The position numbers were made by a program, and so were the translations under genes. The notes under the pieces were generated by a model. That model worked only from the letters and a program-made list of their open reading frames with translations, had not been told where the DNA came from and did not search any database. DNA of 53,830 bases from an uncultured bacterium (GTDB taxonomy: Bacteria; Vulcanimicrobiota; Vulcanimicrobiia; Vulcanimicrobiales; Vulcanimicrobiaceae). How positions within the stretch are numbered: the first letter of the stretch is position 1; every line of letters begins with the position of its first letter. This document shows, piece after piece, positions 1 through 53,830 of this stretch. The stretch covers positions 1-53,830 of the forward strand of contig CAIKPM010000020.1 in assembly GCA_903829325.1 (NCBI GenBank), given 5' to 3'.

Positions 1-45
1 AGTTATCGTGCCAAGACTGCCGTCACCGCCAAGAAAGCAAGCTAG
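1..45 (+). CDS. C-terminal end of a gene entering from the left
   Basis: The first 15 codons are open in frame 1 and end in TAG at 43-45. They encode a Lys/Ala-rich tail (SYRAKTAVTAKKAS). A strong hairpin begins right at the stop codon, as expected for a gene end. Too little is visible to name the protein; basic Lys/Ala-rich tails occur in DNA-binding and ribosomal proteins. The reading is an inference from the short open frame plus the hairpin. Confidence 0.4.
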   Translation, partial: SYRAKTAVTAKKAS

Positions 46-84
46 CGTCCGCCGCCCTCGCCTTCGGCACCGGGCGGCGGGCGC
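45..84 (+). terminator. GC-rich hairpin after the partial gene
   Basis: Bases 45-57 pair with 72-84 in a 13-bp stem with a single G-U pair, and the loop itself contains a small gcc-ttc-ggc stem. There is no T-run after it, so it is either a terminator of the hairpin-only kind or an mRNA 3'-end stabiliser. Confidence 0.5.
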
Positions 85-102
85 CAACGCGATGCGTAAT
101 TC

Positions 103-137
103 TAGTTGTCGTTAGCGATAAATGTAGTTGTCGTTAG
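103..137. repeat. 13-bp direct repeat, two copies
   Basis: tagttgtcgttag occurs at 103-115 and again at 125-137, a period of 22 bases. The second copy contains the stop codon of the small minus-strand gene ending at 134. Function unknown. Confidence 0.6.
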
Positions 138-430
138 ACAGTCGGCTGTGACTGCGCTGCCTTCGCGAATATCAGGCCGACTGCCACTGCTTGTGGATCT
201 GCGCCAGGCAGCAGATGCTGAGTAAGGGTGTTGCGCAGTTGCTTGGCGCTCTCTGCTTGTGCTGGGTTAGAAATGGCTGTGATAAGCGCCGCTTGCCCAG
301 CGCCATCGAAAGATTGAATCGTATCCAGAGCAAGCTTTTGGCCTACCTGTGGATCGTTCGGAGTTTGAACAAACTTCTGTAGATCGGGGAGTATATAGGA
401 GTGATTTGCTCCCTGAATAGCCTGTGGCAT
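134..430 (-). CDS. Small hypothetical protein (98 aa)
   Basis: No family recognised. The chosen start is the ATG at 430, preceded by GGAG seven bases upstream; the longer open frame to 463 has no such site. The protein is Ala/Gln-rich and looks mostly helical, with no signal peptide or membrane segment and no Cys. It begins MPQAIQGANHSYILPDL and ends AAQSQPTV. It points the same way as the exported protein gene at 521-922, about 90 bases upstream. A real gene is supported by the ribosome-binding site and sensible amino-acid composition, not by homology. Confidence 0.55.
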   Translation of the reverse strand: MPQAIQGANHSYILPDLQKFVQTPNDPQVGQKLALDTIQSFDGAGQAALITAISNPAQAESAKQLRNTLTQHLLPGADPQAVAVGLIFAKAAQSQPTV

Positions 431-520
431 ACGGAAACTCCAAAGGCACCCTGAGTGGCACATAAAGTGCGAAGTGCTACATTACTACTGTCACAAAAGT
501 GTCCCTCGGAAAGGGTGAAT

Positions 521-922
521 TTAGCGGACGGAGATGGTCACCGCGCGCGAGTCGGTTTGTCCGTCGACGTTACGGGCGATGACTTGCACCGGCCATGCTC
601 GTTTCAGGAAAAAAGGCAGAGACGGGACGCGGTAGACGAGGCGGAAGCGGCCAACCCCCACCCGCTCCAATGGCATCCCAAAGCCGTAGATTCGTGCTTC
701 GACACTGGCCGTATTGGAGGTGGCATACACCGAAGCGTGCACCACCTGACCGCTGTCGACCGCGCGATCTGGTAAGACGATCTGCAAAATGGCTGGCGCA
801 GCATGGGGTGCACGCAGGAAGGTATCCTGTTCAGCCGCTATTGCTGGGCTGAGCAGGGCCGCTAGCATCAGCCCAAGGCCTAGCACGAACCGCTGCTTCA
901 AGAAAAATATTCCGCGAATCAT
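521..922 (-). CDS. Exported Ig-like domain protein, function unknown (133 aa)
   Basis: The protein opens with a typical Sec signal peptide: the basic start MIRGIFFLKQR, a hydrophobic stretch, then PAIAAEQ with cleavage likely after the final Ala. The rest is a single beta-rich domain ending VIARNVDGQTDSRAVTISVR, which has the alternating pattern of a bacterial Ig-like or FixH/YtkA-like fold. No cysteines or metal motifs are obvious. The start was set at 922 because it places the signal peptide at the N-terminus; the frame remains open to 1012. It is divergent from the cytochrome c gene, with about 190 bases between them. Fold assignment is an impression from residue pattern only. Confidence 0.55.
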   Translation of the reverse strand: MIRGIFFLKQRFVLGLGLMLAALLSPAIAAEQDTFLRAPHAAPAILQIVLPDRAVDSGQVVHASVYATSNTASVEARIYGFGMPLERVGVGRFRLVYRVPSLPFFLKRAWPVQVIARNVDGQTDSRAVTISVR

Positions 923-1111
923 CTCCGCTTCTATTCGCTCACGTGCTCGCAAGCCCCCGGTGGCCGCAAGCCCATGGCGGATTTGCGATGCACCGAGGCC
1001 GAGCGCTATCATTCACGACTAATTCACACCTGTTTGTGATAATGCATTCTGCTCGTGCGATCCCCATCAATGGGAAGCATCTTTTGTTGATATCTGAGAA
1101 GGAAAACCGCT

Positions 1112-1441
1112 TTGTCGCTCAAGACCTCATTTATTGGGTTGCTCGCGTTGGCCTATTGTACGCTTCAGCCTGTATTGTGTTTCGCCGCAGAGAAGGACAC
1201 CGCTGGTCAAGCCATTGCTGCGGGGAAGACTGTTTTCGAGGATAATTGCTCTTCGTGTCACGGTGCTCATGGTACCGAAGGCGGCGCTGGACCCTCGTTG
1301 AAAAATCTCAAAGCACGGCGTTCTGGTGCTGCTATCGCAGCGTGGATCAAGAACCCGGCTCCGCCGATGCCGAAAATGTATCCATCAGCAATCGGTGATA
1401 CGGATATTAAGCATCTCGTCATCTATTTGCAGTCGTTGTAA
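1112..1441 (+). CDS. Secreted class I c-type cytochrome (109 aa)
   Basis: Small periplasmic monohaem electron carrier. A signal peptide covers about residues 1-26 (cleavage near CFAAE). The haem motif CSSCH is at 46-50, followed by a glycine-rich GAHGTEGGAGPSL segment. A Met-rich NPAPPMPKMYP stretch near 81-91 supplies the axial Met, and the C-terminal helix is DIKHLVIYLQSL. This is the standard order of class I cytochromes c. The start is TTG at 1112, set by AGAAGGA about ten bases upstream. The Cyc2-like gene begins three bases after the stop, so the two are surely co-transcribed. By analogy with Cyc1/Cyc2 pairs, this protein could accept electrons from the outer-membrane partner; that role is inferred. 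Confidence 0.88.
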   Translation: MSLKTSFIGLLALAYCTLQPVLCFAAEKDTAGQAIAAGKTVFEDNCSSCHGAHGTEGGAGPSLKNLKARRSGAAIAAWIKNPAPPMPKMYPSAIGDTDIKHLVIYLQSL

Positions 1442-1444
1442 CGC

Positions 1445-2635
1445 ATGATGAGAAAACTTACGAATTTTGCTGCGCATCTGATTGCCACGCTTCCATTTCT
1501 GCTTGTCACGATGCGTCCAGCACAGGCCATGCCTACATTCGCGCAGGCACTTGGTGTTTCGTGTGAGATGTGTCATACAATTGTTCCGCAGCTTAATGCG
1601 TATGGACGTTATGTCCAGCGTACCGCGTATAGCGTGCTGAGTCAGCGGAAGCTTTCGCGTGAAGCGCCGCTTTGGATTGGCGAAGGCGGCGCATATAATT
1701 CTTCCAATACCCCCGACGGAGGAGTCCCCAAAACGTCGTTTGGGAATCTTGAAGTGCATGCGGTTGGTTATCTCAACAAGAATGAAACATATCATCTTCA
1801 GCAATGGATAACGCAACAGGATCAACCCGGCGGGCTTGATACGGCCTGGGTTGCTCAAAATAATATGCTCAATAATCGCGGGCATCTTTTCGTCGGAAAA
1901 ATTGAAAATCTAGTGCCATCAATTTATACTCAAGGGTTTGATATTGATGGGGCTTCTGCCTCAGCAACGCTGGTCGGCGAACACGATTGGGGTGCGACGA
2001 ATGATAATCGCTGGGGTTCGAAATACGCGTATGTCACCCAACGACTTGATCTTGAAATCGGCTACTTCTTAAGCGGCGAAGATCTCAACGGTGCGACTGA
2101 CTTCGGTCCGAACGAGCGCAGTATCCAGTGGAAAATGGCGTTAGCACGTCCTGATCAGCCTATTGAGGGTGGTTTTTTTGGTAGCTTCGGCTCCATCCCC
2201 GTTTCAACAGGACTTGATCGTTATCGGTCTTTAGCCATGTACGTGCAGGCTGACCCAAGTGCCCATGGTCGTCCGGGGGTATTGGCCGTGTACCAATTTG
2301 CAGGTGATTCTGCGCCTGGTCAAGATCCGCTGACCCAAGTGCCGCTTGGGCCCACAACGAGCCGCGGTGGAAGTTTGGAAATATTTGAGAATCTTTTTTC
2401 CAACAATGCGGTGATTAGCGTGCGGCATGATTTTAATGTTGCGGTTAATTCAACTGTGAACAACGATTCGGTGGTGAACTTAGCGTTCAATGTCCCACAT
2501 GCACCGTATATGCATGCGTACATCGAATCAGCGTTGGGTGCGCTCTCGACTACACCCGCGATGCAACCAACGTGGAAAGCAGGCATCTTATGGGCGGTCC
2601 CTGTCCAGCTCCACCATGCTAGCCCCCATTCCTAG
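1445..2635 (+). CDS. Cyc2-like monohaem cytochrome-porin candidate (396 aa)
   Basis: A signal peptide ends at AQA (28), then the mature protein begins MPTFAQALGVSCEMCH with a single haem motif CEMCH at 40-44, followed by VPQLNAYGR. About 330 residues rich in Gly, Asn, Ser and aromatics with alternating hydrophobicity follow, as in outer-membrane beta-barrels. Length and layout match the Cyc2 family of fused cytochrome-porins, known for Fe(II) oxidation in Acidithiobacillus and Zetaproteobacteria. The start (ATG ATG) is three bases after the cytochrome c stop. The paralogue at 33850 has its CxxCH at the same residue numbers and shares a VRH-D/E-F/L-N motif. Unlike that paralogue it ends in a His/Ser tail rather than an aromatic residue. 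Family membership is inferred from pattern; substrate unknown. Confidence 0.65.
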   Translation: MMRKLTNFAAHLIATLPFLLVTMRPAQAMPTFAQALGVSCEMCHTIVPQLNAYGRYVQRTAYSVLSQRKLSREAPLWIGEGGAYNSSNTPDGGVPKTSFGNLEVHAVGYLNKNETYHLQQWITQQDQPGGLDTAWVAQNNMLNNRGHLFVGKIENLVPSIYTQGFDIDGASASATLVGEHDWGATNDNRWGSKYAYVTQRLDLEIGYFLSGEDLNGATDFGPNERSIQWKMALARPDQPIEGGFFGSFGSIPVSTGLDRYRSLAMYVQADPSAHGRPGVLAVYQFAGDSAPGQDPLTQVPLGPTTSRGGSLEIFENLFSNNAVISVRHDFNVAVNSTVNNDSVVNLAFNVPHAPYMHAYIESALGALSTTPAMQPTWKAGILWAVPVQLHHASPHS

Positions 2636-2670
2636 GGGGCGGGGCCGTGACACCCGACCTTCACGGCCCC
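2622..2670 (+). terminator. Two tandem hairpins after the cytochrome-porin gene
   Basis: Bases 2622-2627 pair with 2635-2640 (GCCCCC/GGGGGC), spanning the stop codon. Bases 2641-2650 pair perfectly with 2661-2670 (GGGGCCGTGA/TCACGGCCCC) around a 10-base loop. There is no T-run. Most likely a transcription end or mRNA-stabilising structure for the cytochrome operon. Confidence 0.55.
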
Positions 2671-2745
2671 CTGTCGCTGCACTATATTGCGTTTAGGAGC
2701 AGATGGGGTATGGTGAACTAGTTCGTTATCTCGTTCATCGGATGG

Positions 2746-3141
2746 GTGTATGTATCAAGAGATTGGTGCTTCCGATGCGAAGGCGCAGATGCTGTTTTGA
2801 CTGCCATGGAGTCTGCAGAGTGTGTGCCAGTTTTATGGTTGTCAGAAGTGAGCAATGCATTATTGGTTGCTGAACGCCGAGGTGTCGTGCCTGCTAGTAG
2901 AAACCTTGGGCTCATTGAACAGATTGCGAAATTACGTATTATTCCTGATGCGGAAAAACCGATTGCACGCTGGCTCTTTGTCCTTGCGTATGCGCGGGAG
3001 TATGGCTTGTCAGTGTACGATGCAACGTATCTCGATCTTGCCCTCAGGACAGAAAGTCAATTGGCGACTTTCGATCACAAATTAGCGCAAGCCGCACAAC
3101 TCGCGGGGGTCGCTATTTTTGATCAGGTTGTACTTCGCTAA
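2746..3141 (+). pseudogene. VapC-like PIN-domain toxin remnant, N-terminus lost
   Basis: From about residue 8 this aligns by eye with VapC PIN-domain ribonucleases: WCF..EGADAVL, then VPVLWLSEVSNALLVAERRG (the acidic Glu of the active site), YDATYLDLALR and ATFDHKL (later acidic residues). Functional PIN proteins begin with a strand ending in a catalytic Asp (of the type VLDASVALAW). Here the upstream in-frame codons read FVISFIGWVYVSRD after a TAG at 2719, so that Asp is missing. Only a GTG at 2746 without a ribosome-binding site is available. No vapB antitoxin gene is visible upstream. The 3' end overlaps convergent aspS by 29 bases. Most likely a decayed toxin gene; a diverged but translated protein is possible. 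Confidence 0.65.
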
Positions 3142-4897
3142 TCGTGATGTGTAGCTCTTTGAGATTTGCGGCTGGGATTGGGGAAGGGGCGTCCATCATG
3201 ACGTCGCGGGCGTTTTGATTTTTGGGGAAGGCGATGACGTCGCGGATGCTGGTTTCTCCGCAAGCGAGCATCACAACCCGATCGATTCCTAAAGCCATGC
3301 CACCGTGCGGCGGAGCACCATAGGTCAGTGCGGTGGTGAAGAAGCCGAAACGATTTTCGATTTCGGTGTCGTCGAGGCCGAGGTGATGGAATATTTTGCG
3401 TTGGAAAGCGGCATCGTGGTTGCGGATCGATCCGCTCCCTAATTCAAAACCGTTGAGCACGAGATCATAGTGTTGGGCACGGAGGCTCAGAGGATCGCTG
3501 TCGAAATGCGCTTCCTGCCCCGGCAGAGGTGCCGTAAAGGGATGATGCGCGAAGGTGATCGCGCCGGTTTCGGGATCGTGCTCGAAGAGCGGAAACCCGA
3601 CGACCCAGCAAAAGGCAAAGCGTGCCGGGTCGCGCAGGCCGAGGCGTTCGCCGATTTCGTTGCGTAGGCGTCCCGCAACATCGCTTGCGGCATTTTTACG
3701 GTCGGCGATGAACAGAATCGCATCGCCATCTTCCGCGCCGGTTACTGCGAGAATGCCCGTCCGTTCTTGCTCGGAGAGAAACTTGGCAATGGGTCCGCGA
3801 ATCTCTGGGCCGATGGTGATGTAGGCCAGACCCTTGGCACCGAATTCCTTCGCGCGTTCTTGCAGAGCGTCGAAATCACGGCGCGAGAGTGATGCAGCGC
3901 CAGGATAACGCAAGGCGATGATCCGCGTAGCTGCACCCTGTGCGGCGACGTCACGGAACGTCGTGAAACTTGAGTCGGCGAAAAGCTCCGCGACATCAAC
4001 CAGCTCGAGTCCAAAGCGCAGGTCGGGTTTATCATTGCCAAAGCGGCGCATTGCTTCTTCGTAGCTCAAGCGCGGTAGTGGGGTGGGAATATCGATGCCT
4101 AACGCGTCGCGCCAAGCCGTAACGACGGCGCCTTCCATTATTTGCATGACGTCTTCTTGTTCGATAAACGACATCTCGACATCAATTTGGGTAAATTCTG
4201 GTTGCCGATCAGCACGCGGATCTTCGTCACGCAGGCAACGGGCGATCTGCATATAGCGACCAATGCCGCCGATCATCAGAATCTGTTTTAGTAATTGCGG
4301 TGATTGGGGCAACGCGTAAAATTCACCCTGATGGATGCGGCTGGGGACTAGATAATCTCTTGCTCCTTCGGGGGTTGATTTAATCAGTAGCGGTGTTTCG
4401 ACTTCAATAAACCCATGCTGATCGAAATAATCGCGCAATACTTTAATAACCCGGTGTCTTGTCCGCAAATTGCGCTGCATGCGTGTGCGGCGCAAGTCGA
4501 GATAGCGGTAGCGCAGGCGTACGGTTTCGTCGATATCATCGTCATTCGCAACCGGGAATGGCGGTGTTGCTGAGCGCGTCAGAACGGTGAGCTGCTCTGC
4601 AGCAATTTCCACTGCGCCGGTCGATAGACGTTCATTTTCGGTGCCTGCTGGTCGGGCTTGAACGCGGCCGACAATCCGCACGACATCCTCGCTGCGCAAA
4701 CTTTCTGCTTGGGCAAATACTTCAACTTGAGTGGGCGCAATCAGAATCTGTGTAATGCCTTCATGATCACGCAGATCCAGAAAAATGATTCCGCCGTGGT
4801 CACGGCGCCGATGCACCCAGCCGGCGAGCGTTACGGTACTCGCAAGCAAGCTGGGAGTCGCGGTCCCACAAGAAATGCGTTGGCTAGCGGAATTCAT
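3113..4897 (-). CDS. aspS: Aspartyl-tRNA synthetase, probably non-discriminating (594 aa)
   Basis: Charges tRNA with aspartate in the cytosol. It has the full bacterial layout: an N-terminal OB-fold anticodon-binding domain (GWVHRRRDHGG near 26-36), class II motif 2 (CLRDEDPRADRQPEFTQID), the bacterial GAD insertion, and motif 3 (GMALGIDRVVML). Length is normal for bacterial-type AspRS (about 590). Position 34 is His within RRRDHGG. In Pseudomonas-type AspRS, His here marks enzymes that also aspartylate tRNA-Asn, whereas discriminating E. coli-type enzymes carry Leu. The enzyme is therefore likely to feed the GatCAB transamidation route to Asn-tRNA. Its ATG overlaps the upstream GT2 stop (ATGA), making it the last gene of the LPS operon. 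Confidence 0.96.
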   Translation of the reverse strand: MNSASQRISCGTATPSLLASTVTLAGWVHRRRDHGGIIFLDLRDHEGITQILIAPTQVEVFAQAESLRSEDVVRIVGRVQARPAGTENERLSTGAVEIAAEQLTVLTRSATPPFPVANDDDIDETVRLRYRYLDLRRTRMQRNLRTRHRVIKVLRDYFDQHGFIEVETPLLIKSTPEGARDYLVPSRIHQGEFYALPQSPQLLKQILMIGGIGRYMQIARCLRDEDPRADRQPEFTQIDVEMSFIEQEDVMQIMEGAVVTAWRDALGIDIPTPLPRLSYEEAMRRFGNDKPDLRFGLELVDVAELFADSSFTTFRDVAAQGAATRIIALRYPGAASLSRRDFDALQERAKEFGAKGLAYITIGPEIRGPIAKFLSEQERTGILAVTGAEDGDAILFIADRKNAASDVAGRLRNEIGERLGLRDPARFAFCWVVGFPLFEHDPETGAITFAHHPFTAPLPGQEAHFDSDPLSLRAQHYDLVLNGFELGSGSIRNHDAAFQRKIFHHLGLDDTEIENRFGFFTTALTYGAPPHGGMALGIDRVVMLACGETSIRDVIAFPKNQNARDVMMDAPSPIPAANLKELHITISEVQPDQK

Positions 4898-5826
4898 TTT
4901 TTCCCCTTTGTACGTTGTTTGTCTTCAGAGCGCGCGCGTTTAATACCGGTGACATAATGAAACTGGTAAATAATGTTCCGCGCAAAAGCATTTTTTTTGC
5001 CGTGCTGCGAGAGATATTTCAGCAAGCCTGGCAAGCGTTGCAGTATCGAATGGACGATGAGCGAGACCGGTGTCATGCCTAGCTTGAGTGCAATCCATTT
5101 TGAGCGATGTTTGCGTGCAAAACGAACGGTCGAACGCCCTGCTAATTCCATTCGTCCTTGTTGCTCTTCGTAGGGAACGGGATGCCAGTGGTAATTGACG
5201 GCTTTGGGTTCGTACAGTAACGAAATCCCCGCTTTTTTGAGCCGGTAGCCGAGTTCTAAATCTTCGTGTCCATAGCCGGTGAAGTTCTCATCAAAACCAC
5301 CAATCTCGACTAATTCTTCGCGGCGCACCGAGGCGTTGCCGGTTAAAAAATACAGCCAATCGACGTTTTTGCGTGAATCGGGATGGAGCCCCCGCCGTGC
5401 CTGAGGTGTATCGCGGAGGTATTCGTATTCGGCCAACGAGCTAACTTGTAATTCTTTACCGACCACCGCGATACGCCGCTCGCCTTTTTCTGCGCAGGCA
5501 TGATGGCGTTCCAAATGGCGGTAGAGCAGATCTTCTGAAGCCAAAATGTCAGCGTCGGTAAAGAGAACGATGACACCCTTAGCCGCGGCAATCCCTGCGT
5601 TACGTGCTCCTGCGCGACCAGTGTAGGGCCCAGGTAGGTGCTGCACATTGGGAAAAGCGCGGGAGATGTCAGCGAGATATTCTGCGGTCGCGTCGGTCGA
5701 TAGCGAATCGGCAACCAGGATTTCATAGCGATGCAACTCTAGTGCGCTGGCCAATAATGACGGAATCACGTATTCGAGGGTCGCGAGGCGATTGAAGGTC
5801 GGAATAACCACGGAAAGATCGGTCAT
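4894..5826 (-). CDS. Family 2 glycosyltransferase (310 aa)
   Basis: A GT-A fold transferase that uses a nucleotide sugar. It begins LSVVIPTFNRLATLEYVIPS, carries the metal-binding TDAD motif (about 92-95), and has GNASVRREELVEIGGFDE and GHEDLELGYRLKKAG, the galactosyltransferase-like acceptor-side signature of GT2. A basic C-terminal tail (KRARSEDKQRTKGKK) may help membrane association; no transmembrane helix is obvious. It shares four bases with aspS downstream and four with the GT9 gene upstream, so it is embedded in the LPS glycosylation operon. Likely adds a core or O-chain sugar; the donor and acceptor cannot be read from the sequence. Confidence 0.88.
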   Translation of the reverse strand: MTDLSVVIPTFNRLATLEYVIPSLLASALELHRYEILVADSLSTDATAEYLADISRAFPNVQHLPGPYTGRAGARNAGIAAAKGVIVLFTDADILASEDLLYRHLERHHACAEKGERRIAVVGKELQVSSLAEYEYLRDTPQARRGLHPDSRKNVDWLYFLTGNASVRREELVEIGGFDENFTGYGHEDLELGYRLKKAGISLLYEPKAVNYHWHPVPYEEQQGRMELAGRSTVRFARKHRSKWIALKLGMTPVSLIVHSILQRLPGLLKYLSQHGKKNAFARNIIYQFHYVTGIKRARSEDKQRTKGKK

Positions 5827-6800
5827 GTGTTCAGAAGCCTTCCCACTGCTTGGCAGAGCTCCTGGCGACTGGCTGCTAACGAGTCATGGTGTTCGTCTGC
5901 TGGTTTACGGATTGCGGCGGCTGGGACGCGCCAAGGTGCCCACTCTCGGGAGTTCAGTGCAAAATTGCGGTGCTCGAAGAGCACGACGGTTGGCCGCTGC
6001 ATCGCACTGGCAACATGCGTTGCGCCGGTATCAACCGTGACCACGCAAGCCGCGCGTTCGAAGCTCGCTGCCCAGGCACCGAAGCTGAGATCGCCGAGCA
6101 CGACGTCGGCACATGCGCCTAGGCGTGCGGCGATTGCGGCGGTTTCGGGGGCGTACGTGACGACGAGCGGCCGTCCAAACCCGCGGAGCTCGGTGCAGAG
6201 GCTGCGGAAGCTTGCTTCGGTGCTGCCTGCTTGGAGCCAGCGCGGTGCCAGATGGATGGTAATGTTGTCGCTTGGCAGATCGGCCACGGTGGCGCGATCC
6301 GCTGGATCCAGTGGCAAGACGAGGTCCGGCAGAAGCTCGGTCGCTCCAGCGGTTTTCGCGAGTTGTAATAATTGCTCGACTTCGTGTTGCACGGGACGAT
6401 TCGGGTCACGCTCAGAGAACACAGGGTCGGCGTCCGAGATCAGACAATCGGTGAGCAGCAGTCGAGCGTAGGCGCGCATCGACCAGCGGCGCACGTAGGT
6501 ATAGCCAATGCGCCGCGCGGCACGCGTCGCGGCAATACAACGCAAATCTGCACTACAAGGGGCAAGCGCAATCCCGAGATCGGCTCCTTGAAAGCGTCGT
6601 CCGATGGCGCTTGGGGCTTCCTCGGGGGCCGCAATATAGAGTGTATCGATATCGCGATTATGTGCGACGGCTTCGTGGTTATAGCGACTACAAATGAGGC
6701 TGAGTGTCGCTGTAGGAAAGGTGCGTCGCAAGGTACGGATGGCGGGAGTCGAGAGGATCAGATCTCCTAAGCGATCCAGGCGAGAGAGGACGATATTCAC
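5823..6800 (-). CDS. Family 9 glycosyltransferase, heptosyltransferase-like (325 aa)
   Basis: Opens MNIVLSRLDRLGDLILSTPA, the GT9 start in which the Asp-Arg-x-Gly-Asp loop lies near the active site. It continues with the GT-B two-domain layout and the C-terminal signature VTVDTGATHVASAMQRPTV. In WaaC/WaaF-type enzymes this signature contacts the ADP-heptose nucleotide. The presence of all ADP-heptose synthesis genes in the same operon supports heptose as the donor. It overlaps its neighbours by four bases on each side. Which LPS-core position it modifies is unknown. It is clearly different in sequence from the other two GT9 proteins of the operon. Confidence 0.87.
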   Translation of the reverse strand: MNIVLSRLDRLGDLILSTPAIRTLRRTFPTATLSLICSRYNHEAVAHNRDIDTLYIAAPEEAPSAIGRRFQGADLGIALAPCSADLRCIAATRAARRIGYTYVRRWSMRAYARLLLTDCLISDADPVFSERDPNRPVQHEVEQLLQLAKTAGATELLPDLVLPLDPADRATVADLPSDNITIHLAPRWLQAGSTEASFRSLCTELRGFGRPLVVTYAPETAAIAARLGACADVVLGDLSFGAWAASFERAACVVTVDTGATHVASAMQRPTVVLFEHRNFALNSREWAPWRVPAAAIRKPADEHHDSLAASRQELCQAVGRLLNT

Positions 6801-7717
6801 GTTGCCTGGTGTTGGGCTGCCGCTCGAGAGAACTCTTCATGGTACGCTTGTTGCGCGAGCTGGCGGGCTTGCCGTAATTCTCGTGGGGTTAGGACGTGCT
6901 CGGGTGGCAGTGCGCTCAGTGACGTCGCATCGGGCTGGAAACGCTGTAAGGGGCGGGCCAGCGCACGCAAACTGCGTTGGAGTGGATCTTGCCCAATGGC
7001 GAGCCACACGCGCCAGTGTGGGTGTAAAGTCAGTAATTCGAACGCCGTGCGCGCTTGCGCGCGGGCTTGAGCGAACATGCTCGGGAGGTCGGCAACCTTT
7101 GGCGGAGCCTTGTAGTGAAAAGCGACAGCGTCGCGATTGAAATACCCGCGGACGCCAGCAAAGCGTAAACGCAAGCCTAACTCAATATCTTCCCAGCCAT
7201 ATTCGCGGAACGCTTCGTGGAAATGGCCGACTTCGTCAAGCGTGGCACGGGGTACGGAAACGTTGCTGGTCCAAAAAAAATTCGCGCTGTAATCTTTCCA
7301 CGAATAAATCGGCGGAGGCAGATGTTCAAAGCTGGGCGTCATGATGACTGCGCCGCGCACAATGCTGTGCGGATGACGCTCGCCGGTGCGCAGATGTTCG
7401 GCAACAAAATTGGGCATCGGTAAAACGTCGTCGTCAATAAATGCGATGCGCTTCCCACGCGATTGGGCAATCCCGGCATTGCGACCGCAGGCAAGCCCGC
7501 GATTCGCTTGGTGAATCACGGTAAACGGTACGGTGGCTTGCGCTTGTGCCGCAGCGATGACTGCTTCGGTATGATCTGAAGAGCCATCATTGACGAGCAC
7601 AACTTCATAATCGTGGGTGGTTTGTTCGAAGCAGCCTTGCAACACGCGCCCGAGCAGGTGGGCACGGTTGAAGGTGCAGAGTTGAATCGTGAGCGCAGGC
7701 GTGGACATGTCGCTCAC
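6797..7717 (-). CDS. Family 2 glycosyltransferase (306 aa)
   Basis: The GT-A start LTIQLCTFNRAHLLGRVLQG is followed by VVLVNDGSSDHTE, the metal-binding FIDDDVLP motif, and EYGWEDIELGLRLRFAG. It closely resembles the GT2 gene at 11537 in motif order and wording, so the two are probably paralogues. A basic, Arg/Gln-rich C-terminal region replaces any membrane anchor. Its stop overlaps the downstream GT9 start, and its start overlaps the upstream GT9 stop as ATGA. Likely an LPS-core or surface-glycan sugar transferase; specificity unknown. Confidence 0.87.
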   Translation of the reverse strand: MSDMSTPALTIQLCTFNRAHLLGRVLQGCFEQTTHDYEVVLVNDGSSDHTEAVIAAAQAQATVPFTVIHQANRGLACGRNAGIAQSRGKRIAFIDDDVLPMPNFVAEHLRTGERHPHSIVRGAVIMTPSFEHLPPPIYSWKDYSANFFWTSNVSVPRATLDEVGHFHEAFREYGWEDIELGLRLRFAGVRGYFNRDAVAFHYKAPPKVADLPSMFAQARAQARTAFELLTLHPHWRVWLAIGQDPLQRSLRALARPLQRFQPDATSLSALPPEHVLTPRELRQARQLAQQAYHEEFSRAAAQHQAT

Positions 7718-8715
7718 GCTTCTCCTTTTTGCTCGAGCAGTCCGGCGGCAGCCGTGAGAATCGGTTCTAGCGCTAGCTCGCGTACGCAGGCAAAATCAGG
7801 GCAATTTTCTTTGGTATGAGCAGCGGGGCAAGGATAGCTGTTGCGGACCACCGCAGTGCGCGGCCCTAAGGGATGCCAACGCGCCGGTTCATCGGGACGC
7901 ATCAGAAACAGGCCAAGGGTGGGTGCGCCCGTTGCTGCCGCGAGGTGCATGGGGCCGCTATCCATCGCGATCACAAGTTTCGCTTGTTCGGCTAGGGCGG
8001 CAAAAACGGGGAGGGTCGTTTCCCCAGCGAGGTTGATGGCGCCGGTACGCCGCGCAATGCCGTTCAGTGCTGGGGCTTCGGCGGCGCTGCCGGTGAGCAG
8101 CACGGGCCGCGCAAAGCGTTCACGCAGACCAAGAGTTAGTCGTGCGAATGCACTGAACGGCCAGCCTGCGCGCTCACGGGCGATTCCGCGGGTCGAGTGT
8201 AAGATAATGTATTCACCGCTGCTGAGTTCGTATTTGCCCAGGAGGAGGGTGGCGGTGCTTCGAGCGTTTGTATCAACCAGAGACAGCGGTTGGATGGGGC
8301 CGTCACAGCCGAGCGCACGCGCGTAGTCGAGCAAGAACTCGACCCAATGCGTCGTGTGATCACCGCTTTCACTCGCGAGAGCAATTTGTTTGGTAAAGAG
8401 TGGTGAGTAGAGTCGCCGCGCTTGCCCGACCCGTTCCGGGATGCGGGCTAACGCGAGGGCATACGCATTGCGGGCTGTAGCCCAGGTAACGATCGCGGCA
8501 TCGAAGTTGCCGGCGCGTAAACGATTCACGAGGTCGAGCAAATTACCAGTATCTGTCCAGACCTCATCCGCAACGTGAGGGCTGATCACTGCTTGATGAC
8601 CGGGTTGGGTGAGCGCAGTAATATGCTCATAGCGCTGCCGCAACGCTCGCATCACGGGTGTCGCTAGAAACACATCGCCAATTCCGCCGCCGTTACAGAC
8701 GACTAGTGCGCGCAT
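7714..8715 (-). CDS. Family 9 glycosyltransferase, heptosyltransferase-like (333 aa)
   Basis: Start set at the ATG at 8715 because the protein then begins MRALVVCNGGGIGDVFLATP, the conserved GT9 N-terminus; the open frame to 8829 adds only a basic sequence unlike the family. The nucleotide-sugar signature is VIAMDSGPMHLAAATGAPT, with GLF and WHPLGP nearby. The C-terminal region contains a Cys-rich stretch (CPAAHTKENCPDFACV), as seen in many GT9 enzymes of O-antigen or core assembly. Four bases separate it from the aldo/keto reductase gene, and it overlaps the next GT2 by four bases. Probably transfers heptose or another ADP-sugar; acceptor unknown. Confidence 0.86.
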   Translation of the reverse strand: MRALVVCNGGGIGDVFLATPVMRALRQRYEHITALTQPGHQAVISPHVADEVWTDTGNLLDLVNRLRAGNFDAAIVTWATARNAYALALARIPERVGQARRLYSPLFTKQIALASESGDHTTHWVEFLLDYARALGCDGPIQPLSLVDTNARSTATLLLGKYELSSGEYIILHSTRGIARERAGWPFSAFARLTLGLRERFARPVLLTGSAAEAPALNGIARRTGAINLAGETTLPVFAALAEQAKLVIAMDSGPMHLAAATGAPTLGLFLMRPDEPARWHPLGPRTAVVRNSYPCPAAHTKENCPDFACVRELALEPILTAAAGLLEQKGEA

Positions 8716-8719
8716 GCGG

Positions 8720-9550
8720 TTAGTTGGTTGGGAGCGGACCGTTGCGCTCGCGCAACGGGGCAGCAGCGTTAATGGCGGCGATCTCTTCGTCGGTGAGTTC
8801 CACGTAAGCAGCTTGCGCGTTGGCTTCAACGTGGGCGATGGTGGCGGCTTTGGGGATCACAAATACGTCGGATGTGCGCAATAAAAAAGCCAAGGCAATG
8901 GCTGAGGCCGGCACCTTGTGGCGCTCGCCGATAGTCTGCAAGGTGCTTTCGTAGCGCGCCATCCCACCGAGCGGTGTATACGCCACCAGCGCGCTCTTGT
9001 GCGCTTGCGCCCAGGGTAATTCGTGGCTTTCAACCGTGCGTTCTTCGAGATTATAGAGGACTTGGTTGCAAGCGATGCTGGTCTGGCGCAACGCTGCTTG
9101 TGCTTCACGCAGATCCCACGGATCCAGATTGCTCACACCAAGCGCGCGAATTTTGCCCTGGCTGACGAGCTGCTCGAGGCCTTCCATGGTTTCGGCTAAA
9201 TCGCCATCACCGCGCCAATGCAGTAGGTAACAATCGAGTTCCGAAACGCCCAGTCGTCGTAAGCTGCCTTCGCACGCAGCTTGGAGTTTTTTGCGCCCTC
9301 CATTTTGCGGCAGTACTTTCGAGACCAGAAAGAGTTGTTCACGCGGGAAGCCACGGATTGCTTCGCCGACTAATTCTTCCGAACGGCCTTTGCCATACGT
9401 CTCGGCAGTATCAATGTGGGTCATTCCTAAGGATAGTCCATGCCTCAATGCCGCAACATCGGGAATTGGCCAGGTGCCTTGCCCGACAATCGCCACTGGG
9501 CGTTGCGTGGTGCCAAACAGGCGCGTGGGCATCTGCATACGCTTATCCAT
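8720..9550 (-). CDS. Aldo/keto reductase (276 aa)
   Basis: NADPH-dependent carbonyl reductase of the AKR superfamily. Visible features are the catalytic set Asp (HIDTAETYG), Tyr in ETYG, Lys in VSKVLPQNGG and His in YLLHWRG, plus the cofactor-end motif VIPKAATIAHVEANAQA. The chosen ATG at 9550 overlaps the hldD stop by eight bases. Placement between hldD and heptosyltransferase genes suggests a job on a sugar or sugar nucleotide, but AKRs are often passengers and the substrate cannot be read. The length matches single-domain bacterial AKRs. Confidence 0.9.
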   Translation of the reverse strand: MDKRMQMPTRLFGTTQRPVAIVGQGTWPIPDVAALRHGLSLGMTHIDTAETYGKGRSEELVGEAIRGFPREQLFLVSKVLPQNGGRKKLQAACEGSLRRLGVSELDCYLLHWRGDGDLAETMEGLEQLVSQGKIRALGVSNLDPWDLREAQAALRQTSIACNQVLYNLEERTVESHELPWAQAHKSALVAYTPLGGMARYESTLQTIGERHKVPASAIALAFLLRTSDVFVIPKAATIAHVEANAQAAYVELTDEEIAAINAAAPLRERNGPLPTN

Positions 9551-10580
9551 AGGCGGGATCCATGCGCCGATCACCGGCGAGGTACGGCAAATAATCAAAA
9601 ATTGCCTCACGCAATGGCGTCATTTCTCGGGTGTAGCCGACTGCGCGTAAGCGCTGGAGCGAGGCGATTGTTGAATATTGATACGCCGAGCGTAGCGCGA
9701 TCGGCATGTCGATGTAGGCGATTTGTGGTGGGCGTTGCATCGCGGCGAAGACGTGCTCCATGAGCGCGTTCCACGTGCTTGGGGTGCCTGACCCAAGATT
9801 GTAGAGTCCGTGTGCTTGCGGCGTGGCGGCTAAATACAACGTTGCATCGACGGCGTCTTTGACATAGAGAAAATCACGCTGTTGTTCGCCGTCGCGATAA
9901 TCCGGACGGTGGCTACGAAACAGTTCCATGACATCTTTGCTTTGCAATTGCTCGTACGCTTTGGCAATCACGCTGCGCATGTCACCTTTGTGAGCTTCAT
10001 TAGGTCCAAACACGTTGAAGTATTTGAGGCCTACGCAGTGGGGTAACAGCCCTTCGCGTTCAGCGTAGAGGTCAAACAAATGTTTTGAATACGCGTACAT
10101 ATTGACCGGGCGTAAATTACGCAGTGGTTCGGTGTCATCTAAAATGTTTTCGCGTTGGCCGTAGGTTGCTGCGCTTGATGCATACACAAAACGTGTTTTG
10201 CTGGAAAGCGCTACTGCCGCAAGGCGTTTGGTGTATTCGTAATTATTGCGCAAGAGATATTGGGCGTCTGTTTCGAGCGTGCGTGAGCATGCCCCGAGAT
10301 GAATCACGGTGCGGATTGATCCAAAATGTTGTAGTCCATGCGCTTCCACTTTGTCTAAAAAATCATCGGCGTCGCAGTATTCGTGAAACGCTAAGGGTAC
10401 GAGATTACGGAATTTTTGGCTTTTTCCTAAGCGATCAACCAGCACGATATCATTCATGCCCGCCCGGTTGAGGGCCCACACGAGGGCGCTGCCAATAAAA
10501 CCCGCTGCTCCCGTCACAATAATGCGGCCTTCGGGAATACGCGTTGGTTGAAAATCGGCAAGCCAGGCTGACTGCGTCAC
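9543..10580 (-). CDS. hldD: ADP-L-glycero-D-manno-heptose 6-epimerase (345 aa)
   Basis: Final step of ADP-heptose synthesis, converting ADP-D,D-heptose to ADP-L,D-heptose. It is an extended SDR with the Rossmann motif GAAGFIGS near 24-31, LVDRLGKSQKFRNL (typical of HldD), the active-site Ser region ASSAATYG, and YAYSKHLFDLY carrying the Tyr-x3-Lys pair. FNVFGPNEAHKGDMRSV and HRPDYRDGEQQRDFLYVKD are further HldD hallmarks. It lies in one operon with gmhA, gmhB and both hldE halves, so the whole pathway is present. Nine bases separate it from the downstream GT9 gene's far neighbour at 10590. Confidence 0.95.
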   Translation of the reverse strand: MTQSAWLADFQPTRIPEGRIIVTGAAGFIGSALVWALNRAGMNDIVLVDRLGKSQKFRNLVPLAFHEYCDADDFLDKVEAHGLQHFGSIRTVIHLGACSRTLETDAQYLLRNNYEYTKRLAAVALSSKTRFVYASSAATYGQRENILDDTEPLRNLRPVNMYAYSKHLFDLYAEREGLLPHCVGLKYFNVFGPNEAHKGDMRSVIAKAYEQLQSKDVMELFRSHRPDYRDGEQQRDFLYVKDAVDATLYLAATPQAHGLYNLGSGTPSTWNALMEHVFAAMQRPPQIAYIDMPIALRSAYQYSTIASLQRLRAVGYTREMTPLREAIFDYLPYLAGDRRMDPAYG

Positions 10581-10589
10581 AACATGCTC

Positions 10590-11540
10590 CTAGGAGAAGA
10601 GGGTGAAAGGTTCATCGAGGCGTTCGCAAGCGCTTTGCACTGCTGCGGTAATGCCAATCTTGTGCAAAATGTCCATGGTATACAAAATAGAAGGCGATGC
10701 CCAAGGGCGCCAACGGTTTTGGAGCCGTGTAGGCGTGTCGGCTGGGAAGCAATCGATCACCTTGGTACCAATCATGCCGGCAACGTGAGCTGCACCCGTA
10801 TCAGGGGTGAGGAGTATTGCCGCGGAGCCGAGCCGCTCCACCCAGGTTTGGGCAGTGTGGTGACGTTCAATGGCAACCTCACACCGTTTTTCCAGCGCGA
10901 CGAGAAATCGTTCTTCGCTGGCTGCGCCTAGGCAGCGCATGCTTGGAACGCGTTGGAAGAGTTCACGCAGCATGCGCGCAAGCGTATCGATATCACCGAA
11001 GCTCAGCCATTTCTGGGTGACCTGTACTGCGAGCACTCGCTGACGAGCTGGGGCGACGCGGAAAAAAAGATGTCGCAATCGCTCGAGATCACGCGTCGGT
11101 TGGGCTTCTGGATGGAGCTGGCGACCTAAGCGAAAGAGCATTGTGGCTTCGTGTTCTCCTCCAATACTGAGGCCGCGCCAACGAACGTCGGTGCAGATCT
11201 TGCGGACCCACCAGCTCTTCAGCGGTTTGCCGAAGCCGTTCCAAAACCCGATGCGTCGGCGTATCCCAGCCCGCTCCGCTAAGGTGTAACCATAGGCTTT
11301 TTCGGTGGCAATAAGGGCAATATCGTACTCTCGGGCCAGCAGATCGGGCAAAACGCTATGCGGCTGTTCAAGATCTTCGACAACATGGCTACGCACCACA
11401 TCGCTCCGAAAGAGGCCTACAGCGGGCGGGGAAACGACGAGGCCAAGGGTGTGGCCGGCATCACGCAGAGCGGCAAGCAGGGGTGCAAGGTTGACCGTAT
11501 CGCCTATGCCATCGTAGCGAATCACCACAATGTTAGCTAT
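10590..11540 (-). CDS. Family 9 glycosyltransferase with a possible ATA start (316 aa)
   Basis: Heptosyltransferase-like GT-B protein; the N-terminal region reads ANIVVIRYDGIGDTVNLAPL and the nucleotide-sugar signature is LLTPDTGAAHVAGMIGTKV. The first conventional start is GTG at 11528, but that removes ANI, conserved in GT9 proteins. It also leaves the only ribosome-binding site (AAGGAG) 18 bases away. An ATA at 11540 sits six bases after AAGGAG and overlaps the upstream stop as ATAG, mirroring the ATGA overlaps elsewhere in the operon. I therefore give the ATA boundary, with the GTG as fallback. The C-terminus ends DEPFTLFS. Confidence 0.8.
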   Translation of the reverse strand: MANIVVIRYDGIGDTVNLAPLLAALRDAGHTLGLVVSPPAVGLFRSDVVRSHVVEDLEQPHSVLPDLLAREYDIALIATEKAYGYTLAERAGIRRRIGFWNGFGKPLKSWWVRKICTDVRWRGLSIGGEHEATMLFRLGRQLHPEAQPTRDLERLRHLFFRVAPARQRVLAVQVTQKWLSFGDIDTLARMLRELFQRVPSMRCLGAASEERFLVALEKRCEVAIERHHTAQTWVERLGSAAILLTPDTGAAHVAGMIGTKVIDCFPADTPTRLQNRWRPWASPSILYTMDILHKIGITAAVQSACERLDEPFTLFS

Positions 11541-12406
11541 GACGGTCTCCTTGCTAATTCAGCGAGGTAGAGTCCGTCGAGGTACTGCTGGCGCGCGAAC
11601 GCGCGAACGAATTGCGGCACGCGGGGATTTTCGCTGAGTGCGACCAAGCCAGGCTGGATGGCTGGTGCGCTCCAGAGCGCGCTACGCCAACGGTTGAGCG
11701 CGTAGTCTCCCGTTGCCAAACGTACCCGTAGTTGCGGATGCTTGCTTGCGAATAAGAGCGCCATGCGGGCTTTTTCGCGGGTTCGTTGTGCCGCAGCATG
11801 GAGCGATTCCCACCCTGGTGGTTTGAGATGATAGACGTACGCATCCCAAGCGAAACGATGGTGCAGGCCTGCTTTGCGCAGGCGTACGCCGAGTTCAGTA
11901 TCTTCCCAGCCGTAGGCATGAAACGCTTCGTCAAAGCCGCCAACTTGCCGTAGTGCGCTGAGGCTGACGCTGGCGTTGCAGGTACAGAAAAAAGCGCGCG
12001 ATGAGTGATACCAAGAGGGCTGGGGGCGTTCTTGCGCAGCCGCGATGTTGAGGATCGGGCCGGTGACCACAGCCGAGTTTGTCGGGTCGGAGTGGGTCTT
12101 GGCATGCGCCGCTAAAAAATGCGGTGGGACGATCACGTCATCATCGATGAAGACCGCGAGATCGCCAGTTGCCTCCGCTATTCCGCGATTGCGTGCTCGA
12201 CCACGATGGGGCTGTTCCTCGTGGAAGCTGCGCAGGGGCAAGCGTGTGCTCGCTTCGGCAAGGAGGGTTGCGGTGGTGTCGGTAGAGCCGTTATCGATAA
12301 CGATGATCTCAAACCTTGGCGCCTGCTCTTGGGTCTGCAAAGCGGCCAGCGTTTGTTCTAAGCTGGCGCGACGATTACGCGTCGGGATGATCACAGAAAG
12401 CATCAT
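11537..12406 (-). CDS. Family 2 glycosyltransferase (289 aa)
   Basis: GT-A fold enzyme opening MMLSVIIPTRNRRASLEQTL, with IIVIDNGSTDTTATLL, the metal-binding FIDDDVIVP motif, CNASVSLSALRQVGGFDE and AYGWEDTELGVRLRKAG. Motifs match the GT2 gene at 6797 almost step for step, suggesting duplication within the operon. It overlaps the LpxB-like gene by four bases and contributes the AAGGAG that precedes the next GT9 gene. Cytosolic face of the inner membrane, sugar transfer to LPS core or a related glycan; specificity unknown. Confidence 0.87.
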   Translation of the reverse strand: MMLSVIIPTRNRRASLEQTLAALQTQEQAPRFEIIVIDNGSTDTTATLLAEASTRLPLRSFHEEQPHRGRARNRGIAEATGDLAVFIDDDVIVPPHFLAAHAKTHSDPTNSAVVTGPILNIAAAQERPQPSWYHSSRAFFCTCNASVSLSALRQVGGFDEAFHAYGWEDTELGVRLRKAGLHHRFAWDAYVYHLKPPGWESLHAAAQRTREKARMALLFASKHPQLRVRLATGDYALNRWRSALWSAPAIQPGLVALSENPRVPQFVRAFARQQYLDGLYLAELARRPS

Positions 12407-13614
12407 CTGGCGAGGAGCTCGAGCAGCGTGTTGGCCATGCGCTCGGTAGCGCCATGATGCGGCTGGTAGATGGCGCGCAGGTGCTGTTGGAGTTGGTCGC
12501 GCTGTTCGGGTTGATCGAAGAGTGCGAGTGCCGCTTGCGCGACTACTCCTGGGGTTAAGGTGCCCGTGAGTTCGGGCAGGACGAGCGCTCCAGCGTCCAT
12601 ATTCGGTTGCGTGAAATACGTAAAGCGCCGTGCAAAGGCAAGGACCGCGGCTCGCTTGAGCGGGGTGCCGAGGCCAGGCAGGCGATCAAGATAGGTCAGC
12701 GGGCCGTTCATCACGACTTTTTCAGGGATATTAAACGGCACACAGGCGATCGTGGGGACGCCTAAAGCTGCTAATTCGATGCATTTTGTGCCCGGAATTG
12801 TTATGGCGAGCTTTGAGCTTACTGCTGTTGCGAGGGCATTCTGGACGATGGGTATCGGAGTTTGACTCTCGTCCATAAGAATAGCGGGTTGGCCCGCAAG
12901 ATCGATCACTTGCCCTTGCTTGGCATACATCCGTGCATCGGTCGGCCCTTGCAACGCTTGGTGGATACTAGCAATCTCGGTGAAAGGAGAGATGCCGAAG
13001 CTGACGGGCAGCCCGGGACGCAGGCGTTGCAGTCGGCTCGCAGCGGTCGCAAAAAACGGTACGAGATGGGTGATTTCGTAGCGGCGTGAGCCCGGCAAAA
13101 AGACGATCCCATCCGCAATGGTGCTTTGAGTTGGTTGAGCTGCTTGGGCAATAGCGCCGTCGACAGCGAGGTTTCCCGTGATGGAAATGTGTTCACGAGC
13201 GATTGTTTTGGCGAGTAGCTCGGCGTTGGGCGTATCGAGAGCAAATGCATGGCTCACATGGCGTGCAAAGCTGCGCGGTGCATAGCGATACGCACACAAA
13301 TCCCCACCAAGGCGAGCGTGAAGCCGGGCCGCGTGCATTACGTCGCCGCCTAAATACAGCACGATGTCACAGGGACCGACTTGCTTGCTCCCGCCTAAGG
13401 CGAAGCGCAGGTAATCGCTGGGTTCGTGAATGGTGAGCATGGGCAACGACTCGCGTGCTACCGCACTTTCGCGGCCGGTGGCATAATCGTCCGGGACAAA
13501 AAAACAATGCAGTTCAAGTTCCGGTGCGAGCGTGTGCAGTGTCTGTACGAGTGGTCGAACCCAGCCGGCGAATTCACCTGGCCCATTACAGGTCATGGCG
13601 ATGCGTTGGGTCAT
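12403..13614 (-). CDS. Lipid-A-disaccharide synthase-related protein (403 aa)
   Basis: Related to LpxB (GT19), which joins UDP-diacylglucosamine and lipid X. Visible landmarks are CNGPGEFAGWVRPL at the N-terminus, LYLGGDVMHA in the middle, FLPGSRRYE, and IPGTKCIELAALGVP in the nucleotide-binding half. These are similar in order to LpxB but differ in wording; in particular the N-terminal GE-S/A-GD-hG signature of LpxB is replaced by GPGEFAGW. It may belong to the group of LpxB-related proteins of uncertain function known from cyanobacteria. Position beside heptose genes supports a role in lipid A or glycolipid assembly. Its stop overlaps the GT2 start, and its ATG overlaps the hldE-type gene (ATGA). 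Confidence 0.75.
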   Translation of the reverse strand: MTQRIAMTCNGPGEFAGWVRPLVQTLHTLAPELELHCFFVPDDYATGRESAVARESLPMLTIHEPSDYLRFALGGSKQVGPCDIVLYLGGDVMHAARLHARLGGDLCAYRYAPRSFARHVSHAFALDTPNAELLAKTIAREHISITGNLAVDGAIAQAAQPTQSTIADGIVFLPGSRRYEITHLVPFFATAASRLQRLRPGLPVSFGISPFTEIASIHQALQGPTDARMYAKQGQVIDLAGQPAILMDESQTPIPIVQNALATAVSSKLAITIPGTKCIELAALGVPTIACVPFNIPEKVVMNGPLTYLDRLPGLGTPLKRAAVLAFARRFTYFTQPNMDAGALVLPELTGTLTPGVVAQAALALFDQPEQRDQLQQHLRAIYQPHHGATERMANTLLELLAR

Positions 13615-14096
13615 GCGCGCTCCCGAATTTTGGCCAGCAGTTCGGTCGTGCTCAGACCAGCGCTATGAGGGGCCAGCGCGATCTGGCCGCCTCCGGATTC
13701 TACTGCGAAGCGTTCGGGGAGGTCTTCCAAACGATATTGGGCGCTTTTGACGTGGACATCTGGTTGTAAGAGCATAATCAGCTCGATCGGGGTCGATTCC
13801 CCAAAACCAACCACGAGATCGACCATGCGTAGTGCACTCAGAACAATTTGACGTTGAGCGAAGGGAACGATTGGGCGAGTTGGGCCTTTAAGGCGGGCGA
13901 CCGAAGCGTCATCGTTCAGACCGAGGATGAGGAGGTCGCCTTGGGCACGGGCCCAGGCGAGGTAGGCGATGTGCCCAGCATGTAGCACGTCAAAGCAGCC
14001 ATTGGTAAACACGACGCGTTGGCCGGCAACGCGCGCGTTCGCACGTACTTCAAGGGCTCGCGTGCGATCTGCGAGGTGGATGTCGGGTTCACTCAT
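13611..14096 (-). CDS. hldE: D-glycero-beta-D-manno-heptose 1-phosphate adenylyltransferase (161 aa)
   Basis: Corresponds to the C-terminal domain of HldE (RfaE domain II), here a separate gene. It transfers AMP to heptose-1-phosphate to give ADP-D,D-heptose. The nucleotidyltransferase motif is FTNGCFDVLHAGHIAYL (HxGH), followed by GLNDDASVARLKGPTRPI and AQRQIVLSALRMVD, typical of the family. The start at 14096 overlaps the kinase stop by eight bases (ATGAGTGA), so the two halves are translationally coupled. The longer frame to 14111 adds only a few residues inside the kinase gene. Confidence 0.93.
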   Translation of the reverse strand: MSEPDIHLADRTRALEVRANARVAGQRVVFTNGCFDVLHAGHIAYLAWARAQGDLLILGLNDDASVARLKGPTRPIVPFAQRQIVLSALRMVDLVVGFGESTPIELIMLLQPDVHVKSAQYRLEDLPERFAVESGGGQIALAPHSAGLSTTELLAKIRERA

Positions 14097-15078
14097 CGGG
14101 CAAGGCCTCAAGAAACGCGATGATTTCGGCTGAGCTGGCTGTTGCGGTCCCTAATTTTTCGACGACGACCCCAGCGGATAAATTCGCGAGCTGTAGAGCC
14201 TGTAAAATCGGCGCACCCGCGGCTAGCGCCAGGGTGAGTACCGCCGTCACGGTATCGCCAGCGCCGCTGACGTCAAACACAGTGCGGGCCACCGAGGGAA
14301 TCAGCGCGCGTTCGCCGTCGGCTCCGAATAAGGCCATGCCACGTTCACCTAGCGTAATGACGACGTAGCGGCAGTGGAGGCGTTCAAGCAAGTGCAAGCC
14401 AGCGTCGGTTAATTGCGCGTCATTATTAATCTCAATACCCGTAGCGCCAGCAGCCTCGAACACGTTGGGGGCCACGCATGTCACACCAGCAAAGAGATCG
14501 ATATTCTTGGGTTTTGGATCCGCAATAATAATTTTTCCGCGTAAGGCCTGTTCAACCACGGCCCGCGAAAAAACGCCTTTGGCATAGTCACTTAAGACGA
14601 CTGCATCGTAGGCCGCGATACTCGCAGCAAGCGGTGCACAAAAGCTGGCGATTACGCTTTGGCTTAAGGGCGCTGATGACTCCCAATCTGCCCGGACGAC
14701 TTGCTGGTTATGGGCCACGATGCGTGTTTTTCGTGTAGTAGGGCGGTCGCTCACTCGGAGGACGAGTTCGTGATTGACGTTTTCCTCGCCCAGCATCGAT
14801 AGCACACGTTCACCTTCGGCATCTTGTCCGACGATGCTGGCGAAAGAAACCGTTGCACCGAGTGCGCGCAAATTGTTTGCCACGTTGCCCGCCCCACCTA
14901 AGGTGAACGAATGATCGTTAACGGCGACGACCGGTACGGGCGCTTCGGGTGAAATTCGGGAGACATGGCCCCAAATCCACTCGTCGATCATCACGTCTCC
15001 GACGACGAGCACGCGACGTTGGCGCATGAGATGTAAGAATGCTTTCGCATCGCTCGCTGCTAATGGTTCAAGAGACAT
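14089..15078 (-). CDS. hldE: D-glycero-beta-D-manno-heptose-7-phosphate kinase (329 aa)
   Basis: Corresponds to the N-terminal kinase domain of HldE (RfaE domain I), a ribokinase/PfkB-type fold. It phosphorylates heptose-7-phosphate at C1. Seen: VLVVGDVMIDEWIWGHVSRI at the start, GGAGNVANNLRALGA for substrate binding, LSDYAKGVF, and the catalytic anion hole DVSGAGDTVTA near the C-terminus. The start chosen is the ATG at 15078, where family similarity begins. It overlaps the gmhB stop by 11 bases. The frame open to 15225 overlaps gmhB and is not used. Splitting of kinase and transferase into two genes is common outside enterobacteria. Confidence 0.93.
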   Translation of the reverse strand: MSLEPLAASDAKAFLHLMRQRRVLVVGDVMIDEWIWGHVSRISPEAPVPVVAVNDHSFTLGGAGNVANNLRALGATVSFASIVGQDAEGERVLSMLGEENVNHELVLRVSDRPTTRKTRIVAHNQQVVRADWESSAPLSQSVIASFCAPLAASIAAYDAVVLSDYAKGVFSRAVVEQALRGKIIIADPKPKNIDLFAGVTCVAPNVFEAAGATGIEINNDAQLTDAGLHLLERLHCRYVVITLGERGMALFGADGERALIPSVARTVFDVSGAGDTVTAVLTLALAAGAPILQALQLANLSAGVVVEKLGTATASSAEIIAFLEALPDE

Positions 15079-15601
15079 GCCTGAGCACCCATTCTGCTGC
15101 ATCGAAAAGTGTGGGGACGATAGCGTCAGGTTTTGGCCCATCGTAGGTGCGTCCCCCTGTGGTAACCAGCACGCCCGGAATACCCGCCGCATGACCTGCG
15201 GCAATGTCACTCCCCCGATCGCCAATCATCACGCTGCGGGTTAAATCGATGTGTTGTTCGGCTGCTGCGCGCAAAATGAGCCCAGGCAGTGGTTTGCGGC
15301 AGGTGCAGCCGCTTTCCAGGTGTGGGCAATAGTACAGTCCATTCAGACTCGCACCTTGGGTTGCGAGGAGACGATCTAAAGCGGTACCGATTTGCGTAAC
15401 GGTTGTTTCGGGAAAAAGTCCGCGGGCGACGCCGGATTGATTCGTGATAACAATCCGCTGATAGTTGGCGCGCTCGAAACGTTGCAACGCTGCGGGAACG
15501 GTGGGCAAAATACGGATTGCGCTGGCTTCGCGCAGATAGCCGGTGTCTTCGATGAGCGTGCCGTCACGATCGAGGAAAACTGCAGGTTGCGCGTCCGCCA
15601 T
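15068..15601 (-). CDS. gmhB: D-glycero-D-manno-heptose 1,7-bisphosphate phosphatase (177 aa)
   Basis: HAD-family phosphatase removing the C7 phosphate of heptose-1,7-bisphosphate. The nucleophile motif FLDRDGTLIED is at about 9-19, TNQSGVARG is motif II, the zinc loop CPHLESGCTCRKP has the Cys-His-Cys-Cys pattern of GmhB, and MIGDRGSDIAAG is motif IV. Start ATG at 15601 is preceded directly by AAGGA; this spacing is very short, but no other start fits the family N-terminus MADAQPAVFLDRDG. Seven bases downstream of gmhA in the same operon. Confidence 0.93.
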   Translation of the reverse strand: MADAQPAVFLDRDGTLIEDTGYLREASAIRILPTVPAALQRFERANYQRIVITNQSGVARGLFPETTVTQIGTALDRLLATQGASLNGLYYCPHLESGCTCRKPLPGLILRAAAEQHIDLTRSVMIGDRGSDIAAGHAAGIPGVLVTTGGRTYDGPKPDAIVPTLFDAAEWVLRHVS

Positions 15602-15608
15602 TCCTTCG

Positions 15609-16211
15609 CTATTTTTCGAGCGGTCCAAAAATGAGTGCTTGTTCGACGAGGTCGCAAATAATATGGCCAAACGTAATGTGCACTTCTTGAATGATCGCGG
15701 AGTAGCCAGATGGCCCAAGGAGGGTCAAATCTGCAACTTCGCCCACACGTCCGCCGCCGTTGCCAGTAAAGGCGACGGTAACTGCTGCCTGCTGCTTCGC
15801 GGCTTCGAGCGCAAGCACGATATTGGGTGAGTTGCCGCTGGTGGTGATGCCAATCACGACATCGCCAGGGCGAGCATGGGCCTCCACTTGTCGGGAAAAA
15901 ACGCGATCATAGCCAAAATCATTCGCGATCGCCGTGACGGCGGAGCTGTTGGTTGAGAGGGCTTCCGACGGATAGCCCTTGCGTTCGCGCAGGAAGCGAC
16001 CGCTAAATTCTGCCGCAAGATGTTGGGCATCGGCGGCACTGCCGCCATTGCCGCACCAGAGAACCTTGTTACCGGCTTGAAAAGCGGTGATAAGGGCTTG
16101 AGCGATCGCTTGAACCTGTGCTTCGTAGTGTGGAGCATGAAGCAGTCCGGAGCGGTCAGCGAGGAGAGCAGAAAAATCGCGCCGTCTTCGATAGTCAGTG
16201 TTCTGTTGCAC
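15609..16211 (-). CDS. gmhA: Sedoheptulose-7-phosphate isomerase (200 aa)
   Basis: First committed step of heptose synthesis, converting sedoheptulose-7-phosphate to D-glycero-D-manno-heptose-7-phosphate. It is a SIS-domain protein with NKVLWCGNGGSAADAQHLAAEFSGRF (contains the catalytic Glu of AEFSGR), ITTSGNSPN for phosphate binding, and EVHITFGHIICDLVE with the catalytic His. The only usable start is GTG at 16211, with no good ribosome-binding site. First gene of the long LPS operon, divergent from the GGDEF-EAL gene; the 103-base gap must hold both promoters. Confidence 0.93.
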   Translation of the reverse strand: MQQNTDYRRRRDFSALLADRSGLLHAPHYEAQVQAIAQALITAFQAGNKVLWCGNGGSAADAQHLAAEFSGRFLRERKGYPSEALSTNSSAVTAIANDFGYDRVFSRQVEAHARPGDVVIGITTSGNSPNIVLALEAAKQQAAVTVAFTGNGGGRVGEVADLTLLGPSGYSAIIQEVHITFGHIICDLVEQALIFGPLEK

Positions 16212-16314
16212 GAGCAGCAGCGTTCCGTAGCGATATAGGTCAGCTCCTTGTTTTTCTTCCGCTTGCCGATAAACAGACGAGACGACCAGGCGGAACCTAG
16301 AAAGGAGCGATCGT

Positions 16315-17865
16315 TTGACGCTGCTCGAACATGCTCGTGAAGTCCTAAAAGCGCCTATAACACATATTTTTCTTGCGTTGTTCGTGCAAACGATGGCGCT
16401 TGATCTAGTGCTACACTTTTATGGGCTCTACGCGCTACCGCCGCTCATCAATATTATGGGCCTGGGTGCCATGGGCATCACCCTTTTGGCTCGCCACGCC
16501 TCGCATCGCCTACGCTTGCACGATCGCTTGGCTGTTTCTTTACGAAGTGTCAACGACACCTTAGAGCGGCGTCTGGCGGAAGAAGTGACCCAAGACGGGC
16601 TGACCGGTTTGGCCAACCGCCGCCGCTTTTTATTAAGTTTGGATGAATTGCTCGCAGAGGGTCCTGAGGGCATTTATGCCATTTACTTTATTGACATCGA
16701 TCATTTCAAATTAGTCAACGATGGACTTGGACACGGGTTGGGGGATCGGGCCTTGGTCGCGATTGCGGATCGTATCGAACGTGCGGTCAATCGTGAATCC
16801 ATCCTTGGACGCGTCGGCGGTGATGAATTTGCTTTGGCGCTTGCGGTTGAAAATACCGCAGAAGCCGAAGCGATCGCAAGTCGCATGCTGAGCGCTTTGA
16901 GCAACCCACTCTCTATCGGGAACCGCCTTGTCTATGCGGGGGCAAGTATCGGTATTCGGTATTGTGAGCGCGAACGCGAAAATGCAACGGCGCTCTTGCG
17001 AGATGCGCATACCGCAATGCATCGTGCCAAAGTTGCTGGACGAGGCTGTTTTGTTTTCTTCCATGCGCAGATGCAAACAGAAATCCAGCAGCGTTTTACC
17101 TTGCATACCGATTTGCGCCAAGCGATTGAAGACGATCAGTTTTTCGTTGAATACCAGCCGATTTTTTCTCTGCTGGATGGACATCCCAATGGTTACGAAG
17201 CACTGGTTCGTTGGTCGCATCCGCAACGTGGTCGCATTGAGCCAGCGCTATTTATTCCCGAAGCTGAGGATTCGGGTTTGGTTGTTTCTATCGGCGCTGC
17301 GGTGTTGCGCGAAGTGTGTCTCGAGGTGAAAAAACGCGGATTGACTCGGCAAACCCCTGTTGGCGTGAATCTTTCGGCGCGTCAATTAGAGCAGCCCAAT
17401 CTGGTTGAATTGGTTAAGAGTGCGATCAAAGATAGTGGTATTGACCCAGCGTGTATCTTATTAGAAGTCACTGAATCGGTGTTGATGGAAAATATTGAAA
17501 ATGCAAAAAAACTTCTGCTTGATCTGAAAAAGATTGGCGTCTTAATTGCAATTGATGATTTTGGCACCGGATATTCAAGCTTAAGCTACTTGCGCGAACT
17601 TCCGTTTGATGTCCTGAAGATTGACCGATCATTTATTCGCAGAATTGATGAAGAGGCGAGTTCGCGAGATATCGTCCGCATGTTGGTGACCTTGGCGGAA
17701 TCCCTACATATGACCGTGGTCGCTGAGGGGATCGAAACCCCTGAACAGCTTATGTGGGTTCGTAACTGTGGCTGCCTGAAAGCCCAAGGATTTCTTTTCG
17801 CGCGTCCTATGCCCGCCGATGCTGCCTTTGCTGTAAAAGCAATGCCAGCTGCCATAGCGGTATAG
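16315..17865 (+). CDS. Membrane-anchored GGDEF-EAL cyclic-di-GMP protein (516 aa)
   Basis: Makes and/or degrades cyclic-di-GMP at the inner membrane. Two hydrophobic segments lie at about 14-58, then a linker helix. The GGDEF domain has an intact GGDEF at 168-172 and [15 protein letters not shown] before it. The product-inhibition site RxxD is absent (NRES at that place). The EAL domain keeps EALVRW (295-297), [34 protein letters not shown] and AEGIET, so phosphodiesterase activity is expected. Start is TTG at 16315, seven bases after AAGGAG. Ten bases separate it from the next GGDEF gene, so the pair is one operon. Net activity cannot be decided from sequence. Confidence 0.93.
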
Positions 17866-17875
17866 GAGGCATTCA

Positions 17876-18751
17876 ATGTCAGGTCTTTCAGAATCAAAAG
17901 GCCCAGATACGGCAAAAGACGCGCCCAAGACTCTGCAGATCCCTTTGCAGAACCGTCGTAAGCGCGATACGAGCTTGCCTGACGTCATGCAGCATCGCAT
18001 TCAGACCCATCAGATCATTCGTCCGGCTATTTTGGCACTACTCGGCTTGACAAATTGTGTGTTGATTTCGAGCTACATTCATTCTGGTTCGCCCAAAGAT
18101 CTTGAAACGCAATGCCTTTGGATCGAAGCGGCGTTCGGTCTTGCGATTGTCTTAGGGATTGCCCTGGATGATTTCTTGCTGTATAGCTCGCCATATCGCA
18201 GAATTATTGATTACTGGAAGGGCTTGGCGACACGTGATGCCTTAACTGGCCTGCATAATCGTTTTTCGTTCATGCAGGCGCTTGAACAGCGTGCTGAGAT
18301 AGCGCGTACAACCAGGGCGCGCTATGGCGTTATGTTTATTGATTTGAATAAATTCAAACAGATCAATGACACGTTTGGCCATGCGATCGGAGACGGCGTA
18401 CTGACCACTACGGCTCGTCGCATAGCGCAAGTGGTCGGTCCCACTGACATGGTTGCGCGTTTAGGCGGTGACGAATTTGCAATTCTGTTATTGCGCACGA
18501 ATGTCGTGCACGCCCGTAAAATGGAAGTAGAGATCGCGAATACGTTTGTCGATCCAATGATGGTGCATGGGAAGCAATTATTTACGAGTGCCAGTATTGG
18601 GACATGCTTGGCGAGTGATCATCATCTGCATGCTGAAGATTTGTTGCATGCTGCTGATCTCTTAATGTATCGCCAAAAAGCCCTAAAACAATGGAACGGG
18701 AATACGCGTATGAACAAGGCGCGGGTCCGTGGAGTTAAGCGTTCGGGCTGA
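17876..18751 (+). CDS. Membrane-anchored GGDEF diguanylate cyclase (291 aa)
   Basis: Cytosolic N-terminal basic stretch, two hydrophobic segments (about 50-68 and 81-104), then a GGDEF domain. GVMFIDLNKFKQINDTFGHAIGD carries the metal and guanine-binding residues; the active-site loop is RLGGDEF with GGDEF at 197-201, and SASIGTCLAS follows. The I-site reads GPTD instead of RxxD, so feedback inhibition is probably lost. ATG at 17876 follows GGAGG at good spacing. The 3' end overlaps convergent accB by 17 bases with no terminator between them. Expected to make cyclic-di-GMP; a partner of the upstream GGDEF-EAL protein by operon context. Confidence 0.92.
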   Translation: MSGLSESKGPDTAKDAPKTLQIPLQNRRKRDTSLPDVMQHRIQTHQIIRPAILALLGLTNCVLISSYIHSGSPKDLETQCLWIEAAFGLAIVLGIALDDFLLYSSPYRRIIDYWKGLATRDALTGLHNRFSFMQALEQRAEIARTTRARYGVMFIDLNKFKQINDTFGHAIGDGVLTTTARRIAQVVGPTDMVARLGGDEFAILLLRTNVVHARKMEVEIANTFVDPMMVHGKQLFTSASIGTCLASDHHLHAEDLLHAADLLMYRQKALKQWNGNTRMNKARVRGVKRSG

Positions 18752-19214
18752 TCGTGAAAAGCGGTTGCTTTACGGTGACTAATTCGGCATTTTCAACGTG
18801 GATAGCGGTGACGATCCCGTTGTAATCACTGGTGATTTCATTCATCAGTTTCATGGCTTCGAGGATACATAAAGTTTGCCCGATTGTTACGCGGTCGCCG
18901 ATCTGCACGAAGGGTGGCACCGTGGGCGCTGCTGCGCGATAGAACACGCCGATAATCGGCGCAGACACAATGTTTCCGCTAGGCGCAGCCATCGGCTCGA
19001 GCGTAGTCGGTGTGGAAATCGCGGGTGGGGCTGGGTTTGGTGCCACGCTAACTGGGGGCGCAGCCGCGCTGTTCAGGATTTGCGGTTCACGCCGCGTCAG
19101 GGACAGCTCGAATTCGCCCGCAACGAGGGTTAAGGCATCGAGGTCGTGCTCTTGGGCGAGTTTGATAATTGCTTCAACGTCGTGGTTGAGGGTATTCGTG
19201 TGCTGCTCATGCAT
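18735..19214 (-). CDS. accB: Biotin carboxyl carrier protein of acetyl-CoA carboxylase (159 aa)
   Basis: Carries the biotin of acetyl-CoA carboxylase. A short helical N-terminus is followed by a Pro/Ala-rich flexible linker (about 50-80), and then a biotinyl domain with APIIGVFYRAAAP and the attachment motif ILEAMKLMNEI, biotinylated Lys at 122. The FYRAAAP/PPFVQIGDRV pattern is the BCCP 'thumb' region. Length is normal. Start overlaps the hisS stop by eight bases. accC does not follow; the next sequence is the convergent GGDEF gene. Membership in the fabF-rnc-smc-purH-hisS operon links it to fatty-acid synthesis genes. Confidence 0.95.
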   Translation of the reverse strand: MHEQHTNTLNHDVEAIIKLAQEHDLDALTLVAGEFELSLTRREPQILNSAAAPPVSVAPNPAPPAISTPTTLEPMAAPSGNIVSAPIIGVFYRAAAPTVPPFVQIGDRVTIGQTLCILEAMKLMNEITSDYNGIVTAIHVENAELVTVKQPLFTISPNA

Positions 19215-20505
19215 GGGGTGAAAGGACCCTTTCTTGATACCACTGCAGCAATTGCTGTGCGGTTTGGGTGGAGGTGAGGCCGACTCTGAGACTGGATTCT
19301 TCGCGGGTTTCTAGATCGCGAATGAGCAGGGTTTGATTGTTTAGTTCATTCTCGCCGGCGATAATTGCCATGCGGGCATTATTGCGATCACCCAGCTTAT
19401 ATTGCGTCACGATTTTCCGATCGGCAAAATCGATATAGACTGGTGGTCCTGCAATTTGTCTCAGGGCAGTAACCACAGGAATCAGCGTCTCGCGGGCCTT
19501 GGCTCCTAGGGTAATGACTTGCCAACCGCTGCGGGCTGTGCTTGTCGTGTTGTGGGTTGCGGCGAGAGCCATAAGAAAGCGTTCGAGGCCGAGGCCAAAA
19601 CCAACGGCGGGAGTGGCGGGCCCACCGAGCGCCGATACGAGATTATCGTAACGGCCGCCACCGCAGAGGGCGGTTTGCGCACCGAGCGCGGTTGAGGTGA
19701 TTTCGAAGACCGTGCGGCTATAGTAATCGAAACCGCGCACTAAATGCGGTGCATGCCGGTATGGAATGCCGGTTGCGTCCAAGAGGTGGCAAAGCATCTC
19801 AAAATGTTCGCGGCAGGCGGAACAAAGATTTTCATACAAGGTTGGCGCGGTTGCGAGCAAAGCTTGATCTTCTGGGGCTTTGCTGTCGAGTAGACGTAGG
19901 GGATTGCGCTCTAAGCGACGTTGTGAATCTGCCGAGAGCGACGCAGCGTGCGGGCGAAAATGCGCGAGCAAGGCTTCGCGATACGCTGGGCGGCATGCTT
20001 GATCGCCGATCGAATTAATCTGCAAAACTGCTTCGGTGAGGCCTTGGCTTTGTACCGCTTGCATCGCGAGGGCAATGACTTCGTGGTCGGCTTCTGGTCC
20101 TGCATCGCCAAAGGCTTCAACCCCAAATTGATGGGCTTGGCGTAAGCGACCTGCTTGAGGGCGTTCGTAGCGGAAAAAAGGTCCAAGATAAAAGAAGCGT
20201 TGCGCCTCTTGACCGAAGCGTTTCTTTTCGAGCAGTGCGCGCACCACCGGTGCTGTCCATTCGGGCCGCAATGTCATACTGCGATTGCCCTTATCAAGAA
20301 ATGTATACATTTCTTTTTCCACGATATCGGTAGTTTCACCGACTCCACGCACGAACAATTCGGTCGCTTCAAACATTGGCGTTCTGATTTCGCCGTAGCC
20401 AAAACGAAGTGCGATAGCACGCAAAGCTGCTTCAAGTGTTTGCCAACGAGCACTTTCTGGCGGAAAAATATCCAGCGTGCCGCGCGGGGCGACTAATGTA
20501 CTCAA
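19207..20505 (-). CDS. hisS: Histidyl-tRNA synthetase (432 aa)
   Basis: Class II synthetase charging tRNA-His. Motif 1 region GTLDIFPPESARWQ is followed by TLRPEWTAPVVRALLE, motif 2 YLGPFFRYERPQAGRLRQAH, the His-binding loops LVRGFDYYSRTVFEI and ALCGGGRYDNL, and motif 3 VGFGLGLERFLMAL. The C-terminal anticodon-binding domain contains IDFADRKIVTQYKLGDRNNA. Length is typical. It overlaps purH upstream by four bases and accB downstream by eight. Confidence 0.96.
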   Translation of the reverse strand: MSTLVAPRGTLDIFPPESARWQTLEAALRAIALRFGYGEIRTPMFEATELFVRGVGETTDIVEKEMYTFLDKGNRSMTLRPEWTAPVVRALLEKKRFGQEAQRFFYLGPFFRYERPQAGRLRQAHQFGVEAFGDAGPEADHEVIALAMQAVQSQGLTEAVLQINSIGDQACRPAYREALLAHFRPHAASLSADSQRRLERNPLRLLDSKAPEDQALLATAPTLYENLCSACREHFEMLCHLLDATGIPYRHAPHLVRGFDYYSRTVFEITSTALGAQTALCGGGRYDNLVSALGGPATPAVGFGLGLERFLMALAATHNTTSTARSGWQVITLGAKARETLIPVVTALRQIAGPPVYIDFADRKIVTQYKLGDRNNARMAIIAGENELNNQTLLIRDLETREESSLRVGLTSTQTAQQLLQWYQERVLSPHA

Positions 20506-22052
20506 TGCAGAAAATACCGTCGTGATGAGAAGACCAAACTGACTTGGTGGCGATTTGCACTCGCGATGACTTCGGCATCGCGGATCGAGCCCTCAGGCGC
20601 GATGATCGCGGTACAGCCGTAACTTGCGGCGGTTGCGAGTCCGTCGGCAAAGGGAAAGAAGCCGTCGCTTGCGCAGGCCGCGCCGCGTGCATGTTCTGCC
20701 GCGCGAACACAGGCGATGCGTACGGCGCTCACGCGATTGGTTTGTCCAGCACAAACACCGCGAGTGGCGAGCTCGTTGACAACAACGATGCCATTGCTCT
20801 TGACGTGACGCACGACATCCCAAGCGAGAGTAAGATTTGCCCACTCTTGATCGGTGGGAACCCGTTCGGAGACAACGCGCCACGTTTCGGCCGCCGCTTG
20901 TTGATCATCGTCTTCAGCTAATATGCCACGCAACGCGGTGCGTACGCGTAATTCGGCGCGCAGGCGCTCGGGTAGTTTCGGTTGATAGCGTAAAATACGC
21001 AGATTTTTTTTCTGTTTGAGTCGGGCTAAGGCATCGTCATCAAAATCGGGCGCAGCGACGATCTCAAGGAAAAACTCAGCTAATGCTTCTGCTGTCGCAA
21101 GATCAACTTTCGCATCTACCGCCACGATGCCGCCAAACGCAGAAACCGGATCACACGCAAGAGCGAGCTGAACCGAGGCGGAGATTGTTGCTGCCTCAGC
21201 GACGCCGCAGGGCACGGTGTGTTTGACGATCGCCGTTCTGACTGCACCTGTTGCAATCGGTAAGGTGACACCGCGCGGTGAGCGCACTAATAAGCGCAGC
21301 GTTGCATCAAGATCGAGCAGATTATTGTATGAAAGTTCCTTGCCCCAGAGCTGTTCGGGTAAGGCTTCACCGCGCGGGAGATAAAACGCCGCTCGCGATT
21401 GGGGATTTTCACCGTAGCGTAATGCTTTCGCCAGCGGTAAGGTGAGTTGCAAGGAGCCCGGCAAGCTCTCCGGGTGTTGGCCCGCTTCAAGATAACGAGC
21501 GATAGCGCCATCGTATTCGGCGGTTCGCGCAAATGCAGAGGCGGCAAATGTCCGTCGCTCGTGTTCTTGTGCCCCATGCGTAATAAACGCTTCGTATTGC
21601 GCTGGTTCCGTTAGCACGGTGACGTGCTGATAGTTTTTGGCGGCTGCGCGCAATAACGAAACTCCGCCAATATCGATTTGCTCAATCGCTTCCGCGATGG
21701 TGGTTCCGGGACGAGCGATGGTCGCTTCAAACGGGTAGAGATTGACCACCACGACTGAAATGTGTGCAATTCCATGGCTCGCCGCTTGGGCCACGTGCTC
21801 GGCGTCGTTACGATCGGCTAAGATGCCACCAAAGATAGCCGGATGCAAGGTTTTGACTCGTCCGCCGAATAGCGCTGGGTAGCCGGTAAGCTCAGCGACG
21901 TCGTGGACGGGAAGCCCCTGTTCGCTGAGATGTGCGCATGTTCCACCAGTAGCGTATAAGGTGAATCCCTGCGCGTGCAGATGTTGGGCGAGTGGAATAA
22001 TGCCGGTGCGATCGTGCACCGAGAGCAACGCGACTTGCGTTGGATTAGACAT
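20502..22052 (-). CDS. purH: Bifunctional AICAR transformylase / IMP cyclohydrolase (516 aa)
   Basis: Last two steps of IMP synthesis. The N-terminal cyclohydrolase domain shows ATGGT, GGRVKTLHPAIFGGIL and VVNLYPFEATI; the C-terminal transformylase shows LRYGENPQSRAAFY, CDPVSAFGGIVAVD and SDGFFPFADGL. Several normally conserved positions are unusual: HDRTGI instead of SDKTGI, GGVSLLRAAAKN instead of GGPSMIRAAAKN, and KHTVPCGVA instead of KHTNPCGVA. The end reads RRYFLH rather than MRHFRH. The key KH and RAAAKN residues remain, so it is probably active. Start ATG at 22052 overlaps the smc stop by eight bases. Confidence 0.95.
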   Translation of the reverse strand: MSNPTQVALLSVHDRTGIIPLAQHLHAQGFTLYATGGTCAHLSEQGLPVHDVAELTGYPALFGGRVKTLHPAIFGGILADRNDAEHVAQAASHGIAHISVVVVNLYPFEATIARPGTTIAEAIEQIDIGGVSLLRAAAKNYQHVTVLTEPAQYEAFITHGAQEHERRTFAASAFARTAEYDGAIARYLEAGQHPESLPGSLQLTLPLAKALRYGENPQSRAAFYLPRGEALPEQLWGKELSYNNLLDLDATLRLLVRSPRGVTLPIATGAVRTAIVKHTVPCGVAEAATISASVQLALACDPVSAFGGIVAVDAKVDLATAEALAEFFLEIVAAPDFDDDALARLKQKKNLRILRYQPKLPERLRAELRVRTALRGILAEDDDQQAAAETWRVVSERVPTDQEWANLTLAWDVVRHVKSNGIVVVNELATRGVCAGQTNRVSAVRIACVRAAEHARGAACASDGFFPFADGLATAASYGCTAIIAPEGSIRDAEVIASANRHQVSLVFSSRRYFLH

Positions 22053-25000
22053 GAGCGAGCTCGCGATCGAGGCTGGCGCTGACGACACTGCTGATGCCGG
22101 CTTCGGCCATAGTAATTCCGTACATACGTTGTGCTAATTCCATTGTTTTTTTGTTATGCGTCACAATCAGTAATTGGGCTTGGTTAGCGAGGTTGCGAAC
22201 CATCATCGAAAAACGTTCCACGTTCATTTCATCGAGTGCCGCATCGATTTCATCGAGTAGATAAAACGGTGACGGCTTTACTTTAATGAGCGCAAAAATT
22301 AATGCCGCTGCGGTCATGGCGCGTTCGCCGCCGGAAAGTGCGGCTAATGAAGTCATTTTCTTCCCGGGGGGGCGTACCGAAATTTCGATACCACTTGTGC
22401 TAACGTTCTCAGGGTCGGTTAACCACATCCGCGCTTCACCGCCAGGGAATAACTCTGCATAGGCGTCTTTGAAGGCATGACGCACGGTCTCGAACGTTTC
22501 GAGAAATTGCGTTTCGCATGACACATCGAGATCGCGAATTCCCTCGAGTAGCAAGGTCCGCGCGCGCGCTAAATCGTCGAGTTGCGTGCGCAGGGTTGTT
22601 TCACGCGCTTCAAGCTCGGTGCGTTCTGCTTCTGCGTTCAGGTTGACTTGTGAAAGCCGGTTGAGTTCTTCGCGCAATTTTGGGAGATCTTGCCAGATAC
22701 GGTCAGGTGCGTCGGCGTAGCGATTTAAGATGTCGTCGGCTTCCTCGGTGCTGATCGCGTGTTGCTCCGCCGCAGTTTCGAGCATGCCCAATTCGGCACT
22801 CAATTCGGCGACTCGGCGGCGTGCTTGTTCACCACGCGCTAGCAGAGCGCGCTCATTTTCCCGTTCTCGCTGTACGTTTGCTTCGACTTGCGTGAGTTGG
22901 GCGCTCAATTGTGTGCGCGTCTGTTGTTGCAGCTGCAGCTGCTGCTTGCGGTTTTCGCTGTCTTGCGCACGGGTAGCGCAGGTGGTGGCGAGCTGCTCGA
23001 GCTCTTGCTGCAAGCGCGTCAACTCTGCTGCGGCCTGTTCGCGGGTCAGCGAAACGCGCTGGACGTCAGCGTCGAGGCTCGTCAGCTGTTGCTGAGCTGC
23101 TTCTAATTCAGCGGTGAGGGTGGCGCATTGTTCGCGCGCTTGGGCAGCTGCGCGTTGCGTTGATTGAGCTTCTTGCTCGGCGTGACTGATTTCTATGCGC
23201 GCCTGTTGGAGCGCCGCCTCGTGAGTTGCACGTTCGCTTGGCGTATCGGTGGGTGTATCGTTGACGGCTGGCAGCGCGGCCAAGGCCTCCTCCAGCGTGC
23301 TCACTTGCGCGCTAAGTTGGGCATGGCGTTGCTGTAAGTGCTGGCTACGCCCGGAGGCTTGCTGATGCTGGGCTTGCTGGAGTTTCGTGGTCGCTTGTAG
23401 CGCATTGAGTCCAGTCGTGATCTCAGCGAGCGTTCGCTGCGCCGCGTCACGTTGTGCTCCGAGTTGATTGGCCTCGTGCACTGCCTTGGCGAGATCAGCT
23501 TCGGCATCGAGCAGTGCTTCGCGTAGATTTGGCAGCAGGTCGCTGCGCATGGTTTGCGCTTGAGCGCGGCGCGCTAAGAGCGAGCGCTCGCCGCGCCGGT
23601 TGCGGCCGCCGGACATCGCTCCGCCACCCAAGAGTTGATCGCCCTCGAGCGTGACCATGGTATCGCGTAATTGTTCTTGGCGCGCCAATTGCACCGCGGT
23701 GCGCATGGTATCGACGATCAGGGTCCGGCCGACCAAAAATGCGACGACGCCGCGGTACCGCTCTTCAACCGTGACTAGGTCGTGGGCGTAGGCGATGACC
23801 CCGGGAATTCTGGCCAAGCGCCCCAGTTCTCGGCCGGTGCGTTGCGCCATCAGCTCGAGTGGGAGAAGTGTCGCGCGGCCTAACTCCCGCGTACGCAGAT
23901 AGTCAATCGCTGCTTCTGCTGCGCGCGCATCGCTCGTAATGATGTTCGAGACTCCGGCGCCAAACGCCGTATCCAGCGCACGAGCATACGCTTCTTCGAC
24001 GCTGACTAGCGTTGAGACGACACCGAGAATGCCGCTGAGTTCTCCGCGTTGGTGAGCATCCATGATGGCTTTGCTGCCTGGGATATGCCCTTCCAAGTTG
24101 GCTTCAAGCTCTTCGAGGGTGTGAAGGCGGGCTTCTGCGGCAGCGAGTTCGGTTGTGGCTGCGCGTAGCCGGGCTTGGGCTGCGGGAACCGCTTGGTTGG
24201 CCTGAGTGAGCGCCTGTTGTGCTTGGGCCAGCGCAGTTTCGCCGGCGGCGTGAGCTGCCTGTTGTTCGCGCAGCTTGGCTTCGTTCGTGGCGAGCGTGGC
24301 TTGAGCGCTCGCAATATTGCGCTCGTCTTCCCGGATATCTTCGGCGATGCGCTGGGTTTCGGCGTTCATACGTTCTACGTCGCGTTGGAGCGTGAGCCGT
24401 TGGTGTTGTTGCGCTGCTATTTGTTGAGCGTGGGTATTAGCCGCGGCTTCGAACGCGCGTAATGCTGCGAAGCGCTCCTCCAAGACTTTCCGCAGAGCGA
24501 CGAGCGTGGCATTGGCTTGCGTGGCCTGCGACTGGAGTTGCTCGACTTGCTGCTGCAAGGGGGCGATGGCCGCGCTGCGTTCTGCGATCCGTGCGTGGAG
24601 GCGCGCGCGGGCTTCGTGACGGCGTTCGGCGTCACTTTGTTCGCTGGTGAATTGGCTGGTCAAAGCATCCAGCCGGGCTTTGCTCGCGGCTTGCTCGCGT
24701 TCGGCTGCCGCACAGGCAAGGCGAGCCTCATCGTAGGCGGCGCGTGCTTGCTCGAGTTGACGGTCGTTTTCTTGCAGGCTCGCGCGCAGTTGCTGCAGGG
24801 TGGCTTCAGCGTTGTTCGCGGCTTGAGCTGCGGCGGTTTGGGCGGCTTCAGCCGCTTGGACTTGTTCTTGGGCTTGTGCCAGCGCACTGCGGCGACTTGC
24901 GGTTGAACGCAGCGAGCTGAGAATCTCTAGGTCACGCACTTTGGAGCTGAGGCTGCGATAGCGTTTGGCGCGGCGAATCTGGCTATCGAGCTCGGGAAAA

Positions 25001-25602
25001 CGCGCCTCGACTTCGCGCAGCAGATCGTTCAAGCGGACGACGTTGGCATTCGTTCCTTCAATCCGTCGCAGCGCTTCGTTTTTGCGGGCCAGAAATTTAT
25101 TGATGCCGGAAGTCTCTTCGAAGAGCGCGCGGCGTTCAGACGGTTTGGAGACGAGAATCGCGTCGATTTGCCCCTGCGAAAGGATCGCGTACGAGCCAGG
25201 GCCGAGGCCCGTACCCATCAGCAATTCATGGACGTCGCGGAGTCGTACGCGATCTTTGTTGATGAAGTATTCAATTTCACCGGCGCGGTACGCGCGGCGA
25301 GTAATTTGGATTTCCTGGAAAGGCAGGTTGATCGTGCCGTCGCTGTTATCGAAGGTCAGCACGACTTCGGCAAGACCTAAGGCTTTGCGCTTGTCGTTGC
25401 CGGCAAAAATCACGTCATCGGTTTTTTGCGAGCGTAGCGACTTGGTGCTTTGTTCACCGAGGGCCCAGCGAATCGCATCGACTAAGTTGGATTTTCCGGA
25501 GCCGTTGGGGCCGACGATGGCGGTAATACCAGAATCAAACGTCAGTTGGGTCGCCTGGGCGAACGTTTTAAAACCGAAGATGCGCAGTCCCGCAAGTTTC
25601 AT
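22045..25602 (-). CDS. smc: Chromosome segregation ATPase SMC (1185 aa)
   Basis: Condensin-type ATPase for chromosome organisation. Walker A GPNGSGKS is at 31-38 and the Q-loop region includes AILSQGQIDAIL. Two very long Ala/Gln/Glu-rich coiled-coil arms flank a hinge near residues 500-650 (GILGVVSTLVSVEEAY onward). The C-terminal head has signature ALSGGERAMTA, Walker B FYLLDEIDAALDE and the switch His in LIVTHNKKTME. Full length for the family. It overlaps rnc by four bases upstream and purH by eight downstream. ScpA and ScpB genes are not in the window. Confidence 0.97.
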   Translation of the reverse strand: MKLAGLRIFGFKTFAQATQLTFDSGITAIVGPNGSGKSNLVDAIRWALGEQSTKSLRSQKTDDVIFAGNDKRKALGLAEVVLTFDNSDGTINLPFQEIQITRRAYRAGEIEYFINKDRVRLRDVHELLMGTGLGPGSYAILSQGQIDAILVSKPSERRALFEETSGINKFLARKNEALRRIEGTNANVVRLNDLLREVEARFPELDSQIRRAKRYRSLSSKVRDLEILSSLRSTASRRSALAQAQEQVQAAEAAQTAAAQAANNAEATLQQLRASLQENDRQLEQARAAYDEARLACAAAEREQAASKARLDALTSQFTSEQSDAERRHEARARLHARIAERSAAIAPLQQQVEQLQSQATQANATLVALRKVLEERFAALRAFEAAANTHAQQIAAQQHQRLTLQRDVERMNAETQRIAEDIREDERNIASAQATLATNEAKLREQQAAHAAGETALAQAQQALTQANQAVPAAQARLRAATTELAAAEARLHTLEELEANLEGHIPGSKAIMDAHQRGELSGILGVVSTLVSVEEAYARALDTAFGAGVSNIITSDARAAEAAIDYLRTRELGRATLLPLELMAQRTGRELGRLARIPGVIAYAHDLVTVEERYRGVVAFLVGRTLIVDTMRTAVQLARQEQLRDTMVTLEGDQLLGGGAMSGGRNRRGERSLLARRAQAQTMRSDLLPNLREALLDAEADLAKAVHEANQLGAQRDAAQRTLAEITTGLNALQATTKLQQAQHQQASGRSQHLQQRHAQLSAQVSTLEEALAALPAVNDTPTDTPSERATHEAALQQARIEISHAEQEAQSTQRAAAQAREQCATLTAELEAAQQQLTSLDADVQRVSLTREQAAAELTRLQQELEQLATTCATRAQDSENRKQQLQLQQQTRTQLSAQLTQVEANVQRERENERALLARGEQARRRVAELSAELGMLETAAEQHAISTEEADDILNRYADAPDRIWQDLPKLREELNRLSQVNLNAEAERTELEARETTLRTQLDDLARARTLLLEGIRDLDVSCETQFLETFETVRHAFKDAYAELFPGGEARMWLTDPENVSTSGIEISVRPPGKKMTSLAALSGGERAMTAAALIFALIKVKPSPFYLLDEIDAALDEMNVERFSMMVRNLANQAQLLIVTHNKKTMELAQRMYGITMAEAGISSVVSASLDRELAHV

Positions 25603-26303
25603 GCTTGGGGCTGCAGTTCGACGAGTGCTGCCGCTGCCGCTGCCTGCTGGGCGGCTTTCTTGCTAGGTCCGCTGCCCCAGGCTAAGACGGTGCCATTCAG
25701 GGAGACGCTCGCACGGAAGCGTGGCGCATGGGCGGGACCTTCGTCGCCGGCGTCGTGGTAGCTGGGCGCTTGCCGGAAGTGGGCTTGAGTGAATTCTTGC
25801 AGCGCGGTTTTGGCGTCTTGGCCGAGATGGTCGAGAGTAGTCTGCTGTTGCAGGTGTTCGCGCTCGACAAAAGCCACGGCGGTTGCCATGCCACACGTTA
25901 AGCTGAGGGCCGCTAGGAAGGCCTCGAAAGCGTCACCGAGATTGGAAGGGCGGGTTGCACCCCCGGTGGCGCGCTCGCCGTTGCCCAGGACGAGGAGTTC
26001 CTCGAACGACAGCCGCTTTGCGGTAGTCGCGATCGCCGCGTCGCTCGCGAGTGCTGCCTTACGTTTGGCGAGTTCGCCTTCCGGCGCATCGGGGTGTTGG
26101 TGAAACAGATACTGGGCGGTCGCATAGCCCAAGACGGCGTCGCCTAAAAATTCCAAGCGTTCGTTAGAAGGTGGCGGGACGCTGCCTTCAGCGACCGCAC
26201 TCGCGTGGGCGAAGGCCTGTTCGAAAGCTGCGAGGGGTTGGTCGCGTACGCCAGCTAGCGTCAGCAGTGCTCGGAGCCGACGCCTGCGTGTTTCTCCCGC
26301 CAT
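25599..26303 (-). CDS. rnc: Ribonuclease III (234 aa)
   Basis: Cleaves double-stranded RNA in rRNA and mRNA processing. The nuclease domain has the signature NERLEFLGDAVLGY with the catalytic Glu and Asp, and the second metal site GDAFEAFLAAL. The C-terminal double-stranded RNA-binding domain begins around KTALQEFTQAHFRQAPSY and ends GPSKKAAQQAAAAAALVEL. Start ATG at 26303 gives family length and follows GGGAG directly; the frame open to 26444 overlaps fabF and lacks similarity. rnc-smc adjacency is common in Terrabacteria and supports the call. Confidence 0.95.
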   Translation of the reverse strand: MAGETRRRRLRALLTLAGVRDQPLAAFEQAFAHASAVAEGSVPPPSNERLEFLGDAVLGYATAQYLFHQHPDAPEGELAKRKAALASDAAIATTAKRLSFEELLVLGNGERATGGATRPSNLGDAFEAFLAALSLTCGMATAVAFVEREHLQQQTTLDHLGQDAKTALQEFTQAHFRQAPSYHDAGDEGPAHAPRFRASVSLNGTVLAWGSGPSKKAAQQAAAAAALVELQPQA

Positions 26304-26320
26304 CTCCCTGAAGCCGCGCG

Positions 26321-27571
26321 CTATCCGCGCTCGGGTTTCGCGAACACAACCACGTTGTTGTGTCCACCAAAGCCGAACGAATTTGAGATCGCGACGCGCA
26401 CGGTCATCTTGCGGGCAACGTTCGGAACATAATCGAGACGGCATTCTGGATCTTGCTGCTCGAGGTTGATCGTTGGCGGCACGATATCGTTAGCGATCGC
26501 GAGTACCGTCAGCACACCCTCTAATGCGCCGGCAGCGCCCAGGGCATGGCCGTGCATCGATTTGGTAGAGCTGACTGCAAGCTGCTTGGCGCGCGGACCA
26601 AAGACGTTCTCGATTGCTTTTGATTCAGCTGGATCGCCAATCGGGGTCGACGTGCCGTGAGCGTTGACATAATCGACTTCATCGAGGCCGATATTCGCGC
26701 TCTTGAGCGCTCGACGCAGGGCAAGCTCGACGCCCCCCCCCGTCGGATCGACCGCGACGATGTCGTACGCATCGGCAGACTGACCATAGCCGAGGACTTC
26801 GGCGTAGATCTTGGCGCCGCGCCGGCGAGCCGATTCATACTCCTCAAAAACGAGAATCGCGCCGCCTTCGGAAAGGACGAAGCCATCGCGGCCCTGGTCG
26901 AACGGCCGACTCGCGCGAGTCGGTTCATCGTTGCGCGTTGAGAGGGCTTTCATATTGCAGAAGCCTCCCATAGCCACGTCGCCAACGGTAGATTCGCAGC
27001 CGCCCGTGATGATCGCGCGAGCTTCGCCGTGCGCGACCAACGAGTAGGCGTTGGCGAAGGCATCGTTGCTGCTCGCACAAGCGCTTGAGACGGCGTACAT
27101 CGGTCCACGGAGCTTGTGACGCATGGAGATTTGTGCCGAGGCCGCATTGCCCATCAACTTCGGGACGAAGAAGGGGCTGATTTTTGAGGTGTTGCCGACC
27201 GAGACCACCGATTCGACGGTTTCACGGATCGTCGAGATTCCGCCGATGCCCGTGGCGACCACAACCCCAACTTCGTCGCGGAAGCTTTGATCCTCCGGTA
27301 GATTCGCGTCTTCGATGGCTTCTTGGGCCGCCGCATAGGCAAACCAGGCGTAGCGATCCATCCGTCGCGATTCACGGCGGCCGATGCGCGCATCAGGATC
27401 AAACCCTTTGACTTCGCCTGCGATCCGCGTTTGCAGACCGGAAGCGTCGTAGAGCGTGATGGGGGCAATACCGCTGCGACCAGCAATAGCTGCGTCCCAG
27501 AAAGCGGCGCAGCTATTGCCTAAGGGGGTGACGGCTCCGAGGCCGGTAATGACGACGCGTCGTTTACTCAC
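26321..27571 (-). CDS. fabF: Beta-ketoacyl-ACP synthase II (416 aa)
   Basis: Condenses acyl-ACP with malonyl-ACP in fatty-acid elongation. The thiolase-fold active site is complete: Cys165 in SSACASSND, His305 in NAHGTSTP, Lys337 and His340 in SSTKSMHGHALGAAGALE. The N-terminus SKRRVVITGLGAVTPLG and the C-terminal SNSFGFGGHNNVVVF are hallmarks of FabF. Start is GTG at 27571 with only a weak GGA upstream. No acpP lies directly upstream; instead the gene is divergent from rpmH. First gene of the fabF-rnc-smc-purH-hisS-accB run. Confidence 0.96.
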   Translation of the reverse strand: MSKRRVVITGLGAVTPLGNSCAAFWDAAIAGRSGIAPITLYDASGLQTRIAGEVKGFDPDARIGRRESRRMDRYAWFAYAAAQEAIEDANLPEDQSFRDEVGVVVATGIGGISTIRETVESVVSVGNTSKISPFFVPKLMGNAASAQISMRHKLRGPMYAVSSACASSNDAFANAYSLVAHGEARAIITGGCESTVGDVAMGGFCNMKALSTRNDEPTRASRPFDQGRDGFVLSEGGAILVFEEYESARRRGAKIYAEVLGYGQSADAYDIVAVDPTGGGVELALRRALKSANIGLDEVDYVNAHGTSTPIGDPAESKAIENVFGPRAKQLAVSSTKSMHGHALGAAGALEGVLTVLAIANDIVPPTINLEQQDPECRLDYVPNVARKMTVRVAISNSFGFGGHNNVVVFAKPERG

Positions 27572-27746
27572 GATTATCCAATGACTTCCAAGGCAAGAAC
27601 GGCGTTGTAAGCAGGCATGGGGGAGACAGTCCAGAGAAGCAAAACGCGTCCCATTAAGACGCCGAAGCGCTACTCCCTTCCGAGATGGATGTGGTACACT
27701 CGTTTCGGATCACTATTTTCTGTTGTTTCCCCTCGGGAAGGAAGTT
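27572..27746. promoter_or_regulatory. Divergent intergenic region fabF/rpmH
   Basis: These 175 bases separate divergent fabF and rpmH and must hold promoters for both. On the plus strand TACACT at 27695-27700 is a possible -10 element, but no good -35 lies 17 bases before it. One partial DnaA-box-like word (ttatccaat, near 27575) is present; a single imperfect copy does not indicate an origin. Confidence 0.4.
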
Positions 27747-27881
27747 ATGAAGCGGACATATCAGCCGCATAACCGTCGTCGCAAGCGCGTGCACGGTTTT
27801 CTCTCACGGATGGCCACCAAGAATGGTCGACGCGTTATCAATGCTCGTCGCCGCAAAGGGCGCAAATCGCTCAGCGTCTAG
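27747..27881 (+). CDS. rpmH: Ribosomal protein L34 (44 aa)
   Basis: Small, extremely basic large-subunit ribosomal protein. The sequence starts [18 protein letters not shown], the invariant L34 opening. It continues [20 protein letters not shown], ending KSLSV; 44 residues is the standard length. ATG at 27747 follows GGAAGGAAG. The product also promotes assembly near the polypeptide exit tunnel. First gene of the rpmH-rnpA-yidD-yidC-jag-mnmE cluster. Confidence 0.97.
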
Positions 27882-27919
27882 CGTCAGAGTGGTTTCATCT
27901 CAGTCATGAAAGCGCCTTG

Positions 27920-28264
27920 ATGCGTTGCTATCGTTCGCTTCGGCGTCAGGGCGATTTTACTCGTCTGTATCGCCGTGGCAAGCGGTTCACCGCTCCGATT
28001 TTCGTCCTCTATGCCGCGCGCATTGGTGCGGGGCAGCGAGCTTCGAAGATCGGGATTTCGGTATCCAAGGCGATCGGTAAAGCTGTCCGGCGCAATCTTG
28101 TGCGCCGGCGTGTTCAGTGCGCGCTCGACGCGCTCGGTCCGGCGGCGTACGCGCAGCTTGATCTTGCCTTTGTTGCGAAGCCTGGTGCTGCCGAGCTTCC
28201 GTTCGCGCGGCTTGCGGGAGAACTCGAGGCGGCGCTCGTGGTGTTACGGCGAGCGCTCGCGTGA
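27920..28264 (+). CDS. rnpA: Ribonuclease P protein component (114 aa)
   Basis: Protein subunit of RNase P, which trims tRNA 5' ends. Characteristic N-terminus MRCYRSLRRQGDFTRLYRRGKRF, beta-sheet core FVLYAAR, and the RNR-type helix SKAIGKAVRRNLVRRRVQ. ATG at 27920 was preferred over the in-frame TTG immediately before it. The stop overlaps the yidD start (GTGA). Length is normal. Confidence 0.95.
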   Translation: MRCYRSLRRQGDFTRLYRRGKRFTAPIFVLYAARIGAGQRASKIGISVSKAIGKAVRRNLVRRRVQCALDALGPAAYAQLDLAFVAKPGAAELPFARLAGELEAALVVLRRALA

Positions 28265-28506
28265 TCGGCCGTCGCCTGCTCGTTGGTTGTATTGAGCTCT
28301 ATCGCTTGATTATTTCACCCATACTACCGCCAGCGTGTCGCTTTACGCCTAGCTGCTCAGAGTACGCTCAGCAGGCGATTGCACGTTATGGTGTTGGGAA
28401 GGGAGTACTGCTCGCTGGTGGACGGGTGTTGCGTTGCCATCCCTGGAACGCTGGCGGTGTTGATCCTGTCCCTCTGCCTCGGAAAGGCTCCTCGCTTTGC
28501 CCCTGA
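28261..28506 (+). CDS. yidD: Membrane protein insertion efficiency factor (81 aa)
   Basis: Small membrane-associated helper of YidC-dependent insertion. Diagnostic motif YRLIISPILPPACRFTPSCS, then EYAQQAIARYG, GGRVLRCHPWNAGGVDPVP, all standard for YidD. GTG start at 28261 overlaps the rnpA stop, and the 3' end overlaps yidC by ten bases. The three conserved cysteines (in ACRF, PSCS and RCHP) are present. Confidence 0.95.
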   Translation: MIGRRLLVGCIELYRLIISPILPPACRFTPSCSEYAQQAIARYGVGKGVLLAGGRVLRCHPWNAGGVDPVPLPRKGSSLCP

Positions 28507-29345
28507 TCCTTGCGTTTAACCCCTTTGCCGCTATTGGCGCTGGTTTTAGCACGCTGCTCAAGCCGATCGTTTTCGTCATTCATGCCGTCCTATTGGAGCT
28601 GACTGCCGTAACGCATAATCTGGCCTTGAGTTTGATTGTGCTCGCTGTTGCGATTCGGCTCGTGCTTTGGCCGCTCAACGCGCTGCAGTTTAAATCGATG
28701 GCCAAAATGCAGGTCATGCAGCCGCAGCTGCGTGCGATTCAACAGAAATACCAGAACGATCCCTCGCGTCTGCAAAAAGAGACGATGGAACTCTATCGTC
28801 AGCACGGGACATCGCCGTTAGCGGGATGTTTGCCGCTGATGCTGCAGTTGCCGATTCTTTTTAGCATCTATCAGGCGATCACGCTTGATAAAGCCGCGTT
28901 CGCCGAAGCCCACTTCCTTTGGATTGGCTCTGCTCCGGCGAGTCTGCACCCGTGGCTGGCCAGCAGTTTGGCCCTACCCGACGTCGGTTTACTCGCGCTG
29001 TATGTGATTTCGATGTTCTTTAGCATCCGTCTGTCCAGCCCGCCGGTGAGCGATCCGCAACAAGCCCAGACTCAGCAGATCATGGCTTTTGTTTCGCCGT
29101 TGATGATCGCGTTTGTTGGTAGTAAGTGGCCATCAGGACTCATTCTCTTTTGGCTCACGACCAATATTATGCAGACGATCCAATCGATGATCATGCTGCG
29201 TGGCTTGCCACCTAGCTCGGGTAGTGCGGTCGGAGCAGATGCCTCCCCGGTCATCACGATTGATTCTCCCCGCGTGGCGACGCCCGCCCGCAACGCCGCT
29301 TCTGGCCCTAAACGTTTGAATAAGGGCTCACGGCGCACACGTTAA
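28497..29345 (+). CDS. yidC: Membrane protein insertase YidC/Oxa1 family (282 aa)
   Basis: Inserts and folds inner-membrane proteins. It has about five transmembrane segments. The conserved groove Arg is at 54 in VAIRLVLWPLN, a cytoplasmic coiled hairpin (KMQVMQPQLRAIQQKYQNDP) is followed by YRQHGTSPLAGCLPLMLQLP, and the basic tail GPKRLNKGSRRTR may bind ribosomes. It lacks the large periplasmic domain of proteobacterial YidC, so it is Gram-positive-like in length. TTG start at 28497 lies inside the end of yidD. Confidence 0.95.
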   Translation: MPLILAFNPFAAIGAGFSTLLKPIVFVIHAVLLELTAVTHNLALSLIVLAVAIRLVLWPLNALQFKSMAKMQVMQPQLRAIQQKYQNDPSRLQKETMELYRQHGTSPLAGCLPLMLQLPILFSIYQAITLDKAAFAEAHFLWIGSAPASLHPWLASSLALPDVGLLALYVISMFFSIRLSSPPVSDPQQAQTQQIMAFVSPLMIAFVGSKWPSGLILFWLTTNIMQTIQSMIMLRGLPPSSGSAVGADASPVITIDSPRVATPARNAASGPKRLNKGSRRTR

Positions 29346-29390
29346 CGGTTTCGTCCCCCTCTTTATTATCGAAGGATAGTGGTTTTTCGT

Positions 29391-30020
29391 ATGGATGAGC
29401 AACAGAGCAGCGGCAGTGACACCGCCCAACGACATGGTCGGCGGGGTGGAGGGCGTAATCCCCATCAGCGCAAGCCATTTGCCGGTGGAGCGCGGCGCCC
29501 GAGTGTCAGTCAACATCGTCGTGGGCCAGGCGGCCCTGCGCCTTCCCTGGCGGTTGCCGCACCCGAGCCGCCGGAAGTTGCGCCAGTCAAAGATTTGCTG
29601 GTCAATATTTTGACTCGCATGGGCATCGGTCCGGTTGATATTATCTATCATGTGCGCGCCGAGGGCGAATATCTTGAGGTGCGTGGCAAAGATCTTTCCG
29701 GGTTGATTGGGCGTCATGGCAATACGCTTGAAGCGCTCAATCTGATCTTTAACAACATGGTCAACGTTGGTCAACGCAACAGCCGACGTTACTATACGAT
29801 TGACGCTGAAGGCTATCGTGCGCGACGTGCTGATGCGCTCAAGAGTTTAGCGTTGCAGACCCTCGAGCGGGCGGTCCGTGAACGCAAGCCGCAGGTACTC
29901 GAGCCGATGCTCCCCTCAGAGCGCAAGATTATCCACATTGCGCTTGCCGACAGCCCCTTTGTTGGGACTGAATCGAGTGGTGCCGAGCCCGAACGTCGGG
30001 TTGTCGTCACCCCCAAATAA
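29391..30020 (+). CDS. jag: Jag/KhpB-type RNA-binding protein (209 aa)
   Basis: KH-R3H RNA-binding protein. An Arg/Gly/Gln-rich disordered N-terminus (about 1-65) replaces the usual Jag-N domain. It is followed by a KH domain with EVRGKDLSGLIGRHGNTLEAL (GxxGxxG-type loop as GRHG) and an R3H domain with RRADALKSLALQTLERAV and PMLPSERKIIHIAL. ATG at 29391 chosen; an in-frame GTG at 29379 lies only two bases from the GAAGGA site. Standard neighbour of yidC. Its last 20 bases overlap the likely mnmE start. Confidence 0.92.
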   Translation: MDEQQSSGSDTAQRHGRRGGGRNPHQRKPFAGGARRPSVSQHRRGPGGPAPSLAVAAPEPPEVAPVKDLLVNILTRMGIGPVDIIYHVRAEGEYLEVRGKDLSGLIGRHGNTLEALNLIFNNMVNVGQRNSRRYYTIDAEGYRARRADALKSLALQTLERAVRERKPQVLEPMLPSERKIIHIALADSPFVGTESSGAEPERRVVVTPK

Positions 30021-31383
30021 GAGCGAGCATCTTCTGCACAACGACACCATAGTCGCGCTTGCCACAGCCCCTGGTCGTGCGGCCTTAGCGATTCTTCGGA
30101 TGAGCGGTCCGGCGGTACGACAGATTGCTGGATCGCTGTTGCATAACGTAGCCGAGCTCCGGCCGCGTTATGCCCAGCTCGCTCGCATTGTTGATGCGGA
30201 TGGTGCGCTCATCGATGAAGGTGTCGCGCTTTTTTTTGCTGGCCCCGCCAGTGCGACGGGTGAAGATGTGCTTGAGCTGCATGTCCATGGCTCGCCCTTG
30301 GTGGTAGAGCTGACTTTGAATGCAGCGCTTGCCGCGGGCGCGCGCTTGGCTCAGCCTGGCGAGTTCACGAAACGTGCTTTCTTAGCCGGGAAGCTCGATT
30401 TGAGTGCGGCTGAGGCCGTGGCGGATCTGATTGATGCGACGCATCGCTCAGCGGCGCGTGCCGCGGCCGGGCGGTTGGCGGGGGGACTGGCTGGCCAGAT
30501 CCAGGCGCAGCGTGAGCGTTTGCAGCGGCATCTCGAAGAGCTGGCGGCGGCAATCGATTTTCCTGACGAGGTCGCCGAGCCATCGCGTTCGGATTTGATC
30601 CACAACTTGGGGGAAATCCGTGGCGAGCTCCAGCGTCTTATTGCCGATGCTCCTTGCGGCCGGCTGGTGCGCGAAGGGGCGAGTGTGGCTTTAGTCGGGC
30701 CGCCGAACGCGGGGAAGTCATCCTTGCTCAATGCCTTGCTTGGTGAGGAACGTGCCTTGGTTTCGCCGATTCCTGGTACGACACGGGACACCATCGAGGA
30801 AGCGATCGAGTGCGGCGGGCTCTTGTTGCGCTTGATTGATACAGCGGGTTTGCGCGAAGGCGCTGATCTCTTAGAGCAAGCCGGTATCGAACGCAGCCGT
30901 CGTACACTCGAGCAAGCCCGCTTGGTTCTGATCGTGCTCGATGGATCTGAGCCCCTCGACGCTTCGGCGCAGGCGGTGCTGGCGGCAACAGCCACGCAAG
31001 CGCGCCTCATTTTCTTGAATAAGGCAGATCTCGGTCAGGTTGTTTTGCCGAGCGCTTTGCCTCATGATGTCGCCTGTGTGGTTGGCAGCGTCTTCGACGG
31101 GGCGAGTCTCGAGGCACTGCGTGGGGCGCTACGCTTTGCCTTGGTGGGTGAAGGCGCTGATCTCGAACGTGCGTCTTTAGCTCGCGTGCGCGAAGTAGAT
31201 GCCGCGCGCGAGGCGTTGGCAGCACTCGAGTTGGCGGCGGAGACCTTGCACGCCGGGGTTGCGATGGATTTTGTGAGTGGTGATTTGTTGCACGCGCTTG
31301 CCGCGCTGGGGAAGATTACCGGGGACACGGTGACCGAAGAAGTTTTGACGGGGATCTTTGCGCGTTTTTGCATTGGCAAATAG
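30001..31383 (+). CDS. mnmE: tRNA modification GTPase MnmE (about 460 aa)
   Basis: With MnmG forms 5-carboxymethylaminomethyluridine at the tRNA wobble base. N-terminal folate-binding domain: NDTIVALATAPGRAALAILR. The G domain has P-loop GPPNAGKSS, TTRDTIEE, switch II DTAGLREGADLLEQAGIERS and NKAD. The C-terminus ends with the essential FCIGK Cys motif. The exact start is uncertain: family similarity begins at NDTI (about 30040), where no ATG is available. TTG at 30001 or CTG at 30034 are the options, both implying coupling to jag. mnmG does not follow. Confidence 0.94.
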   Translation: MSSPPNKSEHLLHNDTIVALATAPGRAALAILRMSGPAVRQIAGSLLHNVAELRPRYAQLARIVDADGALIDEGVALFFAGPASATGEDVLELHVHGSPLVVELTLNAALAAGARLAQPGEFTKRAFLAGKLDLSAAEAVADLIDATHRSAARAAAGRLAGGLAGQIQAQRERLQRHLEELAAAIDFPDEVAEPSRSDLIHNLGEIRGELQRLIADAPCGRLVREGASVALVGPPNAGKSSLLNALLGEERALVSPIPGTTRDTIEEAIECGGLLLRLIDTAGLREGADLLEQAGIERSRRTLEQARLVLIVLDGSEPLDASAQAVLAATATQARLIFLNKADLGQVVLPSALPHDVACVVGSVFDGASLEALRGALRFALVGEGADLERASLARVREVDAAREALAALELAAETLHAGVAMDFVSGDLLHALAALGKITGDTVTEEVLTGIFARFCIGK

Positions 31384-31410
31384 CGGGTACGCTTTGGGCG
31401 AGAGCAGAAG

Positions 31411-31431
31411 AAGTGAAAACCATTTTCACTT
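31411..31431. promoter_or_regulatory. Perfect 9-bp inverted repeat between mnmE and the Dps-like gene
   Basis: AAGTGAAAA (31411-31419) and TTTTCACTT (31423-31431) are perfect inverted copies around CCA, ending 24 bases before the Dps-like ATG. It could be an operator for a redox- or iron-responsive regulator, or a weak AT-rich terminator for mnmE (followed by TTA). Location favours a role in dps control; both readings are inferred. Confidence 0.5.
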
Positions 31432-31455
31432 TTATCAAGAAGAGAGAGTTGGCCT

Positions 31456-31959
31456 ATGTCACGCACACAGAGCATCACGCATCCCAAGTTACATACTCCC
31501 AACGATTTGGGCGAGGTTGCTGCCGAGGCAATTGCAGAGGTTGTCAATCCGTTGGTGGCAGATGCGGTTGCGTTGTATTTTAAGACCAAGAATTTTCATT
31601 GGCACATGTCGGGCAAGCATTATCGCGATTATCATTTATTGCTGGACGAGCAAGCTGATCAGATTTTTGCGATGATTGATATTTTAGCGGAGCGTGTGCG
31701 TAAGCTTGGCGCAGTGACGGTGCACTCTATCGGCGAGATGGCGCGTATGTCGCGGATTGCCGATAACGACGCGGTCTATGTTGACCCAAGTGATATGTTG
31801 CGCGAATTGATGGAAGACAATAAAACGTTCGCTGCTAATCAACGTTTGGCGCACGAAGTCTGCGATAAGCACAACGATATTGCGACGGCGAGCTTATTAG
31901 AGAATTTTGTCGACGAAACCGAACGCCGCGTATGGTTTTTATTCGAGAACGTCGCGTAA
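31456..31959 (+). CDS. dps: Dps-family ferritin-like protein (167 aa)
   Basis: Forms dodecameric shells that oxidise and store iron and may protect DNA. The Dps signature spans 46-79: NFHWHMSGKHYRDYHLLLDE with His48, His60 and Asp64 positions, then MIDILAER with the acidic ligands. This is the inter-subunit ferroxidase site. A basic N-terminal tail (SRTQSITHPKLH) precedes the four-helix bundle. ATG at 31456 follows a GAGAGAG stretch. It is monocistronic, flanked by a palindrome upstream and a long hairpin downstream. Whether it binds DNA cannot be told from sequence. Confidence 0.92.
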   Translation: MSRTQSITHPKLHTPNDLGEVAAEAIAEVVNPLVADAVALYFKTKNFHWHMSGKHYRDYHLLLDEQADQIFAMIDILAERVRKLGAVTVHSIGEMARMSRIADNDAVYVDPSDMLRELMEDNKTFAANQRLAHEVCDKHNDIATASLLENFVDETERRVWFLFENVA

Positions 31960-31967
31960 GATAAAGG

Positions 31968-32016
31968 CTCTAGCCTGTTGCTGAAAAAAAAAACTATTTC
32001 GGCAACAGCCCTAGAG
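31968..32016. terminator. Long hairpin between convergent dps and umuC
   Basis: CTGTTGCTGAAA pairs with TTTCGGCAACAG (one G-U), and outer CTCTAG (31968-31973) pairs with CTAGAG (32011-32016). The loop holds a ten-base A-run. Sited between two converging stop codons, it is a likely bidirectional transcription terminator. Confidence 0.65.
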
Positions 32017-32041
32017 GGCACGTCGAAAAATAGATTGCTCG

Positions 32042-33313
32042 CTACCGGCACTCGACACGCAGAATCTCATCGATCCTTGTCGAAAACGACGGTGATCGCA
32101 TAGTGCGCTTCATCTCCCATGATGGCTGCGTGCCCATGCTTCCGTAGAATAGCGTATGCTGTCCCCAGCGTTTATTGGCCGTGTCGAGCATGCCCATGAG
32201 TGTTGTTTGCTGCTCGATGTTCGGTCCATCAAACAGATGTAATTGTTGTTCGTCTACGGCGCTCAGTCCCGATAGCATGAGGCCCGCTTTGACGTATGAA
32301 ATGCCAGGGCGGAACCCGCTCCTTACGCCGCGGATGGCGTATGCCAGTAGCTCGGGCGTGTAGGCGGTTGCTGTGGGGATATCGTAGCCTCTGCGGCTTT
32401 CGTGAAAGGGCTGCTTGAAGCGGCTCGAGTGGAAAAAGATATCAATCCGACTCGCCAAACGCTGCTCTGCGCGGAGTTTCTCGGCGGCGCGCGTCGTGTA
32501 TTTTGTCAGCGCAGCAATAATCTCGTCAGTATCGGTAATTGGTCGACCAAACATCCGCGACGTGGTGATGCTTTTTTTTGCTGGTGGTTGCTCGTTGTAA
32601 GCAAAGCAGGCTATTCCGCGTAATTCGTGCACCGTACGCAAACCGGTGATCTGCATATGCTGCCTTATCCAACTATCGGGCATCCCTGCTAATTCAAGCG
32701 CACTCTGGATGCCGTATGCTGCGAGCATCTTGCCGTGCTGCCGACCAATGCCCCAGATATCGCGAACTGCAAATCCGGCGAGGAGCGTGCGACGCATTGC
32801 ATCATCTTCGATAATCGCGACGCCATTGGATTTTTTTGCAATCTGGCTCGCAAGTTTGGCGAGCGTTTTCGTCGGAGCGATGCCGATGGAAACGGGGATG
32901 CCGGTCCATTGTCGGACCGTATCACGGATGTTTTTTGCATATGCGTGAAGATCCTGATGTCGGAATTTCGAGAGATCACAGAATGCCTCATCGATAGAAT
33001 AAATCTCAACATCAGACGTGATTTGTGCCAGCGTGCGCATGACACGCTGCGACATATCTCCATAGAGTTCGTAGTTGCTGGAACGCACTTGGATGTTATG
33101 TTCTGCAATCAAACTGCGTACCTTAAAATACGGTGCACCCATCGGGATGCCGAGCTGTTTTGCTTCATTGCTTCGCGCGATGATGCACCCATCGTTATTG
33201 GAGAGCACAACAAGCGGTTTGCTGTTCAGCTTGGGTTGAAACACACGCTCACACGACGCGTAGAAGTTATTGCAGTCAATGAGCGCATAGAGCGGCGTAT
33301 TATTCGTGTGCAT
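32042..33313 (-). CDS. umuC: DNA polymerase V catalytic subunit UmuC (423 aa)
   Basis: Y-family translesion polymerase. Catalytic motifs: ALIDCNNFYASCERVF (first Asp), VLSNNDGCIIARS, and EIYSIDEAFCDL (Asp-Glu pair). The little-finger domain follows, with FGRPITDTDEI. EQQLHLFDG near the C-terminus is a QLxLF-type beta-clamp-binding motif. Full length for UmuC (E. coli 422). It overlaps umuD by 14 bases, as in classical umuDC operons, and should be SOS-induced from the LexA box upstream of umuD. It converges on the Dps-like gene. Confidence 0.96.
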   Translation of the reverse strand: MHTNNTPLYALIDCNNFYASCERVFQPKLNSKPLVVLSNNDGCIIARSNEAKQLGIPMGAPYFKVRSLIAEHNIQVRSSNYELYGDMSQRVMRTLAQITSDVEIYSIDEAFCDLSKFRHQDLHAYAKNIRDTVRQWTGIPVSIGIAPTKTLAKLASQIAKKSNGVAIIEDDAMRRTLLAGFAVRDIWGIGRQHGKMLAAYGIQSALELAGMPDSWIRQHMQITGLRTVHELRGIACFAYNEQPPAKKSITTSRMFGRPITDTDEIIAALTKYTTRAAEKLRAEQRLASRIDIFFHSSRFKQPFHESRRGYDIPTATAYTPELLAYAIRGVRSGFRPGISYVKAGLMLSGLSAVDEQQLHLFDGPNIEQQTTLMGMLDTANKRWGQHTLFYGSMGTQPSWEMKRTMRSPSFSTRIDEILRVECR

Positions 33314-33737
33314 GTCCGTGAATGCGGATGGTGTGCTTTACAACACCCCAGACGTTGAGTTCTGTGGTGACGCGTATTGGCTTGTAGTGGGCGTTTTCAG
33401 CGTAGAGCCACGGTTGGCCAGCAATGATGCGCAGGCGCTTGAGGGTGAATTCGCCGTTGAGCTCTGCGACTATTAAGCTCCCGTTCACTGGCCTCAGTGC
33501 GCGATTGACGATGATCAGGTCGCCATCAAAAATGCCTGCGCCTTCCATCGAGTCCCCCGCTGCGCGCGTGATAAAGGTCGCCGGCTCATTCTCAATGAGC
33601 AGCTCATTGAGATCGATATGCCCATCGAGATGATCATCTGCGGGCGAGGGAAAGCCAGCTTGCACTGGCGCTAGGGCGAGCCTGACGCGCTTGGCTGGAC
33701 GTGCTTGGAGCTCGCGGGGGCGGATTATGGACTGCAT
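33300..33737 (-). CDS. umuD: UmuD-like self-cleaving subunit of DNA polymerase V (145 aa)
   Basis: S24 peptidase-fold protein that cleaves itself on RecA filaments to give active UmuD'. The cleavage site is Ala27-Gly28 in QAGFPSPADDHLD (E. coli UmuD has Cys-Gly; Ala-Gly is the LexA form). Catalytic Ser63 lies in GDSMEGAGIFDGD and Lys100 in GEFTLKRLR. Length is close to the E. coli protein. ATG at 33737 lies three bases from a LexA-type palindrome and has no clear ribosome-binding site. It is divergent from the Cyc2-like gene at 33850. Confidence 0.95.
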   Translation of the reverse strand: MQSIIRPRELQARPAKRVRLALAPVQAGFPSPADDHLDGHIDLNELLIENEPATFITRAAGDSMEGAGIFDGDLIIVNRALRPVNGSLIVAELNGEFTLKRLRIIAGQPWLYAENAHYKPIRVTTELNVWGVVKHTIRIHGHAHE

Positions 33738-33739
33738 GT

Positions 33740-33752
33740 CGAACGTGTGTTC
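33740..33752 (-). promoter_or_regulatory. LexA (SOS) box of Gram-positive type upstream of umuDC
   Basis: CGAACGTGTGTTC contains GAAC-N4-GTTC and fits the Bacillus-type consensus CGAAC-RNRY-GTTC exactly in the spacer. It ends three bases before the umuD ATG, so LexA bound here would block transcription or initiation of umuDC. Proteobacterial CTGT-N8-ACAG boxes are not seen nearby. Confidence 0.8.
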
Positions 33753-33781
33753 TGCGTGACGAGCGTGATCTCCGCGCCATT

Positions 33782-33809
33782 TTGACGGCCGACCGAGTCA
33801 CCGTACCAG
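33782..33809 (+). promoter_or_regulatory. Possible promoter of the Cyc2-like/MCO/SCO operon
   Basis: TTGACG (33782-33787) and TACCAG (33804-33809) are separated by 16 bases and lie about 40 bases before the Cyc2-like ATG. The -35 is good, the -10 weak. It is the best candidate in this short divergent gap. Confidence 0.3.
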
Positions 33810-33849
33810 GAAGGAAGCATACCTCTGCGGAGCCTAATAGGCGACCCTA

Positions 33850-35007
33850 ATGAGAAAATTAGCCTTTCCGAATATTGCGCCGATAGCTTTAACAATAGCG
33901 TTGACGTTCGGAGTGATGTCACCCGCCTCGGCGATTCCGGTTTTCGCGCATCGTTACGGTTTCTCGTGTCAGGTGTGTCATACGGTTGTTCCTCATCTGA
34001 CATCCTTCGGACGCATGTTCTTGGCCAACGGGTATCGCATCCCGGGCGTCAGGCCTAAAGGGGCCTTCCCCATCGCTGTGCGAGTGGAAAGCGCCTATGC
34101 GAGTGCAGGAGCGGCCGATCCTGACGAAAGTTCAGGCCCCTTGCCTAAGGCGATCGTGGACGAGGTAGAGGCGTTTATCGGAGGCGCGTCTGGTTCACGC
34201 GGATCTTACTGGGTGGAGAATTATTTCGTCGACGGTGGTGAATCGGGGCATCTGCGTGATGCTTGGTATGCAAATCGCTTGACCGCGGACGGTGCGAAAG
34301 TTCCGGTCGTTGCGCGTATCGGACAATTTACGCTGCCATTGCCCCTTGATCCGGAAACATTGCGCGAAACCACGCAGCCATATCTTATTTGGGGACAAAC
34401 CGCAGGCAGTAATCCATTTTCGTTTTTCCCCGCAAAGGCTGGCATACAGACGGAAATCGGCGATCCGGGGCGTGGATTAGCTGGTTCGCTTAATCTTATT
34501 CAAGGGCGCGAACCTGGATCAGGTCTTCAACCAAACGGTCTCGACAGAATGCTAAGCATCGAACGCGAGTACGGTGATTGGACGCTTTCAGCATATCGAT
34601 ACACTGGGAAACGTCAACTGCAAGGCTTGGGCTACGGGGGAACATTTCAAGTCAGTAATGTCGGGGATTCCTTTTGGCGTAATGGTTACGGGGTCAGCTG
34701 GAATCACGGTAAAAATGAGGTCGATGCGGTTTATCAAATCGGCCATGATAGCTCGGCCGATCTTTATCATAATGCGCTCATGACCAGCGGTGGTTTTGTA
34801 CAAGTGCGACATGAACTCAACAGCCGTTCTTTTGCCATTGCGCGCTGGGACGCGACCCAAGATGCCGCCTCGCAACGCAGTATCACTGCCGGCCTGGGAG
34901 TCCGTCCACGTCCGAATATGCGCGTCACTTTGTTTGAAACGCAACAACGTGATTATCTCGGTAATCTACTGCATATTATCTCGTCTTCATGGCTTTTTGC
35001 CTATTAA
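33850..35007 (+). CDS. Cyc2-like monohaem cytochrome-porin candidate, second copy (385 aa)
   Basis: A signal peptide ends PASA (28). The mature N-terminus IPVFAHRYGFSCQVCHTVVP carries one haem motif CQVCH at 40-44, followed by HLTSFGRMF. The remaining 320 residues have a beta-barrel composition. The protein ends SSWLFAY, and a terminal aromatic is the usual outer-membrane assembly signal. Layout and length fit Cyc2-type fused cytochrome-porins, which pass electrons from outside the cell to the periplasm. The paralogue at 1445 has the haem at identical residues. Fifteen bases downstream begins a multicopper oxidase, then a CusF-SCO copper chaperone. This context suggests metal or copper-linked electron transfer. 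Fold and function are inferred. Confidence 0.7.
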   Translation: MRKLAFPNIAPIALTIALTFGVMSPASAIPVFAHRYGFSCQVCHTVVPHLTSFGRMFLANGYRIPGVRPKGAFPIAVRVESAYASAGAADPDESSGPLPKAIVDEVEAFIGGASGSRGSYWVENYFVDGGESGHLRDAWYANRLTADGAKVPVVARIGQFTLPLPLDPETLRETTQPYLIWGQTAGSNPFSFFPAKAGIQTEIGDPGRGLAGSLNLIQGREPGSGLQPNGLDRMLSIEREYGDWTLSAYRYTGKRQLQGLGYGGTFQVSNVGDSFWRNGYGVSWNHGKNEVDAVYQIGHDSSADLYHNALMTSGGFVQVRHELNSRSFAIARWDATQDAASQRSITAGLGVRPRPNMRVTLFETQQRDYLGNLLHIISSSWLFAY

Positions 35008-35022
35008 GGGGATCTCAAAAAG

Positions 35023-36615
35023 ATGAATGATCCAACCATACGTTCACCTTTTTTGCGATTTTCACGCGGAATGATTGCATGCATTCTCGCGTCGCTTCTT
35101 GCTGCTTGTGGCGGGGGTGGAAGTAGCGCGCCTGTGGTGAGTGCTACCTCTGGGGCCGGCGGAGCGATCAACGCGCTAAACGTCATTCCTGAGGTGGATA
35201 GTATTAACGGTGTAGCGACGCTTACGTTGACCGCAAAATTTGATGCGACTGGGCGACCGGCGTTCTTTTACAATGGTCAAAAAACAGCACCGACAATTCG
35301 CGTACAACCGGGCGATTCGATTCATCTCGAATTTATTAATCAGTTACCCCAGTTTTGCGCGGCAGGGGTGCAAACGGATTCGAATCTGCATTTTCACGGT
35401 TTGAATTCCGCACCAGTTCAACCCGGTGACGAAGTCATTACAACGCTGGCCGCACCTGGAAATACGCTAAATTACACCGTGGTGATCAATCCTGATCAGC
35501 CGTCTGGTCTATATTGGTATCATCCGCATCCACACGGCTTATCTTCCTACGAGGTCGGCAATGGAATGGCCGGGGCAATCATCGTTGATGGTATAGCCAA
35601 TAGCGTCCCGCAAACGGCAGGCTTGCGTGAGCGCACCATTATTCTTGGCGATGTGCCGAACAATATGTCGTTTACCGCGGGTGAAGAATCGCGTTACCGA
35701 AAAGCCGAGACTATCCGACGTGTGCAAGACGATGACTCTGCGTCCGTTGCTTGCGCGCCCGAAACCAACGGGACGCCGATGATTAATGGTCAATCGTTTG
35801 CCTCGATCGGTATTAAACCCGGCGAAACCGAATTGTTTCGCGTAGTTAATGCATCTGGCCATCGTCATTTTAATCTATCGTTTGATAGTGCACCTATGCA
35901 AATTGTTGCGCAAGACGGTGTCCCGATTGGGGAATACCCCGGTGCGCCTCAGAGCTTGACTGCTACGAATATCGTGATTCCCCCGGCTGGTCGAGTTGAG
36001 TTTCTCATTACCGGCAAAACATCTCCGATTTCGATGACATCACTGTGCTATAACGCCGGCCCAGCGGGGGATGCCAATCCTCAGGTGGTGCTTGGGGCGC
36101 TCGTGAACGATAGCAATTGGCCTGCGAGCTTGCAAACTGCGGTTAAGCGGGTTCCCGCTGCGGCGAAGGGACTGCGGCGTTCACTCTATTATGCGACTTC
36201 GATGCCTGCCCCAAGCGCACAGCGCACGATCCGTTTTTCTGAAGATGCCAATGGCTTTTATCTCGACGGTCAGGCGTATAATCCATCAGGGCCTCCGTCG
36301 ATCGTAGCGCATAGTGGGACGACCGAAGAATGGACGTTAGAAAACGATTCGGATGAAGTCCACGCGTTCCATATTCATCAAACCCATTTTATTGTTGAGA
36401 GTATCAATGGGCAAACGCAAAGCAATCCCCACTGGCTTGATACGATCGATATTCCCGCGCAAGCACATGGCGTTCAAGGGCAGGTTGTGCCAGCAACGGT
36501 GAAGGTGCTTATTGATTTTCGCGATCCAACGATTCGTGGTACCTTTCTCTATCATTGCCATATTCTCGATCATGAGGATGGCGGGATGATGGCGAAGATT
36601 CAAGTTATCTCATGA
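35023..36615 (+). CDS. Lipoprotein multicopper oxidase (530 aa)
   Basis: Three-cupredoxin-domain oxidase coupling substrate oxidation to O2 reduction. A lipobox LAAC at 26-29 with Gly-rich residues after the Cys predicts a lipid anchor in the envelope. All four copper motifs are intact: HFH (123-125), WYHPHPHG (167-171), HAFHIH (447-452), and FLYHCHILDHEDGGMM with Cys512, His517 and Met522 of the type 1 site. It resembles CotA/FtsP-like oxidases. Possible substrates are Cu(I), Fe(II), Mn(II) or phenolics; sequence does not decide. It sits between a Cyc2-like gene (15-base gap) and the SCO gene (ATGA overlap), so function within one electron-transfer or copper-handling unit is likely. Confidence 0.9.
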   Translation: MNDPTIRSPFLRFSRGMIACILASLLAACGGGGSSAPVVSATSGAGGAINALNVIPEVDSINGVATLTLTAKFDATGRPAFFYNGQKTAPTIRVQPGDSIHLEFINQLPQFCAAGVQTDSNLHFHGLNSAPVQPGDEVITTLAAPGNTLNYTVVINPDQPSGLYWYHPHPHGLSSYEVGNGMAGAIIVDGIANSVPQTAGLRERTIILGDVPNNMSFTAGEESRYRKAETIRRVQDDDSASVACAPETNGTPMINGQSFASIGIKPGETELFRVVNASGHRHFNLSFDSAPMQIVAQDGVPIGEYPGAPQSLTATNIVIPPAGRVEFLITGKTSPISMTSLCYNAGPAGDANPQVVLGALVNDSNWPASLQTAVKRVPAAAKGLRRSLYYATSMPAPSAQRTIRFSEDANGFYLDGQAYNPSGPPSIVAHSGTTEEWTLENDSDEVHAFHIHQTHFIVESINGQTQSNPHWLDTIDIPAQAHGVQGQVVPATVKVLIDFRDPTIRGTFLYHCHILDHEDGGMMAKIQVIS

Positions 36616-37418
36616 GATTTTTTGCGCGAATCATTTCTCCAGCAATATTTTTGCTGTCCATGATTTCTTGCAGTTCTGCGAACCGCCCCAGTCACGTTTA
36701 CCATCTGCAAGCAACGGTGCTCGAAATTGAGGGCAATGGGCGAATTTTTGCTCATCATAACGCGTTTCATGGCATGCCCGCCATGACAATGGAATTCGCT
36801 GTACAAGACCCCTCTAAGCTACAGCCGGGAGATTTGATTGAAGCCGACGTTGATACGAATGGGGATGTCTGGAGTCTGAGCAACGTCAAGCGACATCCGC
36901 GAGCTGTCGTTCAGGCGAGCGCGCGAATCCCGTTGGTTGTGGTTGGCGATCGATTGCCAGACGTAGTGCTGCACGATCAAAATGGTGCGGTTCGCAGGTG
37001 GAAAGATTTTGTCGGTCATCCTTTTGCACTGAGTTTTATTTATACGCGCTGCCAAGATCCCCGTATGTGTCCGGCGACAACTGCGAAGTTTGTACAAGCA
37101 GCTCACCTTTTAGCCGCTGGTCGGGCGCGGTTTGCAGAGCTAACGCTTGATCCCGAGCATGATACCCCTCGGGTTTTGCGCGTATATCAACATCGGTATG
37201 GGATTGATCCCAAGGTCATGGTGTTGTTGCTTTCAGAGTCGCGCTCTACGAAGGCTTTTGCCGAACGTTTAGGCGTTCTCGAGCGAGCGGTTCCAGGCGC
37301 TATTTTGCATACGGAACGGGTGGTTATTGTGGATGCCCGCGGCCGCATAAAGCGATTTTTTAACGACACCGATTGGCGCGCGACGGATGTTGCCGCCGCG
37401 CTAAGCCTTATCTTGTAA
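36612..37418 (+). CDS. CusF-SCO1 fusion copper chaperone (268 aa)
   Basis: The N-terminal signal ends at Cys20 (MISC), a plausible lipobox. Residues about 28-95 are a CusF-like copper-binding domain with HHNAFHGMPAMTMEF, containing the His and Met ligands. Residues about 108-268 are an SCO1/SenC thioredoxin fold with copper cysteines 147 and 153. These lie in TRCQDPRMCP, a Cx5C spacing rather than the usual Cx3C, and the third ligand His is at 233. Such proteins load copper into cytochrome oxidase CuA or other cuproproteins. With no oxidase gene nearby, the adjacent multicopper oxidase is the obvious client. The stop codon lies inside an intrinsic terminator. Confidence 0.9.
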   Translation: MRFFARIISPAIFLLSMISCSSANRPSHVYHLQATVLEIEGNGRIFAHHNAFHGMPAMTMEFAVQDPSKLQPGDLIEADVDTNGDVWSLSNVKRHPRAVVQASARIPLVVVGDRLPDVVLHDQNGAVRRWKDFVGHPFALSFIYTRCQDPRMCPATTAKFVQAAHLLAAGRARFAELTLDPEHDTPRVLRVYQHRYGIDPKVMVLLLSESRSTKAFAERLGVLERAVPGAILHTERVVIVDARGRIKRFFNDTDWRATDVAAALSLIL

Positions 37419-37427
37419 GGCTTTTTC
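37403..37427 (+). terminator. Intrinsic terminator of the Cyc2-like/MCO/SCO operon
   Basis: AAGCCTTA (37403-37410) pairs with TAAGGCTT (37416-37423) around TCTTG, followed by further Ts. The stop codon TAA of the SCO gene is the first part of the right arm. Confidence 0.8.
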
Positions 37428-37479
37428 GCGCACCATTGTCTAGGGAGTATCGCCGAACACTGCCCAGTAGTGTGGCGTA

Positions 37480-37500
37480 TTGCACCCGTTTTGCACCCGT
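37480..37500. repeat. Tandem TTGCACCCGT repeat
   Basis: TTGCACCCGT occurs at 37480-37489 and 37491-37500 with one base between, in the gap between the SCO terminator and the antitoxin-like gene end. Such words occur at ends of mobile segments, but no integrase is present here. Function unknown. Confidence 0.5.
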
Positions 37501-37514
37501 GATATGAGTTGCTG

Positions 37515-37883
37515 CTACGTCGCTTTCCAGTGGTGCATGAGCGCGCGCTTGACCGCTTCCGTTTCGCGCTCGATCACTTGCAGCAAGGTCCGAGCAGGCC
37601 CGGTCGGCGACTGACGGCCAAGTTCCCATTCTTCAAGCGTCCGCTCGTTGAGCCCGAAGCTTTCCGCAAAGGCTGCACGCGTGAGATTCAGCTTCATGCG
37701 AAGGCCACGTACATATTCTGAAGTAACCAGGACGTAACCACCGGAACCAAAGTCGGCAGTTGCTCCGCTGTCCTCGACGATATGGCGCTGGATGTCGGCC
37801 TCGGTCGTCGCGTGAATTTTCTCCCAGTTCACACGAGGGGCAGGGCGCTTTCGCTTAATCGGGGTCTCGCCTGGAGTACTCAT
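37515..37883 (-). CDS. XRE-family HTH regulator, antitoxin-like (122 aa)
   Basis: DNA-binding protein resembling HigA/HigA2-type antitoxins. The HTH is at about 58-90: SEYVRGLRMKLNLTRAAFAE then NERTLEEWELGRQSPTGPA, the typical 'LEEWELGR..P.GPA' ending of this group. The basic N-terminus (PIKRKRPAPRV) is unusual. ATG at 37883 is preceded by AGGAG. In such systems the toxin gene normally lies directly upstream. Here there are only about 75 bases before a tRNA-Glu, so no toxin is present. It may be an orphan antitoxin or a plain repressor. Confidence 0.82.
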   Translation of the reverse strand: MSTPGETPIKRKRPAPRVNWEKIHATTEADIQRHIVEDSGATADFGSGGYVLVTSEYVRGLRMKLNLTRAAFAESFGLNERTLEEWELGRQSPTGPARTLLQVIERETEAVKRALMHHWKAT

Positions 37884-37930
37884 CTCGCTCCTCTCTATGA
37901 AGCTAATCGTGCGGAGATAATCCCCTAGAA

Positions 37931-37956
37931 AAGGAAAAACCGCACAACCGTGCGGT
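37931..37956 (-). terminator. Intrinsic terminator after the tRNA genes
   Basis: Read on the minus strand, AACCGCAC pairs with GTGCGGTT (8 bp, loop GGTT) and is followed by TTTTTCC. It lies directly after the tRNA-Glu 3' end, a textbook end for the Gln-Glu tRNA transcript. Confidence 0.88.
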
Positions 37957-37960
37957 TAGA

Positions 37961-38036
37961 TTGGTAGCCCCAGCGGGATTCGAACCCGCGTTGCCGCCGT
38001 GAGAGGGCAGCGTCCTAGGCCTCTAGACGATAGGGC
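37961..38036 (-). tRNA. tRNA-Glu (anticodon CTC)
   Basis: 76 bases with encoded CCA. The acceptor stem closes with a G-U first pair. The D-arm region is TCGTCTAGAGGCC, the anticodon stem-loop CTGCC-CTCTCAC-GGCGG gives CTC, and the T-arm is GCGGGTTCGAATCCCGC. It differs little from the standard bacterial tRNA-Glu. Transcribed behind tRNA-Gln with seven bases between. Confidence 0.95.
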
Positions 38037-38043
38037 CGTCTTG

Positions 38044-38114
38044 CTCCGGGCCATGGATTCGAACCACGATAGACAGATTCAGAGTCTGTCGTCCTACCAT
38101 TAGACGAGCCCGGA
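38044..38114 (-). tRNA. tRNA-Gln (anticodon CTG)
   Basis: 71 bases without encoded CCA (CAA follows the discriminator G). Acceptor TCCGGGC/GCCCGGA, anticodon stem-loop ACAGA-CTCTGAA-TCTGT giving CTG, and T-arm CGTGG-TTCGAAT-CCATG. All stems pair. First gene of the two-tRNA unit. Confidence 0.94.
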
Positions 38115-38318
38115 TTGCGTCGTCTGTTGCCGCTGCGCGGCAGACGTACTAACGTACCACGAGGATGCGTGCACTCCCTCGTCGTAGGCGCACCAGGTCG
38201 GAAGTCTTACTGTTGTAGGGCGAAATCTTTACGCTCCCTGGGCCTACGCGCGAGGCCATCAGCATGTTCGAGCGGAAAAGGCGCCTTCCATGAATGAACC
38301 GCGCTGGATTGCCGTTCT

Positions 38319-39365
38319 ATGCAAGCAATCGTCCTCGTAGGAGGTGAGGGCACTCGCCTTCGCCCGCTGACGCTCGAGACACCAAAGCCCATGGTGCCTG
38401 TATTTAATGTACCTTTTCTCGAGCGCACGCTTATCCGCTTGCGAGACGTTGGCATCACCAACGCGATCCTCCCGGCCGGTTACTTGCCGGCAGCCATCAC
38501 TGACTACTTCGGTGATGGGTCGCGTCTCGGGATGCGCCTGACCTATGTGATTGAAACAGAGCCCTTGGGCACGGCTGGGGCGATTAAAAATGTTGAACGC
38601 TATCTGACCGGCCCGTTTTTTGTGCTCAATGGCGACATCCTTACCAGTCTGGATCTGCGAGCTATGCTCGCACGACATCAACAGTTGGGGGGGATTGGGC
38701 TGCTCCATCTCATCACTGTCGAGGATCCGTCGGCGTTTGGGTGTGTCGTGACCGATGAAGCTGACCGGGTAACCGCGTTCTTGGAAAAGCCGGCCCCTGG
38801 GACCGCCCCGACGAATGCCATCAACGCCGGGACCTATCTGCTTGAACGAGAGGTCCTTGACCTGATCCCTGCCGGGCGTGCGGTCTCGATTGAGCGCGAA
38901 ATCTTCCCGCTACTTGCTGCAGGCACGAAGCCGCTCTACGCCTACACGACCGACGATTATTGGATGGATTTAGGGCGTCCCGAGCAGTACCTGAGCTCGC
39001 ATCGCCATGTGTTCGAAGGGAAGATGCCGATCGATCTTTCCGCTTCTGCGGTGCATGCCCAGGTTGTCGCGCCCTCGTATATCGGGAAGGGGGTGACGAT
39101 TGATCCTGATGCAGTTGTTGGCCCATACGCAGTGGTTGGCGATTACTGTCATATTGGCCGAGGTTCGGCGGTGCGTGACAGTGTGCTATGGGATAGTGTA
39201 ACCATTGGCAGCGATACCGAGGTGGTGGGCGCGATTATTGCGAGCCATGCCCATATTGGTGACCGCGTGACGACCGAGCCCGGTGTGGTAATTGGCCACG
39301 ATGCGTGTGTTGCTAACGACGTCGTTCTTGCACGTGATGCGAGAGTTGCGGCGCAAAAAGAATAA
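38319..39365 (+). CDS. Sugar-phosphate nucleotidyltransferase with left-handed beta-helix (348 aa)
   Basis: Activates a sugar-1-phosphate with an NTP, most like mannose-1-phosphate guanylyltransferases. N-terminal motif VGGEGTRLRPLTLETPKPMV holds the GxGTRL-x7-PKP signature, GDIL is the metal-binding motif, and FLEKP follows. From about residue 245 hexapeptide repeats form a left-handed beta-helix (VVAPSYIGKGVTIDPDAVVG, then several more). ATG at 38319 overlaps nothing. It stands upstream of a GT4 glycosyltransferase and an (alpha/alpha)6 protein and probably supplies GDP-mannose or a similar donor. A related gene lies at 48654. Which sugar is used is not certain. Confidence 0.88.
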   Translation: MQAIVLVGGEGTRLRPLTLETPKPMVPVFNVPFLERTLIRLRDVGITNAILPAGYLPAAITDYFGDGSRLGMRLTYVIETEPLGTAGAIKNVERYLTGPFFVLNGDILTSLDLRAMLARHQQLGGIGLLHLITVEDPSAFGCVVTDEADRVTAFLEKPAPGTAPTNAINAGTYLLEREVLDLIPAGRAVSIEREIFPLLAAGTKPLYAYTTDDYWMDLGRPEQYLSSHRHVFEGKMPIDLSASAVHAQVVAPSYIGKGVTIDPDAVVGPYAVVGDYCHIGRGSAVRDSVLWDSVTIGSDTEVVGAIIASHAHIGDRVTTEPGVVIGHDACVANDVVLARDARVAAQKE

Positions 39366-39407
39366 CGAATTTTGTAGTATATTTTACTTCGAAAGCACAT
39401 AGCCGCA

Positions 39408-39425
39408 CACGACGCATCCGTCGTG
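39408..39425. terminator. Small hairpin after the nucleotidyltransferase gene
   Basis: CACGACG (39408-39414) pairs with CGTCGTG (39419-39425), loop CATC. It is not followed by a clear T-run; termination is possible but weak. A possible promoter (TTGGAC at 39446, TAGACT at 39471, 19-base spacer) follows for the next gene. Confidence 0.4.
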
Positions 39426-39534
39426 AGGTTTGTCATAAACCCTTTTTGGACATATCACCCCTTGGAAGAATAGACTTTTTGCGCCGAATTGCGCGCGTCT
39501 TTTTTCGTGAATGTGTTTTGGAGAGTGCAGACCG

Positions 39535-40707
39535 ATGAATGCTCATATGTTATTTTTGGGCTCATACCCGCCGCGCGAATGCGGCATAGCAACGTTTACA
39601 AAAGATGTTGTCGATAATTTTCGTCAAAAATTTCATGGTGATTCGTCGGTTATCGCAATTAATGAGCCGCTGAACGCGGCACGATTATACCCAAAAGAAG
39701 TGATCGCTACACTCTCCCAACAAGATCGCAGCGATTATTTGCGGATTGCGCGGTTGATTAATAACCATCCCGCCGATATCCTCAACATTCAGCACGAATA
39801 CGGTCTCTTTGGTGGACTCGAAGGCGAGTGGGTGCTTGATCTGTTGGAAGCGGTGCACAAGCCGATCGTCATTGCGCTTCATACCGTTCTGCCCGAGCCC
39901 GATGCTCATCATTTGTGGCTTGCCAAATCGATTTGCAGCCAGGTGACTTCGATCGTGGTCCTCTCAGAAACGGGCAAGGCGTTGCTTTGCTCTGTCTATG
40001 GCGTGCCGCGTGAGAAAATAACGGTCATTCACCACGGTGTGCCAGATGTGCCCTTCCAGGGGACGCATGCGGCCAAAGCCGCTTTGGGTCTAGTGGGGCG
40101 TGATGTCATTTCCACCTTTGGCTTGATTGGCCGAGGCAAAGGTTTGGAGTATGCCATAGAGGCGATGAGCCAGGTGGTTGCGCGCCACCCCCAGGCGTTG
40201 TACCTCGTTTTAGGGCAGACGCATCCTGGCGTCCGCCGTTCTGAAGGCGAGTCGTATCGCGAGTTTCTGCAGGACATTCTTGTGAGAGAAAAGCTTGAGC
40301 GGAATGTTGTTTTTGTTGATCGGTATTTAGAATTTCGAGAATTAGTACAGTATTTAAGCGCAACCGACATTTATTTGACGCCATATTTGAATCCAACACA
40401 GATTGTCAGCGGAACTTTGGCGTATGCGGTTGGTTCGGGCAAGGCGATTGTCTCAACTCCGTATCTCTACGCCCAAGAATTATTAGCGCACGGGCGTGGC
40501 TTTTTGAGTAAATTCCGCGATGCGGATAGTATCGCCAGTTTAATCTGTGCTCTGCTCGATGATCCCGATTTGCGTCATCTCACCGAACGTCGTGCGTATC
40601 AGTACGGGCGTCGCATGATCTGGAGCAATGTTGCGCTCGAATATGGCAAGGTGTTTGAGGCGCTTCTTCCTGATGCGCGGGGGTGCAACCTGAAGGTTTC
40701 CGCATGA
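39535..40707 (+). CDS. Family 4 glycosyltransferase (390 aa)
   Basis: GT-B transferase. N-terminal HMLFLGSYPPRECGIATFT has the glycine-rich acceptor loop, NIQHEYGLFGG is typical of this GT4 subgroup, and the middle has VIHHGVPD. The C-terminal donor half has STFGLIGRGKGLEYAIEAM. Start ATG at 39535 follows GGAG by 11 bases; an in-frame ATG at 39511 precedes that site and is not used. It overlaps the next gene by ATGA. Together with the nucleotidyltransferase it suggests assembly of a mannose-type glycan or glycoside; substrate inferred only. Confidence 0.88.
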   Translation: MNAHMLFLGSYPPRECGIATFTKDVVDNFRQKFHGDSSVIAINEPLNAARLYPKEVIATLSQQDRSDYLRIARLINNHPADILNIQHEYGLFGGLEGEWVLDLLEAVHKPIVIALHTVLPEPDAHHLWLAKSICSQVTSIVVLSETGKALLCSVYGVPREKITVIHHGVPDVPFQGTHAAKAALGLVGRDVISTFGLIGRGKGLEYAIEAMSQVVARHPQALYLVLGQTHPGVRRSEGESYREFLQDILVREKLERNVVFVDRYLEFRELVQYLSATDIYLTPYLNPTQIVSGTLAYAVGSGKAIVSTPYLYAQELLAHGRGFLSKFRDADSIASLICALLDDPDLRHLTERRAYQYGRRMIWSNVALEYGKVFEALLPDARGCNLKVSA

Positions 40708-41777
40708 CGGTACCGGCGAGCTTGGAGTACCTGAGTGCCCTAACCGATGACGTCGGGGTCATTCAGCATGCGATTGAAGACGTCCCCAATCGGAGTACAG
40801 GCTACTGTGTCGATGATGTTGGTCGGGCGTTGCTCGTGGTCACGGCAGCCAGTGCCTACGCCCCCTTAGAAGCGGAAGCATTGCGACTTGGGCGCATCTA
40901 TCTTGCGTATCTCTTGGATGCCCAACGTCCCGATGGGCGTCTGCGTAATTTTCTGGGCTATGACCGGCGCTGGTTAGACGATGTCGGAAGCGAGGATTCC
41001 TTAGGGCGCGCGCTCTGGGGATTGGGCTATACGATCGCCCGGGCGCAAAAAAGGACCTGGCGCAACGTGAGCGAGCGGATTTTTACACGGGCTCTGCCAG
41101 CGGTCGCTGAGTTGACGCACCTCCGTTCGTCGGCGTACGCTGCTCTTGGTTTATGTCTAGCGTATCCGTCGCTGGTGCCGCTTCAGGGGCAGGTCCGTGA
41201 GATTTTGCTGACGCTTGCCGAACGCTTGCTCGCCGCCTATGCTGCAACGCGCACGTCGCACTGGCATTGGTTCGAGGGCCATATGACCTATGATAATGCG
41301 CGGCTCTGCGAGGCCTTATTGCGGATTGGGGTCCTTTTAAAGCAGGACGTTTTTGTCGAGGTCGGTTTTGAAGCATTGCACTTCTATGAATCTGCCGTGA
41401 TTGAGCGGGGCGTCTTTAAACCAATTGGCAACGGCGGCTGGTGGCGACGGCATGGCGAGCGGGCTGAATTTGATCAGCAACCGCTCGAAGCAGCGGGCTT
41501 TATTGATGCGGTGCTCTATGCGTATACCATCACCGGTCGGGACCATTACCGTGGACTGGCTGAGGTTGCGTATGACTGGTATTTTGGGCGGAATGTGATT
41601 GGTGCGCCTCTGGTCGTCGACGGTGGTTGCCGCGATGGCTTTTCGGCGGATACGGTAAATCGTAATATGGGCGCCGAATCTACTTTGGCGTACCTGGCCA
41701 GCGCTTTCGCGATTGCGCCCTACCAGCGTGGCCGCTCGTCGCATGTGGCGCCAGCCATTCTGCATGATAGGCCATAA
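40704..41777 (+). CDS. (alpha/alpha)6-barrel glycosidase-like protein (357 aa)
   Basis: No enzyme name can be given. The sequence is built of repeated helical hairpins with aromatic loops: YCVDDVGRALLVV, NFLGYDRRWLDDVGSEDSLG, WHWFEGHMTYDNARLCEALL, GNGGWWRRHGERAEFDQQPL. This pattern matches six-hairpin glycosidases and related phosphorylase or lyase folds, with several Asp/Glu positions that could act as catalysts. No signal peptide, so cytosolic. ATG at 40704 overlaps the GT4 stop. Such a protein next to GT4 and a sugar-activating enzyme suggests trimming or recycling of a cytosolic oligosaccharide. Seen: the fold-like repeats; inferred: function. Confidence 0.75.
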   Translation: MTVPASLEYLSALTDDVGVIQHAIEDVPNRSTGYCVDDVGRALLVVTAASAYAPLEAEALRLGRIYLAYLLDAQRPDGRLRNFLGYDRRWLDDVGSEDSLGRALWGLGYTIARAQKRTWRNVSERIFTRALPAVAELTHLRSSAYAALGLCLAYPSLVPLQGQVREILLTLAERLLAAYAATRTSHWHWFEGHMTYDNARLCEALLRIGVLLKQDVFVEVGFEALHFYESAVIERGVFKPIGNGGWWRRHGERAEFDQQPLEAAGFIDAVLYAYTITGRDHYRGLAEVAYDWYFGRNVIGAPLVVDGGCRDGFSADTVNRNMGAESTLAYLASAFAIAPYQRGRSSHVAPAILHDRP

Positions 41778-41819
41778 GGGCCTAGGCGATTGTGTCAAGA
41801 TTGTCGAATAATTACTGCG

Positions 41820-43979
41820 ATGGTTGTGGAAATTGATACTCTAAGTGAAGTTCAGCGTGCGGCTGCGCTTCATACTGATGGTCCTTGCCTTATATTCGCG
41901 GGTGCAGGGAGTGGAAAAACCAGAGTCCTGACGCACCGCATCGCGTATCTCCTTCAAGAAAAGCAAGTCATACCCGATCGTATTTTAGCTGTGACGTTCA
42001 CCAACAAGGCTGCTGGTGAACTTCGTTCGCGGCTTGAGGATATGGTCGGCGAAGTTGCGCGCGATTTATGGGTCGGCACTTTTCATTCAGTGTGTGTTCG
42101 CATTTTGCGGCGCGATGGTCGTAAAGTTGGTATCGCGTCCAACTTCGTCATTATGGACGATTCAGATCAGCGCGCGTTGATGCGCGATATTTTGATGGAT
42201 CTCAATGTTGACGAGCGTCAAATGTCGCCCGGCGCTGCTTTGTGTGAAGTCAGTCGCGCAAAGAATTCATTGCTTACTCCACAGGCTTATGAAGAGCGGA
42301 ATACCACCTTCCAGGGTGAGAAGTTTGCGCACATTTATCGTGAATATCAGCGGCGACTTGCAGAAAGCAACGCGCTCGATTTTGATGACCTGATTGCCAA
42401 TGCGATTTACTTGCTCGAGGGCGATGTCGAAACGCGTACGCGCTATCAGAATAAGTTCCGCTACATTTTGGTCGACGAATACCAAGATGTGAATTTTGCG
42501 CAATATAAACTGTGCGCATTGTTGTCGGCTGAGCATAAGAATATCACGGTTGTTGGCGATGACGATCAGTCGATTTATTCTTGGCGTGGCAGCGACGTGC
42601 GGATGATCTTGCGCTTTGCGGAAGATTTCCCCGGCGCCGCAGTGTTCCGCTTAGAAGAAAATTATCGCAGCACGCAGACGATTCTTGCGGCCGCAAACGA
42701 GCTGGTTGCGAATAATCGTCATCGCAGCGAGAAGAAGCTGTTTACCAAGCGCGATGCGGGTGAGGAACTCACCGTCTTCCCGGCAGAAACTGAGCGCGCA
42801 GAAGCTCGGTATGTCATCGAGAAAGTCAAAGAGCTTGTCCGCAAGGGTGCTGCTTACCGCGATTTCTTGGTGCTGTATCGCACGAACGCCCAGTCTCGTG
42901 TTTTTGAAGAAGGCTTCCTTTCAGAAGGCATCCCTTACCGTGTCGTCGGCGGCGTAGGCTTTTATGACCGCACCGAAGTCAAAGACATGATGGCGTATTT
43001 GCGCTATATCGTGAACCCGTCGGACGCTGTGGCGTTCCGTCGTATCGTCAATGTCCCGCGACGCAGCATCGGTCAGCAGACCTTGGCTAGCTTGGTCGAT
43101 GCCGCGAATAGCGAGAATATTTCAGTTGGTCAGGCTGTTTTTGATCGTGAGCTTCTCAAGCGTGCGGTTCCGAAAAAACAAAAGGAGCTCGATCGCTTTG
43201 CCGAGTTAATTGAAGGGCTGCGCGTTAAATCTGCTGGTATGTCGATTCCGGATCTGTTGGAATGCGTCATGGAAGACTCCGGCTATATTCGCGAATTGAA
43301 ATCAGAAGATACGTCTGATGCGCGTACGCGCCTCGAGAATCTTCAGGAGCTGATTGGGGTTGCTCGTGAATTCGAGGAGCGCAATCCTGAGGGATCTATT
43401 AATGACTTCCTCTCGAACATTGCGTTGGTTAGCGAGCTTGATACGCTCGATGCATCCAATTCTTTTGTTACTTTGATGACCGTTCATGGAGCAAAAGGCC
43501 TGGAATTCCCCGTCGTGTTTATGACTGGCTTGGAAGATGGCGTATTCCCGCACAATCGTGCGCTGAACGATGAAACCGAGCTTGAAGAAGAGCGCCGTCT
43601 TGGTTACGTTGCGATTACTCGGGCGATGGACAAGCTCTTCATGTCGTACGCTATGCGCCGTACGCTTTATGGCAACACCTTCTCGCATCCGAAATCTCGT
43701 TTTCTCGATGAGATGCCGAGTGTCGTTTCATTAGAGGGCGTCGCCATGATGTCACGGCCAGCTGGTGGCCGTTGGCGCGAAGTCGCTATCCACGAAACCG
43801 CTGGAGCCGGTATCAACATGGGCTTGGTCATCAGTGACCGCGTGCGCCACTTGAAGTGGGGCGAGGGTGTTGTGGTCGGTATCGATGGTGCTGGTGGCGA
43901 TGGTCTGTTGACCATTGATTTCCCGAACGTCGGGCAAAAAATGGTTATGTTGAAATACGCCCCGTTGGAGAAAGTCTAG
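41820..43979 (+). CDS. pcrA: ATP-dependent DNA helicase PcrA/UvrD (719 aa)
   Basis: Superfamily 1A 3'-5' helicase of repair and replication-fork processing. Motif I FAGAGSGKTRVLTHRIAYL, Ia TFTNKAAGELRSR, II ILVDEYQDVN, III GDDDQSIYSWRGSD, IV LEENYRST, V LMTVHGAKGLEFPVVF, VI LGYVAITRAMDKL are all present. The C-terminus has the tudor-like DRVRHLKWGEGVVVGIDG domain typical of PcrA. ATG at 41820 gives the family N-terminus; an earlier TTG in frame at 41790 is less likely. It is followed six bases later by dapB. A short TAGGCC/GGCCTA palindrome lies before it. Confidence 0.96.
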   Translation: MVVEIDTLSEVQRAAALHTDGPCLIFAGAGSGKTRVLTHRIAYLLQEKQVIPDRILAVTFTNKAAGELRSRLEDMVGEVARDLWVGTFHSVCVRILRRDGRKVGIASNFVIMDDSDQRALMRDILMDLNVDERQMSPGAALCEVSRAKNSLLTPQAYEERNTTFQGEKFAHIYREYQRRLAESNALDFDDLIANAIYLLEGDVETRTRYQNKFRYILVDEYQDVNFAQYKLCALLSAEHKNITVVGDDDQSIYSWRGSDVRMILRFAEDFPGAAVFRLEENYRSTQTILAAANELVANNRHRSEKKLFTKRDAGEELTVFPAETERAEARYVIEKVKELVRKGAAYRDFLVLYRTNAQSRVFEEGFLSEGIPYRVVGGVGFYDRTEVKDMMAYLRYIVNPSDAVAFRRIVNVPRRSIGQQTLASLVDAANSENISVGQAVFDRELLKRAVPKKQKELDRFAELIEGLRVKSAGMSIPDLLECVMEDSGYIRELKSEDTSDARTRLENLQELIGVAREFEERNPEGSINDFLSNIALVSELDTLDASNSFVTLMTVHGAKGLEFPVVFMTGLEDGVFPHNRALNDETELEEERRLGYVAITRAMDKLFMSYAMRRTLYGNTFSHPKSRFLDEMPSVVSLEGVAMMSRPAGGRWREVAIHETAGAGINMGLVISDRVRHLKWGEGVVVGIDGAGGDGLLTIDFPNVGQKMVMLKYAPLEKV

Positions 43980-43985
43980 CAAGAG

Positions 43986-44741
43986 ATGCGCGTCGCAGTG
44001 GCCGGTGCGCTCGGAAGGATGGGGCGCGCCGTCTGCGGTGCCCTTGCTACGAGCGCAGGAATTGAATTAGTCGGTGGGTTCGATCGTGCTGAGGTTGGTC
44101 GTTCACTCGCTGAGGTTTTGGTGTTGCCCTCGGGTGGGCCAATTTACGATGATCTCATCGCACTCTACGAGGAACAAAAGCCCGATATTGTCGTTGACTT
44201 TACCGTATATCCCGTAACCCTGGATGTTGCCCGTGAGGCGGTTGTTCGCGGTATTGTGCCAATTATTGGGGCAACGGGTTGGACCGACGAAGATGAGATA
44301 TCGTTCGCTGATCTCTGCGATACGGAAAATATTCCCGCTTTGCTCGTACCGAATTTTGCGCTTGGGGCAGTCTTGATGATGCGCTTTGCGCAGCAGGCGG
44401 CGAAATATTTCCCGACGGTGGAAATTGTCGAATATCATCATGATAAAAAGCTTGATAAGCCGAGTGGTACCGCAAAACGTACCGCACAGCTGATTCAGGA
44501 TGCCTTACCCGATCATCATGCGCCGGTCGTGGTTCACAGCGTGCGTTTACAGGGTCTGATTGCTCATCAAGAGGTCTTATTTGGTGGGAATGATGAGTTG
44601 TTAACGTTGCGCCATGATGCGTTTTCGCGTCAGTCGTTTATGTCTGGCGTGTTGCTAGCGGTGAGTCGCGTGCATCAATTACCTGGTTTTGCAATCGGAC
44701 TTGAGCATGTTCTCAATCTACCAGGAGATATAGACGAGTGA
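43986..44741 (+). CDS. dapB: 4-hydroxy-tetrahydrodipicolinate reductase (251 aa)
   Basis: NAD(P)H-dependent step of diaminopimelate/lysine synthesis. N-terminal Rossmann motif VAGALGRMGRAVCG, DFTVYPVTLDVAREAV, and the active-site stretch EYHHDKKLDKPSGTAKR with the catalytic His and Lys. Length is normal. First gene of dapB-asd-lysC-dapA; its TGA overlaps the asd GTG as GTGA. The product supplies peptidoglycan and lysine precursors. Confidence 0.95.
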   Translation: MRVAVAGALGRMGRAVCGALATSAGIELVGGFDRAEVGRSLAEVLVLPSGGPIYDDLIALYEEQKPDIVVDFTVYPVTLDVAREAVVRGIVPIIGATGWTDEDEISFADLCDTENIPALLVPNFALGAVLMMRFAQQAAKYFPTVEIVEYHHDKKLDKPSGTAKRTAQLIQDALPDHHAPVVVHSVRLQGLIAHQEVLFGGNDELLTLRHDAFSRQSFMSGVLLAVSRVHQLPGFAIGLEHVLNLPGDIDE

Positions 44742-45763
44742 AGCTTGCGATTGTTGGCATTACCGGTGTAGTCGGTGAAATGCTTTTGCGGATTCTCGAC
44801 GAGCGCAAGATCCCGGTGACCAAGCTCGATGGCTTTGCGTCGCGTGACCGCGAAGAGACGATCCCATTTCGTGATCTCGAGATTGTCGTGCGAGCTGCAA
44901 CCCCTGCGGCTCTAAGTGCCGGCGGGTACGATGCCGTGCTTTTTGCCAGCTCCGATGATGCGAGTGCGGCCTTAGCCGAAGCGTGTGTCCAGAGTGGTGC
45001 GTTTGTTATCGATAACAGCGCCACATTTCGGATGGACCCTCAAGCGCCGCTTCTCGTTCCGGAAGTGAACCCTCAGGCGCTTACGTCTGAGCATAAAATT
45101 TTGCCCGTTGCCAATTGCACAGCGATTGTGTTGTGCGTGGGGATTGCGCCCATCAACGCGGTTGCGGGACTCAAGACTGTCCGGGTTGCGACGTATCAGG
45201 CCGTGAGCGGAGCGGGCCGTAGTGGTTTGGATGAACTAGCCGCAGGGGAGTCTGCCCTGAGTCAGGGAGCGGTCGAGCCGCTCCCGAAAGCTTTTGTCGC
45301 GCCGATTGCCCGTAACGTGATTCCCCAAGTTGGCAGTTTCGATGCCCATGGAGATTCAGGAGAAGAACGCAAACTGGCTGAGGAAACGCGCAAAATTCTC
45401 GGTTTACCGGAGCTGCATATCGCCGCAACGACCGTACGCGTGCCGGTTCGTTACGCTCATAGCGAAGCCGTCTTCGTGGAGACCGAGCGTGATACGTCGG
45501 TGGAAGAGCTCTCGGCTGCTTTGGCCAAAGCGCCAGGAGTCGTTTTTCACCCTGACGGTGTCGTTACGCCGCGCGATGTTGAAGGTACTGATCTTGTGCA
45601 CGTTGCTCGTTTGCGTAGCGAAAGTGGCTCGAAACGGCATTTTCAGCTCTGGGTTGTTGGTGACCAAGTGCGGAAGGGAGCCGCAACAAACGCAGTACAG
45701 CTGCTTGAACTTTTAGTCACGACTGGGCGTATTCGCAGCAGTATCCATGAAACGGTAATATGA
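44738..45763 (+). CDS. asd: Aspartate-semialdehyde dehydrogenase (341 aa)
   Basis: Reduces aspartyl phosphate to the semialdehyde. IVGITGVVGEMLLRIL binds NADP, LPVANCTAIVLCV holds the catalytic Cys, YQAVSGAGRSGLDEL follows, and VPVRYAHSEAVFVE contains the catalytic His. The GTG start overlaps dapB; the TGA overlaps the lysC ATG. It is the Gram-positive-like short form without long insertions. Order asd-lysC-dapA recalls Bacillus asd-dapG-dapA. Confidence 0.95.
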   Translation: MKLAIVGITGVVGEMLLRILDERKIPVTKLDGFASRDREETIPFRDLEIVVRAATPAALSAGGYDAVLFASSDDASAALAEACVQSGAFVIDNSATFRMDPQAPLLVPEVNPQALTSEHKILPVANCTAIVLCVGIAPINAVAGLKTVRVATYQAVSGAGRSGLDELAAGESALSQGAVEPLPKAFVAPIARNVIPQVGSFDAHGDSGEERKLAEETRKILGLPELHIAATTVRVPVRYAHSEAVFVETERDTSVEELSAALAKAPGVVFHPDGVVTPRDVEGTDLVHVARLRSESGSKRHFQLWVVGDQVRKGAATNAVQLLELLVTTGRIRSSIHETVI

Positions 45764-46986
45764 AGAAAACCATCGTTCAAAAGTTTGGCGGCAGTTCATT
45801 AAGCTCGCCGGAATTACGTGAGGTCGCTGCTTCGCGGGTGCTGGAAACGCGTTCGCGCGGTTTGGCTCCCGTGGTCGTCTGTTCGGCGTTGGGGCGTTTG
45901 CCTGATCCTTACGCAACGGACACGCTCGGCCAATTATTGGGTCCGAGTCGTGCTGGCGCAAATCGCGACCTTTTGCTGGCCTGTGGCGAAATGATTGCGT
46001 GTGCGGTCTTTGCCGAATTGCTTGCGAGCTGGGGCGTGGTTGCGCAGGCGGTGACTGGTGCGCAAGCGGGCATCATCACCGATGAAAACTTTGGCGACGC
46101 CAAAATTCTGCGCGTTGAGCCAGCGATTTTGCTGCAAATGATTGAGGCTGGCGTGATTCCGGTCGTCACGGGGTTTCAGGGTGCGACCCTGAAGGGAGCC
46201 ATCACAACCTTAGGCCGTGGCGGCAGCGATTTGAGTGCGATTGCGCTCGGCGCCGCGCTGCATGCGGAATCGGTCGAGATTTATACCGACGTCAGCGGGG
46301 TCATGACTGGTGATCCGCGTCGCATCGCTGGTGCCCACCCGCTCGAGCGCGTGGAGTGGGGCGAGATGGTTGAGCTTGCCGCAGAAGGCGCGAAAGTGAT
46401 GCACGCTAAGGGTGCCGAGCTTGCGCGAGTCACCAATACGCCGTACATGGTCAAGGGTCTGCGCAGTAATGTCGGTACGATTATCGACGACGGCGCGAAA
46501 CCCGATAGCATGCGTCCGGTGACGGGCATTACCGCGTTGCGTTCGATTAGTTTTGTCCGGGTTATTCAAGGCGATATCGATGATACCGAACTGCGCCGCG
46601 ATATCGAATTAGCATTGTTTGAGCGCTTGGCTCAGCGCGATATTTCAATTGATATGATCAACGTGAATAACGCTGGTATTTTCTTTACCGTTGATACACC
46701 CGAAGTCGAAATGGTCCGACGTGAGTTGGCTGATCTGAACGTTGCCGTTCGCATCCGTTCGCATTGTGCGAAATTATCGATCGTAGGCGCTGGGATGCGT
46801 GGAACCCCGGGCGTTATGTACCGGGTGATGCAGGCCTTGGGTAGCGCCGAAGTGCCGATTATCCACTCGACCGATAGCAATATTACGATTTCTCTGCTCG
46901 TCCCTGATGAAGATGCTCCGCGTGCCGAGCAAGCGATTCACGATGCGTTCCGTTTAGGACGTGCGCCGGTAGAGGCTAGTCTGTAA
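45760..46986 (+). CDS. lysC: Aspartokinase (408 aa)
   Basis: Phosphorylates aspartate, opening the aspartate pathway. The kinase domain begins KTIVQKFGGSSLSSPE, with TLGRGGSDLSAIALG and IYTDVSGVMTGDPRRI. Two ACT domains from about residue 265 (ALRSISFVRVIQGD, KLSIVGAGMRGTPGVMYRVM, then HSTDSNITISLLV) predict allosteric control by lysine or threonine. ATG overlaps asd; dapA starts one base after the stop. Single-copy regulation through the ACT region is inferred. Confidence 0.95.
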   Translation: MKKTIVQKFGGSSLSSPELREVAASRVLETRSRGLAPVVVCSALGRLPDPYATDTLGQLLGPSRAGANRDLLLACGEMIACAVFAELLASWGVVAQAVTGAQAGIITDENFGDAKILRVEPAILLQMIEAGVIPVVTGFQGATLKGAITTLGRGGSDLSAIALGAALHAESVEIYTDVSGVMTGDPRRIAGAHPLERVEWGEMVELAAEGAKVMHAKGAELARVTNTPYMVKGLRSNVGTIIDDGAKPDSMRPVTGITALRSISFVRVIQGDIDDTELRRDIELALFERLAQRDISIDMINVNNAGIFFTVDTPEVEMVRRELADLNVAVRIRSHCAKLSIVGAGMRGTPGVMYRVMQALGSAEVPIIHSTDSNITISLLVPDEDAPRAEQAIHDAFRLGRAPVEASL

Positions 46987-46987
46987 G

Positions 46988-47884
46988 ATGATCGGGCGAT
47001 TGCTCACCGCGATGGTGACTCCGTTTACCGCTGATGATCAGGTTGCGCTTGAAGAAGCCGGTCGTTTAGCCAAGTGGTTGCTCAAAGAGGGCAACGACGG
47101 TGTAGTGATCGCGGGGACGACGGGTGAGGCTCCGACGTTATCGGTTGAGGAAAAACTCGCTCTTTTCGAAGCGGTCGTTGAGGCCGCCGGCTCGAGTGGC
47201 TCGATTATCGCAAATACCGGTGGCAATGATACACGCAGTTCGGTCGCCTTAACGAAACGAGCGACCGAAGCTGGTGTTTCGGGCATTTTAGCGGTTGTGC
47301 CGTATTATAATAAGCCGACGCAAGAAGGCCTGATTCTGCACTTTTCTGCGCTTGCAGAGGCCACGCATCTGCCGATTATTCTCTATAATATTCCCAGCCG
47401 GACTGGCATCGAGATGCAACCGGAAACGATGCTGACGTTAGCGCAGCGGTATCCGCATATTGTTGGGGTCAAAGAGTCGAGCGGTAATTTTGCGCAATTT
47501 TCAGCAATTTTGCGCGAGCGCCAGCCTGCATTCAAGCTCTGGAGCGGCGATGATGGGTTGTTTCTTCCAACGTTAGCACTGGGTGCTGATGGCTTAATTA
47601 GTGTTGCGGGGCATCTCTGTGCACGTGAACTACGCGAGCTCTTAGATGCGTATCATGCTGGCGATGTGCAACGTGCGGCTGCTCTGCATCTGCAGCTGAC
47701 GCCTTTATTCGCGGGGCTTTTTTGTGTTTCCAATCCTACCCCCGTTAAGTGGGCTTTAGCGAAGTTGGGAGTTGCGGTTGGTGGGGTGCGTGCGCCGCTC
47801 GCACCTTTGCCGCTTGCCCAAGAGCCGCATCTGGCAGCGCTGATCGAACCGTATCGCACCCGCTTTCAAGCCTGGCTTTCATGA
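46988..47884 (+). CDS. dapA: 4-hydroxy-tetrahydrodipicolinate synthase (298 aa)
   Basis: Schiff-base aldolase condensing pyruvate with aspartate semialdehyde. TIM barrel with AGTTGEAPTLSVEEK, the catalytic Tyr in VVPYYNKPTQEG, IPSRTGI, and the Schiff-base Lys in IVGVKESSGN. Length is typical. ATG one base after lysC; its TGA overlaps the tagA start. Completes the four-gene entry to lysine/diaminopimelate. Confidence 0.96.
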   Translation: MIGRLLTAMVTPFTADDQVALEEAGRLAKWLLKEGNDGVVIAGTTGEAPTLSVEEKLALFEAVVEAAGSSGSIIANTGGNDTRSSVALTKRATEAGVSGILAVVPYYNKPTQEGLILHFSALAEATHLPIILYNIPSRTGIEMQPETMLTLAQRYPHIVGVKESSGNFAQFSAILRERQPAFKLWSGDDGLFLPTLALGADGLISVAGHLCARELRELLDAYHAGDVQRAAALHLQLTPLFAGLFCVSNPTPVKWALAKLGVAVGGVRAPLAPLPLAQEPHLAALIEPYRTRFQAWLS

Positions 47885-48657
47885 AGCCCCATAGCTTCCA
47901 GTTACTCGGCTGTAGGGTGGATGCGTTGGGGCTCAATGCCGCCGTCAAAGCAATTTTGGAGGCTATCGACGATGTCCACGCGGGGCACGGAGAGCCTGCT
48001 TTCGTGGTGACGATTGGCACTGAGATGATCGTCCGCGCTCAGCACGATGAGATTTTTCGCCAAACTTTGGCGCGCGCGCGTTTTTCGCTCTGCGATACGA
48101 TCGGGGTGCTCCTTGCGTCGCGTCTGCGCGGTGGTCCCTTGCGCGAACGTGTCGTTGGGGTGACGTTGGCCGAGCGTTTGTGTGAATTGCTCGCCAAGCG
48201 CGGAGACTCGGTGTATTTTTTGGGCGCAGCTGGTGATACCGCTGAAGCTGCTGCGATTGGCCTCAAGATTCGCTACCCAGGCTTGCAGATTGCCGGCTCA
48301 CGCGATGGCTTTTTCCGATTTGAGGAGTCGAGCGAGGTTGCGCAAACCATACGCGCGACGGGGGCAACCTTGCTGTTGGTTGCTTTAGGTTCACCAAAGC
48401 AAGAAGAATGGATCGATCGTCACTTACGCGAGACGGGGTGTGCCGTGGCGATCGGGGTTGGTGGTGCCTTCGATGTTTTCTCTGGACGCGTGCCTCGGGC
48501 ACCGGCAGCTTGGCAGATGTTGGGCCTTGAATGGCTTTACCGGCTGATCAAAGAACCGCAGCGCTGGCGCCGTCAATTGGCCTTGCCGCATTTTGTGTTT
48601 CTTGCTGCCCGTGAGGTATGTAGCGCAGCGCTCCCAAGGAAAGAACCCCGTCGATGA
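47881..48657 (+). CDS. tagA: WecG/TagA/CpsF family glycosyltransferase (258 aa)
   Basis: GT26 enzyme moving N-acetylmannosamine-type sugars onto lipid-linked acceptors. LGCRVDALGLNAAVKAIL, VTIGTEMIVRAQ, LCDTIGVLLASRLRG (keeps the Asp of the family's D-G-x-G region), VYFLGAAGDTAEAA, VALGSPKQEEWI and GVGGAFDVFSGRVPRAP all match. ATG at 47881 overlaps the dapA stop; the frame open to 47749 lies inside dapA. The C-terminal RRQLALPHFVFLAARE probably contacts the membrane. With the following nucleotidyltransferase it suggests a lipid-linked surface glycan. Confidence 0.92.
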   Translation: MKPHSFQLLGCRVDALGLNAAVKAILEAIDDVHAGHGEPAFVVTIGTEMIVRAQHDEIFRQTLARARFSLCDTIGVLLASRLRGGPLRERVVGVTLAERLCELLAKRGDSVYFLGAAGDTAEAAAIGLKIRYPGLQIAGSRDGFFRFEESSEVAQTIRATGATLLLVALGSPKQEEWIDRHLRETGCAVAIGVGGAFDVFSGRVPRAPAAWQMLGLEWLYRLIKEPQRWRRQLALPHFVFLAAREVCSAALPRKEPRR

Positions 48658-49688
48658 AAGCAATGCTCTTGGCTGGCGGACTGAGTACGCGTCTGTATCC
48701 TCTGACCAAGCAAGTCCCGAAGCCATTGGTGCCGCTTGTTGGTGAGCCCAACGCCGGCCAGGTGATGCGGTATCTGCACACCTTCGGCATCGATGATGTT
48801 GTAATGAATGTGTTTTATTTAGCTGACCAGATTGTCGCCGCTTTTGGTGATGGCTCGCGCTACGGAGTGCAACTGCGGTATCTCCACGAAAAAAACTTGA
48901 CTGGTAGCGCTGGTGCGGTTAAACAAATGCAAGCGTTTTTTCAGGACGGCACCTTTGTCGTGGTGGGCTGTGACGGCGTCACGGATAGCAAACTCGATGA
49001 ATTGATCGCTTTCCATCGTGAACGTAAAGCGATTGCTACGATTGGATTATTAGAAGCGCCGGTCGTTGATCAATTTGGTGTAGTCGTGCTTGACGATGCG
49101 GGTCGCATTCAGGAATTTCAGGAAAAACCCAAGCCTGGTACCGAGAAATCGCATCTAGTCAATACCGGTATTTATGTATTTGAGCCGGAGATTTTTGAGT
49201 ATATTCCCGCCGATCAATTCTCGGATTTTGGCAACGATGTTTTCCCCGCTCTGCTAGCCGCAGGACAGAGATTTTACGGCATGCATCTATCGGATGCGTA
49301 CTGGACCGATATCGGCACCTTAGCCGAATATCGGCGGGCCACAGAAGACGTTTTGTCAGGACGTTTGGTGTTACCAGGCGCGCCCCCAATCCGCATTCCC
49401 GCAAGCGCAAATATTGCCGAGTCAGCGCGGGTGGGGCCTTGCGTGGCGATCGGGGAACGCGTCAGCATTGCTGAAGGCGTTGTGATCGAAGGGCCGAGCG
49501 TGATTGGTGATGATGTGCATGTCGCCAAAAACGCTGCGATTCGTCAGAGTATTTTATTTGCACGTGCGTCGGTGGGTGCTACGAGTGTCGTCGCTGATTC
49601 TATTCTCGGCTTGGGCTATGTCGTGGGCGAGGACGAATGGATTCAAGATGCGGTGATGGGCTACGACGCCGTCCCTACGCCCGCTTAA
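48654..49688 (+). CDS. Sugar nucleotidyltransferase, second copy (344 aa)
   Basis: NTP:sugar-1-phosphate transferase. MKAMLLAGGLSTRLYPLTKQ with PKPLVPL is the active-site start; GCDGVTDSKL replaces the usual GD at the metal site, and EFQEKPKPGTEK and NTGIYVFEPEIF follow. The C-terminus has hexapeptide repeats (about 255-325). It differs from typical GlmU and RmlA by lacking the usual GGxGTRL (it has GGLSTRL). Overlaps tagA by four bases. Related to 38319 but not a close copy. Likely makes the donor sugar for the same surface glycan; the sugar is unknown. Confidence 0.87.
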   Translation: MKAMLLAGGLSTRLYPLTKQVPKPLVPLVGEPNAGQVMRYLHTFGIDDVVMNVFYLADQIVAAFGDGSRYGVQLRYLHEKNLTGSAGAVKQMQAFFQDGTFVVVGCDGVTDSKLDELIAFHRERKAIATIGLLEAPVVDQFGVVVLDDAGRIQEFQEKPKPGTEKSHLVNTGIYVFEPEIFEYIPADQFSDFGNDVFPALLAAGQRFYGMHLSDAYWTDIGTLAEYRRATEDVLSGRLVLPGAPPIRIPASANIAESARVGPCVAIGERVSIAEGVVIEGPSVIGDDVHVAKNAAIRQSILFARASVGATSVVADSILGLGYVVGEDEWIQDAVMGYDAVPTPA

Positions 49689-49695
49689 TGCGCTG

Positions 49696-50082
49696 ATGGT
49701 GATCTTATTTGACGGAGAGTGTGGCTTGTGCCATACTCTCGTCAACTTCGTGATCGACCATGATCCAAAGCAGCAGTTTCGCTTTGCGCCCTTGCAGTCT
49801 GAGGCAGCCGCCTCGGCTTTGGGGGCGCTTGGGCACACACTGGCTGAATATGACAGCGTTGTCCTCATTGCGGGTGAAGAAATCCTGACTGCAAGTGATG
49901 CAGTTCTGCGGATTCTTGGCGTGTTGGGCTTGCCTTGGGCCTTGCTGAGCGTAGGTTGGATTTTTCCTCATCGTTTCCGTGATATGGTGTATCGGATGGT
50001 TGCTCAGCGTCGGTATCGTTGGTTTGGTCGGCGTGAAGGCTGCCGCATGCCTACGCTTGCTGACCGTGAGCGATTTCTATGA
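49696..50082 (+). CDS. DCC-family (DUF393) thiol-disulfide oxidoreductase-like protein (128 aa)
   Basis: Starts MVILFDGECGLCHTLVNFVI, the defining DGxCxxC motif of the DCC family, here Cys9 and Cys12 with an extra His. FRFAPLQSEAAA is the second conserved segment, and SDAVLRILGVLG resembles the YuxK C-terminal helix. Thioredoxin-like fold predicted, cytosolic or membrane-associated. Seven bases after the nucleotidyltransferase stop, so possibly co-transcribed. Physiological role of the family is not established. Confidence 0.9.
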   Translation: MVILFDGECGLCHTLVNFVIDHDPKQQFRFAPLQSEAAASALGALGHTLAEYDSVVLIAGEEILTASDAVLRILGVLGLPWALLSVGWIFPHRFRDMVYRMVAQRRYRWFGRREGCRMPTLADRERFL

Positions 50083-50097
50083 AATCGGAATAATGCG

Positions 50098-50535
50098 ATG
50101 AAGCTATCTCTCTCACCCTGGATCTGCTGGGCGTTGCTTTCGGCGATTTTTGCCGCGCTTACCGCGGTTTTAGCAAAGGTAGGGCTTGAGAATATCCATT
50201 CAGACTTCGCGACGTTTCTCAGAACTATTGTGGTTGTTATTATCTTGGGATGCATACTGGTGTTTACCGGACAATGGCAGCCGCTCCAGGATATTTCGAG
50301 CAAAACCTATCTCTTCCTGACACTTTCGGGGATTTGTACCGGAGCGTCATGGGTATGCTATTTCCGTGCTCTAAAATTAGGCGATGCCGCGCGTGTGGCT
50401 CCTGTCGACAAATTAAGCGTGGTGATTGTGGCCTTGCTTTCGGTGGCTTTCCTTGGAGAGCGACTTGTGCTGCTGAATTGGATAGGAATCGTGCTCATCG
50501 CTGCTGGTGTCATTTTTGTCACTTGTAAAAGTTAA
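50098..50535 (+). CDS. Single-domain EamA transporter (145 aa)
   Basis: Half-size drug/metabolite-superfamily transporter. Four to five hydrophobic helices: WALLSAIFAALTAVLAKVGL, IVVVIILGCILVF, YLFLTLSGICTGASWVCYF, VVIVALLSVAFLGE and WIGIVLIAAGVIFV. FRALKLGDAARVAPVDKLSVV is the conserved EamA motif. As only one EamA repeat is present, it must dimerise to form a pore. Substrate unknown. Confidence 0.9.
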   Translation: MKLSLSPWICWALLSAIFAALTAVLAKVGLENIHSDFATFLRTIVVVIILGCILVFTGQWQPLQDISSKTYLFLTLSGICTGASWVCYFRALKLGDAARVAPVDKLSVVIVALLSVAFLGERLVLLNWIGIVLIAAGVIFVTCKS

Positions 50536-50579
50536 TTATTGTTCAGCGCCCTGTTAATGCAGGTTTTCGTGGCGAATTG

Positions 50580-51848
50580 ATGCCAGCCGATATGATCGTA
50601 CTGATTTTTCTTGCGACGATTTTGTGCATCATTGTCAGGCCAAGAGGGATTCAGGAATGGGTCTATGCCAGTGTGGGCGGCAGTCTGCTGGTGCTCTTTG
50701 GGCTTATCTCACCCAGGCTTGCCTTAGAGGCGATTGCTCGTGGGCATGAAGTCTATTATTTTCTGCTGGGGATGATGCTTCTTGCGGAAATTGCAAGACA
50801 GGCTCGAGTCTTTGATTGGCTTGCCAGTTATGCAGTTGTTGCAGCCCAGGGCTCGCGTTTGCGGTTGTTTGGCCTCATCTATCTGGTGGGAATTGTGGTC
50901 ACCGTGATTCTTTCTAATGATGCTACCGCGGTTGTTTTAACGCCTGCGGTCGCTGCGGTCATGCGGAAAACCGATGTAGAACCGCTGCCATATTTGTTGG
51001 TGTGTGCCTTTATTGCTAACGCTGCAAGCTTTGTGCTGCCTATTTCAAACCCAGCAAATTTTGTCGTTTTTGGCGGTTCGATGCCCAATCTTTTCCACTG
51101 GCTGAGCATTTTTTTCTTGCCATCCGTTTTAGCTATTGTGGCAACGTTTGTGGTGCTCGTCATTCTTTTTCGTCGTGACCTCTTGGGCGAAATCCGTGGC
51201 AACCCGCCTCTTGAACAGCTTGGGTTTCAGGGGGTCGTTTCGCTAAGCGCGATCGGGCTCACGGTGCTCGTATTGATGCTGGCATCGATAGTACAAGCCC
51301 CACTTGGCCTGATCACATGCATCTGTGGGCTTGCGACGTTGTTGGGAGTTGCGCTGACTGACCGAAGCATTGTTGTTGAAGTGCTCCGTCAGGTTCCATG
51401 GAGTGTATTGCTTTTGGTTGCTAGTCTGTTTGTGCTCGTTGGAGGACTTGAAACTACCGGGTTGTTGCAGCAAATCGCGCATGGATTATCGCGGATGCAA
51501 ACGTGGCCACCGTTCGTGAGCCTGCTGAGTGTCGGCGTGCTGACTGCGGTCGTCGTGAATTGTATCAATAACCTTCCGGCAGGACTTATTGCGGGCAACA
51601 CGCTGGCGGCGGTGCACGCCCATGAGGCGTTGCGAGCAAGCATGTTAATAAGCGTTGATTTGAGCCCGAATCTCTCGATTACGGGCTCCTTAGCAACGGT
51701 ATTATGGCTTATTGTCTTACGACGCGAGAAAATTACTATGAGTGGTTGGGATTTTTTGCGGGTTGGATGTCTGGTTATGCCGCCTGCACTAATTCTTGCG
51801 ATTGGCAGTATTGTTGCGAGGTACGCAATAGGCTACCTCGCAAAATAG
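50580..51848 (+). CDS. ArsB/NhaD-type anion permease (422 aa)
   Basis: Ion-transporter-superfamily permease with about eleven membrane segments. LLAEIARQARVFDWLA and ILSNDATAVVLTPAVAAV are the ArsB hallmark, repeated in the second half as VVNCINNLPAGLIAGNTL. NAASFVLPISNPANFVVFGG is typical of ArsB and related families. Likely exports arsenite or another oxyanion. ATG at 50580 preferred over an adjacent TTG. No arsenite reductase or ArsA is adjacent; the nearby ArsR-like gene belongs to the SRPBCC pair. Substrate assignment is inferred from family only. Confidence 0.85.
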   Translation: MPADMIVLIFLATILCIIVRPRGIQEWVYASVGGSLLVLFGLISPRLALEAIARGHEVYYFLLGMMLLAEIARQARVFDWLASYAVVAAQGSRLRLFGLIYLVGIVVTVILSNDATAVVLTPAVAAVMRKTDVEPLPYLLVCAFIANAASFVLPISNPANFVVFGGSMPNLFHWLSIFFLPSVLAIVATFVVLVILFRRDLLGEIRGNPPLEQLGFQGVVSLSAIGLTVLVLMLASIVQAPLGLITCICGLATLLGVALTDRSIVVEVLRQVPWSVLLLVASLFVLVGGLETTGLLQQIAHGLSRMQTWPPFVSLLSVGVLTAVVVNCINNLPAGLIAGNTLAAVHAHEALRASMLISVDLSPNLSITGSLATVLWLIVLRREKITMSGWDFLRVGCLVMPPALILAIGSIVARYAIGYLAK

Positions 51849-51869
51849 CTGCTTTGCCATCGTAGGTCG

Positions 51870-52325
51870 TTAGGCTGTCTGAGTCTGCGCATACTTGTTG
51901 AGAAGTTGGAGTACTGATTTCCAGCCTTCTGCATGATTCTGACGGTCTAGTTCTCGTACGAATCCGGTATGAGTTACTGTGAGTGTGGTTACTCCTAAAC
52001 GCTCTTCTAATGCGTAGCGTACGAGGGTGAAGGGAACGTTCGCTTCGGTCTGTCCTAGGGTGCGCCAGGTGAATTCAATGAGATGTGGCGCCTGAATTAA
52101 TGTAAACTCTCCGTTGATCTCGAATGGATCGCCATCACTATCGGCACCACGCATCACCCAGCTACCCCCGGCTTTCAGGTCGGCATGATAGCTTGTCAGT
52201 GTGCATGCCCCTGTCCACCACTGAAGTAACTCGTCTGATTGCGTTAATGCCGCAAAAACCCGACTAGCAGGGGCGTTGATCGTGATGCTTTCAACGATGT
52301 TGGCGACTTTTTGAGTGATTGACAT
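51870..52325 (-). CDS. SRPBCC/AHSA1-family protein (151 aa)
   Basis: Small helix-grip-fold protein. VESITINAPASRVFAALTQ starts the domain, followed by WWTGACTLTSYHADLKAGGSW and LIEFTWRTLGQTEAN; the C-terminus GFVRELDRQNHAEGWKSVLQ is the common AHSA1 ending. Such proteins bind hydrophobic ligands. ATG at 52325 lies 35 bases inside the ArsR-type gene, so the two are co-translated. The ArsR-SRPBCC pairing is widespread and thought to be autoregulated; the ligand is not known. Confidence 0.92.
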   Translation of the reverse strand: MSITQKVANIVESITINAPASRVFAALTQSDELLQWWTGACTLTSYHADLKAGGSWVMRGADSDGDPFEINGEFTLIQAPHLIEFTWRTLGQTEANVPFTLVRYALEERLGVTTLTVTHTGFVRELDRQNHAEGWKSVLQLLNKYAQTQTA

Positions 52326-52641
52326 GCTGATTTGCCTCCACGTGCGCTTTTAGGCGCGACAGTTGATTTTTCCAGAATACTCTGTATTCGGAAAGCCATA
52401 TATCGATGAGCTCTAATGGCTCTGGGTTGAGTTCGCAGATGCGCGCGGTGCCGACAGGGCGATCGATGATTAAACCCGCCTCGCGCAATTGGCGCAGGTG
52501 TTTCGAGACCGCTGGTCTGCTCATCTGAAAATTGACAGCGATATCGCCAACGCTAGAGCCGCCCGAACGTAGAAGAGAGAGAATTTCCCTTCGTGTTGGG
52601 TCTGCCAACGCTTTGAAGACCATGTTCTGGGGATGAGTCAC
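52291..52641 (-). CDS. ArsR-family transcriptional regulator (116 aa)
   Basis: Winged-helix repressor. MVFKALADPTRREILSLLRS is the classic opening after a short leader; the recognition helix is SRPAVSKHLRQLREAGLI and the wing IDRPVGTARICELN. No metal-binding Cys box (ELCVCDL) is present, so it is the non-metal ArsR type paired with SRPBCC proteins. GTG at 52641 was chosen because AAGGAG lies seven bases upstream; the inner ATG at 52623 has no such site. Likely represses its own promoter through the palindromes just upstream. Confidence 0.93.
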   Translation of the reverse strand: MTHPQNMVFKALADPTRREILSLLRSGGSSVGDIAVNFQMSRPAVSKHLRQLREAGLIIDRPVGTARICELNPEPLELIDIWLSEYRVFWKNQLSRLKAHVEANQHVNHSKSRQHR

Positions 52642-52657
52642 TGGCGATCTCCTTGGA

Positions 52658-52706
52658 AACCATATGGTTACTGATTGAGTGTAACCAAAAAGTTTCCAAG
52701 AGTCAA
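52658..52706 (-). promoter_or_regulatory. Promoter and operator of the ArsR-SRPBCC operon
   Basis: On the minus strand TTGACT (52706-52701) and TACACT (52683-52678) are exactly 17 bases apart. A perfect 12-bp palindrome AACCATATGGTT covers 52658-52669, just downstream of the -10. TGGTTAC/GTAACCA form an inverted repeat at 52665-52687 around the -10, and CTTGGAAAC/GTTTCCAAG pair across 52652-52700. The -35 overlaps the stop of the upstream oxygenase gene. The nested symmetry suggests operator sites for the ArsR product. Confidence 0.85.
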
Positions 52707-53593
52707 GCGATGGGCGCGCGCTTGTCTGTGCTGAGCACTTCTTTTTCGTACACATAGCGTTCATAGGCTTTGCGCTGCTCGGATTGGTCTGAGGTGACAG
52801 TGCCATATGAGTGTGTCACGTTGACTCGGGTACCAGGCCCGGTGACGGGGAGGACTTCGTGGGGGAGTTCTCCGGCCAGGCTGATGTGTGCGCTATTACC
52901 TGGTAAATAGAAGGTTTTGGCCCGCGCGCGATATTTTTTTGTGATGGCTTTGATCTTTTCTGGATACACTGGACGATGCCGCGGGGGAACGTTGAAAAAG
53001 CGCATTCCACCCCCTGCTGACTTTGGAAGTCCTTTGAGGATCAAGACTAAGGCGATCAGTTTGGGATCAACGTGCGTACCGTGGCTGAGCCCTTTGCTGA
53101 GTTGATGCGCAACGACGCGATCTTTGGCAAATTCATCGTTGAGTTCGGTTACCGTGTCGCCGACGATCGATGAGGCGAGGCGTTGGAGACTTTTTGATTG
53201 ATATAAACGTTGTGCAAGAATCGATTCTCGCATCACGATATCGTATGGTAGCTTTTTGTATTTCCGTAATGTGCGAGTTTCATTGTTGATTAGATGATGT
53301 TCTTCGCCCGAATTTTTGAACGCGCGCTCTATTTCCCATAGATACTGACGATGAATTTTTTCAGGAAGAATGTGGTCGAGCTGAACAGAACCGTTTTTGT
53401 CAAACTGGGTTTTTAGTGCAGCCAATCGATCCGCAGGAAAATGCTTTTCAATATGCGTCGCGATCGAGCGTTCGGTTGCGGTTTGAGCAATGGCGAGTCG
53501 AGTATCGCAGTCTGCCAGTTGCGGCGTGATCAGGTGTTTGGGCGTGATAGCGACAGCTTGATGACGCGCATTCTGGGCTCGAGTAACGCTCAC
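52703..53593 (-). CDS. Uncharacterised 2OG-Fe(II) oxygenase-like protein (296 aa)
   Basis: Double-stranded beta-helix protein. Fe ligands appear as His174-x-Asp176 in GTHVDP and His245 in GELPHEVLPV; the 2-oxoglutarate-binding Arg is probably 256 in GTRVNVTHSYG. This set and its spacing fit 2OG dioxygenases. A helical N-terminal domain of about 110 residues precedes the core, rich in Lys/Arg and His. GTG start at 53593 follows a strong AGGAGGT. No biosynthetic gene neighbours reveal the substrate; the ArsR operon begins in its stop codon. Enzyme class is inferred from the motif set. Confidence 0.75.
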   Translation of the reverse strand: MSVTRAQNARHQAVAITPKHLITPQLADCDTRLAIAQTATERSIATHIEKHFPADRLAALKTQFDKNGSVQLDHILPEKIHRQYLWEIERAFKNSGEEHHLINNETRTLRKYKKLPYDIVMRESILAQRLYQSKSLQRLASSIVGDTVTELNDEFAKDRVVAHQLSKGLSHGTHVDPKLIALVLILKGLPKSAGGGMRFFNVPPRHRPVYPEKIKAITKKYRARAKTFYLPGNSAHISLAGELPHEVLPVTGPGTRVNVTHSYGTVTSDQSEQRKAYERYVYEKEVLSTDKRAPIA

Positions 53594-53640
53594 AAGATAC
53601 CTCCTGATTCACTATGGGCAAGCGCGATACGATCGGTTGG

Positions 53641-53674
53641 GCGGGTAAGGCCTGTTGTAGCAGGACTTACCCGC
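53641..53674. repeat. Strong inverted repeat near the right edge
   Basis: GCGGGTAAG (53641-53649) and CTTACCCGC (53666-53674) are perfect inverted copies, with inner CCTG/CAGG also pairing around a TTGTAG loop. No T-run. Could be a transcription end for a gene on either side or part of a mobile-element boundary. Confidence 0.5.
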
Positions 53675-53691
53675 GAAGCCAGGTTCACGTT

Positions 53692-53743
53692 TGTTAGCAC
53701 CGGGATAAATCGAACCCAGTTCCACCGGGATAAGACGAACCCA
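53692..53743. repeat. Tandem 21-bp repeats resembling an IS21-like terminus
   Basis: caccgggataa-NN-cgaaccca occurs at 53698-53718 and 53723-53743, a 25-base period with two differences. TGTTAGCACC at 53692 would be a plausible 5'-TG element end. Multiple short terminal repeats like this are characteristic of IS21-family (istA/istB) elements; transposase genes would lie beyond the window. Inferred. Confidence 0.45.
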
Positions 53744-53830
53744 CCTGGGCCGCTCGTTTACGATCCGCTGTGCGCGCTCCTTTCATGACGCGACTTTTTT
53801 CCCTACGTCGGGACTAAATTCTCGCAACCA

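Follow-up and report, generated by a model that had tools for sequence, protein, structure and literature searches.

A Candidatus Eremiobacterota operon encoding a Cyc2-like cytochrome-porin, a multicopper oxidase and a CusF-SCO copper chaperone: a possible outer-membrane metal-oxidation unit

An uncultured soil-type bacterium of the Candidatus Eremiobacterota carries an operon that couples the gene of a Cyc2-like cytochrome-porin to those of a three-domain multicopper oxidase (MCO) and a periplasmic copper chaperone. We propose, with a probability of about one half, that this operon encodes an outer-membrane metal-oxidation unit, in which the haem-porin oxidises a metal, the electrons pass to the MCO, and O2 is reduced. 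The stretch of DNA analysed here, hereafter the window, comprises 53,830 nucleotides and corresponds to contig 20 of a genome of 1.89 Mb. Computed or predicted features of the operon are its haem motif, barrel, intact MCO and chaperone domains, together with the operon-like spacing and the conserved linkage of the genes; the passage of electrons from haem to MCO is a step that we infer from the recurrence of this linkage and from a plausible co-localisation of the two proteins at the outer membrane.

The three genes occupy positions 33850-37418 and, in the ORF listing, have the same orientation, all on the + strand. Gene 1 (33850..35007, +) encodes the Cyc2-like cytochrome-porin of 385 aa, assigned by means of an AF2 model, Foldseek and a profile match. 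Gene 2 (35023..36615, +) encodes the MCO of 530 aa, recognised by its Pfam domains and copper motifs, and gene 3 (36612..37418, +) a CusF-SCO1/SenC fusion of 268 aa, likewise identified by Pfam domains and motifs as a periplasmic copper chaperone. A gap of 15 bases (35008-35022) separates genes 1 and 2, and genes 2 and 3 share the ATGA at 36612-36615; the ORF coordinates thereby bear out the three consecutive genes and the two tight junctions described in a first-pass annotation of this DNA. The hairpin-T terminator that this annotation had placed within the last stop codon is also supported by folding of positions 37398-37432 (-15.9 kcal/mol, z = -3.8, equalled by 0 of 200 shuffles). An intrinsic-terminator-like hairpin followed by T5 (37403..37424, +) encloses the TAA of gene 3 (37416-37418), which sits in its 3' arm; a consensus terminator scan did not report this hairpin.

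The product of gene 1 has a predicted signal peptide and a single CXXCH, the haem motif C40QVCH44 in AIPVFAHRYGFSCQVCHTVVPHL, and its C-terminal residue is Tyr385. The AF2 model (35 sequences, mean pLDDT 80.9, pTM 0.79) predicts a helical haem domain and then exactly 16 strands, the last of which spans residues 373-384, and a Foldseek search with this model placed 16-strand porins on top (DcaP at 1.3e-10, Omp32-type, OmpF and OprP). The monohaem protein with an aromatic end after a barrel-like region, as first read from the letters of the DNA, is thus recovered with 16 predicted strands, and the structure prediction suggested as a check returned both the haem domain and the barrel. With these two parts present, and with homologues linked to the oxidase as described below, the initial reading survived. 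Searches with gene 1 found no Pfam family at E <= 1 and no NCBIfam family, and gave nothing convincing among PDB sequences, where a DARPin and cytochrome c3 were weak chance matches; plasmids yielded short partial matches only, which were the source of the canonical-motif proteins considered below. Across the phylum, the family shares about 40-45% identity, and those of its relatives by sequence that are named belong mostly to Candidatus Eremiobacterota MAGs, two being from a proteobacterium. Residues C40, C43, H44, P48 and L50 are unchanged in 22 homologues.

Cyc2 proteins are fused cytochrome-porins (McAllister 2020, PMC7029218; Keffer 2021, PMC8406198), which carry the motif AXPXFAR[Q/K][T/Y] upstream of CXXCH and PXL downstream of it (Keffer 2021, PMC8406198), and which have been modelled with 16 strands on OprO/OprP (Keffer et al., PMC8406198). 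Gene 1 resembles them in its signal peptide, in the single N-terminal haem c motif that closely follows it within an AxPxFA... context, in the PXL located four residues past CXXCH (TVVPHL), in its length (385 aa, with at least 365 aa expected of Cyc2), and in the fused 16-strand porin barrel predicted by AF2 and Foldseek. It further displays profile homology to canonical-motif proteins: hhalign aligned the gene 1 family with four proteobacterial proteins (probability 98.3, E 1.9e-14), two of which have the full canonical Cyc2 motif and none of which is an assayed iron oxidase. The haem region reads AIPVFAHRY-GFS-CQVCH-TVV-PHL and agrees with the Cyc2 motif in spacing and most residues. Unlike Cyc2, gene 1 has AIPVFAHRY where AXPXFAR[Q/K][T/Y] is expected: A, P, F, A and Y agree, but Arg is replaced by His and Gln/Lys by Arg, and these differences at two constrained positions rule out strict Cyc2 identity. 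Since the strict published motif is not matched, we call the protein Cyc2-like and not Cyc2; judged by sequence comparison, it is homologous to Cyc2-type proteins. The cytochrome-porin of the first-pass annotation therefore stands as regards the haem domain, the 16-strand barrel and the profile match, and falls short of the strict motif. With His replacing Arg ahead of the haem, the protein may differ in haem ligation and in function. FAH is a hallmark of the clade to which gene 1 belongs (clade A), and some relatives carry AIPAFSMQTG, which is nearer the canonical motif.

Gene 2 encodes a lipoprotein (lipobox Cys29, LLAACGGGG) in which every copper motif is complete, namely HFH (123-125), HPH (167-169), HAFHIH (447-452) and HCHILDHEDGGM (511-522). 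All T1, T2 and T3 ligands are present, Met522 being the T1 axial ligand, which upholds the lipoprotein oxidase with all copper ligands described at the outset. The Cu-oxidase_3, Cu-oxidase and Cu-oxidase_2 domains score 61.4, 44 and 61 bits, respectively, all above cut-off, so that domains and ligand motifs alike identify a three-domain MCO, and a search of the genome found it to be the sole Cu-oxidase_3 gene. Its best match among PDB sequences is 2xu9 (E 2.5e-36), and it shares fold, domain order and ligand set with MCOs of the Thermus thermophilus laccase/CueO-like type; unlike these, it is a lipoprotein, lacks the Met-rich segment, and reaches 110.2 bits against a cut-off of 525 for the CueO equivalog, an assignment thereby rejected. 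Identity with PcoA/CopA was discarded likewise (TIGR01480, 73.8 bits against a cut-off of 478.95). Close relatives of the MCO adjoin unrelated genes.

The copper chaperone attributed to the operon is substantiated by two domains above their cut-offs: CusF_Ec passes marginally (27.4 bits, cut-off 27) and contains the motif GMPAMTM, and SCO1-SenC (PF02630) reaches 49.4 bits (cut-off 22.8). The SCO1/SenC residues are C147-x5-C153-P and His233, with C-x5-C where C-x3-C is usual. Further SCO-like genes occur in the genome, which contains two COX1 genes and a cytochrome c assembly protein; on contig 69, one of these SCO-like genes precedes a COX1 gene by about 0.9 kb. Given this other SCO beside COX1, the SCO of the window is probably not the copy serving the respiratory oxidase, and a dedicated role of gene 3 as chaperone of the MCO becomes more plausible.

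Conservation of the trio was surveyed in 149 Eremiobacterota genomes using a profile of the trio-type gene 1, which scored 749-775 bits at four loci and at most 419 bits at all others. These four loci belong to 3 of the 149 genomes: one is in the window, two are in genome G093 and one is in genome G117. The order CYC-MCO-SCO is kept at all four. CusF is detected by Pfam in the window and at locus L135, and its GMPAMTM motif is visible at L136; at L137, CusF is absent and the SCO has the usual CPDVCP. The four trio MCOs form one clade in the tree (support 100/99), as do the four trio porins (support 100/100), and another locus, L149, has MCO and SCO genes without a porin. The survey of co-occurrence that had been called for thus finds the trio intact throughout its clade, and chance adjacency was rejected there. 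The genome of the window has two clear CYC-like genes only, both within the window, the second being a paralogue of gene 1 that belongs to clade D (1445-2635). Since this genome holds a single MCO and only two such genes, and since the trio is kept in relatives, its assembly is more than chance.

At least four clades of cytochrome-porins (A-D) are present in Eremiobacterota. Within clade A, most members have no neighbouring MCO; the porin therefore needs no MCO in general, the pairing is confined to particular subclades, and the trio cannot be taken as typical of all Eremiobacterota Cyc2-like genes. Two other clade-A loci show lipoprotein-MCO pairings, the MCO gene lying directly downstream at L046 and after a YceI gene at L044. 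Their genomes each hold several MCOs, so chance adjacency at these two loci is not negligible. The MCO-neighbour label takes three changes on the tree, the trees place Cyc2-like/MCO pairing in four separate positions, and the partnership appears from these sequences to have arisen separately outside the trio clade. Clade B has ANGQG or RTGA motifs, and most of its members possess one or two extra C-terminal CXXCH in cytochrome c domains; a CopA-like MCO (TIGR01480, E 2e-60) is located at or near the 3' end in 16 of its 17 loci, and four of its proteins contain Met-rich stretches typical of copper binding. In clade C, a SCO gene lies upstream in 8 loci and two-component regulator genes lie downstream in several. 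At the Cyc2-like loci of proteobacteria, the porin gene is followed by that of a c-type cytochrome, which may thus be the usual electron acceptor.

In the proposed outer-membrane unit, a reduced metal, Fe(II) or Cu(I), would reduce the haem of the gene 1 porin in or near the pore. The T1 copper of the MCO would accept the haem electrons, and the trinuclear centre would reduce O2 to water. The MCO lipoprotein is probably anchored in the outer membrane and would receive its copper from the CusF-SCO protein. The relation to Cyc2 suggests Fe(II) as the substrate, and the CopA-type partner and Met-rich stretches of clade B suggest Cu(I). The unit would probably serve to detoxify metals or to control their redox state, and less probably to sustain autotrophic growth. 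As a tentative extension, the two proteins could form an outer-membrane oxidase, in which the haem-porin hands electrons from extracellular metal straight to the lipoprotein MCO and O2 is reduced at this membrane, bypassing the respiratory chain, in a pairing acquired several times within a single phylum.

The same genes could be read as a copper defence of the CopAB/PcoAB type, in which the MCO oxidises Cu(I) alone, the porin replaces PcoB/CopB as a copper port and passes no electrons to the MCO, the haem has a structural or sensory role or oxidises Cu(I) independently, and the handling of copper falls to CusF-SCO. Pco/Cop systems are built around an outer-membrane barrel and an adjacent MCO (PMC7558416, PMC5566968), and the CusF and SCO domains of gene 3 agree with such a role, as do the CopA-like partner and the Met-rich stretches of clade B. 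However, a Met-rich stretch was sought in the proteins of the window and found in none, these stretches being present in the four clade-B proteins only, and the MCO scores far under both the CopA and CueO cut-offs. Gene 1 matches no Pfam family, those of CopB included, and 22 members of its family gave 5 weak matches, none of them to CopB, which led us to reject gene 1 as a PcoB/CopB. Moreover, a haem domain so strictly kept (C40, C43, H44 and P48 in the 22 homologues) would be superfluous for a mere port, and we regard copper defence without electron transfer as rather unlikely.

Respiration of Fe(II) in the Cyc2 style appears more doubtful. It would have the haem-porin pass electrons to carriers in the periplasm and to a haem-copper oxidase, with conservation of energy, and would leave the MCO and CusF-SCO as co-transcribed housekeeping genes for copper or iron. 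The Cyc2 architecture of gene 1, the two COX1 genes and a Cyc2-like gene reported earlier from an acid mine drainage MAG of the Eremiobacterota (PMC8357290) are consistent with it, but the conserved partner of the porin is the MCO, and no cytochrome, cupredoxin or oxidase gene adjoins the porin, unlike in rus-type and proteobacterial Cyc2 loci. RuBisCO was sought in the genome and not found, which makes it unlikely that iron oxidation supports autotrophy through the Calvin cycle, though a heterotroph could still respire Fe(II) in this style. Finally, an MCO-SCO unit could have the porin as a neighbour by chance or through shared regulation only, as the porin-less L149 locus and the many clade-A porins devoid of an MCO might suggest. 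Such co-location without common function is very improbable in view of the four complete trio-clade loci, the tight spacing of the genes (15 bases between the first two, ATGA shared by the last two), and the four separate tree positions of the pairing.

The first-pass annotation knew of no described system of this kind, a statement that has to be corrected. Pco/Cop systems pair an outer-membrane protein with an MCO (PMC7558416), PcoAB porin-MCO pairs have been proposed as Fe(II)-oxidising, and MCO clusters of the MofA/OmpB type, also proposed for metal oxidation, include cytochrome c and a SCO1/SenC gene (He et al., 2017, PMC5566968). The operon resembles PcoAB/CopAB in having a barrel gene beside an MCO gene, together with a periplasmic copper-chaperone gene. 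Its barrel, however, has a haem, 16 strands and no Pfam match, whereas PcoB is haem-free and has 10-12 strands; its MCO does not fit the CopA model, and its chaperone is CusF-SCO and not CopC/PcoE. Compared by gene combination only, the MofA/OmpB clusters (PMC5566968) likewise bring together an MCO, a cytochrome c and a SCO1 chaperone, but their cytochrome is of the MofC type, with a periplasmic binding domain and no porin fusion, and their MCO is of another type, extracellular or in the outer membrane. With respect to Cyc2 itself, gene 1 differs in being followed by an MCO gene instead of cox genes or the gene of a c-type cytochrome. Among the open-access papers searched, we found none linking Cyc2-like genes to MCO genes, and none pairing Eremiobacterota with a multicopper oxidase.

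Cyc2-like genes serve as markers of iron-based energy metabolism, even though much of the family is of uncertain function (PMC8406198, PMC13264449). Genetic linkage of a Cyc2-like protein to an O2-reducing copper oxidase opens an alternative path for its electrons, and the small size of the trio permits its expression and testing. With at least four clades in this phylum differing in their copper-protein partners, the presence of such a gene is on its own no proof of iron lithotrophy. If the porin-to-MCO oxidase proposed here proves true, some Cyc2-like genes at present read as evidence of iron lithotrophy would in fact encode metal-detoxifying oxidases.

Among Eremiobacterota cytochrome-porins, clade B is associated with a CopA-type multicopper oxidase (MCO), a partner found in 16 of its 17 loci; in the clade B locus L183, the cytochrome-porin and MCO genes lie on the minus strand at 9260-11173 and 7835-9256, respectively. 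Most clade B porins carry one or two additional C-terminal CXXCH motifs, fused after the barrel as cytochrome c domains, and four of them (L183, L186, L190 and L202) have a Met-rich stretch separating the barrel from the cytochrome part. Other clade B loci named are L184, L185, L187, L189, L191-L193, L206, L208, L213, L214 and L226. Eremiobacterota-type cytochrome-porins also occur in public MAGs titled Rhodospirillales bacterium or Proteobacteria bacterium (L066, L100), which may be mislabelled.

Sisters of the trio MCOs, found in L138, L139, L140 and L142, are preceded not by a cytochrome-porin gene but by one whose secreted product bears a KIxHIIVIYxENWSFD motif; judged by eye, this protein may be phosphoesterase-like. 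The trio operon itself is flanked by minus-strand features at 32042-33737 and 37962-38114: on one side divergently transcribed umuD/umuC-like genes, on the other a small HTH-type gene followed by tRNA-Glu and tRNA-Gln genes. The site between the umuD/umuC-like and tRNA genes is a possible insertion spot.

The same contig encodes, close to its start, a second Cyc2-like cytochrome-porin of clade D (1445-2635, plus strand; 396 aa, AMPTFAQALGVSCEMCH), with no adjoining MCO or SCO gene. In clade C, marked by an AxPxFAQRY motif, an SCO gene lies 170-500 bases upstream of the Cyc2-like gene (L215, L217-L220 and L222-L224). In several of these loci, two-component system genes also occur, together with genes for a TPR protein and a TonB-receptor-like protein, and clade C loci could possibly constitute a copper- or metal-sensing unit.
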